A stretch of 64,000 nt of DNA from Neisseria cinerea (GTDB lineage Bacteria > Pseudomonadota > Gammaproteobacteria > Burkholderiales > Neisseriaceae), in the NCBI RefSeq assembly GCF_900475315.1, contig NZ_LS483369.1, forward strand, positions 992,001 through 1,056,000, read 5' to 3'. This document shows, piece after piece, positions 1-64,000 of the stretch. Below the pieces are notes generated by a model. The model made no database searches, was not told the DNA's origin, and worked only from the letters and a program-made list of their open reading frames with translations. Both the position numbers and the translations under genes were made by a program. The first letter of the stretch is position 1. Every line of letters starts with the position of its first letter.

Positions 1-1019
1 CCGAAGCCGGACGACTGTTCCCGCTCAGTCTTGCTAGCGAAGGCTCCTGTCAAATCGGGGGGAACATCGCCTGTAACGCTGGCGGATTGAACGTATTACG
101 CTACGGCACAATGCGCGATTTGGTCATCGGACTGGAAATTGTCCTGCCAAACGGTGAACTGATTTCCCATCTTCACCCGCTACACAAAAACACCACGGGT
201 TACGATTTACGCCATTTGTTTATCGGTAGCGAAGGTACATTGGGCATTATCACCGCAGCCACGCTCAAGCTGTTTGCTAACCCCTTAGACAAAGCAACCG
301 CATGGGTCGGCATACCCGACATCGAATCCGCAGTCCGCCTGCTGACCGAAACCCAAGCACACTTTGCCGAACGCCTATGCAGTTTTGAGCTGATCAGCCG
401 TTTTGCTGCCGAGTTGTCCTCCGAATTCAGCAATCTCCCCCTGCCGACACACTCAGAATGGCACATCCTGCTTGAATTGACCGATTCACTGCCAAACGAC
501 AGCCTTAACGGGCAACTTGCCGAATTCCTATATGAAAAGGGCTTTACCGACAGCGTATTGGCACAAAGCAAACAAGAACGTATCCATATGTGGGCATTGC
601 GTGAAAACATCTCCGCCTCACAACGCAAACTGGGCACCAGCATCAAACACGATATTGCCATCCCCATCGGGTGCGTTGCTGACTTTGTCCGCCGGTGCGC
701 CAAAGATTTGGAACAAAATTTCAAAGGCATACAAATCGTCTGCTTCGGACATTTAGGCGACGGCAGCCTGCACTACAATACTTTTCTGCCGGATATACTC
801 AGTAACGAGGCATATCGTTACGAAGATGACATCAACGGCACGGTTTATCGCAACATACTTGCCTGCAACGGTACAGTTGCCGCAGAACACGGCATAGGTA
901 TCATCAAAAAACAATGGCTGGACAAAGTACGCACCCCTGCCGAAATCGCCCTGATGAAAAGCATCAAACAACACCTTGATCCATATAACATCATGAACCC
1001 TGGAAAACTGCTTCCATAA
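1..1019 (+). CDS. FAD-linked oxidase, GlcD / D-2-hydroxyacid dehydrogenase family (5' end outside window)
   Basis: This flavoprotein probably oxidises a D-2-hydroxy acid such as D-lactate or D-2-hydroxyglutarate. The reading frame is open from base 3 and already encodes GRLFPLSLASEGSCQIGGN before the first possible internal start, so the true start lies upstream of the window. The glycine-rich run IGGNIACNAGG belongs to the FAD-binding (FAD_binding_4) domain. The C-terminal part carries FGHLGDGSLHYN and AAEHGIGIIKK, typical of the FAD-oxidase_C domain that holds the substrate, and it ends with the usual NPGKLLP tail. The exact substrate cannot be read from the sequence. It converges on smpB, with two hairpins between them. 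Confidence 0.85.
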   Translation, partial: EAGRLFPLSLASEGSCQIGGNIACNAGGLNVLRYGTMRDLVIGLEIVLPNGELISHLHPLHKNTTGYDLRHLFIGSEGTLGIITAATLKLFANPLDKATAWVGIPDIESAVRLLTETQAHFAERLCSFELISRFAAELSSEFSNLPLPTHSEWHILLELTDSLPNDSLNGQLAEFLYEKGFTDSVLAQSKQERIHMWALRENISASQRKLGTSIKHDIAIPIGCVADFVRRCAKDLEQNFKGIQIVCFGHLGDGSLHYNTFLPDILSNEAYRYEDDINGTVYRNILACNGTVAAEHGIGIIKKQWLDKVRTPAEIALMKSIKQHLDPYNIMNPGKLLP

Positions 1020-1083
1020 ACGGTAGACCGACCATATCTTGTACTGACAAAAACAACCGTTATTTCTGATTTTCATACACAAT

Positions 1084-1118
1084 AAGGAAAGGGACAGTAA
1101 TAAACTGTCCCCTTCCTT
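1084..1118. terminator. Strong inverted repeat between convergent genes
   Basis: Two 15-base arms (1084-1098 and 1104-1118) pair with a single mismatch around a 5-base loop. It sits 65 bases after the FAD oxidase stop. There is no clear T-run, so the terminator role is inferred from position and stem strength. Confidence 0.5.
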
Positions 1119-1149
1119 ACCGGCATCATTTCTATAAACAGAAACCATA

Positions 1150-1180
1150 TCAGACGGCAGCCTTACCCATGCCGTCTGAA
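1150..1180. terminator. Inverted uptake-sequence pair
   Basis: TCAGACGGC (1150-1158) and GCCGTCTGAA (1171-1180) face each other 12 bases apart between two convergent genes. Such DUS pairs commonly act as bidirectional terminators in Neisseria. Confidence 0.65.
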
Positions 1181-1195
1181 ACACTGCTTCCACAA

Positions 1196-1642
1196 TCAGC
1201 GCGTATGCTTAATCAACCGCTGTTTTTCACGTTTCCAGTCGGCTTCCTTCATACTTTGTCGTTTATCGTGCTGTTTCTTACCTTTTGCCAAACCGATTTC
1301 CATCTTGATTTTTCCACGTGAAAAATGCAGGTTCAGCGGCACGATAGTGTAACCGGCACGTTCGGTTTTTCCGATTAATTTGTTGATTTCCGACTGTTTC
1401 AACAAGAGCTTGCGCGGGCGTGTGGCATCAGGCTTGATGTGTGTCGAGGCTGTGGGCAACGCAGTAATGTGGCAACCGACCAAATAAAACGCGTCTTTTT
1501 TCCAATAAATATAACTCTCTTTAAGCTGTACACGTGCAGCACGGATCGCCTTGACTTCCCAACCTTCCAATACCAAACCGGCTTCAATCTGGTCTTCAAT
1601 AAAAAAATCGTGAAATGCTTTTTTATTATTCGCAATAGCCAT
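1196..1642 (-). CDS. smpB: SsrA-binding protein SmpB
   Basis: SmpB binds tmRNA and delivers it to stalled ribosomes for trans-translation. The start chosen is the ATG giving [16 protein letters not shown], 148 aa, which matches the family's usual length and N-terminus. A frame extension of five codons (MIGVF) upstream is less likely. Family hallmarks seen are [18 protein letters not shown] near residue 30, the LLLKQSEI segment and the basic tail [18 protein letters not shown], which is thought to fold in the ribosome. It lies just downstream of rfaF on the same strand (54-base gap) and may share its transcript. Confidence 0.96.
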
Positions 1643-1696
1643 AAACACCCCTATCAATAATCAGCCGCCGCCGGGCAAAATTAGAAAACAAAAACA

Positions 1697-2707
1697 TCAT
1701 ACCGTTTCTTCAACCGCCTGCACAATCCTGTCGGGATAAAGCTTGTTGAGGCAGTCTGTATGCCCCAGCGGACATTCCCGCTTAAAACACGGGGAGCATT
1801 CCAAATGGAGGCTGACGATTTTTGCCTTATCGCTCAAAGGCGGCGTGTGTGTCGGACTGGACGAACCATATACCGCCACTACCTTCCTGCCCAAAGCTGC
1901 CGCCAAATGCATCAATCCGCTGTCGTTACACACAACCGTATCTGCCAACGACAACAAGTCCATTGCCTGCGACAAATCGGTCTTACCGCATAAATTCACA
2001 CACATGCCGTCTGAAAGACAGTTGATTTCATCGGCAATTTCATAATCTTTTTGCGAACCGAACAACCAAACCTGCCAGCCCGCCGCCAGATAATGTTTTC
2101 CCAACTCGGCAAAATGCTTTGCCGGCCAACGCTTTGCCGGCCCGAATTCCGCACCCGGACAAAAAGCCAAAACAGGCTTTCCAATATCCAAGCCAAAGGT
2201 TTCGACAGAAATTTTCCTCTGCCGTTCATCAATTGAAAACTTAGGAAATCCTGAACACCCGTCAAAATCTTTCTGACTCTGATGCGCAAGAGCCGTATAT
2301 CTGTCCACCATCAACGGCAGACGCCCTTTATCCAGCTTCCGTATATCGTTCAGCAAAAAATAACGGCTTTCACCGACATAACCCGTCCTTTTACCGATAC
2401 CTGTCGCCAGGGCGATGATTGCCGATTTCAAAGAACCGGGCAGCACGATAACCTGATCGTAGCCGCGCCGTCCCAAATCCCTACCGACCCGCCAACGGCG
2501 TTTCAACTCCAACGCACCGTGTCCGAACGGATTTTCAAGAATCTCATTCACTTCAGGCATACGCTCAAACACCGCCATCGACCACTTCGGCGCGAACACA
2601 TCAATCGTGCAACCGGGGTGAAGTTCCTTCAAACGGCGGAACAAGGGCTGGGTCATCACGCAGTCGCCTATCCAACTGGGAGAAATAATCAGGATTTTTA
2701 TGGACAT
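1697..2707 (-). CDS. rfaF: Lipooligosaccharide heptosyltransferase II
   Basis: It adds the second L-glycero-D-manno-heptose to the inner core of lipooligosaccharide, at the cytoplasmic face of the inner membrane. The protein is 336 aa. The N-terminus ILIISPSWIGDCVMTQPLFR is the GT9-family start (ILVxxPxWIGD), and the C-terminal half has the nucleotide-sugar site with FCPGAEFGPAKRWP and the VCNDSGLMHLAAALG motif. The CSPCFKRECPLGHTDCL cysteine cluster near the end is typical of RfaF. A second heptosyltransferase (RfaC) is the alternative, but the ADP-heptose motifs and length fit RfaF better. Confidence 0.93.
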   Translation of the reverse strand: MSIKILIISPSWIGDCVMTQPLFRRLKELHPGCTIDVFAPKWSMAVFERMPEVNEILENPFGHGALELKRRWRVGRDLGRRGYDQVIVLPGSLKSAIIALATGIGKRTGYVGESRYFLLNDIRKLDKGRLPLMVDRYTALAHQSQKDFDGCSGFPKFSIDERQRKISVETFGLDIGKPVLAFCPGAEFGPAKRWPAKHFAELGKHYLAAGWQVWLFGSQKDYEIADEINCLSDGMCVNLCGKTDLSQAMDLLSLADTVVCNDSGLMHLAAALGRKVVAVYGSSSPTHTPPLSDKAKIVSLHLECSPCFKRECPLGHTDCLNKLYPDRIVQAVEETV

Positions 2708-2990
2708 AAAACGAAACCGAAATCAGACAGACAGAATTTTACCGCGAAACCGTTGGAAAACCTATCTCGCCGTATCCCAGACACCAAACCCGGTATCTTC
2801 ACGGTTAAAGCAAAGGCACCCCTACTGAAGTTCACGATATATTGTGCACACGGCAACAACGGGGGTTTCCACTTCATACCCCATTTTTACCAAGCATACC
2901 AAGTGAAATCCAATACTTTAGGAACACTTCACAATCTGCCCCCCACATCCCCAACCTGACGAGTAAAAATTTACAAAACATCTAGGAAAA
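2708..2990. other. Non-coding stretch between rfaF and tRNA-Asn
   Basis: No convincing gene was found on either strand. It should contain the rfaF promoter, but no clear -35/-10 pair could be chosen. Confidence 0.5.
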
Positions 2991-2992
2991 CA

Positions 2993-3022
2993 ATAAAAAA
3001 GCCTGAACAATCATGTTCAGGC
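2993..3022 (-). terminator. Terminator of tRNA-Asn
   Basis: Stem GCCTGAACA / TGTTCAGGC (3001-3009, 3014-3022) is followed on the minus strand by a T-run (A's at about 2994-3000). It lies directly downstream of the tRNA. Confidence 0.85.
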
Positions 3023-3032
3023 TTTAGAATTT

Positions 3033-3108
3033 TGGCTCCCCGACCTGGGCTCGAACCAGGGACCTGCGGATTAACAGTCCGTCGCTCTACCGACTGAGCT
3101 ATCGGGGA
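3033..3108 (-). tRNA. tRNA-Asn (anticodon GTT)
   Basis: This is a 76-base cloverleaf on the minus strand with encoded CCA. The acceptor is TCCCCGA / TCGGGGA, the anticodon loop CTGTTAA gives GTT, and the T-arm contains GGTTCGAGCC. Confidence 0.97.
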
Positions 3109-3298
3109 ATGGGGCGTATTATAGCGTCCACAAAAAAAGTGTCAATCCTTAATCTCGGAAAAATGGGAAACAAAACTACAAGCATATGAATGAAAAAGAT
3201 ATTTAAACCGATGCCTTAAAAGGATTGTCGTTGTATGAGTTTCCACAGCCGTCATCACACCATATTTAAGCCCAGTGAACCGTTCTGCATTTCCCCGC

Positions 3299-4054
3299 TT
3301 AAAATAATGCTGTCTGAACTTCGCCCCGTTCCAAGGCAAGCAGCGATTGTTTACGGTTCAAACCGCCTGCGTAGCCGGTCAGTTTGCCGTCGCTGCCGAT
3401 GACGCGGTGGCAGGGAATCAGAATGGACACTTTGTTCTGCCCGTTGGCGGCGGCAACGGCGCGGACGGCTTTGGGATTGCCCAAACGCTGCGCCTGCTCC
3501 TTGTAGCTGCGCGTTTCGCCGTAAGGAATCGCCAAGAGCGCATCCCATGCCTGCTTTTGAAACTCGGTACCAATCTGCTCCAAAGGCGTGGAAAAGATTT
3601 TCAGACGGCATTTGAAGTATAAGTCCAATTCCTGCCGCAGAAGTTGCGTTCGCTCATCTTCCCGAAACACAAACCGCCCGCGCAAAGCTTTTTGGACGGC
3701 AGTAATTTCCTGCTCCATATGTTTCTGCCCGACAAACTCCAGCAAACACAAACCCCTGCTGCCGAACACTGCCAGCATCTCGCCCAAAGGCGTGGCAATG
3801 GCGGCAGTAGTTAATTCGTTCAGGCTGTCAAGATAACGCGCTTCCAACAGACGGATGGCTCGGCGGATACGGACATATTCTTCGGGCGTGCAGCCGATAC
3901 GGTCGATAAAATCCTGCTCGAACTGCTTGGCTTCGTGTTCCGTCAAACATTCATACATTAGGGTTTCGAGGTCGGTGGGAAAATCGGTTTCCAGTCGCTC
4001 GCGAATTTCATCCCATTTTGAAGAAAAGCCGTTCAAAGAAGGTAGGGTAATCAT
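3299..4054 (-). CDS. ogt: Methylated-DNA--protein-cysteine methyltransferase (Ogt/Ada-like)
   Basis: A suicide repair protein that transfers the alkyl group from O6-alkylguanine (or O4-alkylthymine) in DNA to its own cysteine. The protein is 251 aa. The active site IPCHRVIG puts the acceptor at Cys215, followed by the TGYAGGLNRK loop, and QKQAWDALLAIPYGETRSY is the usual DNA-binding helix region. About 75 residues at the N-terminus are extra. Part of them (CTPEEYVRIRRAIRLLEARY) resembles the second helix-turn-helix of AraC/Ada regulators. No Ada-type zinc cysteine domain is present, so it looks like a shortened Ada derivative rather than plain Ogt. Confidence 0.9.
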   Translation of the reverse strand: MITLPSLNGFSSKWDEIRERLETDFPTDLETLMYECLTEHEAKQFEQDFIDRIGCTPEEYVRIRRAIRLLEARYLDSLNELTTAAIATPLGEMLAVFGSRGLCLLEFVGQKHMEQEITAVQKALRGRFVFREDERTQLLRQELDLYFKCRLKIFSTPLEQIGTEFQKQAWDALLAIPYGETRSYKEQAQRLGNPKAVRAVAAANGQNKVSILIPCHRVIGSDGKLTGYAGGLNRKQSLLALERGEVQTALF

Positions 4055-4140
4055 GTTTTACCTTTTATCTCACCATGTATCGAAGTCAAACCAAAATAAC
4101 AGTAGCAATACATAGCAATACTGCCACTGCCCTACCGTTT

Positions 4141-5385
<1,245 letters not shown>

Positions 5386-6006
5386 TCAAGCACCATGACA
5401 GGCTTCGTAAAGCGGCAGCAAATCTTCCACCGTTTCGGCTATCCATTTTGCTACATCCTGCTTGCCCAAATCATCGCGTTCAATGTGTTTGCCAATGCAG
5501 AAGAAGTCTTCGTCGTTTTGCAATTTTCGGTCGGATTCGCTTTGTTGCGCGACGGTGCGGTAGTCGTCGTATTCGCTTTCTGCGCCGTGCCACATATCGA
5601 ATGCGGCGTATTTTTCGATATCAAAATTGTCTAGCCAGCGATTGTACTCGGGCAGCGCAATCGGCGACACATCGGCTTTGTAGCAGTGCCAGTCCAAGCT
5701 GACGCTCAGGCGGCGGCGGTTGAGCAGTATCGACAGGATGGCGGCGGAGTTTTTGTATTGTGCGTATTTGAAGTAGGCGAAAAAATGGGCGCGCACCTGC
5801 CAGCCGTTACACCAGCGTTCGATATGCGGCGGGGCGAAAGGTTCGCCCAAGTCTGCAGCGACCTGCTGTATCAGCTGCTGCCATATCTGCCAGTTTTCCT
5901 TGTAGTCAGCTTTGATTTGCGGAATGCTTTCGGGCTGGTATTTCTTGAGCTGGGCAAACTGGAAAAACGGGATATTGAACAAATCGCAGCTTTTCGGGGT
6001 CAGCAT
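5386..6006 (-). CDS. HI_0552-like conserved protein of unknown function
   Basis: A 206-aa soluble protein with no signal peptide or membrane segment. It is rich in aromatic residues (QFAQLKKYQPESIPQIKADY, WCNGWQVRAHFFAYFKYAQY). The overall look recalls the HI_0552 family, sometimes labelled 'G6PD_bact' in domain databases, but no catalytic motif is visible and that enzymatic label should not be trusted. It lies between the hemerythrin-like gene and dapE on the same strand. Function unknown; the family assignment is from memory of its sequence style. Confidence 0.6.
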   Translation of the reverse strand: MLTPKSCDLFNIPFFQFAQLKKYQPESIPQIKADYKENWQIWQQLIQQVAADLGEPFAPPHIERWCNGWQVRAHFFAYFKYAQYKNSAAILSILLNRRRLSVSLDWHCYKADVSPIALPEYNRWLDNFDIEKYAAFDMWHGAESEYDDYRTVAQQSESDRKLQNDEDFFCIGKHIERDDLGKQDVAKWIAETVEDLLPLYEACHGA

Positions 6007-6124
6007 GATTGGCTTCCTTTTCAGACGACGTGGTTGTGTTACGGGGATACTGGGGTCGCCTGAAACTCTATTTTCAAGTTTTCAGACAACCTTTGTTTGA
6101 AGAAACGGCAATCTACAAACGACC

Positions 6125-6634
6125 TTATCTGCGTCGGCGCGCCGCCATGATTTCGCCGATCTCGGTCAGTTTCTCTTTGGGGATAAACGTTTTGCCCATG
6201 TCGAACAAGGGTTCTTCAATCGCCAGATGCACATCGTAACCTGCCACAAAGCGTTTGAACGCTTCCGCATCAGGGATATAGGCGTTGTCTGCTTCGAGTT
6301 TGGCAAATTCGGCAGCCACGGCATCCCAGTTGCCATGTAGGCTTACATGTTGGCGCAAAAGCTCGTCCACGCTTTCTTGGGCTTGCGGCGCGTATTGCAG
6401 CAGGAGCGGGAAGAAATTTTCTTCTTCGTCTTCATGGTGCAGCGGCGCGGCAACGTTAAAATACTGGGCAATTTGGCGGATGGTTTGCAAAACAATCTGA
6501 TTGCAGCCGTTTTCGGCGATGTAGTCCGACAGCATGGCGACTTGGCCGCAGAAACGGCGCACTTTGCCGTGGCAGGCATACAGCATTTCAATCGGTTCGG
6601 CAAAGGTAACGCTTTTGGTTTCAAACGGATTCAT
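6125..6634 (-). CDS. Hemerythrin-like (HHE) domain protein
   Basis: A 169-aa four-helix protein likely to bind a di-iron centre. The expected ligands are spaced along the helices: [10 protein letters not shown] (His near residue 21), [11 protein letters not shown] (His-His-x3-Glu near 65), [11 protein letters not shown] (His near 95) and [11 protein letters not shown] (His-x3-Glu near 140). Related proteins take part in oxygen or nitric-oxide sensing, iron storage or Fe-S repair (RIC/YtfE family). This one lacks the YtfE N-terminal ScdA domain. It ends in a basic tail (AARRRR). It sits just downstream of laz but behind the laz terminator. Confidence 0.82.
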
Positions 6635-6678
6635 GGTTTTTAGGTTTTATTCTTAAATTAACGTTTCCAGATTATAAC

Positions 6679-6703
6679 AAAACAGCCTGCACAAGGCAGG
6701 CTG
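6679..6703 (-). terminator. Terminator of laz
   Basis: Stem ACAGCCTGC / GCAGGCTGT with a short loop is followed on the minus strand by TTTTG. It lies about 25 bases past the laz stop. Confidence 0.8.
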
Positions 6704-6726
6704 TCTGTTTTCAAGCTTTAGGCGGA

Positions 6727-7281
6727 TTAGTCAACCAAAGTCACTTTACCGTTCATCAAAGCACCGTGACCTGGGAAGGTACAAGCGAATTTATATTCGC
6801 CGCCGGCCAATTTAGCAGGATCCAGAGTCAGGGAAGCTTCTTCGCCGCCGCCAATCAGTTTGGTGTAGGCAACAACGCGTGCATCATCAGGTTTAACATA
6901 GTCGGTTGTAGCTGCGCCAACACCATCTTTGAAAATACCATCCATGTCTTCGGATTTACCGATAACAAGGTTGTGACCCATGCTGGTTTTAGGTTGGGTA
7001 CCGGTGTGTTTCAGGGTGATGGTAAATTCTTTACAAGCCTTGCTTACTTGGATTTCTTTAGTGTTGTACTGCATAGCGTCGTTGGCTTCAACAGTAGTTG
7101 CGCAGTTGCCGGCGGCAGGTGCGGCTGCGGCATCAGCCGGTGCAGCCTCAGAGGCTGCAGGTGCTTCAGCGGCAGGAGCCTCAGAAGCTGCAGGAGCCTC
7201 GGCAGCCGGTGCAGCAGGTTCTTGAGAGCAGGCAGCCAAACCGATAACGGCAGCAGAAATCAGAGCCAGATAAGCTTTCAT
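6727..7281 (-). CDS. laz: Lipid-modified azurin (Laz, H.8 antigen)
   Basis: An outer-membrane lipoprotein with a copper (cupredoxin) domain, involved in electron transfer and defence against copper and peroxide. The 184-aa precursor has a lipobox LAAC with Cys18 as the lipidated residue. Residues 20-58 are an imperfect AAEAP-type repeat, the H.8 epitope shared by pathogenic Neisseria. The azurin domain follows, with type-1 copper ligands His103 (MGHNLV), Cys167 (FACTFP), His172 and Met176 (GHGALM), and the expected disulphide cysteines at 60 and 83. The ribosome site is TTGGAGATTTGTT before the ATG. It appears to be monocistronic, with its own terminator downstream. Confidence 0.97.
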
Positions 7282-7560
7282 AACAAATCTCCAATTGATG
7301 AAATTGTGTTAAATTTTACGAAAATTAAAATGCAACCGATATTAACAAACCTTAAAAAAGCATGGCAACGATTGCATAAACAGATGTCTCAGTACGGTAT
7401 TTTGCTACAAACTTTACTTGAAATCAAAGCCTGTTTGTAAGTTTACACCAGTTTACCCAAAAACCAGGAAGACTCGCCTTAAGACTATGTATTTAGTATT
7501 AGATTAACCACCATTTTACTTTGCCAATTAACTGAAATTTACAATTTTTCGAAAGTAAAT

Positions 7561-7983
7561 TTATGCACCGTGTTTCCTGACCAATTCCGCCAAAGCTTCT
7601 GCCAATTCAGGATGTCGCTTTTCCAGCCTAGCTGCCGCCAAATCAAAACTTTCCAATGCAGCTTTACTCAAGTGCAGATTATTCGTTTTCGGCCGGCTTT
7701 CCGGCTTCGGTACAACCTTAACCGAAACAGACCGTATTGCCTCATCCAAACCGGCCAATTGCGGCAGAACCGACGGCACAATCATCTTCAAACGCGATGC
7801 CGCCATATTGTTTGCCGCCAAAAGGATAAGCCCTCCATCTTCGATGCATGCCGTCTGAAAGTGCGGATGCAGATTAGGGGGAAGCAGTTTTTTTACCGCA
7901 GCATCCAAACGCCGCCATTTCCCCGCCTGTTTCAAAAGCCCCGAAAGCAGTGAATCCTGCCTGCCCAGATGTTCCAGATTCAT
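7561..7983 (-). CDS. DciA-like (DUF721) protein, probable replicative-helicase loader
   Basis: DciA proteins help load the replicative helicase DnaB in bacteria without DnaC. The start used gives MNLEHLGRQDSLLSG (140 aa). The DUF721 core is seen in LLPPNLHPHFQTACIEDGGLILLAANNMAASRLKMIVPSV, where surface position HFQTACI is encoded by an internal uptake sequence. The C-terminal third is charged and alanine-rich. It is divergent from secA, which is where DUF721 genes are often found in beta/gamma-proteobacteria. The family call rests on pattern and context. Confidence 0.72.
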   Translation of the reverse strand: MNLEHLGRQDSLLSGLLKQAGKWRRLDAAVKKLLPPNLHPHFQTACIEDGGLILLAANNMAASRLKMIVPSVLPQLAGLDEAIRSVSVKVVPKPESRPKTNNLHLSKAALESFDLAAARLEKRHPELAEALAELVRKHGA

Positions 7984-8113
7984 AAAACGCACACCCCGAA
8001 AGATTGAAATACTGCAAACGCGCCTTTATTTCAGACGGCATTAGCACTTTACGCAACCGCTTGTGTTAAAATTACGTTTTCGCCCACTATTATATCAGGC
8101 GTAGGAATTATTC

Positions 8114-10864
8114 ATGCTGACAAACATCGCTAAGAAAATTTTCGGCAGCCGCAACGATAGGCTGCTCAAACAATACCGCAAATCCGTTGTCAAAATCAAC
8201 GCACTCGAAGAACAAATGAAAGCCTTGAGCGATGCGGATTTACAGGCCAAAACAGCCGAATTCAAACAACGCCTGGCCGACGGACAGACTCTGGACGACA
8301 TCTTGGTCGAAGCCTTCGCCGTCTGCCGCGAAGCATCCCGCCGTGTGCTCGGCATGCGCCACTTCGACGTGCAACTGATCGGCGGCATGGTGCTGCACAA
8401 CGGTAAAATCGCCGAAATGCGCACCGGCGAAGGTAAAACCTTGGTCGCCACCCTTGCCGTTTATCTCAACGCACTTGCCGGCAAAGGCGTACACGTCGTA
8501 ACCGTCAACGACTACCTTGCCTCACGCGATGCGGGCATCATGGAGCCCCTCTATAATTTCCTCGGCCTTACCGTGGGCGTGATTATTTCAGACATGCAGC
8601 CGTTCGACCGTCAAAACGCCTATGCCGCCGATATCACCTACGGCACAAATAATGAATTCGGCTTCGACTACCTGCGCGACAATATGGTTACCGACCAATA
8701 CGACAAAGTACAGCGCGAATTGAATTTCGCCGTCGTTGACGAAGTGGACTCCATCTTAATTGACGAAGCGCGTACCCCACTGATTATTTCCGGCCAGGCG
8801 GACGACAACATCCAGCTCTACCAAATCATGAATACCGTTCCGCCCCACCTCGTCCGTCAAGAGACAGAAGAAGGAGAAGGCGACTATTGGGTCGACGAAA
8901 AGGCACATCAGGTCATCCTGAGCGAAGCAGGTCACGAACACGCCGAACAAATCCTGACCCAAATGGGGCTGCTGGCAGAAAACGACTCACTGTACTCGGC
9001 GGCAAATATCTCCCTGATGCACCACCTTATGGCAGCATTACGCGCGCACTCGCTGTTCCACAAAGACCAACATTACGTTATCCAAGACGGCGAAATCGTC
9101 ATCGTGGACGAATTCACCGGCCGGCTGATGTCCGGCCGCCGCTGGTCCGAAGGCCTGCATCAAGCCGTAGAAGCCAAAGAAGGCGTGGAAATCAAACGCG
9201 AAAACCAAACCCTTGCCTCCATCACCTTCCAAAACTATTTCCGCCTGTACACCAAGCTCTCCGGCATGACTGGTACAGCAGATACCGAAGCTTTCGAGTT
9301 CCAAAGCATTTATAACCTCGAAACCGTCATTATCCCGACCAACCGCCCCGTACAGCGCAAAGACTTCAACGACCAGATTTTCCGTTCTACCGAAGAAAAA
9401 TTTGAAGCCGTCGTCAAAGACATCGAAGAATGCCACAAACGCGGACAACCCGTCCTCATCGGCACCACCAGCATTGAAAACTCCGAACTGGTTTCCCATC
9501 TCCTGCAAAAAGCCGGACTGCCGCATAATGTTCTGAACGCCAAAGAACACGAACGCGAAGCGCTGATTGTCGCCCAGGCAGGTAAAGTCGGCGCCATTAC
9601 CGTTGCCACCAATATGGCGGGGCGCGGTACGGACATCGTATTGGGCGGCAACCTGAAGCACCAGATTGATGCCATCAGAACTGATGAAACCCTGAACGAT
9701 GATGAAAAAGCCGCACAAATTTCCGCATTGGAAAACGGTTGGCAAGAAGAACACGATAAAGTAATGGAAGCAGGCGGTTTACACATCATCGGTACGGAAC
9801 GCCACGAAAGCCGCCGTATCGACAACCAATTGCGCGGACGTTCCGGCCGTCAGGGTGACCCCGGCTCCAGCCGCTTCTATCTCTCCTTTGAAGACCCATT
9901 GCTGCGCCTCTTCGCGCTCGACCGTGCCGCCGCCATCCTCAACCGCCTTGCACCCGAACGCGGCGTCGCTATCGAACACAACCTACTGACGCGCCAAATC
10001 GAAGGTGCTCAACGCAAAGTTGAAGGTAGAAACTTCGATATGCGCAAACAGGTTCTGGAATACGACGACGTCGCCAACGAGCAACGTAAAGTCATTTACA
10101 GCCAACGCAACGAAATTTTAACCAGCAAAGACATCAGCGACCTGATGAAGGAAATTCGTTTTGATGTCATCAGCGGACTTGTAGACATATATATGCCGCC
10201 GGACAGCATGGAAGAACAATGGGACATTCCGACTCTGGAAAACCGTCTGGCTGCCGAATTCAGACTGCACGAAGACATTCAGTCCTGGCTGAAAGCAGAC
10301 AATACAATTGACGGTCAAGACATCAAAGAACGCCTGATCGAACGCATCGAAAACGAATATGCCGCCAAAACCGAACTGGTCGGCAAACAGGCAATGGCTG
10401 ATTTTGAGCGCAACGTCATGCTGCAGGTCATCGACACCCAATGGCGCGAACATCTTGCCGCCATGGACTACCTGCGACAAGGCATACATCTGCGCAGCTA
10501 TGCTCAAAAAAATCCGAAGCAGGAATATAAACGTGAAGCCTTTACCATGTTCCAAGACCTGTGGAACGGCATCAAATTCCATATTGCCTCCCTGCTTACA
10601 TCGGTTCAAATCGAACAAAACCCTGCTGCTGCAGTTGAAGAGCAACCCGTCGGCAACATCCAGTCTATCCATTCGGAATCTCCCGATATGGAAGAGCTTT
10701 TGGGGCAGTCGCAAACCGATTTGGTTACCGAGGCCTTTAATCCCGATGGAACGGATTTCAGCCCCGAAGCCTTAGAAGCGCGGGGGCAAATCGTCCATAG
10801 GAATGATCCCTGCCCATGCGGAAGCGGCTTGAAATATAAACAGTGCCACGGAAAACTGGATTAA
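8114..10864 (+). CDS. secA: Protein translocase ATPase SecA
   Basis: The motor that pushes unfolded preproteins through SecYEG at the inner membrane. The 916-aa length is normal. Walker A is GEGKT at residues 105-109, the DEAD-like box is [17 protein letters not shown], and NBD2 has [15 protein letters not shown] and [17 protein letters not shown]. The C-terminal zinc site [14 protein letters not shown] binds SecB and phospholipid. The leader upstream is about 120 bases and holds no obvious SecM-type arrest peptide. A DUS-pair terminator follows. Confidence 0.99.
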
Positions 10865-10878
10865 GCGTCCGAGTAGGT

Positions 10879-10920
10879 ATGCCGTCTGAACATCCGATTT
10901 CCGGTTTCAGACGGCATTTT
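10879..10920 (+). terminator. Terminator after secA (inverted uptake-sequence pair)
   Basis: ATGCCGTCTGAA (10879-10890) and TTCAGACGGCAT (10906-10917) flank a 15-base loop and are followed by TTTT. Confidence 0.82.
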
Positions 10921-11019
10921 GCCTGAATCACCGTATCCGACCGACAATCCGAAAACTCCCGATTTGATACCGTCCGAACTAAAAACAGGCATCCGCCCCT
11001 CAGAATCACCCTCAGAATC

Positions 11020-12792
11020 ATGATTCCATCCGATTTCATTGACGAACTTCTGGCCAAAGTCGATATTGTCGATATTATCGACGAGCAGGTTCCGCTGAAA
11101 AAGGGCGGGGCGAACTATATGGCTTGTTGTCCGTTCCACAAGGAAAAGACGCCGTCGTTTTCGGTCAGTCCGACCAAGCAGTTTTACCATTGTTTCAGTT
11201 GCGGGGCGCACGGTTCGGCGATTGGTTTTGTGATGGAACATCAGGGGCTGTCGTTTCCAGAGGCAGTGCAGTTTCTTGCCGACCGTGTAGGCATGGTTGT
11301 GCCTAAAGTGCGCGGGCAGAACGATAATCCCGAAGTCCGTGCCGAACGTAAGAAGAAACAGCAGACGCTGGAGGAAACGACGGCTGCGGCAGCGGATTTT
11401 TACGCGCAACAGTTGAAATTTAATCCGACTGCAAAAGCTTATTTGGACAAGCGCGGCTTGAGTGCGGAAGTCATCGCGCATTATGGTTTGGGCTATGCGC
11501 CCGACGGCTGGCAGCCTTTGGCGCAAGTGTTCCAACCGTATCCTAATACCGCGTTAGTGGATACGGGTATGGTGATTGACAATGAAGGTCGGCATTATGA
11601 CCGCTTCCGTCATCGGATTATGTTTCCTATCCGAAATCCGCGCGGGCAGGTAATCGGTTTCGGCGGCAGGGTGTTGGATGACTCCAAACCCAAATATCTA
11701 AACTCTCCCGATACACCTTTGTTTGATAAAGGGAAAAACCTTTACGGCTTGTATGAGGGGCGTGCTGCTGTAAAAGAGGCAGGACGGATTTTGGTGGTCG
11801 AAGGCTATATGGACGTGGTCGCGCTGGCGCAGTTCGGCGTAGGCTACGGTGTGGCGGCCTTGGGCACGGCAACAACAGCGGAACACGTCAAAATCCTGAT
11901 GCGTCAGGCAGACAGTATTTATTTCTGTTTCGACGGCGACAGCGCTGGACGGAAAGCCGCTTGGCGCGCACTGGAAAACGCGTTGCCGCAATTGAAAGAC
12001 GACAAATCGCTGCATTTTTTATTCCTGCCGGAAGAACACGACCCCGACAGTTACATCCGTGCCTATGGAAAAGCGCAATTTGAAGATGCGCTGTTGAATC
12101 AAAGCAAGCCGCTGTCGGAATATTTCTGGGAACATCTTTCAGACGGCATTAATCTCAATACGCAGGAAGGCAAGGCGGAATTGGTGAAAACCAGTTCGCC
12201 GCTTTTGGCACAGATTACCGCTCCGGCATTGGCTTATTTGTTGAAACAACGGCTTAGCGAGCTGGTCGGCATCGATCCCGACAATCTCGCCCGACTGATG
12301 GGACAGGAAGCGCCGAAGCGGCACGTCAAACAAAAAAGCTACAAACTGCCTCCGATTTCCGTCAAACAGCCCGTCATGCTGACGCTGGTACAGCGGCAAA
12401 TCCGCAGCCTCTTGATAAATCCTGATTGGGCTGCATATATAGACCTGCCCGATTATTTGGTATTAGACGGCGATTTCGCCTGCCTTGCCAATCTTGCCGA
12501 ATCGATTAAAAGCCATGCCGCCGTACCCGAAACCGCTCAGGTTTTAGAGTATATGCGTGGCTCGCCTTACGAAGAAACGATAAACCGAATCTTCCATTCG
12601 ACGCTCCAGTCGGAAGAAATGAACAGCAGCAGCGAAGAAGATTGCGAGAATTTCCAAATCGGCATGAAAAAACTGCTCAATGAGTTAAAATACAGCCAAA
12701 TCGAAGCATTGAAACAAAAAAGCCTAAAATCGGGCTTAAGTGAAAGTGAAAAAAAACTTTTGCTGTCGCTACTGACCGCAAAACAGAACTGA
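11020..12792 (+). CDS. dnaG: DNA primase DnaG
   Basis: It makes RNA primers for DNA replication and works with DnaB. At 590 aa it is of usual length. The N-terminal CHC2 zinc finger reads CCPFHKEKTPSF with ligands Cys37 and His40 and the CFSC pair Cys58/Cys61. The Toprim core follows, with VVEGYMDVVAL (conserved Glu) and CFDGDSAGRKAAWRALE (acidic pair). The C-terminal helical DnaB-binding part is less conserved. Codons around SDGI near residue 370 contain an in-frame uptake sequence. It precedes rpoD; the rpsU gene often placed before dnaG in E. coli is absent here. Confidence 0.98.
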   Translation: MIPSDFIDELLAKVDIVDIIDEQVPLKKGGANYMACCPFHKEKTPSFSVSPTKQFYHCFSCGAHGSAIGFVMEHQGLSFPEAVQFLADRVGMVVPKVRGQNDNPEVRAERKKKQQTLEETTAAAADFYAQQLKFNPTAKAYLDKRGLSAEVIAHYGLGYAPDGWQPLAQVFQPYPNTALVDTGMVIDNEGRHYDRFRHRIMFPIRNPRGQVIGFGGRVLDDSKPKYLNSPDTPLFDKGKNLYGLYEGRAAVKEAGRILVVEGYMDVVALAQFGVGYGVAALGTATTAEHVKILMRQADSIYFCFDGDSAGRKAAWRALENALPQLKDDKSLHFLFLPEEHDPDSYIRAYGKAQFEDALLNQSKPLSEYFWEHLSDGINLNTQEGKAELVKTSSPLLAQITAPALAYLLKQRLSELVGIDPDNLARLMGQEAPKRHVKQKSYKLPPISVKQPVMLTLVQRQIRSLLINPDWAAYIDLPDYLVLDGDFACLANLAESIKSHAAVPETAQVLEYMRGSPYEETINRIFHSTLQSEEMNSSSEEDCENFQIGMKKLLNELKYSQIEALKQKSLKSGLSESEKKLLLSLLTAKQN

Positions 12793-12976
12793 CCGGCAAA
12801 ATACGCCGTCCATAAACCATCATGCCGTCTGAAAAGTATTAGGCACAGCTGCATAACATACCGGCAGAACATCCGATTAGACAAACTTTCAGATGGCATC
12901 AGAGTACCCCACTCTGCCACGCCTTCAGGTGCGTTCAAACGCAAACCGTCGGCACCTTACCAACAGAAAGCAGACA

Positions 12977-14905
12977 ATGTCCAGAAACCAAAATCACGAA
13001 GAATATCAAGACGACACCCGTCCGTTAAGCATTGAAGAGCAACGCGCGCGCCTGCGCCAGCTCATCATCATGGGTAAAGAACGCGGCTACATCACCTACT
13101 CCGAAATCAACGACGCCCTGCCAGACGATATGTCTGATGCCGACCAAATCGACAATATCGTCAGCATGATTTCCGGCTTGGGCATCCAAGTTACCGAACA
13201 CACACCGGACGCAGAAGACATCCTTTTAAGCGACAATGCCGCCGTTACCGACGATGATGCAGTCGAAGAGGCTGAAGCCGCCCTTTCCAACGCCGATTCC
13301 GAGTTCGGCAGAACTACCGACCCCGTCCGTATGTATATGCGTGAGATGGGACAGGTCGACCTGCTGACCCGCGAAGACGAAATCATCATTGCAAAAAAAA
13401 TCGAAAATGCCCTGAAAAACATGGTTCAGGCAATTTCCGCCTGCCCTGGTTCCATCGCGGAAATCCTAGGGCTAATCGAAAAAATCCGCAAAGACGAAAT
13501 CCGTGTCGATGAAGTCGTCGAAGCCATTATCGACCCCAACGAAGTCCTGCTGAACGAATTGGGACTCGGACACCTAGAAAACACTGCACACGAAGAGCCA
13601 GCCAATGACGACCCGGATGCAGATGAAGATGATGAAGAATCGGAAGGCGATGCGGATGCCATCTCTGCAGCCAATCTTGCTGAACTGAAACAAAAGGTCA
13701 TCGATCATTTTGCACAAATTGAAAAAGACTATAAGAAAATGATCAGCCGTTTGGAAAAACACCACAGCCGGCACAAAGACTATCTCGCCTACCGCGATGC
13801 CATCGCCAACAAACTTTTGGAAGTCCGCTTCGCCACCCGCCAAATCGAGAGCCTAAGCGGCAACCTACGCAACCGTGTCGAAAACATCCGCAAACTCGAA
13901 CGCGAAATCCGCGATATCTGCCTTGACCGCGTCCATATGGAACGCGACTATTTCATCCAAAACTTCCTGCCCGAAATCACCAACCTGCAATGGGTGGAAG
14001 AAGAAGTTGCTAAAGGCAGGGTCTGGAGCAACGCTCTCGACCGCTTCCGCCACGCCATCCTCGAAAAACAAACCGAGTTGGCAAATATGGAAAGAGAAAC
14101 CCGTATTTCCATCGAAGAGCTGAAAGAAATCAACAAAAATATGGTGTCGAGCGAAAAAGAAACCGCAGCCGCCAAGCAGGAAATGATTCAGGCAAACTTG
14201 CGGCTGGTGATTTCCATTGCCAAAAAATACACCAACCGAGGCTTACAGTTCCTTGATTTGATTCAAGAAGGCAATATCGGCTTGATGAAGGCGGTCGATA
14301 AATTCGAATACCGCCGCGGCTACAAATTCTCCACCTACGCGACATGGTGGATCCGTCAGGCGATTACCCGTTCGATTGCCGACCAGGCACGCACCATCCG
14401 TATCCCGGTGCATATGATTGAAACCATCAACAAGATGAACCGCATCTCCCGCCAGCACCTTCAAGAAACCGGAGAAGAACCGGATTCCGCCAAACTTGCC
14501 GAACTGATGCAGATGCCTGAAGACAAAATCCGTAAAATCATGAAAATCGCCAAAGAACCGATTTCCATGGAAACACCTATAGGCGACGACGACGATTCGC
14601 ACTTGGGCGACTTTATCGAGGATTCCAACAATATTGCTCCGGCTGATGCGGCAATGTACACCAGCCTGCATGAGGTAACCAAAGAAATCCTTGAAAGCCT
14701 GACGCCTCGTGAAGCCAAAGTCTTACGTATGCGCTTCGGCATCGACATGAATACCGACCATACGCTTGAAGAAGTTGGCAAACAGTTTGACGTAACCCGC
14801 GAACGCATCCGCCAAATTGAGGCAAAAGCACTCCGCAAGTTGCGCCACCCGACTCGCAGCGACCGCTTGAGAAGCTTCTTGGACAGTGAAGACAGCAAGT
14901 TGTAA
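12977..14905 (+). CDS. rpoD: RNA polymerase primary sigma factor (sigma-70)
   Basis: Directs RNA polymerase to housekeeping promoters. The start chosen is the ATG giving [18 protein letters not shown] (642 aa); an open frame 28 codons longer upstream has no family support. Region 1.1 is at the N-terminus and region 1.2 reads [22 protein letters not shown] long acidic non-conserved insert follows ([13 protein letters not shown]). Region 2 has [20 protein letters not shown] and [19 protein letters not shown], and region 4.2 has [19 protein letters not shown]. An intrinsic terminator follows closely. Confidence 0.98.
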
Positions 14906-14916
14906 ACCCGACACAA

Positions 14917-14947
14917 AACGCAGGTTGTAAAACCTGCGTTTTTTTAT
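14917..14947 (+). terminator. Terminator of rpoD
   Basis: Perfect 10-bp stem AACGCAGGTT / AACCTGCGTT with a 4-base loop and a T-run. Confidence 0.95.
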
Positions 14948-15005
14948 AGCGGGCATTTTATCCGCCTTAAGCCGCCTTCCAAACCCATACCTAAAACAAG
15001 AGATA

Positions 15006-15037
15006 AATGCCGTCTGAACCATTTTCAGACGGCATTT
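15006..15037. terminator. Inverted uptake-sequence pair
   Basis: AATGCCGTCTGAA and TTCAGACGGCATT, 6-base loop. It insulates rpoD from the ABC importer operon. Confidence 0.75.
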
Positions 15038-15149
15038 CCCTTATTCCATTTTTGTGTTTTATCCACGGTTGATATTCCTATCCATTATTTAACACTCCCT
15101 TACAAAGCCGTTAAAATACCGCCGTTATTACGTTGATTGTCTGATTCTG

Positions 15150-15809
15150 ATGAACTGGCCTTATCTGATTGACGCCATACCCAAATTCGTTGACGCAGCA
15201 AAGCTGACGCTGGAATTGTCGGCTTATGGCATCGTTTTATCGTTGTTGTTCGGCTTGCCCGTTGCCGTGGTTACGGCATACCGCATCCGCCCCTTCTACG
15301 CATTGGCACGCACCTATATCGAGTTGTCGCGCAATACGCCCCTGCTGATTCAGCTGTTTTTCCTGTATTACGGCCTGCCGAAAATGGGCATCAAATGGGA
15401 CGGCTTCACCTGCGGCGTGATTGCACTGGTTTTCTTGGGTGCAAGCTACATGGCGGAAGCCATCCGCGCCGGCATTCTAGCCGTCCCCAAAGGACAGATT
15501 GAAGCGGGCAAGGCAATCGGTTTAAACCGATTTCAAGTCTTCCGCTATGTCGAATTGCCTCAAGCATGGGCGGTCACCGTTCCCGCCATCGGCGCAAACG
15601 TATTGTTTCTGATGAAAGAAACATCTATCGTCAGCGCAGTCGGCATTGCGGAATTGCTGTTCGTTACCAAAGACATCATCGGCATGGACTACAAAACCAA
15701 CGAGGCATTGTTCCTGCTGTTTGCCAGCTACCTGATTATCCTTCTGCCCGTTTCGCTTTTGGCGCGCTGGGCCGAAAACCGCGTACGGAGTGCAAAATAT
15801 GGTGTTTGA
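15150..15809 (+). CDS. Polar amino-acid ABC importer, permease 1
   Basis: Inner-membrane permease of the HisMQ/GlnP type, 219 aa. The N-terminal helix pair is followed by the family signature TYIELSRNTPLLIQLFFLYYGLP. The EAA loop contacting the ATPase is visible as EAIRAGILAVPKGQIEAGKAIGLN, split here by convention near Gly/Gln. About five hydrophobic helices can be seen. It opens a four-gene operon with the next permease, the ATPase and the binding protein. Substrate is not determined by this subunit; cysteine/cystine or another polar amino acid is likely. Confidence 0.9.
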   Translation: MNWPYLIDAIPKFVDAAKLTLELSAYGIVLSLLFGLPVAVVTAYRIRPFYALARTYIELSRNTPLLIQLFFLYYGLPKMGIKWDGFTCGVIALVFLGASYMAEAIRAGILAVPKGQIEAGKAIGLNRFQVFRYVELPQAWAVTVPAIGANVLFLMKETSIVSAVGIAELLFVTKDIIGMDYKTNEALFLLFASYLIILLPVSLLARWAENRVRSAKYGV

Positions 15810-16467
15810 CTGGCTGTTTGAAGGACAAAACGCGGCGCGCTTGGGCGAAGGCCTGTTGCTGACGGCGCAGATTTCCCTGGCTTCCGTTGCCGCCTCCTGC
15901 GTATTGGGCACGCTGTTCGGCTTGGTTCTGCGTTCACGCAACCGGCTCATCCGCTTTGTCGGACGGTTTTATCTCGAAACCATCCGAATCGTGCCGATTT
16001 TGGTATGGCTGTTCGGCCTGTATTTCGGCCTATCCGTCTGGACAGGCATCCACATCGACGGATTTTGGGTCTGCGTCTGGGTATTTACCATGTGGGGCAT
16101 CGCCGAAATGGGCGATTTGGTCCGCGGCGCATTGGAATCGATTGAAAAACACCAGGTCGAATCAGGCTTGGCACTCGGCTTGAGCCGCGGGCAGGTATTC
16201 CGTTACATCGAGCTGCCGCAAAGTATCCGCCGCGTATTACCCGGCGCCGTCAACCTGTTCACGCGCATGATCAAAACCAGCTCGCTCGCCTCCCTTATCG
16301 GCGTCATCGAAGTCGTCAAAGTCGGCCAGCAAATCATCGAAAACTCTTTGCTGACGCAGCCCAATGCTTCATTTTGGGTTTACGGCCTGATTTTTATGCT
16401 GTATTTCTTCTGTTGCTGGCCACTGTCGCTACTGGCGGCAAAACTTGAACAAAAATGGGAACACTGA
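15799..16467 (+). CDS. Polar amino-acid ABC importer, permease 2
   Basis: Second membrane subunit of the importer, paralogous to permease 1. The start is the ATG giving MVFDWLFEGQNAARL, with GGAG at 15787-15790 eight bases upstream; it overlaps the end of permease 1 by 11 bases, suggesting coupled translation. Signature parts are FYLETIRIVPILVWLFGLYF and the EAA-like loop ALESIEKHQVESGLALGLSR. It has about 222 aa and several hydrophobic helices. It pairs with permease 1 as a heterodimer. Confidence 0.9.
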   Translation: MVFDWLFEGQNAARLGEGLLLTAQISLASVAASCVLGTLFGLVLRSRNRLIRFVGRFYLETIRIVPILVWLFGLYFGLSVWTGIHIDGFWVCVWVFTMWGIAEMGDLVRGALESIEKHQVESGLALGLSRGQVFRYIELPQSIRRVLPGAVNLFTRMIKTSSLASLIGVIEVVKVGQQIIENSLLTQPNASFWVYGLIFMLYFFCCWPLSLLAAKLEQKWEH

Positions 16468-16468
16468 C

Positions 16469-17200
16469 ATGGCTTTACTGAGCATCCGCAACCTGCACAA
16501 ACAATACGGCAACGTAACCGCCATCCAATCCTTAGACTTGGACTTGGAAAAGGGCGAAGTCATCGTACTGCTGGGTCCGTCCGGCTGCGGCAAATCCACA
16601 CTCCTGCGCTGCGTCAACGGTTTGGAACCGTACCAAGGCGGCAGCATCGTGATGGACGGTGTCGGCGAATTCGGCAAAGACGTTTCCTGGCAAACCGCCC
16701 GGCAAAAAGTCGGCATGGTCTTCCAAAGCTATGAACTGTTTGCCCACATGACCGTCATCGAAAACATCCTCTTAGGCCCGGTGAAAGTACAAAACCGCAA
16801 CCGTGCCGAAGCAGAGGCACAAGCCGACAAACTGTTGGAACGCGTCGGACTGCTCGACCGCAAAAACGCCTATCCGCGCGAACTCTCCGGCGGCCAGAAA
16901 CAGCGCATCGCCATCGTCCGCGCCCTGTGCCTGAATCCGGAAGTCATCCTTCTGGACGAAATTACCGCCGCACTCGATCCCGAAATGGTGCGCGAAGTCT
17001 TGGAAGTGGTTTTGGAACTCGCCCGCGAAGGCATGAGCATGCTCATCGTAACCCATGAAATGGGGTTTGCACGCAAAGTTGCCGACCGCATCGTCTTCAT
17101 GGACAAAGGCGGCATCGTCGAATCGTCCGACCCCGGAACCTTCTTCTCCGCACCAAAAAGCGAACGCGCCCGCCAATTTCTGGCAGGCATGGACTACTGA
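16469..17200 (+). CDS. Polar amino-acid ABC importer, ATPase
   Basis: GlnQ/HisP-type ATPase, 243 aa. The start is ATG at 16469, one base after the stop of permease 2, preceded by GGGA at a good distance. Walker A is GPSGCGKSTLLR, the Q-loop is in VFQSYELFAHMTV, the ABC signature is LSGGQKQRIAIVRAL, Walker B is VILLDEITAALDPEMV (an Ile-Thr where most relatives have Pro-Thr-Ser), and the H-loop is IVTHEMGFA. Located between the permeases and the binding protein. Confidence 0.93.
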   Translation: MALLSIRNLHKQYGNVTAIQSLDLDLEKGEVIVLLGPSGCGKSTLLRCVNGLEPYQGGSIVMDGVGEFGKDVSWQTARQKVGMVFQSYELFAHMTVIENILLGPVKVQNRNRAEAEAQADKLLERVGLLDRKNAYPRELSGGQKQRIAIVRALCLNPEVILLDEITAALDPEMVREVLEVVLELAREGMSMLIVTHEMGFARKVADRIVFMDKGGIVESSDPGTFFSAPKSERARQFLAGMDY

Positions 17201-17274
17201 TTTACCGCAAACCGTCCGAACCCCCTTTCAGACGGCATTCCACCCCAAGCAAACATTCAAAAAGGAGATTCCCA

Positions 17275-18129
17275 ATGAAACTGAACGCAAAATTCAAAGC
17301 GCTACTCGCTTCCGCTGCCATCGCCGTCGGTCTGACCGCCTGCGGAGGCAGCTCCGGCGATGCCCAATCTTCACAAAGCGGCGGCGCGGCAACCGTTGCC
17401 TCCATCAAAGAAAAAGGCGTCATCCGTATCGGCGTATTCGGCGACAAACCTCCGTTCGGCTATGTTGATGCCAACGGTAAAAACCAAGGTTTTGACGTTG
17501 AAATCGCCAAAGACCTGGCCAAAGACCTGCTCGGCAGCCCCGACAAAGTCGAGTTCGTCCTGACCGAGGCCGCAAACCGCGTCGAATACGTCCGTTCCGG
17601 CAAAGTCGACCTCATCCTGGCCAACTTCACCAAAACACCCGAACGCGCCGAAGCTGTCGATTTTGCCGACCCCTACATGAAAGTGGCCTTGGGCGTGGTT
17701 TCCCCCAAAGACAAACCGATTACAGACATCGCGCAACTGAAAGACCAAACCCTGCTGGTCAACAAAGGCACCACCGCCGACGCCTTCTTCACCAAAAGCC
17801 ATCCTGAAGTCAAACTGCTGAAATTCGACCAAAATACCGAAACCTTCGACGCACTGAAAGACGGTCGCGGCGTAGCACTAGCCCACGACAACGCCCTGCT
17901 GTGGGCATGGGCAAAAGAAAACCCGAACTTTGAAGTCGCCATCGGCAACCTCGGCCCTGCCGAATTCATCGCACCGGCCGTTCAAAAAGGCAACACCGAC
18001 CTCTTGAACTGGGTCAACGGCGAAATCGCCGCCATGAAAAAAGACGGCCGTCTGAAAGCCGCCTATGAAAAAACCCTGTTGCCCGTATATGGTGAGAAAG
18101 TCAAACCGGAAGAATTGTTGGCTGAATAA
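17275..18129 (+). CDS. Polar amino-acid ABC importer, substrate-binding lipoprotein
   Basis: Family-3 solute-binding protein, 284 aa, anchored to the membrane by Cys23 (lipobox LTAC). The ribosome site AAAAAGGAG lies 6-7 bases before the ATG. The first lobe starts IKEKGVIRIGVFGDKPPFGY and holds the ligand arginine region ANRVEYVRSGKVDLILANFT, followed by TPERAEAVDFADPY. The second lobe has LLVNKGTTADAFF. Neisserial relatives of this type bind cysteine or cystine, but the ligand here is only inferred. A DUS lies between the ATPase and this gene, which may reduce read-through or simply be tolerated. Confidence 0.9.
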   Translation: MKLNAKFKALLASAAIAVGLTACGGSSGDAQSSQSGGAATVASIKEKGVIRIGVFGDKPPFGYVDANGKNQGFDVEIAKDLAKDLLGSPDKVEFVLTEAANRVEYVRSGKVDLILANFTKTPERAEAVDFADPYMKVALGVVSPKDKPITDIAQLKDQTLLVNKGTTADAFFTKSHPEVKLLKFDQNTETFDALKDGRGVALAHDNALLWAWAKENPNFEVAIGNLGPAEFIAPAVQKGNTDLLNWVNGEIAAMKKDGRLKAAYEKTLLPVYGEKVKPEELLAE

Positions 18130-18202
18130 TCTGACATCTTCTATACAGCGTTATTGTCTAATAAAAACCCGTCTGAAAACGAACCAATCAGCAACTCTTG
18201 AT

Positions 18203-18236
18203 AGCCTCCCCTCCAAAAACGGAAGGGAGGCTGCTT
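18203..18236 (+). terminator. Terminator after the ABC importer operon
   Basis: 8-bp stem AGCCTCCC / GGGAGGCT with a 14-base loop, followed by GCTTTATA. Confidence 0.7.
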
Positions 18237-18249
18237 TATACCTAATGAT

Positions 18250-18303
18250 AAAAAACTGCACCTTAATAACTTGAGAAGATAGATAACTTCCAGGTGCAGT
18301 TTG
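18250..18303 (-). terminator. Terminator of the HerA-like gene
   Basis: Arms AAACTGCACC (18253-18262 region) and GGTGCAGTTT (about 18293-18302) pair perfectly. On the minus strand the stem is followed by a T-run (AAAAA before 18253 on the plus strand). Confidence 0.75.
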
Positions 18304-18335
18304 ATTTTCAGACAGTTTTTACGATTGCCGGTTGA

Positions 18336-19865
18336 TTATTTGAACATATTTTTAATAATGCCCATCACGCTTCGGGAGATGGCGTTGGTCACTTGACGGT
18401 TGATTTGGCTGCCAATGGCATCTGCAACGTTGTAACCCAAGCCCTGTCCTGATTTTTTACGTCCGCCGCTCAAGCCGCCGAGCAGTCCGCCGAGTATGCC
18501 TGGGTCGGCATTGGCGGCTTCTTTTTCAGCGGCTTTTTGCGCTTTTTCCTGCTCTTTTGCCGCCGCTGCCGCCTCTTTCTCCGCCGCAGCCTGACTGTCG
18601 GCTTCGGCTAAGGCTTCAAAGGCGGAATAGTTGTCCACCATGTCTTTATAGGTCGGATACAAATCGTCGTTTTGGAACAGGCGGTTGCGCTCTTCGGTGG
18701 CAAGCGGGGTTAAGGAAGATTGCGGCGGCAGGACGAGCGCGCGTTCTACCGGCTCGGGCATGCCTTTTTCGTCAAGGAAGGAAACGAGTGCTTCGCCGAC
18801 GCCGAGTTCCGCAATCGCTTCGGCAACTTTGATATTCGGGTTACTGCGGAAGGTTTCGGCAGCGGCCTTAACCGCTTTTTGGTCGCGCGGCGTGAAGGCG
18901 CGCAGGGCATGTTGCACGCGGTTGCCGAGCTGTCCGAGGATGGTATCGGGCAAATCGAGCGGATTTTGGGTCACGAAATACACACCCACGCCTTTGGAAC
19001 GGATCAAGCGCACGACTTGCTCGACCTGTTCCACCAACGCATTGGCGGCGTTGTCGAACATCAAATGCGCTTCGTCGAAGAACATTACGAATTTCGGTTT
19101 CTCCAAATCGCCGACTTCGGGCAGGGTTTCAAACAACTCCGCCAACATCCACAGCAAAAACGCGCTGTACATACGCGGCGAGCGCATCAGTTTTTCCGAA
19201 TTGAGGACGTTGATGACGCCTTTGCCGTTGTCGGTCTGCATCCAATCTTGCAGGTTAAGCGACGGCTCGCCGAAGAATTTTTCCGCACCTTCGTTCTCCA
19301 GCGTCAAAAGCTGACGCTGAATCGCGCCGATACTGGCGGCGGAGACGTTGCCGTATTGCGTGCGGTATTCCGAAGCGTGGTCGGAAACGTGTTTCAGCAT
19401 ACTGCGCAAGTCTTTCAAATCCAGAATGTGCCAGCCTTTATCGTCGGCGACTTTGAACACGAGGTTCAACAAGCCTTCCTGCGTATCGTTCAAATTCATC
19501 AAACGCGCCAGCAGCAGCGGCCCCATCTCCGAAACGGTTACGCGCACCGGAATGCCGGTTTCGCCGTAAACATCCCAAAAGCGCACGGGGAAACTTTGCA
19601 GCCATTGCTCGCCCAAACCAAACTCGGCAATGCGCTCGCCCACCTTGCCGCTGGCGGCACCCGCTTGCGCGATGCCCGACAAATCGCCTTTGACGTCAAC
19701 CAAAAATACGGGAACGCCCTCGCTGCTGAAGGCTTCCGCCATACGGCGCAGAGTCACGGTTTTGCCCGTACCGGTCGCACCGGCGATCAAACCGTGGCGG
19801 TTCGCCATTTTGCCTTGGATTTCGAGCGTTTTCCCGTCGGCACGCGCAATTTGAAATGTAGTCAT
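18336..19865 (-). CDS. HerA-like ATPase (YjgR / DUF853 family)
   Basis: A 509-aa P-loop ATPase of the FtsK-HerA superfamily with unknown cellular role. Walker A is AGATGTGKTVTLR near residue 32 and Walker B is KFVMFFDEAHLMFD. A sensor-like motif VYFVTQNPLDLPDTILGQLGNR follows, then the arginine region HALRAFTPRDQKAV. Residues 425-450 form an alanine/glutamate-rich stretch (EKEAAAAAKEQEKAQKAAEK), likely helical, and a glycine-rich GILGGLLGGLSGG precedes the C-terminus. YjgR proteins are widespread singletons. It stands alone, with terminators on both sides. Confidence 0.88.
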   Translation of the reverse strand: MTTFQIARADGKTLEIQGKMANRHGLIAGATGTGKTVTLRRMAEAFSSEGVPVFLVDVKGDLSGIAQAGAASGKVGERIAEFGLGEQWLQSFPVRFWDVYGETGIPVRVTVSEMGPLLLARLMNLNDTQEGLLNLVFKVADDKGWHILDLKDLRSMLKHVSDHASEYRTQYGNVSAASIGAIQRQLLTLENEGAEKFFGEPSLNLQDWMQTDNGKGVINVLNSEKLMRSPRMYSAFLLWMLAELFETLPEVGDLEKPKFVMFFDEAHLMFDNAANALVEQVEQVVRLIRSKGVGVYFVTQNPLDLPDTILGQLGNRVQHALRAFTPRDQKAVKAAAETFRSNPNIKVAEAIAELGVGEALVSFLDEKGMPEPVERALVLPPQSSLTPLATEERNRLFQNDDLYPTYKDMVDNYSAFEALAEADSQAAAEKEAAAAAKEQEKAQKAAEKEAANADPGILGGLLGGLSGGRKKSGQGLGYNVADAIGSQINRQVTNAISRSVMGIIKNMFK

Positions 19866-20071
19866 GATTATTCCTTAGAATCCGTGATACGGAACCATAT
19901 ATTATCTTTAAAAACAAATATCCTAATATTTGCAGCCAAAGAATTTAACCCAAACAAATTTTTAAATTTACATTTTATATTATTTGATAAAAAGTTTCCG
20001 AAAATTGAAAGCCGTTGAATGTATCATCAAAGTCAAACTTCAAAATCAAACCGCCCCTCCTTACCTGTAAA

Positions 20072-20114
20072 AATGCCGTCTGAAAACCTTTATTCAGATT
20101 TTCAGACGGCATTC
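20072..20114. terminator. Inverted uptake-sequence pair
   Basis: AATGCCGTCTGAAAA and TTTTCAGACGGCATT pair with a loop of about a dozen bases just past the pyrG stop. Confidence 0.82.
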
Positions 20115-20135
20115 TAATCATCACATACCGCGTTA

Positions 20136-21800
<1,665 letters not shown>

Positions 21801-21863
21801 TTAACTTGAAGCACTTGGTTCTGGCAAACAAACGAATACCGTTTCTACGGCAACCGGATATTT

Positions 21864-23552
21864 TCAGACGGCATATTTTCTTTCTTTCCCGACACTTTGC
21901 CGCAACTCGCGACGCAGAATCTTACCGACGTTGGATTTGGGCAGTTCCTCACGGAATTCAATGTTTTTCGGAACTTTATATGCGGTCAGCCCGGTACGGC
22001 AAAAGGCGATAAGTTCTTCTTTCGTCAAAGACGGGTCTTTTCTGACGACAAACACTTTGAGGGCTTCTCCGGTTTTTTCGTCGGGAACGCCGATACAGGC
22101 AACTTCCATGACTTTGTCGTTGTGTGCGATTACCTCTTCGATTTCGTTCGGATAAACATTAAAACCGGAAACAACAATGAGGTCTTTCTTACGGTCAACC
22201 AGCTTCAACCAGCCTTTTTCGTCCATGACGGCAATATCGCCGGTTTCCAAGAAACCGCGCGCGTCTATGGCTTTAGCGGTTTCTTCAGGACGGTTCCAAT
22301 AGCCTTTCATGACTTGCGGGCCGCGCACCCAAAGTTCGCCCGGCTGTCCGACGGCAACTTCTTTGCCGTCCGTATCGCGCAGTTCGACTTCGGTAGAGGG
22401 AACGGGTAGTCCGATACCGCCGCTGTATGCTTCGATATTGAGCGGGTTGCAGCACACACCGGGGCTGGCTTCGGTCAAACCGTAGGCTTCGACAATAGGC
22501 GTACCGGTAATTTTTTTCCATTTTTCGGCAACGGCTTTTTGGGTCGCCATACCGCCGCCCAAAGTCAGCCGCAATCCTGAAAAATCTACTTCGGCAAAAT
22601 CATGACGGTTAACCATCGCGTTAAACAGCGTGTTTACGCCGATAAATACATTAACCCGCTGTTTTTTCAGTTCTCCGATAAAGCCTTTCATATCGCGCGG
22701 GTTGGTAATCAGGACAATTTTTGAACCTGCATTGGCAAAAATCATCAGATTCACGGTTAAGGCAAAAATATGGTACAGCGGCAAGGCAGCGATAACGGTT
22801 TCTTTTCCCTCACGCAACTGGTTTTTAATCCATTCTTTTGCCTGAAGCATATTGGCGCAGATGTTGCCGTGACTCAGCACCGCCCCTTTGGCAACACCTG
22901 TCGTGCCGCCCGTGTATTGCAACAGCGCGGTATCTTCGCGGTTTAATGCGACAGGTTGGAAAACGTGCTTCGCCCCCTCTTTCAATGCCGTCTGAAAGGA
23001 AACGGTTTCCCGAATACGGTATTCGGGAACCATTTTCTTGATTTTTCGGATGATGAAATTGATCAGCGAACCTTTAAGCAGCCCGAACATTTCGCCGATG
23101 GAGGCGACGATGACGTGTTTGATCTGCGTGCGCGGCAGCACCAGCTCCAACGTGTTGGCGAAATTTTCCAAAACGATGATGGCGGTCGCTCCGCTGTCTT
23201 TCAACTGATGCTCCAGCTCGCGCGGGGTATAGAGCGGATTAGTGTTCACCGCCACCAAACCTGCCTGCAAAATACCGAAAAGCGCAACCGGATATTGCAG
23301 TACATTAGGCAACATTATTGCCACGCGCTCTCCTCGAGGCAATTTAAGGACGTTTTGCAGATAAGAAGCAAAATCTGTTGCCAGTTTGCCGGTTTCGGCA
23401 TAAGTCAGCGTCTTGCCCATGTTTTGAAAAGCAGGTTGGCCGGCAAATTTCTTGACACTTTGGCAAAATACATCGCTGACGGAACCGTATTGCGTGATGT
23501 CGATTTCGGCATTCACGCCCTGTTCGTAACTGTCTAACCAGATTTTTTCCAT
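21864..23552 (-). CDS. fadD: Long-chain fatty acid--CoA ligase
   Basis: Activates fatty acids to acyl-CoA via acyl-AMP at the inner membrane. The start giving MEKIWLDSYEQGVNAEID (562 aa) is used; a 22-codon longer frame begins inside an uptake sequence. The AMP-binding motif is YTGGTTGVAKGAVLSH, with later motifs EAYGLTEASPGVCCNP, GFLETGDIAVMDEKGW and the C-terminal lysine in PKSNVGKILRRELR. An uptake sequence inside the gene (about 22986) encodes FQTALKEG, and right beside it a near-perfect palindrome around 23005-23031 could form a hairpin in the mRNA. Confidence 0.96.
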   Translation of the reverse strand: MEKIWLDSYEQGVNAEIDITQYGSVSDVFCQSVKKFAGQPAFQNMGKTLTYAETGKLATDFASYLQNVLKLPRGERVAIMLPNVLQYPVALFGILQAGLVAVNTNPLYTPRELEHQLKDSGATAIIVLENFANTLELVLPRTQIKHVIVASIGEMFGLLKGSLINFIIRKIKKMVPEYRIRETVSFQTALKEGAKHVFQPVALNREDTALLQYTGGTTGVAKGAVLSHGNICANMLQAKEWIKNQLREGKETVIAALPLYHIFALTVNLMIFANAGSKIVLITNPRDMKGFIGELKKQRVNVFIGVNTLFNAMVNRHDFAEVDFSGLRLTLGGGMATQKAVAEKWKKITGTPIVEAYGLTEASPGVCCNPLNIEAYSGGIGLPVPSTEVELRDTDGKEVAVGQPGELWVRGPQVMKGYWNRPEETAKAIDARGFLETGDIAVMDEKGWLKLVDRKKDLIVVSGFNVYPNEIEEVIAHNDKVMEVACIGVPDEKTGEALKVFVVRKDPSLTKEELIAFCRTGLTAYKVPKNIEFREELPKSNVGKILRRELRQSVGKERKYAV

Positions 23553-23588
23553 AATTTTCGGTCTTCTAGAGTGAAATGAAGCAGAACT

Positions 23589-23618
23589 ATGCCGTCTGAA
23601 AACCGTTTCAGACGGCAT
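23589..23618. terminator. Inverted uptake-sequence pair
   Basis: ATGCCGTCTGAA and TTCAGACGGCAT form a 12-bp stem with a 6-base loop, between the mnmA stop and fadD. Confidence 0.8.
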
Positions 23619-23623
23619 TACCT

Positions 23624-24727
23624 TTATCGCGTAATGATGACAGGCTTGTCGGTTGATTGGATGATGCCACCGCCCAAGCAGACATCACCCTCATACAGCA
23701 CGGCGGATTGTCCGGGCGTTACCGCCCATTGCGGTTCGTCAAACACCAGCTCGACCGTTTCATCGTCCAGATAACGCAATTCACACGGCGCGTCCGCCAT
23801 GCGGTAGCGGGTTTTGCAGGTGTAGCGCCCTTCTTTCGGGCTTTCGGGCAGGGTAAAACTCAAATCGTTCATGACGAGGCTGCGGGTATAGAGCAGCGGA
23901 TGGTCATGACCTTGCACGACGATGAGTTCGTTTTTCGTCAAATCTTTAGCGGCAACAAACCACGGTTCGCCCGCGCCGCCGATGCCCAATCCTTTGCGCT
24001 GTCCGAGCGTGTAGAACATCAGCCCGACGTGTTCGCCGACGGTTTTCCCTTCGGGTGTCACCATTTTGCCGTTGTCGGTCGGCAGGTATTTCTGCAGGAA
24101 CTCGCGGAACGGACGCTCGCCGATGAAACAGATGCCGGTACTGTCTTTTTTAGCGGCAGTCGGTAAATTAAATTCGGCGGCAAGGCGGCGGACTTCAGGT
24201 TTTTCCAAACCGCCCAACGGAAAAATCGCGCGCTCGAGTTGGAAAGGCTTGAGGCGGTAGAGGAAATAGCTTTGGTCTTTGTTTTGATCCAAACCTTTGA
24301 GCAGGTAATGCACGCCGTTGCGGACTTCTTTGCGCGCATAGTGTCCGGTAGCAATGGTATCCGCGCCCTGCTCTACGGCATAGTCCAAAAAGCATTTGAA
24401 TTTAATTTCGGCATTGCACAACACATCCGGATTCGGCGTGCGCCCCGCACTGTATTCCTGAAGAAAATAAGCAAAGACTTTGTCTTTATATTGCGCGGCG
24501 AAATTAACGATGTCGATATCAATACCGACAATATCGGCAACGGCGATCGCATCGAACGAATCCTGTTTGATGCTGCAATATTCGTCATTATCGTCGTCCT
24601 CCCAGTTTTGCATGAATACACCGCGCACTTGATAACCCTGCTGCTTGAGCAGGACGGCGGTTACGGAAGAATCGACACCGCCGGAGAGTCCGACGATGAT
24701 ATTGGTGGTGTTTGCTATCGTATTCAT
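23624..24727 (-). CDS. mnmA: tRNA-specific 2-thiouridylase MnmA
   Basis: Puts sulphur on U34 of tRNA-Lys, -Glu and -Gln using ATP and a sulphur relay. The start giving [20 protein letters not shown] is used (367 aa); 13 codons upstream in frame are unlikely to be translated. The PP-loop is [12 protein letters not shown]. The catalytic cysteines are in [15 protein letters not shown] and [15 protein letters not shown]. The [15 protein letters not shown] motif and C-terminal beta-barrel are as in the family. Confidence 0.97.
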
Positions 24728-24797
24728 GCGTAGAATATGGTTGGAAACGGCGGTTTTTAAAGGCATATTCTAACATACTTTGCCAACAGGTATAAAA

Positions 24798-24836
24798 ATG
24801 CCGTCTGAAGGAAAGAGACATTCCTTCAGACGGCAT
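24798..24836. terminator. Inverted uptake-sequence pair (extended stem)
   Basis: ATGCCGTCTGAAGGAA and TTCCTTCAGACGGCAT give a 16-bp stem with a short loop, directly past the copper-chaperone stop. Confidence 0.88.
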
Positions 24837-24853
24837 TCGGATGTATCAGACAA

Positions 24854-25327
24854 TCAGTGTTGATGCGCTTCGCCGTGGTGATGATCGTGGTCCATTGCCG
24901 GCATAGGCGCGGTTTTGATTTCCAATTGTACGGTTTGCGCCTTGGCATTTTTGAATTTCAGGGTAACGGGAATTTTCTCACCCTCTTTTAATTGTTTTTT
25001 CAAACCCATAAACATTACATGATAGCTGCCGGGCTTGAGTTCGGTAACGGACTTCGCATCCAAAGGCACGCCGCCTTTGACTTCGCGCATACGCATCACG
25101 CCGTTATCATTGATATGGGTATGCACTTCGACACGTTCGGCAACAGGGCTGCTTCCGCCGAGCAGAAAGTCTTGTTTGGCTTCGTCGTTGTGGATTTTCA
25201 TGAACGCTCCGCCCATTTTCATACCTTCGACGGTGGCACGCGCCCAGCCGTCTTCAACATGAACGCCCGCCGCGGAAGCCGCTCCTGCCAAACCTGCCAT
25301 CATTACGGCTGCCAATAGTTTTTTCAT
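24854..25327 (-). CDS. Periplasmic copper chaperone PCu(A)C
   Basis: Delivers Cu(I) in the periplasm to cuproenzymes such as cytochrome oxidase or nitrite reductase. The 157-aa precursor has a Sec signal peptide cut after ASA near residue 19. The family copper motif, a histidine and spaced methionines, is seen as EVHTHINDNGVMRMREVKGG and SYHVMFMGL. The protein ends in a histidine-rich tail (HDHHHGEAHQH) that could bind extra copper or zinc. The ribosome site TAAGGAG is seven bases before the ATG. The Sco lipoprotein at 57 kb is a likely functional partner. Confidence 0.9.
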   Translation of the reverse strand: MKKLLAAVMMAGLAGAASAAGVHVEDGWARATVEGMKMGGAFMKIHNDEAKQDFLLGGSSPVAERVEVHTHINDNGVMRMREVKGGVPLDAKSVTELKPGSYHVMFMGLKKQLKEGEKIPVTLKFKNAKAQTVQLEIKTAPMPAMDHDHHHGEAHQH

Positions 25328-25463
25328 CTTTCTACTCCTTAAATGTCAAACGAGGATGCGCTCATCTTACAGACAAATACCGTTCGGAAATTTGATATAG
25401 ATTAAGCGAATAATAAATACTACATACTAATCCTAAATGATTATAAAACCTGCTGCAAGTATT

Positions 25464-25847
25464 TTATCCAAAAAGGACAGGCAGCCAAACCGCCGCCAAC
25501 ATCAGCATGGCAACCAGTTGTGCGGCAGAACCTGCATCTTTGGCACGTTTGGCCAGTTCGTGCCTATCAGTCGACGTATGATCGACGGCGGCTTCAATGG
25601 CGGTATTGACCAATTCGACAATGACCGATACAAAAGACGCGATAACCAACGGCAGGCGGAGGGACGTTTCGGAAACCCAAAAAAATGCCGCGCACACCAG
25701 CAGCACGTTCAGCCACAAAACCTGGCGGAATGCAGCCTCATAACGGTAGGCGGCGGCGATGCCGTCTATAGAGTAGCCGAAAGCGTTGATGATGCGCCTG
25801 ATGCCGCTTTTACCTTTTTTACCGGTCGCATAAGAAGACGGTTTCAT
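25464..25847 (-). CDS. dgkA: Diacylglycerol kinase
   Basis: Small inner-membrane kinase that phosphorylates diacylglycerol to phosphatidate, recycling lipid from envelope glycolipid synthesis. The protein is 127 aa with three hydrophobic helices. The family active-site signature reads VELVNTAIEAAVDH, followed by KRAKDAGSAAQLVAM. An N-terminal basic segment precedes the amphipathic helix. It lies upstream of the PCu(A)C gene on the same strand with a gap of about 136 bases. Confidence 0.94.
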   Translation of the reverse strand: MKPSSYATGKKGKSGIRRIINAFGYSIDGIAAAYRYEAAFRQVLWLNVLLVCAAFFWVSETSLRLPLVIASFVSVIVELVNTAIEAAVDHTSTDRHELAKRAKDAGSAAQLVAMLMLAAVWLPVLFG

Positions 25848-25863
25848 AAGAATCTTTTCAAAA

Positions 25864-25900
25864 ATGCCGTCTGAAAACAGGAAAACATTTCAGACGGCAT
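25864..25900. terminator. Inverted uptake-sequence pair
   Basis: ATGCCGTCTGAAA and TTTCAGACGGCAT with a loop of about 11 bases, directly past the gshB stop. Confidence 0.8.
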
Positions 25901-25905
25901 GGTTT

Positions 25906-26862
25906 TTAATGTACAGACCACTCGGCGACGGCATCTGCAAACACTGCTGCCACATCGAAACCTTTTTGTTTCATGATTTCTTGGAATCCGGTCGGGCTGG
26001 TCACGTTGACTTCGGTCAAGTTGCTTCCGATAACATCCAAACCGGCAAGCAAAATGCCTCGCCGTTTAAGCTCGGGAGCCAGAGTCTCTGCAATTTCGCG
26101 GTCGCGGTCGCTCAAGTCCTGCGCCACGCCGCGCCCGCCTGCCGCCAGATTGCCGCGTGTTTCGCCGTTTTGCGGAATACGCGCCAAAGCATAGGGGACG
26201 ACTTCTCCACCGATAATCAGGATGCGTTTGTCACCGTGTACGATTTCGGGAATGTAGCGTTGCGCCATGATGGTGCGGGAATCAAGCTGCATCAGGGTTT
26301 CGAGGATGCTGCCGATATTAGGGTCTTTTTCGGTCAGGCGGAAAATGCCCATGCCGCCCATGCCGTCGAGCGGTTTGATGATGATGTCGCCGTGTTCTTT
26401 CAAAAATGCGCGGACATCGGCAGAACGGGTCGTTACCAGCGTAGGCGCAGTGAACCGGCTGAAATTCAAAATCGCCAGTTTTTCATTGAAGTCACGCATC
26501 GCCTGTCCGCTGTTAAAGACCTTCGCGCCCTGCTGCTCCGCCAGCGTCAGTAATTGGGTGGAGTAGAGGTATTGCATATCGAACGGCGGATCGGTACGCA
26601 TAATGACGGCATCAAATTCTTTTAATGCCGTCTGAACTTTCCCCGCGGATTTGAACCACGCATGATCATCATCGGCTTTTGCACCCAAAAATTCAAATGC
26701 CGATGCCTGTGCCGTTACCAGGCCACCGTTTACAGACAATTCCCCGCTCAATGTGTGAAACAGTTGCCAGCCGCGTTTTGCCATCTCGCGCATCATGGCG
26801 TAGGTAGTGTCTTTGTAAGTTTTGAAACTTGCCATAGGGTCGGCGATAAAGAGGACTTTCAT
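25906..26862 (-). CDS. gshB: Glutathione synthetase
   Basis: Joins gamma-glutamylcysteine and glycine using ATP. Two ATGs stand together (26865 and 26862); the second has better spacing from GGAAAGG and gives MKVLFIADPM (318 aa). ATP-grasp features are DIIIKPLDGMGGMGIFRL, the MAQRYIPEI turn, GDKRILIIGG and GGRGVAQDLSDRDRE, with the metal-site residues in GIDVIG-like LLAGLDVIGSNLTEVN. An uptake sequence inside the gene encodes VQTALKE. Confidence 0.96.
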   Translation of the reverse strand: MKVLFIADPMASFKTYKDTTYAMMREMAKRGWQLFHTLSGELSVNGGLVTAQASAFEFLGAKADDDHAWFKSAGKVQTALKEFDAVIMRTDPPFDMQYLYSTQLLTLAEQQGAKVFNSGQAMRDFNEKLAILNFSRFTAPTLVTTRSADVRAFLKEHGDIIIKPLDGMGGMGIFRLTEKDPNIGSILETLMQLDSRTIMAQRYIPEIVHGDKRILIIGGEVVPYALARIPQNGETRGNLAAGGRGVAQDLSDRDREIAETLAPELKRRGILLAGLDVIGSNLTEVNVTSPTGFQEIMKQKGFDVAAVFADAVAEWSVH

Positions 26863-26954
26863 CATGTTTCCTTTCCGGTGTGCCGAATGTGCCGCATTTC
26901 GCGGGTAAAGGAGAAATGCCGTCCGAACAATATTCAGACGGCAAGGATGAGGTT

Positions 26955-28643
26955 TTACTTAGGCTGCCAAGAATCTTTCAGCGTGACCGTGCGGTTAAAC
27001 ACCGGCGTGTCTTTGCTGTGGTCTTTGCGGTCGGTAACAAAATAACCGATACGCTCGAACTGCCAACGGCTTTCTGCCGGCAAATCTTTTGCGACAGGTT
27101 CGGCGTAAGCGGTGATTTCTTTGATGGATTCAGGATTAAGGAAATCGGTAAACGGCAGGTACTTGCCGTCTTCACCACGCACGGCATCCGGACGTTCGAC
27201 GGTAAAGAGGCGGTCGTACAGGCGGACTTTGATTTCGGCGGCGTGTTCGGCGGACACCCAGTGAATCACGCCTTTGACTTTTCGGCCTTCTGGATTCTTG
27301 CCCAAGGTGTCGTGGTCGATGCTGCATTTGAGTTCGACCACATTGCCTGCCTCATCTTTGACTACTTCGTCACACTTAATCACATAGCCGTGGCGCAAAC
27401 GCACTTCGCCGCCGGGAATCAGGCGTTTGAATCCTTTGGGCGGATTTTCGGCAAAGTCGTCGGCTTCGATGTAGATGGTTTGGGACACGGGGATTTCGCG
27501 CTCGCCCATTTCTTCGTGATTGGGGTGGAACGCGGCGCGGCGGCTTTGAGTTTTGCCGGCTTCAAAGTTGGTCAGGGTTACTTTGAGCGGGTTCAACACC
27601 GCCATCAGGCGCGGCGCAGAGTTTTCCAACTCTTCGCGAATCGCACCTTCCAACACGCTCATGTCAACGATGTTTTCAGATTTGGAAATACCGGCGCGTT
27701 TGGCAAACAGGCGCAGGCCTTCGGGCGTGTAGCCGCGACGGCGCATACCAGAAATGGTCGGCATACGCGGGTCGTCCCAGCCGGCAACGTGGCCGTCTGA
27801 AACCAGTTGGTTCAGCTTGCGTTTGGACGTGATGGAATACAGAAGCTCCAAACGGGAAAACTCGTATTGGCGCGGACGGGTGGCGTGCGGTGCGGGGATG
27901 TTATCCAACACCCAGTCATAAAGCGGGCGGTGGGCTTCAAACTCGAGCGTGCACAAGGAATGCGTGATGCCTTCAATGGCATCGGAAATGCAATGCGTGT
28001 AGTCGTACATCGGGTAGATGCACCATTTGTCGCCGGTGTTGTGGTGATGGGCGCGACGGATACGGTAGATGACGGGGTCGCGCATATTGATATTGCCTGA
28101 AGCCATGTCGATTTTCAGGCGCAAGGTTTTGCTGCCGTCTGGAAACTCGCCGTTTTTCATGCGTGTGAACAAGTCGAGGTTTTCTTCGATGCTGCGGTCG
28201 CGGTAAGGACTGTTTTTGCCTGCTTCGGTCAGCGTACCACGGTATTCGCGCATTTCTTCGGGCGTCAAATCATCGACATACGCTTTACCGTCTTTGATTA
28301 AACCGACGGCGTAGTCGTAAAGCTGGTCGAAATAGTTGGAAGCAAAACGCGGCTCGCCCGCCCAATGGAAACCCAACCACTCAACATCTTCTTTGATGGC
28401 GTTGACGTATTCGTCGTTTTCTTTTTCGGGGTTGGTGTCATCGAAACGAAGGTTGCACAAACCGTCGAAAATATAGGCCAAACCGAAGTTCAGGCAGATG
28501 GATTTGGCGTGTCCGATGTGCAGGTAGCCGTTGGGTTCTGGCGGGAAACGGGTTTGGATAGCATTGTGTTTGCCGCTTTTGAGGTCTTCTTCGATGAGGG
28601 TGCGGATGAAGTGGTTGTCCGCGAATTGGTCTTTATTGAGCAT
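26955..28643 (-). CDS. glnS: Glutaminyl-tRNA synthetase
   Basis: Class I synthetase charging tRNA-Gln. The start giving [17 protein letters not shown] (562 aa) is chosen; the frame is open 47 codons further upstream through an uptake sequence, and a start at [10 protein letters not shown] (28676) remains possible. The HIGH motif is [15 protein letters not shown] and the KMSKS-type loop reads [11 protein letters not shown] (VSKRK-like). The anticodon-binding beta-barrels fill the C-terminal half. A one-mismatch uptake sequence (GCCGTCCGAA) pairs with a normal one just past the stop. Confidence 0.97.
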
Positions 28644-28752
28644 GGTTTTCTTCAAATGGATGGTTTCAGACGACATAAATATTATCGGGATGCCGTCTGA
28701 ACGGTTTGGGAATGTGTTTATTGTACCCGACTTGCAGGCTTTGACATAGCAT

Positions 28753-29526
28753 TCAGACGGCATCGGAAACCAAGCATTCCACACCTGCCTCTTTCAGCAT
28801 CTTCTGCATGGCGGTATCGGGCAACCGGTCGGTAAATACTTTGTCAAACGCCGTAATGTCGCCAAGCCGGACCAACGCGTTGCTACGGAATTTGCTGTGG
28901 TCGACACCCAGGAAGCAGACGCGCGCGTTGGCAATCATCGCCTGCATGACGCTGACTTCCTTGTAATCGTAATCCAAAAGCGAACCGTCGCTTTCCACAC
29001 CGTGTGTGCTCATCACGGCATAATCGACTTTGAACTGGTTGATGAAATCGACGGTCGCCACGCCGGTAATACCGCCGTCCAAAGGGCGGACGACTCCGGA
29101 AGTGATAATGACCGTATAATCCGTACGTGCCGAAACGATGGAAGCGACGTGGATGTTGTTGGTAATAATCCGCAGGCTGCTGCGTCGCTTCACCAGCTCC
29201 GATGCCACGGCTTCCATGGTCGTACCGATACTGACAAACAATGATGACTCGTCAGGAATATGTTCCGCAATCAGCCGGGCAATGGCATTTTTTTCATTTT
29301 GACATTGAATCTGGCGGTTTGAAGGCAGGCTGTCTGACAGGCTTCCGTTTGATGATGCGCCGCCGTGGTAACGCTTCAGCCTGCCGCTTTCGCTCAATTC
29401 CTGAATATCACGGCGTATCGTCTGCGGTGTAACTTCCAATCTGGCGGCAAGATCGTCAACCGTCATAAACTGATATTTTTGGACAAGGCTCAAAATTTGT
29501 CCGTGCCTTTGAATTTTCAGTTTCAT
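28753..29526 (-). CDS. DeoR/GlpR-family transcriptional regulator
   Basis: A 257-aa repressor-type protein. The N-terminal DeoR helix-turn-helix reads [20 protein letters not shown] and [20 protein letters not shown], the usual GlpR/DeoR signature. The C-terminal sugar-phosphate-sensing domain holds [27 protein letters not shown] and the LGVDHSKF motif. Its effector and targets are unknown. It lies between lysO and glnS on the same strand. Confidence 0.9.
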
Positions 29527-29568
29527 ATGTTTTTATTTCATTTCCTACGAATGTGGATTTTACCGCGT

Positions 29569-30471
29569 TCAGCCCAGCGTGGAAAACACCACCATCAGAA
29601 ACGGGGCGGCGATATTGACCACCACGCCGAAGCTGACCGCTACCGGCACGACTTCCAAACCGCCCGCACCCTGAATCACGGGCAATGTAAAATCCATACT
29701 GGTCGCACCTCCGATTCCCACCGCCGCATCTGGAAAACGCTTCATCAGCAGCGGAATAAATGCCAGTGCAAACAGCTCTCGTGCTAAATCGTTCAGCAGC
29801 ATGATGCTGCCCCATACCGCCCCGTAAGCCTCGGTCATGACCAAACCCGAGAGGGAATACCAACCGAAGCCGGAAGCCATCGCCAAACCTTTCGTCCACG
29901 ACACACCGTCTGCCGATGCGGCAAACAGCAGCCCGCCTGAAAGAGATGAAAGCATAAACCAGACCGACAGCCGAATCCCCCTGCGGTTGACCAAAACCTG
30001 CCGCAACGATACGCCGCTACTTTTGAGCTGTACGCCGATGAGGAACACCAGCAGCATCAGACAATACATGCCCGCGCTTTCAGACGGCATCCAAATATCG
30101 CGCATCAATTTGCCGGACACAAAACCGAGCACCACGCATCCGAGCTGCCTCACACTGCCCGTCACACCGACTGAAACACCCTTCCCTTTCCCATTCGGCC
30201 GCCACGGAAATAACTCCCCTAAAACTGCCAAGACAATCAGGTTCGTCCCTACCGTACAAAAAAACAGCCATAAGGTCGTCAGTGCGATATCGTCCAACTG
30301 CGTACCCAAGTTTTCCACGCGGGCAAGCGATACACCGATTAGCAGAAGCACAGCATACACCAAAACTGACAACATTCTGTCCAACACGCTCAGATAAGGT
30401 TTGGGAACACGGATAAAAAATCCGGCGAACATCGGTACCAATACCGAAATCAATGTCATCAGGCTGTCCAT
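29569..30471 (-). CDS. lysO: LysO-like lysine exporter
   Basis: A membrane protein of about 300 aa with eight or so hydrophobic helices, of the LysO (YbjE, DUF340) family that exports lysine and toxic lysine analogues. The start giving MDSLMTLISVLVPMFAG has GGAGGA six bases upstream; an open frame 26 codons longer lacks support. Conserved features are GVTGSVRQLGCVVLGFVSGK and the glycine-rich GFGWYSLSGLVM and GGATSMDFTLPVIQG segments. An uptake sequence at about 30078-30090 is read in frame as MPSES between helices. Confidence 0.82.
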   Translation of the reverse strand: MDSLMTLISVLVPMFAGFFIRVPKPYLSVLDRMLSVLVYAVLLLIGVSLARVENLGTQLDDIALTTLWLFFCTVGTNLIVLAVLGELFPWRPNGKGKGVSVGVTGSVRQLGCVVLGFVSGKLMRDIWMPSESAGMYCLMLLVFLIGVQLKSSGVSLRQVLVNRRGIRLSVWFMLSSLSGGLLFAASADGVSWTKGLAMASGFGWYSLSGLVMTEAYGAVWGSIMLLNDLARELFALAFIPLLMKRFPDAAVGIGGATSMDFTLPVIQGAGGLEVVPVAVSFGVVVNIAAPFLMVVFSTLG

Positions 30472-30576
30472 CTCCTGTCCTCCTTTATTGCTGCATGATA
30501 TGTGCGGCTTGAAAATTACCGTCTGAAAATTGTAAATACCCGCATCCATATTTCAGACGGTATCCGAACTGCCATT

Positions 30577-30605
30577 AAAAAACCGCCTGAACACACTCAG
30601 ACGGC
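30577..30605 (-). terminator. Terminator of the GntR gene
   Basis: Degenerate uptake-sequence stem CCGCCTGA / TCAGACGG (one G-U type mismatch), with A's on the plus strand giving a T-run on the minus strand. Confidence 0.75.
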
Positions 30606-30620
30606 CAACCGTTCCAAAAC

Positions 30621-31337
30621 TTAAACTTCCAAAGTCTTTTCCAAACGCTCCATGCATTTGCCCAAATGTTTGCGCAGAATCTTGACCACCCTGTTCCGCT
30701 TGCCCGCCAGCAGCAGGTCGAGGATTTCCCGATGTTCGGAATGCGTGTGCGTATTGATTGTGTGCTTTTCCTTCCGGTGCACGCCCGCCACGGCGACAAT
30801 CAGTGAAGATCGCGCGCACAGCGTGTTCATAATATCAAACAGCACATCGTTGCCCAACAACCGGGCCAGTTCGACATGAAACGCATTGGACAGGCGGTTC
30901 CAACCCACGCGGTCACCTTTTCCGGATGCCTCCTCTTCACGCTCTATCATCGCATAAAGCGGTTTGAGTAAGGTTTCCAAATCAGGCAGCCCGGCAAGTA
31001 TGTTTAAAATCATTGTCTCCATCTCAATGCGCGCATTGAATACATCACGCATCTCCTTCAGGTCGGGAACATGAACAAACGCACCCCTGTTGGGCTGTAA
31101 ATCGACAATCTTATCGTGCGCCAAAAGCGACAACGCGCCCCGAACCGTATTTCGCGAACACACCATCTGACGGCAAAGCTCGGATTCGGTCAGCTTCTTA
31201 CCCGGAAGCAGCACATGGTCGGTAATACCGTCCAAAATACGTGCGTAAACACGGAAAAGTTCCGAATCGTGCCGCTCTTCAAGAATCAGGGAAGAAGTTG
31301 TGGGCGCATGGATAATGCTGTCGTTTTCAAGGTTCAT
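30621..31337 (-). CDS. FadR-subfamily GntR transcriptional regulator
   Basis: A 238-aa regulator. The winged helix reads LPGKKLTESELCRQMVCSRN and TVRGALSLLAHDKIV, with the wing QPNRGAFVHVPD. The C-terminal all-helical FCD domain has the metal/effector histidines and acids expected of this group (FNARIEMETMI, NAFHVELARLLGN, TNTHSEHREILDLL-type region). FadR-type proteins usually sense organic acids or acyl-CoA. It is divergent from a candidate sRNA and sits within 1 kb of two copies of the palindrome ATTGT-NN-ACAAT, a plausible operator for it. Confidence 0.9.
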   Translation of the reverse strand: MNLENDSIIHAPTTSSLILEERHDSELFRVYARILDGITDHVLLPGKKLTESELCRQMVCSRNTVRGALSLLAHDKIVDLQPNRGAFVHVPDLKEMRDVFNARIEMETMILNILAGLPDLETLLKPLYAMIEREEEASGKGDRVGWNRLSNAFHVELARLLGNDVLFDIMNTLCARSSLIVAVAGVHRKEKHTINTHTHSEHREILDLLLAGKRNRVVKILRKHLGKCMERLEKTLEV

Positions 31338-31389
31338 GATATCTCCCGTATTTTCACGCTTTCAAAAGTTTCTTAAGATATAATTAAAA

Positions 31390-31428
31390 ATTGTTGACAA
31401 TCTTAAATCAAGGCTGCACAATGTGCAG
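31390..31428 (+). promoter_or_regulatory. Sigma-70 promoter with two palindromic operators (sRNA / GntR divergent region)
   Basis: The -35 TTGACA is at 31394-31399 and the -10 CACAAT at 31417-31422 with a 17-base spacer. The palindrome ATTGTTGACAAT (31390-31401) covers the -35. A second perfect palindrome CTGCACAATGTGCAG (31414-31428) covers the -10 and start site. The first also lies about 55 bases upstream of the divergent GntR start, so autoregulation is plausible. Confidence 0.65.
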
Positions 31429-31518
31429 ACAAAGCCAAGTGTTATAAAGGCTGGTAGAGAGAGAGAAAGAAGCAAGCAGATATATTCGGGGGTGTAGCCT
31501 GAATATATCTGCTTTTTT
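31429..31518 (+). ncRNA. Candidate small RNA of about 90 nt
   Basis: The predicted transcript starts at about 31429 from the promoter above. It has a small 5' stem (AGCC at 31433-31436 with GGCT at 31449-31452), a purine-rich single-stranded stretch (GGTAGAGAGAGAGAAAGAAG), and a strong intrinsic terminator made of a perfect 12-bp stem (31476-31487 with 31501-31512) and TTTTTT. No ORF with a ribosome site fits in it. The layout is that of an Hfq-type trans-acting sRNA. Neisseria has several metabolism-linked sRNAs, but identity with any of them is not claimed. Confidence 0.65.
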
Positions 31519-31595
31519 ATGCACTTCCGACTTATCCGCCATTCCTTTTCCTTTCAGACGGCATCGGATATTTTCCTCATGATGCCGTCTGATGC

Positions 31596-32018
31596 TTATT
31601 TCTCCGCCTCGACAGTTTCAAAACTATGGGTAATCTTTGCCGCTTTGCCCAACATAATCGAAGCTGAACAGTATTTTTCGGCAGACATCTGAACGGCGCG
31701 CTCAATGGCCGATTCTTTCAAATCATGCCCGATTACCTTGAAATGGATGTGGATTTCGGTAAACACGCGCGGCGCATCGTCTGCCCGTTTCGCCGTTACC
31801 GTCGCCTGGCAGTCAATAACTTTCTGACGCTGTTTTTCGGCAATCATCACAACATCGATACTCGAACAACCCGCCACGCCCAACAGCAACATCTCCATCG
31901 GGCTGGGTCCCCGCTTGACCGCACCTTCTGCCGCCGCACCTTCCATAACGACACTGTGCCCGCCTTCAGTCGTACCGACAAAACACATCCCGTCTATCCA
32001 TTTTGATGTAATCTGCAT
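31596..32018 (-). CDS. OsmC-family protein
   Basis: A 140-aa OsmC/Ohr-like protein. The family is a group of thiol peroxidases and relatives. The fold-defining segment GPSPMEMLLLGVAGCSSIDV carries the first redox cysteine (AGCSS), and the second is in AEKYCSASIMLGKAA. It therefore has both cysteines expected for hydroperoxide reduction, though YhfA-type members have unknown substrates. Its promoter spacer contains the palindrome ATTGTTTACAAT (32066-32077), suggesting repression together with acnB. An uptake-sequence pair lies just past the stop. Confidence 0.88.
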   Translation of the reverse strand: MQITSKWIDGMCFVGTTEGGHSVVMEGAAAEGAVKRGPSPMEMLLLGVAGCSSIDVVMIAEKQRQKVIDCQATVTAKRADDAPRVFTEIHIHFKVIGHDLKESAIERAVQMSAEKYCSASIMLGKAAKITHSFETVEAEK

Positions 32019-32052
32019 GATAGAGTTCCTAAAAATAACATTAAAACCGCCG

Positions 32053-32082
32053 TTTATATGGCATTATTGTAAACAATTTCAA
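32053..32082 (-). promoter_or_regulatory. Promoter with operator upstream of the OsmC gene
   Basis: On the minus strand: -35 TTGAAA (32082-32077), 18-base spacer, -10 TATAAA (32058-32053). The palindrome ATTGTTTACAAT fills the spacer (32066-32077), a classic repressor position. Confidence 0.6.
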
Positions 32083-32135
32083 GCGGTCTATACAAAAAAA
32101 CCAAAAAAGGCGGCAATCTTCCTTCTAAAGCCTGC

Positions 32136-32804
32136 CTACTGTCTGACCGGCCGACCGTTGATTTGCGCCGACTTGAGTTTCAATGTATAGGTCTTGCCGT
32201 CGTCGGTGTACCCGATTTGTGCCGGAATATTATGCAGGGACGGCGCAAAGAAATAAGTTACCGTATCATCACCCCTTCTGACATGATATTTGACAATCTC
32301 GGTTTCCACGCCGTCTATACTGTATCTGCCTACGCCTGTTTTATTCAGGCCGCCGACGGGATAAAGTTTTTTACCGTTGGTAATTTTCAGACCGGAAGGA
32401 AGTTTCGCGTCGTTTGCTGCCAGCTGCCATGCCAATGTGAATAAATCCATAGCCTTGGGGCTTTGCTCGGTTTTACTCTCCCCGGCTTTGCCGTAAGTTA
32501 CGCTACCGTCGGCGAACTTGGCTTCCGCATATAGTTTTCCGCCGCGTATATCTTTGTAGTAGGCTGGATGCAGTGTGTTGCCGCTAACTGTACCTCCTGA
32601 TTCGAAACGGATATTGTACAAAGGCACTTTGATCGTCGAAACGATTTTGTAGCCGTTGCCGCTGCGCGTAAACACCATAGTGGCGGGAATGCCGTAACTG
32701 CCCGAATAATGCAGCGTGGCAGACTGGGGCAGCTCTGCCGCATACGCGTACGGTAATGCGGCAGATAAAATGACGGCTGAAAATACATTTTTAAGAGGTT
32801 TCAT
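32136..32804 (-). CDS. DUF3108 periplasmic protein
   Basis: A protein of about 222 aa with a signal peptide cut after AYA near residue 22. DUF3108 features include the repeated beta-strand pattern in ATLHYSGSYGIPATMVFTRS, the DIRGGKLYAEAKF segment, and the MDLFTLAWQLAAN region. Function is unknown; the related E. coli proteins are envelope-localised. The second of two adjacent ATGs is preferred because GGGAG is better spaced. Only 18 bases separate it from purN, so the two are probably co-transcribed. Confidence 0.8.
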   Translation of the reverse strand: MKPLKNVFSAVILSAALPYAYAAELPQSATLHYSGSYGIPATMVFTRSGNGYKIVSTIKVPLYNIRFESGGTVSGNTLHPAYYKDIRGGKLYAEAKFADGSVTYGKAGESKTEQSPKAMDLFTLAWQLAANDAKLPSGLKITNGKKLYPVGGLNKTGVGRYSIDGVETEIVKYHVRRGDDTVTYFFAPSLHNIPAQIGYTDDGKTYTLKLKSAQINGRPVRQ

Positions 32805-32822
32805 CATTTGCTCCCGTTCGGT

Positions 32823-33449
32823 TCATGCCAGCAAGAAACAAGCGGCATCCGCACTTTCCTTTTTCTTCACACGGTTGCCCTCGATGCTCAGGAGGCCGGC
32901 GGCAAAATCGGCAACGGCTTTCGGATAAAGTTTATGCTCGACAGCTAAAACCCGTGCGGCAATATCGTCTGCCGTATCACCATCAAGTATCGGCACAATC
33001 CCTTGCGATACAATCGGGCCGCAATCCAGCTCGGCCGTAACAAAATGAATAGTACAGCCGGCAACGCGGCAACCTGCCTCCAAAGCGCGTTCGTGCGTAT
33101 GAAGTCCGGTAAACGAGGGAAGGATGGACGGGTGAATGTTCATCAGCCTGCCTTCGTAATGGGCGCAAAACTCGGGGGTCAGAATCCGCATAAAACCTGC
33201 CAAAACCACCAAGTCGGGTTGATATGCGTCGATTTTTTCCATCATGGCCGTATCGAAGGCAAGTCGTGATTCAAAGTTTTTATGATTCAGGCTGTCGGTC
33301 GGAATACCCTGACCGGCCGCCCATTTCAGTCCTTCCGCCGTTTCGCTGTTGCTTAACACGGCAGCGATATGGACATTTGGAACGGCAGCATTGACGATGG
33401 CCTGCATGTTGCTGCCGCGCCCTGAAATCAGAATGACGATCTTCTTCAT
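32823..33449 (-). CDS. purN: Phosphoribosylglycinamide formyltransferase (GART)
   Basis: Transfers the formyl group from 10-formyl-tetrahydrofolate to GAR in purine synthesis. The protein is 208 aa. The N-terminus MKKIVILISGRGSNMQAI is the phosphoribosyl-binding loop. Catalytic residues are in MNIHPSILPSFTGLHTHERA (Asn-His), with the Asp in VTAELDCGPIVSQG. The ending KKKESADAACFLLA is unremarkable. Confidence 0.97.
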   Translation of the reverse strand: MKKIVILISGRGSNMQAIVNAAVPNVHIAAVLSNSETAEGLKWAAGQGIPTDSLNHKNFESRLAFDTAMMEKIDAYQPDLVVLAGFMRILTPEFCAHYEGRLMNIHPSILPSFTGLHTHERALEAGCRVAGCTIHFVTAELDCGPIVSQGIVPILDGDTADDIAARVLAVEHKLYPKAVADFAAGLLSIEGNRVKKKESADAACFLLA

Positions 33450-33523
33450 ATGGGTGTACTTTTTGGAATGTGCACCGCCTGCTTCCTACGCTTGATGCGC
33501 AACTCAGACGGCATTGACCGTAA

Positions 33524-33552
33524 AAATGCCCGAAAACCTGTTTCGGGCATGG
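33524..33552 (-). terminator. Terminator of mip
   Basis: 10-bp stem ATGCCCGAAA / TTTCGGGCAT with a 5-base loop; T-run on the minus strand. Confidence 0.88.
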
Positions 33553-33560
33553 ATTCGGAC

Positions 33561-34382
33561 TTAATTTACTTTTTTGATGTCGACTTGTGCCGGCTGTTGG
33601 GCAGGTGCATTTTCGGGTGCACCAACCTTAACCAGTTTCACATCAAATACCAAAGTGGAGTTCGGACCGATTTTTTCGCCCGCACCCTGTTCGCGGTAAG
33701 CAAGGTTGGACGGAATGTAGAACGTGGCTTCACCGCCTTCTTTCAGGAGTTGGACGCCTTCGGTCCAACCCGGAATCACTTGGCTTAACGGGAAGGTTGC
33801 CGGACCGCCGTTGGCTTTGCTACTGTCGAATACGGTACCGTCAATCAGGCGGCCTTCATATTCCACGGTAACGATGTCGTCTTTTGTCGGCTGTTTGCCT
33901 TCACCCTGTTTGGTGATTTTGTACTGCAGACCGGAAGCAGTGGTCTTCACGCCGTCTTTGGCGGCATTTTCCTTCAGGAAGGCTTCGCCTTTTTCTTTGT
34001 TAGCCTTCGCATCCGCCTTGTGTTTTTCTACGGCTTTAGCCTGCTGCTCCTGCAGGAATTTCATCATCACTTCCTGAGCCTGCTCTTCAGTCATTTTGAT
34101 TTCTTTGCCGTCATACATTGCCTGCAGTGCTTCGGTAAAGACTTTCAAATCGATTTCCGCACCCTGCTCCTTCATCTGTTTCAGGGAGCGTCCGATATCC
34201 ACACCCATAGCATAGCTTGCCTGCTGCATGGTATTACCGATTGAAGAAGTATCGCCCTGCGCGGCAGAAGCTGCGGCAGGCTCGGATGCGGATGATGCGG
34301 GTGCTGTTTCTTTTTTGCCGCAGGCAGAAAGTGCCAAAGTGGCGGCAAGGGTCAGTGCGCTGATTTTGAAAATTTTGTTCAT
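33561..34382 (-). CDS. mip: FKBP-type peptidyl-prolyl isomerase, macrophage infectivity potentiator lipoprotein
   Basis: A surface-associated lipoprotein that speeds proline isomerisation; in pathogenic Neisseria it helps survival in phagocytes. The 273-aa precursor has lipobox LSAC (Cys21) and an Ala/Ser-rich linker. The N-terminal helical dimerisation domain (about 45-145) is rich in Lys/Glu/Gln, and the FKBP domain runs from about 150 to 255 (TVEYEGRLIDGTVFDSSKAN, VIPGWTEGVQLLKEGG, FYIPSNLAYREQGAGEKIGP). A Pro/Ala-rich tail ends it. Length and layout match Mip. Confidence 0.95.
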   Translation of the reverse strand: MNKIFKISALTLAATLALSACGKKETAPASSASEPAAASAAQGDTSSIGNTMQQASYAMGVDIGRSLKQMKEQGAEIDLKVFTEALQAMYDGKEIKMTEEQAQEVMMKFLQEQQAKAVEKHKADAKANKEKGEAFLKENAAKDGVKTTASGLQYKITKQGEGKQPTKDDIVTVEYEGRLIDGTVFDSSKANGGPATFPLSQVIPGWTEGVQLLKEGGEATFYIPSNLAYREQGAGEKIGPNSTLVFDVKLVKVGAPENAPAQQPAQVDIKKVN

Positions 34383-34489
34383 AATAGCTCTTCGCTGTTA
34401 ATAAGGTCGGAAAAACGGGATTATAGCCGAGTTTGAATCAAATAGAATCAAAGCTGTTTAAATTTTGTAAGCATAGCGGCAAGACGGCA

Positions 34490-34930
34490 TTAACTCCTCC
34501 CGCCCATGCCGTGGTGTTCGATGTGGAAACCGCTTTTACGATAGGCGGCAAAACGCCCGCGTGCCTCGGCAAGTTCCTCAAGGCTGCTGCCGACGATTTC
34601 CAAGATACGTTCCGGCAATACGGGCGCGGCATTCCAAAAATCATCCGATAAATTAAGAACCGTCATATTTTCCGCAATTTCGGGAATCCTATCGCCGGCC
34701 GCCAACAAAACCGGCGTATCCGTCGGCATCGGATACTCTGTTGTCCAGACTTCATGAGGAACAAAACTTTCCGCTTCATATTGCCAGAGTGTTTTGTCCA
34801 ATTCTTGAACCTGCCCGAACGAGTCTGACCACACCAGCACCCTACCCCCGTCTCGGATAGCGCGCGCAATCAACCGACAGGTAAAAAGGGGGATTTGGTC
34901 AACATGGATATAAAAGGTAACTTTCGGCAT
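34490..34930 (-). CDS. holC: DNA polymerase III subunit chi
   Basis: Chi links the clamp-loader to single-strand binding protein. The protein is 146 aa. The N-terminus KVTFYIHVDQIPLFTCRLIA and the motif RVLVWSDSFGQVQELDKTLW are typical HolC. The later PVLLAAGDRIPEIAENMTVLNLSDD is also conserved, and FVPHEV links them. It is the gene upstream of pepA on the same strand but with a DUS-pair stem between them. Confidence 0.93.
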   Translation of the reverse strand: MPKVTFYIHVDQIPLFTCRLIARAIRDGGRVLVWSDSFGQVQELDKTLWQYEAESFVPHEVWTTEYPMPTDTPVLLAAGDRIPEIAENMTVLNLSDDFWNAAPVLPERILEIVGSSLEELAEARGRFAAYRKSGFHIEHHGMGGRS

Positions 34931-34950
34931 ATTGTTTGAGCATTTGACAG

Positions 34951-34985
34951 GATGATGCCGTCTGAAAGGCTTCAGACGGCATCAT
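34951..34985. terminator. Inverted uptake-sequence pair (extended stem)
   Basis: GATGATGCCGTCTGAA and TTCAGACGGCATCATGAT pair over about 16 bp with a very short loop, directly past the pepA stop. Confidence 0.85.
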
Positions 34986-34992
34986 GATACCA

Positions 34993-37680
<2,688 letters not shown>

Positions 37681-37684
<4 letters not shown>

Positions 37685-38751
37685 ACCTGATTTCACGTTA
37701 CATCATCCGCCAAATGGCGGTTATGGCGGTTTACGCCCTCTTAGCCTTCCTCGCTTTGTACAGCTTTTTTGAAATCATCAACGAAGTCGGCGACTTGGGC
37801 AAAGGCAGCTATAACGGCGCAACCATGGCGCAATACGTCCTCATGCAGATGCCCGCGCGTGCCTACGAACTCATGCCCCTCGCCGTCCTCATCGGCGGAC
37901 TCGTTTCCCTCAGCCAGCTTGCCGCCGGCAGCGAACTGACCGTCATCAAAGCAAGCGGCATGAGCACCAAAAAACTATTGCTGGTTCTGTCGCAATTCGG
38001 ACTGATTTTCGCTACCGCCACCGCCGCGCTCGGCGAATGGATTGCCCCCGTCCTCAGCCAAAAAGCCGAAAACATCAAATCCGCCGCCATCAACGGCAAA
38101 ATCAGCACCGGCAATACCGGCCTTTGGCTCAAAGAAAAAAACAGCATCATCAACGTGCGCGAAATGCTGCCCGACCATACCCTGCTGGGCATTAAAATCT
38201 GGGAGCGCAACGACAAAAACGAACTGACTCAAGCGGCAGAAGCAGAATCAGCCGTTTTAAACAACGACGGCAGCTGGCAGCTGAAAAATATCCGCAGCAG
38301 CATATTGGGCGAAAATAAAGTCGAAGTTTCCACCGCTACCGAAGAAAACTGGCCGATCGCCGTCAAGCGCAACCTGATGGACGTATTGCTCGTCAAACCC
38401 GACCAAATGTCCGTTGGCGAACTGACCACCTACATCAGCCACCTCGAAAACAACAACCAAAACACCCAAATCTACGCCATCGCTTGGTGGCGCAAATTGG
38501 TTTACCCCGTCGCCGCCTGGGTGATGGCACTCGTCGCCTTCGCCTTCACCCCGCAAACCACCCGCCACGGCAATATGGGTTTGAAGCTCTTCGGCGGCAT
38601 CTGCCTCGGCTTACTGTTCCACTTCGCCGGACGGCTCTTCGGCTTTACTAGCCAACTCTACGGCGTCCCACCCTTCCTCGCCGGCGCACTACCCACCATA
38701 GCCTTCGCCCTGCTCGCCGTTTGGCTGATACGCAGGCAGGAAAAACGTTAA
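37681..38751 (+). CDS. lptG: Lipopolysaccharide export permease LptG
   Basis: Partner permease of LptF. The start ATG at 37681 overlaps the lptF stop (ATGA), indicating translational coupling. The protein is about 356 aa with the same layout: helices 1-3 (MNLISRYIIRQMAVMAVYAL), the KASGMSTKKLL coupling region, a periplasmic beta domain, and helices 4-6. The C-terminus ends VWLIRRQEKR. A variant DUS pair follows the gene. Confidence 0.95.
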
Positions 38752-38755
38752 AAAC

Positions 38756-38786
38756 ATGCCGTTTGAACTTCTTTTCAGACGGCATT
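38756..38786 (+). terminator. Terminator after lptFG (variant uptake-sequence pair)
   Basis: ATGCCGTTTGAA (one mismatch to the DUS) pairs with TTCAGACGGCAT by a G-T pair; loop of about 6 bases. Confidence 0.75.
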
Positions 38787-38873
38787 CATTTTCATTGACA
38801 TGCCCATACCGACAGATAGTCAAGCTCTATTATATCGGGCAATATAACAGTTCCATTTTTGTTAAAACTGGTC

Positions 38874-38903
38874 TATGATAGCAATGTAAATATTGTTTAC
38901 AAT
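38874..38903 (+). promoter_or_regulatory. Probable acnB promoter and operator
   Basis: A -10 TATGAT is at 38874-38879; the -35 is weak. The palindrome ATTGTTTACAAT (38892-38903) lies about 13 bases downstream of the -10, where a bound repressor would block start of transcription. The flank AATCTT is shared with the copy at 31390. Confidence 0.55.
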
Positions 38904-38959
38904 CTTTAACGCAAATCATTTGCAACAGACAGAAGAAAAACAGAAAAAGGAACAAAGAG

Positions 38960-41545
38960 ATGTTAGAAGCCTATCGTAAAGTCGCCGCCGAGCGCGCCGC
39001 CCTCGGTATCCCCGCCCTTCCTCTGACTGCTCAGCAGACTGCCGATTTGGTCGAGCTGCTGAAAAACCCGCCCGCAGGCGAAGGTGAGTTCTTAGTTGAA
39101 CTGCTTGCCCACCGTGTTCCGCCAGGTGTGGACGATGCCGCCAAAGTCAAAGCCTCATTCCTAGCTGCCGTTGCCGAAGGCAGCGCATCCAGCCCGTTGG
39201 TTTCCCCCGAATATGCGACCGAACTTTTAGGTACAATGCTCGGCGGTTACAACATTCACGCCTTAATCGAACTCTTGGACGACGACAAACTCGCGCCTAT
39301 TGCCGCCAAAGGTTTGAAACATACGCTTCTGATGTTCGATTCTTTCCACGACGTTCAGGAAAAAGCCGAAAAAGGCAATAAATACGCGCAGGAAGTTTTG
39401 CAATCTTGGGCGGATGCCGAATGGTTTACCTCACGCGCCAAAGTTCCCGAAAAAATCACTGTTACCGTCTTCAAAGTTGACGGAGAAACCAATACAGACG
39501 ACCTCTCTCCCGCGCCTGACGCGTGGAGCCGTCCCGATATTCCGCTGCACGCGCTGGCAATGTTGAAAAACCCGCGCGATGGCATCAATCCTGACAAACC
39601 GGGCGAAGTCGGTCCGATTAAATTGTTGGAAGAACTCAAAGCAAAAGGTCACCCTGTTGCCTACGTCGGTGACGTGGTCGGTACCGGTTCTTCTCGTAAA
39701 TCTGCGACCAACTCCGTCATTTGGCATACCGGCGAAGACATCCCGTTCGTACCGAACAAACGCTTCGGCGGCGTGTGCTTGGGCGGCAAAATTGCACCGA
39801 TTTTCTTCAATACTCAAGAAGATTCCGGTGCATTGCCGATTGAAGTCGATGTTTCCGCGCTGAAAATGGGCGATGTCGTCGACATTCTGCCTTACGAAGG
39901 CAAAATCGTGAAAAACGGCGAAACCGTTGCCGAGTTCAGCTTGAAATCACAAGTATTGTTGGACGAGGTGCAAGCCGGTGGTCGTATCAACCTGATTATC
40001 GGTCGCGGTCTGACCGCCAAAGCGCGCGACGCACTGAAACTGCCTGCTTCTACCGAATTCCGTCTGCCTCAAGCGCCTGCCGAAAGCAAAGCCGGTTTTA
40101 CCTTGGCACAAAAAATGGTCGGTCGCGCCTGCGGTCTGCCAGAAGGACAAGGCGTGCGCCCGGGTACTTATTGCGAACCACGCATGACGACTGTCGGCTC
40201 GCAAGACACTACCGGCCCGATGACCCGCGACGAGTTGAAAGACTTGGCTTGTTTGGGCTTCTCCGCCAATATGGTGATGCAGTCTTTCTGTCACACCGCG
40301 GCTTATCCGAAACCTGTCGATGTCAGGACCCATAAAGAACTGCCCGCCTTTATTTCTACCCGTGGCGGCGTATCTCTGCGTCCGGGCGACGGCGTAATCC
40401 ACTCATGGCTCAACCGTCTGTTGTTGCCTGATACCGTCGGCACCGGCGGCGACAGCCACACCCGTTTCCCTATCGGTATTTCCTTCCCTGCCGGTTCCGG
40501 CTTGGTTGCTTTCGCAGCAGCCACCGGCGTAATGCCGCTCGATATGCCCGAGTCTGTATTGGTACGCTTCAGCGGCAAGCTGCAACCGGGCGTAACCCTG
40601 CGCGATTTGGTGAACGCCATTCCGCTGTACGCGATTAAACAAGGTCTGCTTACTGTTGCCAAAGCCGGTAAGAAAAACATCTTCTCCGGCCGCATCCTCG
40701 AAATCGAAGGCCTGCCTGATTTGAAAGTGGAACAAGCGTTTGAATTGACTGACGCATCTGCCGAACGCTCCGCCGCCGGCTGTACCGTGAAGCTCAACAA
40801 AGAGCCAATTATCGAGTACATGAAATCCAACGTCGTATTGATGAAAAACATGATTGCCAACGGCTATCAAGATCCGCGCACTTTGGAACGCCGCATCAAA
40901 GCCATGGAAAAATGGTTGGCAAATCCGGAGCTGCTTGAAGCGGATAAAGATGCCGAATACGCCGCCGTAATTGAAATCAACATGGACGACATCAAAGAGC
41001 CGATTATCGCCTGCCCGAACGACCCTGACGACGTGTGCTTCATGTCCGAACGCTCCGGCACCAAAATCGACGAGGTATTCATCGGTTCGTGCATGACCAA
41101 CATCGGCCACTTCCGTGCCGCTTCCAAACTTTTGGAAGGTAAGAGCGACATCCCCGTCCGCCTGTGGGTAGCGCCGCCGACTAAAATGGACGCGAAAGAG
41201 TTGTCCAACGAAGGCCACTACGGTGTACTCGGTCGCGCCGGCGCGCGTATGGAAATGCCGGGTTGCTCATTATGTATGGGTAACCAAGCCCAAGTACACG
41301 AAGGCGCAACCGTCATGTCCACTTCGACCCGCAACTTCCCGAACCGTTTGGGTAAAAACACCTTCGTTTACCTCGGCTCGGCTGAGTTGGCGGCAATCTG
41401 CTCCAAACTGGGCAAAATCCCAACCGTTGAAGAATACCAAGCCAACATCGGTATCATCAACGAGCAAGGCGACCAAATTTACCGTTACATGAACTTCAAC
41501 GAAATCGACAGCTACAACGAAGTAGCCGAAACCGTGAATGTTTAA
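38960..41545 (+). CDS. acnB: Bifunctional aconitate hydratase 2 / 2-methylisocitrate dehydratase
   Basis: Isomerises citrate to isocitrate and can dehydrate 2-methylcitrate. The 861-aa length and domain order are those of AcnB: N-terminal HEAT-like domain ([20 protein letters not shown]), swivel domain 4, then domains 1-3. Fe-S cluster cysteines are in [12 protein letters not shown] and [11 protein letters not shown]. The substrate-site [12 protein letters not shown] and [11 protein letters not shown] are intact. The ribosome site is AAAAAGGAACAAAGAG. The promoter carries the ATTGTTTACAAT palindrome, so repression by a GntR-type regulator is plausible. Confidence 0.98.
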
Positions 41546-41580
41546 CCGGAGCAACCCCGTGATATAAGGGGTTGGCAACC

Positions 41581-41610
41581 ATGCCGTCTGAAAGTTTTTC
41601 AGACGGCATT
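41581..41610 (+). terminator. Terminator after acnB (inverted uptake-sequence pair)
   Basis: ATGCCGTCTGAAA and TTTCAGACGGCAT with a short loop. Confidence 0.82.
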
Positions 41611-41684
41611 ATAATATTCTGCCACCCTTTTAACGGGCAGTATAATGCAATCCTCCCCATCCGCCATACAAGGCAGACGATAAT

Positions 41685-42680
41685 ATGAACCTGAAAAACC
41701 GCCATTTCCTGAAACTCTTAGACTTCACGCCGGAAGAAATCACCGCCTACCTCGACCTTGCCGCCGAATTGAAAGCTGCCAAAAAGGCAGGGTGCGAAGT
41801 GCAGCGGATGAAAGGAAAAAACATTGCCCTGATTTTTGAAAAAACCTCTACTCGGACGCGCTGCGCGTTTGAAGTTGCCGCGCGCGACCAAGGGGCGGGA
41901 GTGACTTATTTAGAGCCGTCCGCCAGCCAAATCGGGCATAAGGAAAGCATCAAAGACACCGCACGCGTGTTGGGCAGGATGTACGACGGCATCGAATATC
42001 GCGGCTTCGGGCAGGACGTGGTCGAAGAATTGGCGAAATACGCCGGCGTGCCCGTATTCAACGGTCTGACCAACGAGTTCCACCCGACCCAAATGCTCGC
42101 GGATGCTCTGACCATGCGCGAACACAGCGGCAAACCATTGAACCAAACCGCATTTGCGTACGTCGGCGATGCGCGTTACAACATGGCGAATTCGCTGCTG
42201 GTGTTGGGCGCGAAGCTCGGCATGGACGTGCGTATCGGCGCACCGAAAACCTTGTGGCCGTCTGAAAACATCGTTGCCCGCGCCTGCGCCGTTGCCGAAG
42301 AAACCGGCGGAAAGATTTTGTTGACCGAAAACACGAAAGAAGCTGTTAAGGGAGCAGATTTTATCCATACCGACGTGTGGGTCAGCATGGGCGAGCCCAA
42401 AGAAGTATGGCAGGAACGCATTGATTTATTAAAAGATTACCGCGTTACCCCCGAGCTGATGGCGGTATCTGGCAACTCGAAGGTCAAATTTATGCACTGC
42501 CTGCCCGCCTTCCACAATCGGGAAACCAAAGTCGGAGAATGGATTTATGAAACTTTCGGCTTAAACGGCGTAGAAGTAACGGAAGAAGTATTCGAAAGCC
42601 CTGCCAGCATCGTGTTCGACCAAGCGGAAAACCGGATGCATACGATTAAGGCAGTGATGGTTGCAGCTTTGGGCGACTGA
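41685..42680 (+). CDS. argF: Ornithine carbamoyltransferase
   Basis: Makes citrulline from ornithine and carbamoyl phosphate in arginine synthesis. The protein is 331 aa. The carbamoyl-phosphate loop is [13 protein letters not shown], ornithine-site residues are in [15 protein letters not shown], and the catalytic cysteine is in [12 protein letters not shown] shared terminator with ilvC follows. There is no other arg gene in this window. Confidence 0.98.
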
Positions 42681-42766
42681 CACCGTTTTCCAGAATATCA
42701 TCTTATCCTCCCTGCTTTGCCAAGATGATGAGAAAAAGCTAAAACCTTTAAAAGCTGCACTAAGAA

Positions 42767-42794
42767 AACTGCCTGTCATAAGACAGGCAGTTTG
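42767..42794. terminator. Bidirectional terminator between argF and ilvC
   Basis: 12-bp stem AAACTGCCTGTC / GACAGGCAGTTT with a 4-base loop, T/A-rich on both sides of the convergent genes. Confidence 0.88.
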
Positions 42795-42809
42795 TTTGAT
42801 TAGGAAAAA

Positions 42810-44190
<1,381 letters not shown>

Positions 44191-44210
44191 CAATCTCTCC
44201 TACCGCTTTG

Positions 44211-44241
44211 TTTTTCAGACGGCATATTGCCGTCTGAAAAA
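44211..44241. terminator. Inverted uptake-sequence pair after ilvN
   Basis: TTTTTCAGACGGCA and TGCCGTCTGAAAAA face each other across TAT, a 14-bp stem directly past the ilvN stop. Confidence 0.82.
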
Positions 44242-44249
44242 CGGCAGTA

Positions 44250-44741
44250 TTAAATTTTCAAGATACGCTCGCCACGGCCGATGCCGGCTGCGCCCGTACG
44301 TACGGTTTCCAGAATCTGGGCTCGTCCGACAGTTTCGAGGAAAGAGTCGAGTTTGTCGGTTGAGCCTGTGATTTCGATGGTGTAGCTGCGGTCGGTTACA
44401 TCGATGATGCTGCCACGGTAGATTTCTGTCAGGCGTAAAAATTCGTCACGGTCTTTGCCGACGGCGCGGACTTTTACCAGCATCAATTCGCGTTCGACAA
44501 AACGGCTTTCGTTCAAATCGACCACTTTAATTACCTCAATCAATTTATTGAGTTGCTTGGTGATTTGTTCGATAACATGCTCGTCGCCATGGGTAACAAT
44601 GGTCATGCGTGAAAGCGTTTTGTCCTCGGTCGGAGCTACTGCCAAGGAATCGATGTTGTAGTCTCGAGCGGAGAAAAGACCGACCACGCGGCTCATCGCG
44701 CCTGATTCGTTTTCCATCAGAACAGATAAGATATGTCGCAT
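44250..44741 (-). CDS. ilvN: Acetolactate synthase small (regulatory) subunit
   Basis: Regulatory subunit that binds valine and activates the large subunit. The protein is 163 aa. The N-terminal ACT domain reads RHILSVLMENESGAMSRVVG with LFSARDYNIDSLAVAPTED, which contacts valine, and the C-terminal domain has LRLTEIYRGSIIDVTDRS-like features. It follows ilvI by 11 bases and is certainly in the same operon. The symbol ilvH is equally used for this form. Confidence 0.96.
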   Translation of the reverse strand: MRHILSVLMENESGAMSRVVGLFSARDYNIDSLAVAPTEDKTLSRMTIVTHGDEHVIEQITKQLNKLIEVIKVVDLNESRFVERELMLVKVRAVGKDRDEFLRLTEIYRGSIIDVTDRSYTIEITGSTDKLDSFLETVGRAQILETVRTGAAGIGRGERILKI

Positions 44742-44752
44742 TGTCGTTCTCC

Positions 44753-46480
44753 TTACGCTTTCGGGTTTTCGCGCATATGTGGCGGCAGGACCATTTCGTC
44801 CAAACCTTTGCCGTTGCCGACCATAGGCAGCACGTTTTGTTTCTTATCGGTCAAGAAGTCGATAAATACCAGACGGTCTTTTTGTTTGACCGCTTCCAAC
44901 AGCGCGCCTTCAACATCGGATTTTTTGTCCACGCGGATGCCGATGTGTCCGTATGCTTCCGCCAATTTGACGAAATCAGGCAGAGAATCGAAATAGGTTT
45001 CCGATTCGCGGTTGCCGTAGTACAGCTCCTGCCATTGGCGAACCATGCCGAGATAGCCGTTGTTGAGGGTAACAACGTTTACCGGAATGCGGTATTGGAA
45101 GCAGGTGGACAATTCTTGGATGTTCATCTGAATCGAACCTTCGCCGGTAATGCAGAACACGTCTTGATCGGGGGCGGCAAGTTTCGCGCCCATCGCATAC
45201 GGCAAACCTACACCCATCGTACCCAAGCCGCCGGAGTTAAGCCATTGGCGCGGGCGTTCGAACGGGTAATATTGCGCCGCGAACATTTGGTGTTGCCCTA
45301 CGTCCGAAGTAATGATGGCGGAGTTGTTGGTGATTTCGGCAAGTTTTTGCACGACGTATTGCGGTTTGATGATTTCGCTGTCGTTGTCAAACCACAGACA
45401 GTCTCGCGAACGCCATTCTTCGATGCTTTTCCACCATTTGTCTAAAGAATCGGACGCGGGAGTCGTATCTTGTTTACCCCACAAGCCGATCATTTCGGTC
45501 AACACATTTTTCACGTCGCCGACAATCGGAATATCAACTTTGACACGTTTGGCGATGCTGGACGGGTCAACATCAATATGAATGACTTTTTTGGCTTTTT
45601 CAAAGAATTTGGACGGAACGGATACGACACGGTCGTCAAAACGCGCGCCTACTGCCAACACGACATCCGCGTTTTGCATGGCGAGGTTAGCTTCGTAAGT
45701 ACCGTGCATACCCAGCATACCCAAGAATTGTCGGTCACTTGAAGGATATGCGCCCAGCCCCATCAGCGTACCGGTACACGGTGCGCCCATCATGCGGACG
45801 AATTTTGTCAGCTCTTCCGAAGCATTGCCCAATACCACGCCGCCGCCGAAATAAACAACCGGACGTTTGGCAGAAGCCAACATTTGAACGGCTTTTTTAA
45901 TCTGCCCGATATGACCTTGAACAACGGGTTGGTAAGAGCGGATAAAGATATCTTCCTGCGGATAGCTGAATTTCGCCATCGCCTGAGTTACATCTTTAGG
46001 AACATCAACTACAACCGGACCGGGACGGCCGCTGGCGGCAATTTGGAATGCTTTCTTGATGGTCTCGGCAAGCTCGTTGACATCGGTTACCAAGAAATTA
46101 TGTTTGACGCACGGACGGGTAATGCCGACCGTATCCACCTCTTGAAACGCATCCGTACCGATAAGCGAATTGCCGACTTGTCCGCTGATAACCACCATCG
46201 GAATCGAATCGCTGTATGCAGTGGCGATGCCGGTCAGCGCATTGGTAACTCCCGGACCGGAAGTAACCAGCGCGACACCGACTTTACCGCTGACGCGCGC
46301 ATACGCATCTGCCGCGTGTACCGCCGCCTGCTCGTGTCGGGTCAGAATGTGCTTGAATTTATTGAGTTGGAAAATAGCATCGTAGATTTCGATGACTGCG
46401 CCGCCCGGATAGCCAAAAACATACTCTACGCCTTCAGCTTTGAGACTTTGCACTATGATTTGTGCACCTGATAATTGCAT
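44753..46480 (-). CDS. ilvI: Acetolactate synthase large subunit
   Basis: Thiamine-diphosphate enzyme making acetolactate or acetohydroxybutyrate, first step for valine/isoleucine. The protein is 575 aa. The catalytic Glu is in [17 protein letters not shown], the FAD-binding middle domain has [20 protein letters not shown], and the TPP/Mg site is [27 protein letters not shown]. The ribosome site AAAGAGG is just before the ATG. A 38-codon cysteine-rich ORF ends 11 bases upstream and may be a regulatory leader. Confidence 0.97.
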   Translation of the reverse strand: [575 protein letters not shown]

Positions 46481-46491
46481 AATGACCTCTT

Positions 46492-46608
46492 TTATATGGT
46501 TTCAAACCAATAGGGACGAACTGCTTTACCACAGCACCTGTAATGCAATTCCGCCAAGCAGCGATTTAGGGTACGCGCATTGAGGGAACACGGTAACAGA
46601 CAGACCAT
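46492..46608 (-). CDS. Possible 38-aa leader peptide upstream of ilvI
   Basis: The ORF runs from ATG at 46608 to TAA at 46492 and ends 11 bases before ilvI. It starts MVCLLPCSLNARTLNRC and ends AVRPYWFETI. It contains five cysteines, including a CC pair, six leucines, one valine and one isoleucine. It has no clear Shine-Dalgarno. The end of the ORF holds the palindrome TGGTTT-C-AAACCA (plus strand). Its size and place suggest a translated leader, possibly for attenuation, but composition does not clearly match an ilv attenuator. Unproven. Confidence 0.4.
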   Translation of the reverse strand: MVCLLPCSLNARTLNRCLAELHYRCCGKAVRPYWFETI

Positions 46609-46874
46609 CCAATCAATTGGGAAGAAACACAGAGTTTATGAAATGAAAGAGCGTCAACGATAACGCAAACTGAAGATTCAGGCAAGGAAAAATCTTTTAC
46701 TTTTTAACATTAAATATCTGTAAAATTATTATATTATGATTTATATGAATTTTTATAAATCAGAGAAACAGCAAACAACTACATTGTTGACATTTCACAC
46801 TCCCATACCGAATACAAAGAACGTACATTACCCCCTACTTTAACAGATTAACCATTCTTTATTTAGCAACCTTC
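46609..46874. other. AT-rich ilvI upstream region
   Basis: No gene found. On the minus strand a TATAAT-like -10 within AATATAATAAT (about 46728-46736) may serve ilvI. ATTGTTGACATT near 46783-46794 matches the ATTGT-NN-ACAAT palindrome with one mismatch. Confidence 0.4.
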
Positions 46875-47021
46875 ACAGTATATTTCCGGAGGTATTTTCA
46901 GATTGCGTCTGCTAGACAGGTTGATTCAATTATACGGAAACAGATAGGATTAGATGATTATAGATACAAAACCACATGAACACCTTATCTGCTTTGACTG
47001 TGATTCACGGTACAGGATACG
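46875..47021. repeat. Diverged copy of the integrase-side end of the island (scar)
   Basis: This stretch aligns along its length with 56700-56859: both contain TATTT-CCG-AGGTATTTT-CAGAT, TCAATTA, the perfect GATTAGATGAT and then the 31-bp repeat at similar spacing. It lies outside the present element, so it looks like the remnant of an older related insertion. Confidence 0.6.
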
Positions 47022-47052
47022 ATAGACAAAAAAATAACCGCTCTAAAAGCGG
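47022..47052. repeat. Left direct repeat of the island (attL)
   Basis: Identical over 31 bases to 56860-56890. It contains the hairpin CCGCT-CTAAA-AGCGG and a seven-A run, which equals the tRNA-Leu terminator read on the minus strand. Confidence 0.88.
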
Positions 47053-47121
47053 CAGGGTCTCTCTCGAAATGAAAGCATATCATACTGATTTAAATATATT
47101 TTATTTTTAGGCAAATCAATA

Positions 47122-47146
47122 ATACCGTAAAAAATACCGTAAATTT
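47122..47146. repeat. Left copy of a 25-bp integrase arm-like repeat
   Basis: Identical over 25 bases to 56728-56752; both contain two TACCGTAAA units. They lie on opposite sides of the att core in the excised circle, as arm sites for a tyrosine integrase would. Confidence 0.7.
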
Positions 47147-47276
47147 GTCAAAGTCAAAATTTTTTAGGGGCGGTTTGTGGCATTTCTGCCAAGCTGTGAA
47201 ATATGGGCACATTGTAACATCGGCAATCATGCGCCGCCGCCCCGTATAAAAAAACAGTATATATATATAAAAATCA

Positions 47277-47375
47277 CTTGTTACCGTTGTTACTCTTGTT
47301 ACCGCTTCGCAATATTATGATTTTAATATTTCTTTTTGCGTTTTGCGGTAACAAGTCGGTAGCAACCGTAACAAC
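47277..47375. repeat. Left iteron cluster (origin-like)
   Basis: Direct units CTTGTTACCG at 47277-47286 and 47295-47304 with TTGTTAC at 47287 between them; then a roughly 40-base AT-rich spacer; then inverted units CGGTAACAAG (47346-47355), CGGTAGCAAC (47357) and CCGTAACAAC (47366-47375). Layout and motif match the right cluster at 55285-55398. Confidence 0.75.
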
Positions 47376-47458
47376 TCTTTCCCCGTTTTCCGCCTGTTTT
47401 TCGGCTTTTCCTATGCCGTGATAGCCTTTTTCTTTCGTTTTCCTGCTTTCCGATAGCG

Positions 47459-47482
47459 TAAAAAGCCGCCTTTCGGCGGCTC
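47459..47482 (-). terminator. Terminator of the helicase gene
   Basis: 7-bp stem AGCCGCC / GGCGGCT with a GAAA tetraloop on the minus strand, followed by a T-run; just past the helicase stop. Confidence 0.9.
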
Positions 47483-47488
47483 TCTGTA

Positions 47489-49245
47489 TCAATCAAGTTC
47501 CAGCGGCTCAATGATTAAATAATGGCGTATCGGCTTCTTGTTCACTTTGATTTGGTGCTGGTAGCCGTTTTTGGACGGCTTCAAGCGTCCTTTTTCCGAT
47601 AGTACCTTACACACGGTATGAATCGGGAACGATTGGGCGATTTCTTCTCTAAACACCAGCGGCAGGATGTAAAACTCGTCATTGCCGCCAACCTGCACTT
47701 TAAAGCCTGCATGCCCTTTGCCTTTACCTCCTGTCATGGTGTATGGCGCGTCTCTTTCGCTCCACGACAGGAAGCGCGGGGAATCGGCATATTGTGCGAT
47801 AAAGTCGTCCAACTGGCTGCATATCGCTTCTGCTTCGCGGTCTCCTGTGCCGTTCTCTTCCAGCCATTCGTGAAAGCACTGCATAACCCCCGCCCCGCCT
47901 GCCTTTAATCCTGTGATGGGCGCGGCATATTCTAAAACGGCGGCTAAAAGGGTAAAACGGCGGGCTATCCTCCGTGCCTGCCCTTCCATAGGCGGCAAGG
48001 CTTCAAGGTATCGGGCGCGTGTTGCTTCTATGGTTTCGGCGGCGGCTTCTTTGCCGTCTGAAAGGATTTGGCGGATAAGGGCGCGCCCTGCCGTGCCGTA
48101 TTTCTTGGCGGCTGCCCTGTTGATATGCTCCGACAGTTTCGCGCCGTCTGTGAAGCCGTGCAGCGTGTCGTATATGCCGTGTTTGGCTTCTGCCTGTATA
48201 TCGGGCAATCGGGCGCGGTTGCCTGCCTTCCATTGGGCGCGGTCTCCGATTAGGCTTTCGGGGTTGGTTTCGCCCGTTGAGAGTATCAAATTGCGCCATG
48301 TCTTTTGTTTGCGGTTGCCACCGTCTTTCGCGCCCTGTGTTTTCGATATGCCGTTAATCACGCTGTAAACCATTTGGGGGATTCTTCGCGGATCTGCGGT
48401 CTGTCCGATTTCGTCCAGTGCTAAAAAGCCGTCGTTACGCGCTAAGGCGGCATTCTGCAAACCTAATGCGGTAGTGTCCCAGTTGCTTTTTGTGGCTTCA
48501 TAGCTGCCCCATACGCTTAATGCAAGGTTGGCGGCTGTGGTTTTGCCTTTGGACGAACTGCCTGCCAAGTGTACGCCGCCGCCCTCTTCGTGCAGCAGTG
48601 CCAAGAACGGCGCGGCAAGGCTCAAACCCAATGCAAGGCATAAGCGGCTGTTGCCCTCTGCGTATCGGGCGGCTTCCTGCCGCCATTCTTCAAGGCTGCC
48701 CGATTCCGTATAGCCCTCCCTTTGGCTGGTGTCTCCGTTGTATAGATGTTTGCGCCCTCTGCGTTGATGGTTTCGCCATTGGGCAGGATATAGGCGTTGC
48801 CGTGCCAGCCTGCGCGGTCGGTAATGGTGTAAATATCGCCGCCGCCCTGTGTCTGCAAATAGTCGGAAAGCCGCTCACGCTTAACCTTGCCTGATAGGAT
48901 GTCTATACCGTACTGCCCCAATCTTGCCCAGCACTGCCCTGTTACGATTTCGCCTTTGGGGATGGCGGCGGTTTTGGTTCGCCGTGTGTTAGCGTCCTGC
49001 CAGCGTATCACGCGGTAATATGCGCCGTCGTTGTCCGTGCCCCTGCCTATGATGTCAATGGGGGATGACAGTTTTACCGGCGTGGCTTCCTGCATGTTGC
49101 CCTCCCTGTCGGTCTTAACGCCGATATACCACACGCCCGCGCCGTCCACGTCGTAACGCGGTTGTGCAAACGGCGCGGCAAATTCCGACATATCGCCCAA
49201 CGGGGCGGTTTCTTCTGCGAAATTCGGCTTTACATCTTTACACAT
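47489..49245 (-). pseudogene. DUF927 (P4 alpha-type) replicative helicase, broken by a frameshift
   Basis: Two overlapping frames together encode one DUF927 protein of about 585 aa. The upstream part starts MCKDVKPNFAEETAPLG (AGGAG 11 bases before) and holds the DUF927 core, ending with GGGDIYTITDRAGWHGNAYI and ILPNGETINAEG. It then runs out of frame near 48700-48750. The downstream frame continues the domain with GSLEEWRQEAARYAEGNSRL, which is encoded upstream of its first start codon. It then has Walker A AGSSSKGKTTAAN and Walker B FLALDEIGQ. One extra base in the AAAGGGAGGG stretch would fuse them. A sequencing error or programmed frameshift is the alternative. Confidence 0.8.
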
Positions 49246-49363
49246 AGTGTTAAAATCTCCTGTATGGGTTTGGTTGCCTTTCGCGGTTTTCCGCGTTTGG
49301 TTTCCGCTTGATAAATAATCCATTGCCGCCTACAAATGCCGCCTGTTTTTCAGACGGCATTTT

Positions 49364-50446
49364 TTACGCCTTGCCGCTGCGTTTGCGGTCGTTCAATTCG
49401 TCCAGCGCGTCATAGCCTGCCGTGCCGCTTATCCAGTATCGGACGGCTATCCCGCCGCTTTGGGCGCGTTTTGCCAGGCTTAATGCCGCCGTTTCCCCTA
49501 CGGGGCGCGGTGCGTCGTGGTCTGCGATAACGGCAAGCTCTTTAATGCCGTCTGAAAGCTCCAGCCGCTTCATGCCGTTTGCGCTTAGGGCGGCGCATAA
49601 GCCCCAATCATAGGCGTTGAACAGCTCACGCGCGGCTAAGGCGGTCTCTATGCCCTCCGATACCATCAGCCGCCCGTTTTCGGGGACGGGGAACAGATAA
49701 ACCGCCCCGCCCGTCATCGCGCCCTGTTTGCGGCTTCGCATTTTCTTGGCGGGCAATGCTTCGCCCGTTTGGGGATGGGTAATGCGCGCCTTCCGCCATA
49801 TCTGGGCGTGTATGCCGTCCTCTCCGTATGGTTTGGGATAGGCGGGCTCAATGTAGGTAATGTGCAAACCGCATAATCCGCCGCCGCGCGTGGAAGCTGC
49901 GATTGCCGCGTGGAAACGCCCGATGAACAGCGGTTTGCCGTCCTCCCCCTGCGTCCAGTATTCCATTGCCGCGTGATGGCGGATGTTTTCGGGAAGATAT
50001 GCCGCGTTTAAGCCGCGTGATTCCCAATACTGGACAACGGGGCAATCGGGCGTTAACGGCCCTGCTTCGTCCCATAATGCGGCAAGTTTGCCGATATGGT
50101 CTTTTTCGGGGCGTGGTTGAGGCTGTGGGCGCGTTGCCGGTATCGGTAAGGGGTTTGCCCCGTACATGCCTAAAATGCCCGAAACCTGCTTTAATGCCGT
50201 CTGAAAATCGCAACCTAGAAAGTGCATAACCAAGCCGAAACCGTCGCCTGCGCCGTTCTCCCAATGGGTGCAAATGAATGTGCCTTTGCCGTCTTTGTCG
50301 TCGTATCTGAAGCGGTCTTCGCCTCCACACGCGGGGCAGGGCTGGTGTTTGTTGCGTAAAAACTTAGGGCCTATGCCGATGGCGGCGTGTATCTCCTGCC
50401 AGCGGTAACGCGCGGCGGCTTTGATGTCTTGGTAAGTCGGTTTCAT
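49364..50446 (-). CDS. P4-type DNA primase (zinc ribbon + Toprim)
   Basis: A 360-aa primase of mobile elements. The start giving MKPTYQDIKAAARYRWQEI overlaps the stop of the 73-aa gene upstream (ATGA), so translation is probably coupled. The zinc ribbon is CPACGGEDRFRY with a later CTHWENGAGDGF, using DDKDGKGTFIC. The Toprim_3 core is RLMVSEGIETALAARELF (Glu) and ELAVIADHDAPRPVGETAA (Asp-x-Asp). With the DUF927 protein it would make the split version of the P4 alpha primase-helicase. Two uptake sequences lie inside the gene. Confidence 0.88.
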   Translation of the reverse strand: MKPTYQDIKAAARYRWQEIHAAIGIGPKFLRNKHQPCPACGGEDRFRYDDKDGKGTFICTHWENGAGDGFGLVMHFLGCDFQTALKQVSGILGMYGANPLPIPATRPQPQPRPEKDHIGKLAALWDEAGPLTPDCPVVQYWESRGLNAAYLPENIRHHAAMEYWTQGEDGKPLFIGRFHAAIAASTRGGGLCGLHITYIEPAYPKPYGEDGIHAQIWRKARITHPQTGEALPAKKMRSRKQGAMTGGAVYLFPVPENGRLMVSEGIETALAARELFNAYDWGLCAALSANGMKRLELSDGIKELAVIADHDAPRPVGETAALSLAKRAQSGGIAVRYWISGTAGYDALDELNDRKRSGKA

Positions 50447-50664
50447 TTTTCCGCCTCCTCCGATACAGGCTCTAACACAACACCAGCCATCGGGTCGGTC
50501 TCCCATATCGCGGGCGTTTGCGGCTGCGTCTCAACAGGGGGCGGAATATCCGCCGCGTGGTTTTCGGGGGCGTGGTGCGTCATGCCTGCAAAGGCAAAAC
50601 CGAAAATCAGGAAAACCGCCGCTCCTGCATATGACGTTTTGCGCGGTCTGTTGTCTTGTCTCAT
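50443..50664 (-). CDS. Small single-helix membrane protein, unknown
   Basis: A 73-aa protein. A basic N-terminus (MRQDNRPRKTS) is followed by one hydrophobic helix (YAGAAVFLIFGFAFAGM) and a Pro/Glu-rich tail. The ribosome site ACAGGAG is well placed. Its stop overlaps the primase start. It is not recognised. Confidence 0.7.
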   Translation of the reverse strand: MRQDNRPRKTSYAGAAVFLIFGFAFAGMTHHAPENHAADIPPPVETQPQTPAIWETDPMAGVVLEPVSEEAEK

Positions 50665-50819
50665 GGCTTTTTCTCCTGTGCCAATGTTTGGAATAAGCCT
50701 AAACCCGAACCTTCAAACATATATAAATCAATGTGTTATCTAAAACATAGGTTTGAGTCTGCCCCTGCTGCCTAAAAATAGGCGGCATGGCGGTTTAGGT
50801 TTTGATGGGTTTTAAAGGG

Positions 50820-51086
50820 TCAGACAGCGGGGACTACTTGATAGCTTGCCCATGCTTTAAAGTCGTCGCCCGCAATGGCGGCAATAAAGGACAGACAGGC
50901 GGAAACGGCGGCGGCGCGTGTGGGGTAAATCCCCAGACGGCGGGCGGTGCATGAATATGCGTCAGCGTCGTAATGGTAGGCGGTAGGCTCGTGAACGATG
51001 GCGCAATAGCTTTGCGCTTGTGTGTAAACGGCTTGAATGTTTTGAGTTTGGTTTGATGGTGCTGCTTGAGAAAAATCGCGTTGCAT
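50820..51086 (-). CDS. Small accessory protein, unknown
   Basis: An 88-aa protein with ribosome site TAGGAG nine bases before the ATG. It is tyrosine/alanine-rich (AYHYDADAYSCTARRLGIYP) with a compact helical end (AAAVSACLSFIAAIAGDDFK). No membrane segment is certain. It lies between the terminase small subunit and the 73-aa gene. It is not recognised; similar short ORFs are seen in Neisseria prophages. Confidence 0.65.
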   Translation of the reverse strand: MQRDFSQAAPSNQTQNIQAVYTQAQSYCAIVHEPTAYHYDADAYSCTARRLGIYPTRAAAVSACLSFIAAIAGDDFKAWASYQVVPAV

Positions 51087-51437
51087 TTGGAATGCTCCTA
51101 ACTGTTTGAGATTTGAGAATGCCCGAAAAGGGGGCGGTGCTCTCTCCTGCAGTTAGTCAGGCGTGGGCGTTGCCGCTACCACACACCGCCATAACTTGAT
51201 ATGCCGTCTGAAACCTTGAACAGACTGCAAACAACATAGGGGAAATGGCGATAAAAAAATCCCGCAAGCCGTGCGGAATTTCGGCTAACTGTATTTTAGA
51301 GAGAAACCGCAATCTAGTTTCTCAATCCCGATTTGTAAATACTTTTCAGACGGCATTTTTACAAGCCGCTGATTCCATTGCCTATTAAATAGCGTTATAC
51401 CGCGTTGCCGTGCCGTGCCGTGTCGGACGGTTTGGCT
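51087..51437. other. Gene-free stretch downstream of the terminase small subunit
   Basis: No gene found. It holds two uptake sequences (51203-51212; 51345-51354), the terminator at 51253-51278, and a second hairpin GAGAAAC / GTTTCTC (51301-51307, 51317-51323). Confidence 0.6.
51253..51278 (-). terminator. Terminator downstream of the terminase small subunit
   Basis: Stem CCGCA / TGCGG (51262-51266, 51272-51276), with seven A's on the plus strand giving a T-run on the minus strand. Confidence 0.72.
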
Positions 51438-51998
51438 TTAGATTTTGTCCAGTGCCGTAACAAGCAAAACGGCAAAATAAACCTTGTCAGGGTCTTTACC
51501 CGTAACGGCGGCTAAGTCTGCAAGGGTTACCGCGTCCCATTTGCCGCCATCCGTTTTAAGGGCTAAATCTAAGATTGCTTTCTTCTCTTCTTCTGTGAGT
51601 GAATCAACAATGGATTCAATACGGCTTTTCGGCTTTTCCTGTATTTCCGCCTCTGCCTTGATTTCCGCCTTATCCACCAGCAAGCCCAGCATTTTTGCCT
51701 TGCCCATCGTTGCCGATACCGCCGCGCTGCTTTGCGGCGTGGGGGCTGCCAGTGCTGCCGCCCGTGCCTGCTCCAGTTCGTGCAATAAGTCGTCCACCGT
51801 TACCCTGTGCCGTTGCCGCGCCTCTGCCTTGAGATCGTCCACCATCGCGGAAATATCAGGGGATTGAAGCAGCTTATAAGCCTCGTTCGTTACCGTTTCG
51901 GGCTTCATGTTTTCGGCGTTGTAGGCTTGGCGGTATGCTTCGCTTGCATTGCCCGTTTCTACATACAGGCGGGCGAAATGCTCTTGTTTCGGGGTCAT
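51438..51998 (-). CDS. Terminase small subunit-like protein (TerS)
   Basis: A 186-aa protein. The N-terminal Terminase_2-type helix-turn-helix reads MTPKQEHFARLYVETGNASE then AYRQAYNAENMKPETV, followed by AYKLLQSPDISAMVDDL, the usual layout of small subunits that recognise phage DNA for packaging. The middle is alanine-rich and probably oligomerises. The C-terminal 60 residues (SRIESIVDSLTEEEKKAILD) are acidic and helical. There is no large subunit next to it. It overlaps the HTH gene upstream by ATGA. In a satellite it could redirect a helper phage's packaging motor. Confidence 0.82.
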   Translation of the reverse strand: MTPKQEHFARLYVETGNASEAYRQAYNAENMKPETVTNEAYKLLQSPDISAMVDDLKAEARQRHRVTVDDLLHELEQARAAALAAPTPQSSAAVSATMGKAKMLGLLVDKAEIKAEAEIQEKPKSRIESIVDSLTEEEKKAILDLALKTDGGKWDAVTLADLAAVTGKDPDKVYFAVLLVTALDKI

Positions 51999-52249
51999 GC
52001 GTCATGCCTTTCCGACACCAGCGAAAACCGCCCGCGCTTCACGGTTTCGCCAAATTGGTTTTGGATTTCTTCCATTGTGGTAACGATGTTATGCCCCGCT
52101 TGGCGAAGCTCCATAATGCGCGTGTTGTAGCCAAGTATCCCCATTTGGGTAAGCTCCCATGATGTAACGCTGCCCTGCCTCAATCGGGCTAAAATGCGCT
52201 GTCTTTGATTTGGCGTTTTGGGCTTGTCGTTGGTACAATCATGCTTCAT
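51995..52249 (-). CDS. Small winged-helix (HTH) protein
   Basis: An 84-aa protein with NQRQRILARLRQGSVTSWEL followed by TQMGILGYNTRIMELRQAGH, a winged-helix pattern common in small phage regulators, ending with an acidic/basic tail. The ribosome site AAGGGGA is upstream. Its stop overlaps the TerS start (ATGA), so the two are translationally coupled. It probably helps control packaging or element genes; the function is not known. Confidence 0.8.
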   Translation of the reverse strand: MKHDCTNDKPKTPNQRQRILARLRQGSVTSWELTQMGILGYNTRIMELRQAGHNIVTTMEEIQNQFGETVKRGRFSLVSERHDA

Positions 52250-52311
52250 CGTTGGTTTCCCCTTTCCGCCGCCTAAATGTCCGTTTTGGCGGCTTTGTTT
52301 TGCCCGATAAA

Positions 52312-52527
52312 TTAACCCGCCTGCTCTTCGCGTTTGGCTGCCAGTTTGCCGATATAGTCGTCAATCTCACTGGAAAGCCAGCCTACGACGTTTGCGGATA
52401 CTTTGAACGGGCGCGGAAAATCGGGGCGGTGATGGCGGCTTTTAGTATTGCCCCAATTCCATACAGTAGAACGGCTCACGCCTAAACGCTCGGCTACCTG
52501 ATTAACACGCAATACTGATTGATTCAT
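52312..52527 (-). CDS. AlpA-family excisionase/regulator
   Basis: A 71-aa MerR-like DNA-binding protein of the AlpA family, which in P4-like islands activates or excises the element. The start giving MNQSVLRVNQVAERLGVSRS has AGGAG at good distance; a longer frame upstream (34 codons) is not supported. The helix-turn-helix LRVNQVAERLGVSRSTVWNW is followed by RPDFPRPFKVSANVVGW and the helix LSSEIDDYIGKLAAKR. It is the first gene of an AlpA-HTH-TerS operon, preceded by repeats that may be operators. Confidence 0.87.
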   Translation of the reverse strand: MNQSVLRVNQVAERLGVSRSTVWNWGNTKSRHHRPDFPRPFKVSANVVGWLSSEIDDYIGKLAAKREEQAG

Positions 52528-52596
52528 GCTTTCGCTCCTATTTGGTTGTGTTGGTACGGCGTGCATTATGGAAAATCCGCCTATTGCGTGATAGTC

Positions 52597-52704
52597 ATGA
52601 AAACGGTTTTTTTGCCTCCCTTTTTGCACAATGTGGAAAAGCCTTTTATTCCACGTTTTCGCATGATGTGAAAAATCTTTTTTTCGTTATGTTTTCGTAT
52701 CATG
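52597..52704. repeat. Imperfect tandem repeats upstream of alpA (possible operators)
   Basis: Units starting ATGTGGAAAAGC (52631) and ATGTGAAAAATC (52666), each ending with GTTTTCG-C/T-AT-ATG-type sequence (52653-52668 and 52689-52704 match at about 14 of 16). A weaker third unit begins near 52597. They cover the region where the alpA promoter must lie. Confidence 0.5.
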
Positions 52705-52733
52705 CAAAAACGCGCCCGAAATAGGCGCGTTTC
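52703..52733 (-). terminator. Terminator of the 244-aa gene
   Basis: Stem AACGCGCC / GGCGCGTT (plus-strand arms about 52709-52716 and 52724-52731), A's/T's on both sides. Confidence 0.82.
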
Positions 52734-52787
52734 TTTGTTTACTGCTTGCTGTTTCGGCGGTATATTCCGCCGCTAAAGTTGGTTGTT

Positions 52788-53522
52788 CTAATTTAGTGCC
52801 GTGTGTCTCGTCCTTTCTTCGATCGGGTGATTCACGCGGTTTTGTTTTTCTGCTTGGCATTGGTTAAGCCATTTGTCTATGTTCTGCCTTGCCTCTGGTT
52901 TTAAATACTTCCTGAATGTCTGTTTATCGGGGTAATCGTCCAAGCCTGCCAGCGGTTTCAATATGTCGTATAGCCTTATCTGCCAGCTTATTTTATAGGC
53001 GGTTATGTCGATATTTAAAAAATATCGGGTAATCTGATAAATCCGCCTGATTAATGTTTGTGCTTTACCGCTTCGCCCGTGTGTGGGATAGCAGTAAAAA
53101 TATTCCAGTCTGTTCTGCTCCTCCTCTATGCTCTTGTCTGCCATCTCCTGCCATCGTTGCTCATCTTCTTCACTTAAAAATCCCTGTCGTAACCTGATCC
53201 CCTGTTTCTCCGTCTGCCAGCCCTTTTTATACCGCCCGATTACCTTTTTTGCCGTTTCGCTGACTCGTGCAGTGTTTAGAGCCGCCCTAATTAGAGATAA
53301 GGCACAATCCTTTACTTTTTCATGTAGTATGCCCTCAATGTCGAAATGCGCGGTTAGCTCCATTAAATGTTTAATTAGCTGCTCAATCATATTTTGGCGC
53401 ACTTCTTCAAGCCCTCCATCACGCCCCACCACCTTTAACGGCTGTTTGTATTCAAAACTTTCTTCAAAACTTCCAAAGCTACCAACCCCTTCAAAAAGGG
53501 ATAACAATGAAACGTTTTTCAT
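52788..53522 (-). CDS. 244-aa accessory protein of unknown function
   Basis: A soluble, mostly helical protein with no membrane segment and no motif recognised. The N-terminus (MKNVSLLSLFEGVGSFGSFE) is followed by a long charged helical region with several His/Asp (HLMELTAHFDIEGILHEKVK). The middle is rich in Arg/Lys and Glu, the later part aromatic (RRIYQITRYFLNIDITAYKI) and the C-terminus basic. The ribosome site TAGGAAA is upstream. It has its own terminator, so it is an independent unit between AlpA and the small ORF. Its position is one where phage-interference genes are often carried, but no function is claimed. Confidence 0.72.
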   Translation of the reverse strand: MKNVSLLSLFEGVGSFGSFEESFEYKQPLKVVGRDGGLEEVRQNMIEQLIKHLMELTAHFDIEGILHEKVKDCALSLIRAALNTARVSETAKKVIGRYKKGWQTEKQGIRLRQGFLSEEDEQRWQEMADKSIEEEQNRLEYFYCYPTHGRSGKAQTLIRRIYQITRYFLNIDITAYKISWQIRLYDILKPLAGLDDYPDKQTFRKYLKPEARQNIDKWLNQCQAEKQNRVNHPIEERTRHTALN

Positions 53523-53869
53523 GCGTATGTATTTCCTAAATTACAATAGATTGAACCGCAATAATGCGGCTTAGGTATTGTATTAAAAGATTTTAGTTTT
53601 CTCTACTCTTGACAATGCCGTATTTTGTACTTTTTAAACAGCCAGCAGCTTATACGGTTTTATACACTGAGAAGCTAATTATTAATGCGGTCAATAATTT
53701 TGTATAACGCGCGTTTTTCCCTCCCTTTTATGGACTTGCAAAAACTGCCGTATGGCTTTCACGCGCGCGCGTATTGGTCCGAAAATTACCCGCCCCGCCT
53801 TTCTTTGTCGGTCATGGAAGAAATAGGGCATGATTGTGCCGTAAGCGCGTTTTAGCTGGTGTATGTGTG
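53523..53869. other. Gene-free stretch upstream of the 244-aa gene
   Basis: AT-rich upstream part (53560-53720, likely promoter of the 244-aa gene) and a GC-alternating stretch with ACGCGCGCGCG near 53760. A 46-codon basic ORF (53691-53831, minus) has no ribosome site and is not called. Confidence 0.5.
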
Positions 53870-53899
53870 AAAAATCCCCGTGCCTATCGGTTATACGGG
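53870..53899 (-). terminator. Terminator overlapping the end of the 27-aa ORF
   Basis: Stem ATCCCCGT / ACGGGGAT with the ORF stop codon inside the loop region; minus strand is followed by TTTTT. Confidence 0.8.
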
Positions 53900-53974
53900 G
53901 ATGTTTTCGGCGGCTTTCGTGCCTATTTGCGCCGCGCCTTTCATATTGGCGATTTCTGCGTATAACTTCGTCAT
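53891..53974 (-). CDS. 27-aa micro-protein ORF
   Basis: ATG at 53974, preceded by an excellent ribosome site (ACAGGAGT, six bases before). The peptide starts MTKLYAEIANMKGAAQIG and ends AAENIPV. It has a clear intrinsic terminator at its end, so it looks like a genuine small transcription unit. It has no membrane segment. It is not recognised. Confidence 0.55.
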   Translation of the reverse strand: MTKLYAEIANMKGAAQIGTKAAENIPV

Positions 53975-54011
53975 TGGTTTACTCCTGTCTGTATAAATGG
54001 CATATTGAAGA

Positions 54012-54080
54012 AAACCTGCGAAGACGCTTAGGGCATAGGAGGACGGAATCGAAAGATTGACAGTCGCTCGTCGCAGGTTT
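54012..54080. repeat. Long hairpin element 1
   Basis: Arms AAACCTGCGA (54012-54021) and TCGCAGGTTT (54071-54080) are a perfect 10-bp inverted repeat around 49 bases containing AGGGCATAGGAGGACGGA. T-rich sequence (GCTGTTTTTC) follows on the plus strand. Confidence 0.6.
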
Positions 54081-54125
54081 GCTGTTTTTCTTTACACGCC
54101 CAAATAAAAACCTTAGAATCGAATT

Positions 54126-54195
54126 AACGGTATTTGTTGAACGCTATGAGGGACCGGACAATTTTGTCAGGGAGGCATAGCAGACAAATACCGTT
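54126..54195. repeat. Long hairpin element 2 (nested stems)
   Basis: Arms AACGGTATTTGT (54126-54137) and ACAAATACCGTT (54184-54195) are a perfect 12-bp inverted repeat. Inside lie GCTATG / CATAGC and a GACA-ATTT-TGTC tip, with G-rich bulges. T's follow on the plus strand. Confidence 0.65.
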
Positions 54196-54272
54196 TTTCA
54201 TTTGCGCTCAAATCCGTGATCATAGTAGCGTCTGCTGCCGTCCTTGTTATCCATTCGTTGAGGCTGGTATTT

Positions 54273-54695
54273 TTAGACGGTCTCAAACGGGTTTATCAAT
54301 TTCACGCCGCTATGATCAAAGTCTTTGATATTTCGCGTTGCCAAAGTTAAACCGTGCTGCTTGGCTGTTGCCGCTATCCAGGCGTCGTTTTCGGGACTTT
54401 TGTCGGGTATGTGCAAACGGGCGCATATTTCGGCGGTGGTTTCGTCTATGGGCAATATGCGGTCTTTGAATGTGGGCTTTACAACTTCTTCCAGCCAGCG
54501 GCGCAATATTCCGCCCTGCTGTCCGTCTTTGCGCTCCATACCCAAAACGCCCCGTTCAAGTTCCATCATGACAATTGCGCTGGTGTACATTTCAGCTGGG
54601 TCAATGGTGTTTAGCCATGCTCTAACGTTGCCGTCTGCCCGATTTGCCCGGCGTGTTTCACTGATAACGTTGGTATCCAACAGATACATTTTCAA
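54273..54695 (-). CDS. PIN-domain toxin (VapC/FitB-like)
   Basis: A ribonuclease toxin of about 140 aa. PIN-domain acids are seen at the N-terminus (YLLDTNVIS), in MMELERGVLGMER (Glu), in SPENDAWIAATAKQHG (Asp) and in LATRNIKDFDH (Asp). That is a complete active site. The start overlaps the antitoxin stop by four bases (ATGA). The start could be MKMYLL (54695) or MYLL two codons later. VapC toxins usually cut tRNA or rRNA; the target here is unknown. Confidence 0.9.
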   Translation of the reverse strand: MKMYLLDTNVISETRRANRADGNVRAWLNTIDPAEMYTSAIVMMELERGVLGMERKDGQQGGILRRWLEEVVKPTFKDRILPIDETTAEICARLHIPDKSPENDAWIAATAKQHGLTLATRNIKDFDHSGVKLINPFETV

Positions 54696-54967
54696 TCCTC
54701 CCCAAAATCAACGGGCGGTCTTTGCGCGGTGCTTCGCGGCGGTATTTCAAAATCGATGCTTTCCAGTTTGGCGGCAAGCTCGGCGTTTGCCGTCAGTGCC
54801 TCCAGTGCGCTTTGCGGCTTGCCTGTCAGTTTGCGGTATTCCGCATAACTGATTAATACATGGCTCGGCTTGCCGCGTGTGGTAATAAATACGGGGGACT
54901 TTGCGGCTTTCTTTTGGGTTTGGCTTGGGTATTGGTTAAATTCCCTGCTGCTGACAGTGTTTAACAT
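54692..54967 (-). CDS. Phd/YefM-type antitoxin
   Basis: A 91-aa antitoxin. The N-terminus MLNTVSSREFNQYPSQTQKK is the DNA-binding Phd/YefM pattern, with SPVFITTRGKPSHVLISYAEY in the middle and a flexible toxin-binding C-terminus (SIDFEIPPRSTAQRPPVDF). An excellent ribosome site (AAGGAGGGC) precedes the ATG. It is translationally coupled to the PIN toxin and probably represses its own promoter. Confidence 0.9.
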   Translation of the reverse strand: MLNTVSSREFNQYPSQTQKKAAKSPVFITTRGKPSHVLISYAEYRKLTGKPQSALEALTANAELAAKLESIDFEIPPRSTAQRPPVDFGED

Positions 54968-55284
54968 TACGCCCTCCTTGTGTCTTGTTTGTAGTTATGT
55001 AGCCTCTTTTTACGCGGTTGTGCCTGTCGTGTCAATGTGCATTGCCCTTGTGGCTGTGTTGCCTTCTGAAACACCAGCGGTTAATCTGCCTGTTTTTTAA
55101 TCAATCGCTTCCAATGGCTCAAATTTGCGTTTTTAGCGTATTTTGCCGTCTGCCTATGTCGTGATATATCCAAGCGGTTTAACTGCCATTCCTGCTCAAA
55201 TTTGGCGCATTTCCGTGCGTTTTGGCTTTTTATTCCTCTACGCTCCCACTGCCAAGACAGGGAAAAAGCCGAAAATACGGGGCA

Positions 55285-55398
55285 GTTGTTACCACTTGTT
55301 ACGATTTGCTACCGCACTTGTTACCGATTTTTTGTCTTTTTCTTATTTTATTTCATATACTTATTTATCTAACTTTTTCTCGGTAACAACGTAACAAC
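55285..55398. repeat. Right iteron cluster (origin-like)
   Basis: Four direct units GTTGTTACCA (55285), CTTGTTACGA (55295), TTTGCTACCG (55305) and CTTGTTACCG (55317-55326), then a 54-base T-rich spacer, then inverted units CGGTAACAAC (55381-55390) and CGTAACAAC (55390-55398). The rest of the gap 54968-55284 holds no gene. Confidence 0.78.
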
Positions 55399-55438
55399 TA
55401 AGGGTATGGTATTCCTATATAGGGATTTTCAGAAAACC

Positions 55439-55469
55439 AAAAAAAAACCGTCCTGCATTTTGGGCGGTC
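55439..55469 (-). terminator. Terminator of the integrase gene
   Basis: Stem ACCGTCC / GGGCGGT (one G-T pair), with seven A's on the plus strand giving a T-run on the minus strand. Confidence 0.7.
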
Positions 55470-55481
55470 TCCCCTCATTCC

Positions 55482-56696
55482 CTACAGCTTGGCAGCATCT
55501 CCCGCAAGCTCTTTTTCCGCTTGGCGGTATCGCTCCCGCAAAAAATCACTATACCATTGCATAAGCTCTTTACGCTGTGGGATATATTCCGTTCTGTGGT
55601 ATGCCGCCCTGACTTTGTTTTGTTCCACATGGGCAAGCTGTCGCTCTATCACATCGCTGTCAAAGCCGTTCTCATTCAAAACATCTGTAGCTAGGCTTCT
55701 AAAGCCGTGCGGTGTTGCTATGCCCTTGTAGCCCATTCTGCCCATTAAGTAAGACAGGGTGTTTTCACTCATGTGCTTGTCAGGATCTTTTACCGATGGG
55801 AATAAATAGCGGCTATGCCCTGTTATTTCCTTTAGTTCTGCCAAAAGCTCAAGCGTCCAATCAGCAAGGGGGACGATATGCGGGGCTTTCATCTTCATCT
55901 TGGCGGCAGGTATGCTCCATTCTGCCCCGTTTAAATCAAATTCCACCCATTCCGCCGCCCTAAGCTCTCCATTCCTGACAAAAGTCAGCATGATCAACTG
56001 CATGGCTATTTTTGTTTGCCGTTCGGCTTGTTCCAACATCAAACGGCGGTAAAACTCGGTCAGCTCGGATTGTGGTAATGCAGGCTGGTGTTTCTGCTTT
56101 GGTGCTTTAATTAAACCTACCAAAGGGACGGCGGGATTATTCTCTGCCCGCTCCGTCCGTATGGCATAAGTGAAAACAGCCTTGATACGCTGCAATATCC
56201 GCCCTGCCGTTTCAAGTGCTCCTCTTGCCGCTACCGCTTCAATCACTTCTTTTACTTGGCTGACTTTGATTTCACTGACAGGCAAACCGCCAAGCATGGG
56301 GAAAACGTCCTTTTCTAAACTATCCCATACACGGGCGGCATGATTGCCCGTCAATCCTGTTTCACGGTGTTTATGCCATTCGGCGGCAATGCTCCGAAAT
56401 GTGTTACTGACAGCGGCTTGCCGTTCACGCTTTTCCTGCTGCTTGGCTTCGCCGGGATCTTGCCCCGCTGCAAGCAAGCGGCGGGCATTTTCAGCGGTTT
56501 GGCGGGCTTCCACCAGTGATACGGTCGGATATTTGCCGATTGAAAGCGTTTTACGTTTGCCGTTATGCGAAAAGTCAAACCGCCATAACTTCCCGCCGCT
56601 CGTATTGACATACAGATACAAACCTTTGCCATCATTCAGCTTATACGGTTTTTCGGCGGGCTTGGCGTTTTTGATTTGTCGGTCGTTCAGCTTCAT
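55482..56696 (-). CDS. Tyrosine integrase, P4 type (DUF4102 N-terminus)
   Basis: Site-specific recombinase that inserts and excises the island; 404 aa. The N-terminal DUF4102 arm-binding domain starts MKLNDRQIKNAKPAEKPYKL and includes GKGLYLYVNTSGGKLWRFDF. A SAM-like core-binding domain follows. Catalytic residues fit: Arg in FVRNGELRAAEW, His-x-x-Arg in TPHGFRSLATDVL and the tyrosine in AAYHRTEYIPQRKELM. Repeats with TACGGTATTTT stand just upstream of its start and may be arm sites or its own operator. It reads away from tRNA-Leu and is next to attR. Confidence 0.94.
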   Translation of the reverse strand: MKLNDRQIKNAKPAEKPYKLNDGKGLYLYVNTSGGKLWRFDFSHNGKRKTLSIGKYPTVSLVEARQTAENARRLLAAGQDPGEAKQQEKRERQAAVSNTFRSIAAEWHKHRETGLTGNHAARVWDSLEKDVFPMLGGLPVSEIKVSQVKEVIEAVAARGALETAGRILQRIKAVFTYAIRTERAENNPAVPLVGLIKAPKQKHQPALPQSELTEFYRRLMLEQAERQTKIAMQLIMLTFVRNGELRAAEWVEFDLNGAEWSIPAAKMKMKAPHIVPLADWTLELLAELKEITGHSRYLFPSVKDPDKHMSENTLSYLMGRMGYKGIATPHGFRSLATDVLNENGFDSDVIERQLAHVEQNKVRAAYHRTEYIPQRKELMQWYSDFLRERYRQAEKELAGDAAKL

Positions 56697-56727
56697 TTTT
56701 ACGGTATTTTTCCGAGGTATTTTTCAG

Positions 56728-56752
56728 ATACCGTAAAAAATACCGTAAATTT
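56728..56752. repeat. Right copy of the 25-bp integrase arm-like repeat
   Basis: Identical to 47122-47146; contains two TACCGTAAA units. An inverted unit TACGGTATTTTT lies at about 56700-56711, overlapping the integrase start region. Confidence 0.7.
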
Positions 56753-56859
56753 TAGGTTAACTCAATTAGAACATATTAGACGGGATTAGATGATACGCAG
56801 GCACTAAACCAGCGGAAAGCCTTGTCTTTCCTGGCTTTGGTTTACGGCGTTGGACTGCA

Positions 56860-56890
56860 ATAGACAAAAAAATAACCGCTCTAAAAGCGG
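56860..56890. repeat. Right direct repeat of the island (attR), also tRNA-Leu terminator
   Basis: 31 bases identical to 47022-47052. It lies four bases past the 3' end of tRNA-Leu; on the minus strand it reads ACCGCTTTTAGAGCGGT followed by TTTTTTT, an intrinsic terminator. Confidence 0.88.
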
Positions 56891-56893
56891 TTG

Positions 56894-56978
56894 TGGTGCC
56901 CAGGGTCGGACTCGAACCGACACACCTTGCGGCGGGGGATTTTGAGTCCCCTGCGTCTACCAATTTCGCCACCTGGGC
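56894..56978 (-). tRNA. tRNA-Leu (anticodon CAA)
   Basis: 85 bases with encoded CCA and a long variable arm (CGCCGCAAGGTGT type). The anticodon loop CTCAAAA gives CAA. Its downstream terminator is the island's integration site. Confidence 0.97.
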
Positions 56979-57264
56979 TAGTGAAGAAGCTGCTATTATA
57001 ATGGCTTTTAAAACTCTGTAAACCCTTTTGTTGATTTTTTTTACTAATTATTATTTACTATTTGATTTTAAAGATAATTAAACCATGCTACATCTATACC
57101 GCAATCTAAGAAACCTACTGAATAAAAATTATGCCGCATTAGCTCTGATGACCACTGCCATACTGCAGTACAAAAAATACTACATTTAATCTAATAAACG
57201 CGTTAAGATTGAAACATTCAAGTTCTGCACGAATTCGGTTGTTTATATTTACTAGGAGATTGTC

Positions 57265-57912
57265 ATGCTTTCTATACCACGTTCCTTTCTGCTGAGTATC
57301 TTCGCCCTTGCATCGCTTGCAGCCTGCAAACCTCAAGAAAACAATGCGGCACAAGCCACTGCATCTGCCGCATCTGCTGCCGAAAACTCACCGAAACCGC
57401 AAACACGCGGTACAGATATGCGCCAGGAAGATATCGGCGGCGACTTTACGCTGACCGATGGCGATGGCAAACCGTTCAGCCTGAGCGACTTAAAAGGTAA
57501 AGTGGTGATTCTGTCTTTCGGTTATACACACTGCCCGGATGTCTGCCCGACCGAGCTGCTGACATACAGCGACACGCTAAAACAACTTGGCGATCAGGCT
57601 AAAGATGTGAAAGTCGTGTTCGTCAGCATCGACCCCGAACGGGATACGCCTGAAATCATCGGCAAATACGCCAAACAATTCAATCCCGACTTTATCGGAC
57701 TGACCGCGACCGGCGATCAAAGCCTGCCGGTTATCAAACAGCAATATCGCGTGGTTTCTGCCAAGGTCAATCAAAAAGACGACAGCGAAAACTATTTGGT
57801 CGACCACTCTTCCGGCGCTTATCTGATTGACAAAAACGGGGAGGTAGCGATTTTCTCTCCTTACGGAAGCGAGCCTGAAACCATTGCCGCCGACGTAAGA
57901 ACACTGCTCTAA
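57265..57912 (+). CDS. Sco1/SenC-type copper lipoprotein
   Basis: A 215-aa membrane-anchored thioredoxin-fold protein that helps insert copper into cytochrome oxidase or acts against oxidative stress. Lipobox LAAC gives Cys21; an Ala-rich linker follows. The copper site is CPDVC (Cys90, Cys94) with the conserved His181 in YLVDHSSGAY. The ribosome site ACTAGGAG is seven bases before the ATG. The PCu(A)C chaperone at 24.9 kb is a likely partner. Confidence 0.93.
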   Translation: MLSIPRSFLLSIFALASLAACKPQENNAAQATASAASAAENSPKPQTRGTDMRQEDIGGDFTLTDGDGKPFSLSDLKGKVVILSFGYTHCPDVCPTELLTYSDTLKQLGDQAKDVKVVFVSIDPERDTPEIIGKYAKQFNPDFIGLTATGDQSLPVIKQQYRVVSAKVNQKDDSENYLVDHSSGAYLIDKNGEVAIFSPYGSEPETIAADVRTLL

Positions 57913-57921
57913 ATGCAACCG

Positions 57922-57958
57922 TATGCCGTCTGAACCACAAACCCGTTCAAACGGCATT
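57922..57958 (+). terminator. Terminator after the sco gene (variant uptake-sequence pair)
   Basis: ATGCCGTCTGAAC and TTCAAACGGCAT (one mismatch) pair with a loop of about 11 bases. Confidence 0.72.
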
Positions 57959-58323
57959 ATCATTCCAAGATATTAAGGTATTTGCATACCATACCGGATA
58001 GTTCGCCAGCCATCGCCTTGTCGGTAAAGCAGCTTCGTAATCGGGATTCCACCCAAAAATTACGCGCAATATGCGGAATAAACGTATATCGTTTTACACA
58101 ATAAGGTGTCTGCGTCAACCTTGTCAAACTTACAGCCTGATTAGGTTTGTGCCGCCCGACGGGTCAAATGGCATGGTTTTGGATTTAGTTTTCTGCGATA
58201 ACACGCCGAAGGTAAAATAAGCATTGCCCGAACCTGTTACCCGTATCTTTAAAGGTTTGGACGGCACATGGTTTTCTTCAGACGGCATTTCTGTTTTTTC
58301 CCACAACTATAACGGAGGACGAT
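57959..58323. other. Gene-free stretch upstream of the GIY-YIG gene
   Basis: No convincing gene. One lone uptake sequence complement (about 58279). The last 30 bases give the ribosome site ACGGAGGACG for the next gene. Confidence 0.5.
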
Positions 58324-59073
58324 ATGGATACTGAGGACAAAGGTTTTTCTGAAAGCGCACAGGCCGCCTTGGGTAGCGGTACCAACCGTTTTTACGTGTA
58401 CTGCCTGACCGATTTGAAAAAAGGCAAAGTACTGTATATCGGTACAGGCTGTGGCAACCGTATTTTCGAATTTGACCATTTCGACGCACCTACGGCAAAA
58501 GCCGTATCCAAATGCCGCAAGCTCGGACGCTTTATCTTGGCCCATCACCTAACCGAAAGTGAGGCACTGGTCGCTCAACAATCTCTGATTGCGTTTGCCC
58601 GCAGCGTTTGCGGTAAAAAGCTGAAGAACCTTGACGGTTCGATACAAGGCATCCGTACCGAAGATTGGGAAAACCGTTTCGGCTTCGAGCCGGCAGATGT
58701 TGGCAAACTGAATCCGGACGGTCTGATTTTGGCAGTCAAACTACCTCAAGCCGCAAACCGTAACGAATCTGCCGCAGAACGTGAAAATAGGGCACGCGGC
58801 ACTTGGACGGTTGCCAAAGATTTGGTCAAAAAAGTGAAATACCTCATCGGTATTGATACGGATTCGGACAACGCGGTCGTATGTGCCTATAAGGTAGCAG
58901 GTTTCGAGACGGAAGATACCGTCAGAAACGGTAAAACCCTGACTGCCTATCGCTTTACGTTTACCCAAGAAAAGGATGTTGCCGAAACATTAGGGCTGCA
59001 GCAGAAATCCCTGCCGGGATTAAAATTTGCCAATGGCTCGGATAAAACCTATATCCGCCCCAAAAACATATGA
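58324..59073 (+). CDS. LEM-3-like GIY-YIG domain protein
   Basis: A 249-aa protein. The N-terminal third looks like a GIY-YIG nuclease of the LEM-3/ANKLE1 type: FYVYCLTDLKKGKVLYIGTG followed by GNRIFEFDHFDAP, where YVY and YIG are the namesake motifs. HHLTESEALVAQQSLIAF should hold the catalytic Glu. The C-terminal half (KVKYLIGIDTDSDNAVVCAY) is a separate domain that I do not recognise. Cellular role unknown. Confidence 0.72.
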   Translation: MDTEDKGFSESAQAALGSGTNRFYVYCLTDLKKGKVLYIGTGCGNRIFEFDHFDAPTAKAVSKCRKLGRFILAHHLTESEALVAQQSLIAFARSVCGKKLKNLDGSIQGIRTEDWENRFGFEPADVGKLNPDGLILAVKLPQAANRNESAAERENRARGTWTVAKDLVKKVKYLIGIDTDSDNAVVCAYKVAGFETEDTVRNGKTLTAYRFTFTQEKDVAETLGLQQKSLPGLKFANGSDKTYIRPKNI

Positions 59074-59208
59074 TCGTAGGTTCTGCCTTCAAAAGGAACC
59101 GGATACCGTAATCTTCCGCATTTCTACCTTGCAAAATCAGAAGCAGGCTTTTCAGACGGCATCGGAGCCTATAAGATTACAGAACACTACAAACAAAGGA
59201 GCAGATAC

Positions 59209-60081
59209 ATGCCTGTAAACGAATATACACGAATCGGCTGGATAGGTTTGGGTCAAATGGGCAACCCCATGGTAACACGGCTTTTGGACGGCAATATCGA
59301 AGTTGGCATATACAACCGCTCGCCCGGGAAAACTGATTCCCTTGCCGCCAAAGGTGCAAAGGTCTATGGCAGCACCATCGAACTTGTCCGCGACTATCCC
59401 GTTATTTTCCTAATGGTCTCCGACTATGCTGCAGTACGCGACATCCTAGCAGGAGAAATGCTCACAAAACTCCAAGGCAAAATAATCGTCAATATGAGCA
59501 CCATCTCACCAACCGAAAACCTTGCCGTCAAAGAACTTGTCGAATCTGCCGGCGGACAATTTGCCGAAGCCCCGGTTTCCGGTTCGGTCGGTCCGGCTAC
59601 CAATGGTACGCTGCTCATTCTGTTCGGCGGCGACGAAACTGTTTTAAACCCGTTGCAGAAAGTGTTTTCCCTTGTCGGCAAAAAAACTTTCCACTTCGGA
59701 GAGGTGGGCAAAGGTTCGGGCGCAAAACTTGTCTTGAATTCACTTTTGGGCATCTTCGGCGAAGCTTACAGCGAAGCCATGCTGATGGCTCGGCAGTTCG
59801 GCATCGATACCGACGCCATTATTGAGGCCATCGGCGGCTCGGCAATGGACTCGCCTATGTTCCAAACAAAAAAATCACTATGGGCAAACCGTGAGTTCCC
59901 CCCTGCCTTTGCACTCAAACACGCTTCCAAAGACCTTAACCTTGCTGTCAAAGAACTGGAACAGTCGTACAATACCCTGCCCGCCCTCGAAGCAACCGCT
60001 GCCAGCTACCGCAAAGCATTCGAAGCGGGTTACGGTGATCAGGACGTTTCCGGCGTTTACCTGAAATTGGCAGAACACTGA
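59209..60081 (+). CDS. NAD(P)-dependent oxidoreductase, 3-hydroxyisobutyrate dehydrogenase family
   Basis: A 290-aa beta-hydroxyacid dehydrogenase. The Rossmann motif IGWIGLGQMGNPMVTRLLDG is at the N-terminus. The substrate loop APVSGSVGPATNGTL and the catalytic lysine in GKGSGAKLVLNSLLG are complete, and the C-terminal helix bundle has FALKHASKDLNLAVKE. The coenzyme region IYNRSP suggests NADP preference (Arg after the second strand). Substrate unknown; tartronate semialdehyde, hydroxyisobutyrate or succinate semialdehyde are options. Confidence 0.9.
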   Translation: MPVNEYTRIGWIGLGQMGNPMVTRLLDGNIEVGIYNRSPGKTDSLAAKGAKVYGSTIELVRDYPVIFLMVSDYAAVRDILAGEMLTKLQGKIIVNMSTISPTENLAVKELVESAGGQFAEAPVSGSVGPATNGTLLILFGGDETVLNPLQKVFSLVGKKTFHFGEVGKGSGAKLVLNSLLGIFGEAYSEAMLMARQFGIDTDAIIEAIGGSAMDSPMFQTKKSLWANREFPPAFALKHASKDLNLAVKELEQSYNTLPALEATAASYRKAFEAGYGDQDVSGVYLKLAEH

Positions 60082-60098
60082 CTTCCCTTTCCAAACAA

Positions 60099-60131
60099 TA
60101 TGCCGTCTGAAATATTTTCAGACGGCATTTT
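60099..60131 (+). terminator. Inverted uptake-sequence pair
   Basis: ATGCCGTCTGAAA and TTTCAGACGGCAT, short loop, followed by TTTTTA. Confidence 0.85.
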
Positions 60132-60205
60132 TATCGTCCCACGCTTAAAATTAGTCCTGATTATAACTATAACCTGCACAAATTTAGTCAATATCAAGAC
60201 CAATT

Positions 60206-60637
60206 ATGAACCAACTCGACCAACTTGGAACCCGTATCAACCTGATTTGCAATGTCTTCGACAAATGGATCGGGCAGCAGGATCTGAATTACAACCTCTT
60301 TGCCGTACTTTATACCCTGGCAACCGAAGGCAGCCGCACGCAAAAGCATATCGGCGAAGAGTGGAGTCTGCCCAAACAGACCGTTTCAGGCGTATGCAAA
60401 ACCCTTGCCGGACAAGGGTTGATTGAATGGCAGGAAGGCGAACAGGACCGGCGCGAACGGTTGCTGTCGCTGACCGAAAAAGGCAAAGCCCATGCCGCAC
60501 CTTTAACAGAAAACGCGCAGGAATTCAGCGACAAAGTATTTGCCACATTCGGCGACAAGCGCACAACTCGGCTGTTTGCCGATTTGGATGCACTGGTGGA
60601 AGTGATGGAAAAAACAATCTCAGAAAATAAAAAATAG
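60206..60637 (+). CDS. MarR-family transcriptional regulator
   Basis: A 143-aa winged-helix repressor. The DNA-reading helix region is HIGEEWSLPKQTVSGVCKTL and the wing is WQEGEQDRRERLLSLTEKGK, the MarR consensus. It precedes the orphan ABC membrane protein by 11 bases, so it probably controls that gene and itself. Confidence 0.92.
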   Translation: MNQLDQLGTRINLICNVFDKWIGQQDLNYNLFAVLYTLATEGSRTQKHIGEEWSLPKQTVSGVCKTLAGQGLIEWQEGEQDRRERLLSLTEKGKAHAAPLTENAQEFSDKVFATFGDKRTTRLFADLDALVEVMEKTISENKK

Positions 60638-60648
60638 GGGAAACAAAT

Positions 60649-61512
60649 ATGTGGAAAATGTTGAAACACATAGCCCAAACCCACCGCAAGCGTCTGCTCG
60701 GCACGTTTTCTCTGGTCGGACTGGAAAACCTTTTGATGCTGGTGTATCCGGTGTTTGGCGGCTGGACAATTAATGCAGTAATTGCGGGGAAGGTGTGGCA
60801 GGCGTTGCTGTACGCTTTGGTTGTGCTTTTGATGTGGCTGGTCGGTGCGGCGCGGCGGATTACTGATACGCGCACGTTTACGCGGATTTATACCGAAATC
60901 GCCGTGCCGATTGTGTTGGAACAGCGGCGGCAAGTCCCGCATTCGGCGGTAACTGCGCGGGTTGCCCTGTCGCGTGAGTTTGTCAGCTTTTTTGAAGAAC
61001 ACCAGCCGATTGCCGCGACATCCGTCGTATCCATATTCGGCGCGTGCATCATGCTGCTGGTGCTGGAATTTTGGGTCGGCGTGTTGGCGATGTGCATACT
61101 TACGTTATTTTTATGGCTTTTGCCACGTTTTGCCTCCATCAGCGAAAACCTGTATTTTCGCCTGAACAACAGCTTGGAGCGCGATAACTACTTTATCCGA
61201 AAAGGCGACGAGCGGCAGCTGTACCGCCATTACGGACTAGTTGCGCGCCTGCGTGTGCTGATTTCCAACCGCGAAGCCTTCGGCTATCTCTGCGTCGGCG
61301 TGGCGATGAGTATTTTATTTGGCTTTGCTTTTGTGATGATGACGCTCAAAGGCTACGGCAGTGCAGGGCATATTTATTCGGTCAGCACTTATCTGTGGAT
61401 GTTTGCCATGAGTTTGGACGACGTGCCGCGATTGGTCGAACAATATTCCAATTTGAAAGACATCGGACAACGGATAGGGGGATCGGAACGGAACATCAAA
61501 GCCGGAACTTAA
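60649..61512 (+). CDS. Orphan ABC-transporter six-helix membrane domain protein
   Basis: A 287-aa protein with six hydrophobic helices (such as LLMLVYPVFGGWTINAVIAG, ALLYALVVLLMWLVGAA and LVLEFWVGVLAMCILTLFLW). It matches the ABC_membrane_3 kind of domain but has no Walker motifs and no ATPase gene next to it. The ribosome site AGGGG lies eight or so bases before the ATG, 11 bases after the MarR stop. The partner ATPase, if any, is encoded elsewhere, or the protein acts alone. Confidence 0.82.
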   Translation: MWKMLKHIAQTHRKRLLGTFSLVGLENLLMLVYPVFGGWTINAVIAGKVWQALLYALVVLLMWLVGAARRITDTRTFTRIYTEIAVPIVLEQRRQVPHSAVTARVALSREFVSFFEEHQPIAATSVVSIFGACIMLLVLEFWVGVLAMCILTLFLWLLPRFASISENLYFRLNNSLERDNYFIRKGDERQLYRHYGLVARLRVLISNREAFGYLCVGVAMSILFGFAFVMMTLKGYGSAGHIYSVSTYLWMFAMSLDDVPRLVEQYSNLKDIGQRIGGSERNIKAGT

Positions 61513-61514
61513 AA

Positions 61515-61545
61515 AATGCCGTCTGAACACGCTTCAGACGGCATT
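61515..61545. terminator. Inverted uptake-sequence pair
   Basis: ATGCCGTCTGAA and TTCAGACGGCAT, short loop, between the convergent ABC-domain gene and sohB. Confidence 0.85.
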
Positions 61546-61564
61546 GTCATCCGACAATGTCAAA

Positions 61565-62617
61565 TTACATCACATCCGCCCGCCTATTCGCAAACTTGGC
61601 AAATAGATTCTCAACAGAGGCTTCCGCCTGCAAACCAATGCGCTGAATCAGGCTTTGCTTCGCCTGATACTTCACTTCAATAATCTGCTTGTTTTCAAAC
61701 GCTTTCAACAGCAAATCATCACTGGTTGAAATACTGTCGACCAGATTCAGCTCCAACGCCTGCCGACCGAACCAATGCTCACCCGTTGCCACTTTCTCAA
61801 TATCCAATTGAGGGCGGTTCTCGCTGACAAACTGCTTAAACAACTGATGCGTTTCCTCCAGTTCCTGCTGGAATTTCTGCTTCCCCTTCTCCGTATTTTC
61901 ACCCATAAAGGTAACCGTACGCTTAAACTCACCCGCCGTCATCACATCCACATCGATATCGTATTTTTTCAGCAGGCGGTGAATATTCGGAACCTCAGCA
62001 ACCACACCCACCGAACCGATAATGGCAAAAGGAGCGGAAACAATTTTATCTGCAACACATGCCATCATATACCCTCCGCTTGCTGCCACCTTATCGACGG
62101 CGACAGTCAACGGAATATTGCGTTCCCGCAAACGCCGAAGCTGGGAGGCTGCCAAACCGTAACCATGAACCACTCCGCCGGGACTCTCCAATCTGAGCAA
62201 AACCTCATCTTCGGGCCGGATAATCGAAAGCACGGCGGTAACCTCGTTGCGTAAAGCCCCCACGGCGCGCGCATACAAATCGCCGTCAAAATCCAACACG
62301 AAAAGGCGGGGTTTTTGCGTTTCGGCAGATTTTTCAACCCCTTCTTTCAAACGCTTTTTCTGTGCCTTAACTTTTTCTTTTTCCTTTTTCTTTTCTTCTT
62401 TTTCCCAATGCTTGGCTTCTTCCTCATTCAAGAAAAAAGTTTCAAACGATTGTTGTTGTTTTTGATAATTTTCCGACAAGTCCGTCAGTACAACCGTCCC
62501 GTTTTCATGCCGTTCCTTGCTCTGTATAATAATCAGCACAACAAGTGCGATTACTCCGAAAACAGTAAGCAGTTCAAGCAGAAAAATGCCGTAATTCAAT
62601 AAAATTTCTTTCCACAT
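61565..62617 (-). CDS. sohB: Inner-membrane peptidase SohB
   Basis: S49 (signal peptide peptidase) family, 350 aa. A strong hydrophobic helix at the N-terminus (FLLELLTVFGVIALVVLIII) anchors it. A charged Lys/Glu-rich segment (about 70-95, EKEEKKKEKEKVKAQKKRLK) is characteristic of SohB, and the protease domain follows with the substrate loop RLESPGGVVHGYG, the catalytic serine in KVAASGGYMMACVAD and the Lys-containing GSVGVVAEVPNIH. The ribosome site AAGAGGA is well placed. Acts on membrane or periplasmic substrates. Confidence 0.94.
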   Translation of the reverse strand: MWKEILLNYGIFLLELLTVFGVIALVVLIIIQSKERHENGTVVLTDLSENYQKQQQSFETFFLNEEEAKHWEKEEKKKEKEKVKAQKKRLKEGVEKSAETQKPRLFVLDFDGDLYARAVGALRNEVTAVLSIIRPEDEVLLRLESPGGVVHGYGLAASQLRRLRERNIPLTVAVDKVAASGGYMMACVADKIVSAPFAIIGSVGVVAEVPNIHRLLKKYDIDVDVMTAGEFKRTVTFMGENTEKGKQKFQQELEETHQLFKQFVSENRPQLDIEKVATGEHWFGRQALELNLVDSISTSDDLLLKAFENKQIIEVKYQAKQSLIQRIGLQAEASVENLFAKFANRRADVM

Positions 62618-62789
62618 TAATTGTACTTCCTCTTTTTTTAAACATAGATGACCACATCACCCATACTTATCCGAGCGGTAAAAATAAGGGCGGCCCTAGA
62701 CAACTAGGATAAATCCCAATTTACTAATTGTTTTAAAAATCAAACAAAAAACTTTACTTAACCGTTGTTCAAATGTTCCCTGCCAATTT

Positions 62790-63165
62790 AGTACTGCACC
62801 AATCAGAAAGCAACCGACCCAAAAAATCGCCCGTTCATCACCATTAACGGCTATTCCCAAGAACCGCATACGATCATTCTACCTGACCGCACGAAACAGG
62901 TGCAGCAAGTCTCTTTTGCACGGTATCATTGACTCCTGCCCCACACCCACTCGGATAACGGCATGGAGTATCTCGGCAAAGCAGAACGGATAGCCACACT
63001 TTGATGGAAATAATTTTCTGTTTAAATATTCGGAATACCGGCAAAAAAGCTGTGCCGTTTTGTGAATTTTTATGAGACAGTAAAACCGCATAAGGGCTTG
63101 AAGGAAAATATACCTTCGGAAGTTTTAAAGACTTATTTTCTCAACCTGTCGTGCGGGAAACGCAG
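62790..63165 (+). pseudogene. Remnant of a DDE (IS3/IS481-like) transposase
   Basis: Fragments in several frames: RPFITINGYSQEPHTIILPD (about 62830), HTHSDNGMEYLGKAERIATL ended by a stop (about 62943), then YETVKPHKGLKENIPSEVL (about 63070). The SDNG motif and the PHKGL segment are the usual core and C-terminal parts of integrase-type transposases. Stops and frameshifts show it is decayed. Terminal inverted repeats were not found. Bases 62618-62790 and 63165-63246 hold no gene. Confidence 0.65.
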
Positions 63166-63246
63166 CATTTTTATATGGGGCAGATAACACAGAGATATCC
63201 TCAAGTTTTACAGGTACTTGTCTTATTAGACATAAATCAGGCGAAA

Positions 63247-63279
63247 ATAAAAAAGACAGCCTTATAAACAAGCTGTCAA
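63247..63279 (-). terminator. Terminator of the tRNA array
   Basis: Stem GACAGC / GCTGTC (plus-strand arms about 63255-63260 and 63272-63277), with seven A's before it giving a T-run on the minus strand. Confidence 0.82.
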
Positions 63280-63324
63280 TTAGAAATTTAGAACCTAAGT
63301 TTTGCAATAAAACCAGATATCTAT

Positions 63325-63414
63325 TGGTGCCCGGAGCCGGAATCGAACCGGCACGGGATGTTTAGTCCCGACGGATTTTAAGTCCGTTGTGTCTACCTAT
63401 TTCACCACCCGGGC
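63325..63414 (-). tRNA. tRNA-Leu (anticodon TAA)
   Basis: 90 bases with encoded CCA and long variable arm. The anticodon loop CTTAAAA gives TAA. Last gene of the minus-strand tRNA array. Confidence 0.96.
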
Positions 63415-63426
63415 ATTTGTGAAAGG

Positions 63427-63504
63427 TGGAGGCGGGGGCGCGGATTTTAACCGGCCTATATGAAGATTGCACTCCTCATAGCATAAACACTCTGCCACCC
63501 CGCC
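63427..63504 (-). pseudogene. Degenerate tRNA-Cys-like sequence
   Basis: 78 bases with a perfect 7-bp acceptor (GGCGGGG / CCCCGCC) and encoded CCA. The D-arm resembles tRNA-Cys. The anticodon stem GAGGA / TCTTC encloses GTGCAA, so the Cys anticodon GCA is present, but the loop is one base short and the T-loop reads GGTTAAAATCC instead of GGTTCRANNCC. It lies between true tRNA-Leu and tRNA-Cys. Confidence 0.65.
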
Positions 63505-63516
63505 ATAGTACAATAA

Positions 63517-63590
63517 TGGAGGCGAGAGTCGGAATCGAACCGGCGTAGACGGATTTGCAATCCGCTGCATAACCACTTTGCTATCTCGCC
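63517..63590 (-). tRNA. tRNA-Cys (anticodon GCA)
   Basis: 74 bases with encoded CCA. Acceptor GGCGAGA / TCTCGCC; anticodon loop TTGCAAA gives GCA. Confidence 0.97.
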
Positions 63591-63613
63591 TAAAACTGGC
63601 TTATCTAAAAACT

Positions 63614-63689
63614 TGGAGCGGGAAACGAGTCTCGAACTCGCGACCTCAACCTTGGCAAGGTTGCGCTCTACCAACTGAGCTATTCCCGC
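63614..63689 (-). tRNA. tRNA-Gly (anticodon GCC), copy 1
   Basis: 76 bases with encoded CCA; anticodon loop TTGCCAA gives GCC. Identical to the next three copies. Confidence 0.98.
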
Positions 63690-63711
63690 AAATTCAAACG
63701 TATCAATTTTT

Positions 63712-63787
63712 TGGAGCGGGAAACGAGTCTCGAACTCGCGACCTCAACCTTGGCAAGGTTGCGCTCTACCAACTGAGCTATTCCCGC
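63712..63787 (-). tRNA. tRNA-Gly (anticodon GCC), copy 2
   Basis: Identical 76-base copy with a 22-base spacer to copy 1. Confidence 0.98.
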
Positions 63788-63811
63788 ATTGACACATTCA
63801 AAATAAAACTC

Positions 63812-63887
63812 TGGAGCGGGAAACGAGTCTCGAACTCGCGACCTCAACCTTGGCAAGGTTGCGCTCTACCAACTGAGCTATTCCCGC
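63812..63887 (-). tRNA. tRNA-Gly (anticodon GCC), copy 3
   Basis: Identical 76-base copy with a 24-base spacer to copy 2. Confidence 0.98.
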
Positions 63888-63912
63888 ATTGATTGTAAGA
63901 GAATGATTTTTT

Positions 63913-63988
63913 TGGAGCGGGAAACGAGTCTCGAACTCGCGACCTCAACCTTGGCAAGGTTGCGCTCTACCAACTGAGCTATTCCCGC
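63913..63988 (-). tRNA. tRNA-Gly (anticodon GCC), copy 4
   Basis: Identical 76-base copy, 12 bases from the window end; more copies may follow beyond it. Confidence 0.98.
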
Positions 63989-64000
63989 CCTATATCATTC

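What the first reader, a model, noticed from the sequence alone, without database searches (positions are those of the whole stretch)
47022..56890. A candidate phage-satellite (PICI/P4-like) island in Neisseria
The island combines a P4-type integrase next to a tRNA, AlpA, a primase plus DUF927 helicase, and a terminase small subunit, yet has no large terminase, portal, capsid or tail genes. That set is the hallmark of satellites that borrow a helper phage's particles. Size (9.9 kb) and single gene direction also fit. It also carries cargo (toxin-antitoxin pair, a 244-aa unknown, a micro-ORF). I know of no well-characterised satellite of this kind in Neisseria, so it could be new.
Basis: partly seen in the sequence, partly recalled or inferred. 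Interest (0 to 1): 0.85.

Follow-up and report, generated by a model that had tools for sequence, protein, structure and literature searches.

The report
Phage-satellite island family in Neisseria
A 9.8-kb island beside a leucine tRNA gene in a Neisseria chromosome looks like a phage parasite that would need another phage's particles to spread, and it belongs to a family found in many Neisseria species whose members share a core but carry different genes for exploiting a helper phage.

Summary
Between ilvB and tRNA-Leu(CAA) lies a one-direction island, Int - Phd/PIN - ORF244 - AlpA - HTH - TerS - small ORFs - primase - DUF927, without TerL, portal, capsid or tail genes. Gonococcus has the empty site. 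Nine of 45 other Neisseria genomes carry a TerS relative in this order beside a tRNA-Leu; no structural genes were found with them, so a deleted prophage is unlikely. It fits Gram-negative PICI criteria except size (inconclusive); helper and transfer are untested.

Corrections: the 31-bp repeat is the tRNA terminator (probable att core: tRNA 3' end); only the integrase is P4-like; this copy's DUF927 gene is frameshifted.

New: (1) TerS is mosaic. Against the N. polysaccharea island, residues 1-113 match 112/113, the rest 17/67; that rest has no significant match in 50,697 phage records. In lambda and P22 this end binds TerL, so helper docking may be what is exchanged. (2) The Int-AlpA-primase-DUF927 chassis recurs in about 36 elements of the genus; at the TerS place they carry Terminase_2 TerS, Sf6-type TerS, DUF1804, Mu-type Gam/Mor/protease, KilA-N or unknown genes. 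Of these labels, all but one group are scattered over the chassis tree. No helper was identified.

The parts
56894..56978 (-). tRNA-Leu(CAA), target of integration
56860..56890 (-). 31-bp repeat, copy at the tRNA side: terminator behind the tRNA
   Evidence: same 31 bases behind tRNA-Leu(CAA) at unoccupied site L167
47022..47052 (-). 31-bp repeat, far copy
47053..47069 (-). degenerate copy of the tRNA 3' end (13 of 16 bases), probable far att core
   Evidence: relatives L018, L019, L021, L023 have 16-18 exact tRNA bases at the far end
46918..47021 (-). degenerate copy of an int-side attP arm outside the island, read as scar of an earlier element
56728..56752 (.). 25-bp repeat at the int end, possible integrase or AlpA arm site (inferred)
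47122..47146 (.). 25-bp repeat at the far end, possible arm site (inferred)
55482..56696 (-). tyrosine integrase, 404 aa
54692..54967 (-). Phd/YefM antitoxin
54273..54695 (-). PIN-domain toxin
52788..53522 (-). ORF244, cargo of unknown function; relative (47%) in the N. bergeri island
52312..52629 (-). AlpA regulator
51995..52249 (-). HTH_39 winged-helix protein
51438..51998 (-). terminase small subunit (TerS), 186 aa; residues 1-113 phage-like, the rest satellite-specific
50820..51086 (-). ORF88, unknown, relatives in the family
50443..50664 (-). ORF73, small protein with a conserved tail motif in 16 of 34 loci
49364..50506 (-). primase (zinc ribbon, Toprim)
48622..49323 (-). DUF927 gene, N-terminal piece, before the frameshift
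47489..48631 (-). DUF927 gene, C-terminal piece, after the frameshift

Best explanation
The island is a phage satellite of the Gram-negative PICI kind. Shown: it sits at the 3' end of tRNA-Leu between att-like repeats; it has an integrase, an AlpA regulator, its own replication genes and a terminase small subunit, and no other virion gene was found; relatives of the same order are spread through the genus. Inferred: a helper phage switches on AlpA; integrase excises a circle of about 9.84 kb; primase and the DUF927 protein replicate it; the satellite's TerS marks this DNA with its N-terminal half and loads it onto the helper's large terminase with its C-terminal half, so that helper heads are filled with satellite DNA. 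Because the C-terminal half of TerS, and in other members the whole TerS place, is exchanged as a unit, I think that members of this family move between helpers by swapping that cassette. The copy in this window has a frameshifted DUF927 gene and probably cannot replicate by itself, unless the frameshift is a sequencing error.
For: Gene content. Empty site in gonococcus. Same order in 9 of 45 other genomes, all beside tRNA-Leu. Far-end tRNA copies in L018, L019, L021, L023, and L018's far flank equals the flank at empty sites L206 and L213. No structural protein of two prophages at these loci; no portal of two families within 30 kb downstream of 99 tRNA-Leu sites. TerS halves exchanged. C-terminal region of lambda and P22 TerS binds TerL (PMC9611059, passages). 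AlpA activates EcCICFT073 and is needed for its transfer (PMC6092414, passages).
Against: No helper identified: the only prophage found in this genome has another TerS type. This copy's DUF927 gene is broken, and several relatives carry broken genes. Size 9.84 kb is below the 12-15 kb called typical. No packaging site was located. The variable C-terminal part could recognise DNA rather than TerL: in P22 the tail does both.
Confidence: 0.78

Rival explanations
1. A prophage that lost its morphogenesis genes (deletion remnant).
For: TerS and primase are phage-like; remnants with an integrase followed by chromosomal genes do occur at these tRNAs, e.g. L169 and L215; DUF927 is broken here.
Against: Ten species-level genomes keep the same compact order without structural genes; of 35 DUF927 genes one has a portal match within 30 kb, a 150-bp fragment 24.4 kb away in G020; the Mu-type, Sf6-type and Terminase_2 packaging genes sit in one and the same chassis.
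Confidence: 0.1
2. A plain integrative island moved by natural transformation or by conjugative and generalised transfer, with TerS kept for another reason such as blocking phage packaging.
For: Neisseria takes up DNA naturally (recalled); copies of a sequence with the core GCCGTCTGAA lie in the island, which I recall as the Neisseria uptake sequence; TA cargo.
Against: Own replication genes plus TerS with a conserved DNA-binding half across ten genomes suggest packaging.
Confidence: 0.12
3. The TerS C-terminal difference is fast drift or a change of pac recognition, not an exchange of a helper-docking part.
For: A review calls the C-terminal moiety the most variable region of TerS, and the P22 tail also takes part in DNA binding (PMC9611059, passages).
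Against: DNA similarity between the window and N. polysaccharea islands stops near TerS residue 118 and resumes after the gene, while the same C-terminal type is 58/73 identical in the less related G036 island: this is exchange, not drift. It does not tell docking from DNA recognition.
Confidence: 0.4

Closest known systems
Gram-negative PICIs (EcCICFT073, PmCI172; PMC6092414, passages seen)
   Same: Integrase, AlpA, replication module, in some a TerS homologue; no structural or lytic genes by criterion; PmCI172 has a Mu-like helper.
   Different: 9.84 kb against 12-15 kb; primase and DUF927 as separate genes; TerS with a satellite-specific exchangeable C-terminal part; PmCI172 carries a capsid homologue, the Mu-type relatives here showed none among the ORFs scanned; helper unknown.
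SaPIs with a satellite TerS (passages in PMC6092414)
   Same: A satellite-coded TerS that would direct the helper's packaging machine to satellite DNA.
   Different: Other regulator (Stl against AlpA). Here the N-terminal half is conserved and the C-terminal half exchanged; how this compares with SaPI TerS was not tested.
P4-like satellites
   Same: Integrase of the arm-binding type at a tRNA, AlpA, zinc-ribbon primase.
   Different: No Psu, Ogr/Delta or Sid family among the ORFs scanned (marker names recalled); TerS present.
Phage TerS of Bordetella phages IFTN1-7, ES18 and the G010 Neisseria prophage
   Same: TerS residues 1-106 at 61-66% in those phages and 54 of 111 residues in the G010 prophage.
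   Different: These are phage genes (in G010 the next gene is TerL) and lack the satellite C-terminal part.

Membership tests
Gram-negative PICI (criteria of PMC6092414) | integrase, replication module and master regulator in a conserved order | tested here: met
   the replication module is broken in this copy
Gram-negative PICI (criteria of PMC6092414) | att sites never occupied by prophages | tested here: met
   0 of 99 tRNA-Leu(CAA)/(TAG) sites have a portal (47 matches, two families) within 30 kb downstream; two at 30.7 and 57.5 kb. Limit: two portal families, many short contigs
Gram-negative PICI (criteria of PMC6092414) | no phage structural or lytic genes | tested here: met
   12 ORFs of the island scanned; tblastn of two prophages' proteins against ten islands
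Gram-negative PICI (criteria of PMC6092414) | size typically 12-15 kb | tested here: inconclusive
   9.84 kb between repeats; 'typically' is not a strict bound
Gram-negative PICI (criteria of PMC6092414) | induction, packaging and transfer by a helper phage | not testable with these tools
   needs a bench test
P4-like satellite | psu, delta/ogr, sid (recalled markers) | tested here: not met
   no such Pfam or PHROG family among 12 ORFs
Capsid-forming PICI (recalled) | own capsid, portal and large terminase genes | tested here: not met

The most novel reading that the evidence does not exclude
A genus-wide family of phage satellites that keeps one chassis (Int-AlpA-primase-DUF927 at tRNA or tmRNA genes) and changes helper by swapping a short cassette: for pac-type phages a TerS whose C-terminal docking half is itself exchangeable, for Mu-like phages a Gam-Mor-short head protease-coiled-coil set without a capsid gene. 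Helper specificity of satellites would then be readable from sequence and testable with natural variants.
Probability: 0.45. Interest if true: 0.78.

Novelty: new variant of a known kind. Interest (0 to 1): 0.62.

Why it matters
The listings seen of seven paper searches describe no phage satellite in Neisseria, yet the DUF927 part of the chassis is in 28 of 46 species genomes. How a satellite gains or changes its helper is an open question; here nature supplies islands that are nearly identical except in the presumed helper-facing part, so natural TerS and TerL proteins can be tested against each other. If these elements interfere with helper phages, as other PICIs do, they may shape which phages and islands move among commensal and pathogenic Neisseria.

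Tried and rejected
Island DNA against phages and plasmids (megablast): nothing in phages; in plasmids two gonococcal records of 2.17 Mb, labelled plasmid, matching 4% (the flanks).

Defence function of the cargo between Int and AlpA: ten cargo proteins, one of them the window's ORF244, gave nothing better than E = 0.0048 in PADLOC. Not shown, not excluded.

Own-genome prophage as helper: its TerS falls in phrog_641 and its TerL in phrog_9, and the island TerS had no tblastn hit in these stretches at 1e-4. Not supported, not excluded.

An 86-aa ORF of that prophage stretch matched two TerS-less islands and looked like a shared packaging gene; it has a TTG start and no recognisable function and overlaps the TerS start, so I dropped it. 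A 148-aa frame from beyond the prophage also matched seven tRNA loci and was dropped as repeat-like.

Mu-like helper for the Mu-type cassettes: a Mu portal is in three of the four genomes with the protease cassette (G041, G001, G011; not G039), but in 22 of 46 genomes overall. Too weak to count.

The tree label P184 is not a proper cassette: a related frame also occurs in TerS-bearing L024 and KilA-N-bearing L253 and L254.

Distance of portals to tRNA-Leu sites was first computed on 68 of the 99 sites and repeated on all 99 with the same result.

TerS structure could not be predicted: the machine was busy at every try. The primase has no match in solved structures at E 0.1.

Papers: seven searches, listings only and mostly capped; 'phage satellites' with 'Neisseriaceae' gave no paper. 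Passages were seen of PMC6092414, PMC9611059, PMC1931599 and PMC11389934. The large satellite survey that I recall (NAR 2023, gkac1123) is not held, so a listing of Neisseria elements there cannot be excluded.
Full report
WHAT IS THERE. Between ilvB and tRNA-Leu(CAA) lie, on the minus strand, integrase, Phd antitoxin and PIN toxin, ORF244, AlpA, HTH_39, TerS, ORF88, ORF73, primase and DUF927. Of 12 ORFs, ten were scanned with both Pfam and PHROGs and two (PIN, Phd) with Pfam only; TerS is the only head or packaging gene (Terminase_2 1e-14, phrog_51 3e-22). The integrase has the arm-binding, core and catalytic domains.

ENDS. The 31-bp exact repeat is the terminator behind the tRNA: the same 31 bases follow tRNA-Leu(CAA) at the unoccupied site L167. 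Beside the far copy, at 47053-47069, is a degenerate copy of the tRNA 3' end (13 of 16 bases). An exact-match test of ten islands found 16-18 tRNA bases at the far end of four (L018, L019, L021, L023); for the window and L024 it found the terminator region, for L022 and L026 other short matches, for L020 (contig ends) and L025 none. In L018 the far tRNA bases are followed by the sequence that follows the tRNA at empty sites L206 and L213. So the probable core is the tRNA 3' end, and the element brings its own tRNA end and terminator. In gonococcus both flanks are collinear, with 426 bp between the aligned blocks against 10,142 bp here. Outside the far repeat, 46918-47021 looks like a degenerate int-side arm: 71.5% to this island over 137 bp and 73% to the decayed element in G007 over 138 bp, the 31-bp repeat included. 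I read it as the scar of an earlier element.

RELATIVES. TerS was found in 11 of 46 Neisseria genomes. Ten (this one and nine others) lie in islands of the order Int-AlpA-TerS-primase, each with its integrase beside tRNA-Leu(CAA) or (TAG). DUF927 follows in seven of the nine; in L020 the contig ends before it and a 99% identical copy lies on another contig of that genome; L025 has none. The eleventh TerS is in a prophage of G010 followed by a TerL gene. Named relatives: N. bergeri, N. weixii, N. polysaccharea, N. sicca and Neisseria sp. HMSC077D05. Broken genes: integrase and DUF927 of L019, HTH_39 of L018, primase of L026, DUF927 of the window. The window's DUF927 lies in two frames, whereas the N. 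polysaccharea copy is one open frame of 551 aa.

NOT A DELETED PROPHAGE. Of the proteins of two Neisseria prophage stretches, TerS apart, none that I take for structural matched the ten islands or 78 fetched tRNA-Leu loci; the other matches were an 86-aa and a 148-aa frame that I dropped. Of the 78 loci, 20 showed an integrase or satellite gene and 58 none (two of them are under 501 bp). No portal gene of two families (47 matches) lies within 30 kb downstream of 99 tRNA-Leu sites; two lie at 30.7 and 57.5 kb. Of 35 DUF927 genes one has a portal match within 30 kb, a 150-bp fragment. Limits: two portal families, many short contigs.

TERS IS A MOSAIC. Against the N. polysaccharea island TerS residues 1-113 agree at 112 of 113 places and residues 114-186 at 17 of 67; DNA similarity stops near residue 118 and resumes behind the gene. 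Against the less related G036 island it is 108 of 113 and 58 of 73. In the phage collection 177 records match this TerS, 0 cover 80% of it, and the 25 listed cover residues 1-106; the C-terminal part alone gave four matches at E = 0.6. The best solved structure for the profile, Pam5 TerS (E = 0.0037), aligns with positions 3-114; an MntR chain scores almost as well (0.0047), so this is weak. A review states that the C-terminal region of lambda and P22 TerS binds TerL and that the P22 tail also takes part in DNA binding (PMC9611059, passages). I infer that the helper-facing half is exchanged; a change of pac recognition is not excluded.

ONE CHASSIS, SEVERAL CASSETTES. DUF927 relatives are in 28 of 46 Neisseria genomes and 35 of 83 Neisseriaceae genomes. 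The 38 matches make 35 genes (three are split); taking the second N. polysaccharea contig as part of L020 and adding the DUF927-less L025 gives 36 elements, one of them a remnant (L214). In 32 of 36 the integrase lies directly behind a tRNA or tmRNA gene: tRNA-Leu (CAA), (TAG) or (GAG), Met, Phe, Arg, tmRNA; the other four are cut by contig ends, lack an integrase match or were not fetched (L252, L254, L268, G033). Between AlpA/HTH and primase I count: Terminase_2 TerS 10; Mu-type Gam, Mor, short head maturation protease (phrog_976, 2e-23 to 3e-28, matching only about positions 21-173 of 415) and a coiled-coil protein 4 (L209, L255, L257, L262); Gam and/or Mor without protease 3 (L256 both; L259 Mor scanned only; L261 Gam, its presumed Mor gave no family); KilA-N 7; Sf6-type TerS 1 (L264, 5.5e-43); DUF1804 1 (L263, 6.5e-42); no recognised gene 8 (not every ORF scanned); not visible 2 (L252, G033). 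The coiled-coil proteins have only sub-cut-off scaffold-like matches. On a tree of 28 DUF927 proteins (four short or broken rows dropped; the window row is the C-terminal piece with a long branch) the TerS label needs 6 changes, at least 5 forced by well-supported branches, about the shuffled mean of 6.3. All nine labels together need 14 changes against a shuffled mean of 18.0 (as low in 0 of 200), so labels are not random overall; the P184 group forms one clade. L263 and L264, two elements of one genome, have nearly the same DUF927 protein but DUF1804 in one and Sf6-type TerS in the other. The labels are mine.

MECHANISM. Shown: architecture, target site, spread, exchange of TerS halves and of cassettes. 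Inferred: AlpA-led induction by a helper, excision, replication, TerS-directed packaging with helper TerL. In EcCICFT073 AlpA is an activator needed for transfer (PMC6092414, passages), and PmCI172 has a Mu-like helper, a precedent for the Mu-type members. The gonococcal prophage NgoPhi1 is reported with an Sf6-like TerS and a P4-type integrase behind tRNA-Ser (PMC1931599, passages), so a phage of that kind could serve L264; this is conjecture. The helper of the TerS type is unknown; the nearest phage-borne TerS in the genus is that of G010 (54 of 111 residues), whose TerL has relatives in 1 of 46 genomes.

MEMBERSHIP AND NOVELTY. Of four screening criteria for Gram-negative PICIs (PMC6092414) three were met and size is inconclusive; helper dependence cannot be tested here. 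P4-like and capsid-forming PICI were tested and not met. Neisseria does not occur in the main text of that paper, and the listings of seven searches showed no description of satellites in Neisseria; the NAR 2023 survey could not be read.

Noticed in passing
L209 2386-4423; L255 7324-9496 (-); L257 7587-9729 (-); L262 9415-11412: Islands with the same chassis carry Mu-type Gam, Mor, a short head maturation protease and a coiled-coil protein at the TerS place, without a capsid gene among the ORFs seen: a possible Mu-parasitising branch.
   Followed up: partly
window 50443-50664 (-) and 15 other loci of the family: A small hydrophobic protein just before the primase shares a tail of the type DPMAGVVLEP in 16 of 34 loci, and in 0 of 4 prophage stretches.
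   Followed up: partly
G000:C1 about 490,300-529,400 (L028-L030), outside the window: A prophage with integrase, TerS, TerL, portal, major head and tape-measure genes lies in the same genome. Its primase region resembles the island primase over 96 residues (40%).
   Followed up: partly
L027 (G010:C1 about 1,488,500-1,490,400): Prophage TerS nearest to the satellite TerS within the genus, followed by a Terminase_6N TerL with relatives in 1 of 46 genomes.
   Followed up: partly
L048 (Cricetibacter), L063 and L064 (Alkanindiges): TerS relatives with an integrase nearby and, by eye, no TerL behind them; L063 also has AlpA, L064 DUF927: possible satellites outside Neisseriaceae.
   Followed up: no
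L020 12325-13407, L024 6478-7605, L026, L175, L215, L217, L245: A recurring AAA ATPase cargo gene (PF13173 at 1e-6 in two scanned copies) in or near islands and integrase remnants at tRNA-Leu; function unknown, only weak defence-library matches.
   Followed up: no
window 46918-47021: Degenerate int-side arm outside the island, probably a scar of an earlier integration at the same tRNA.
   Followed up: partly
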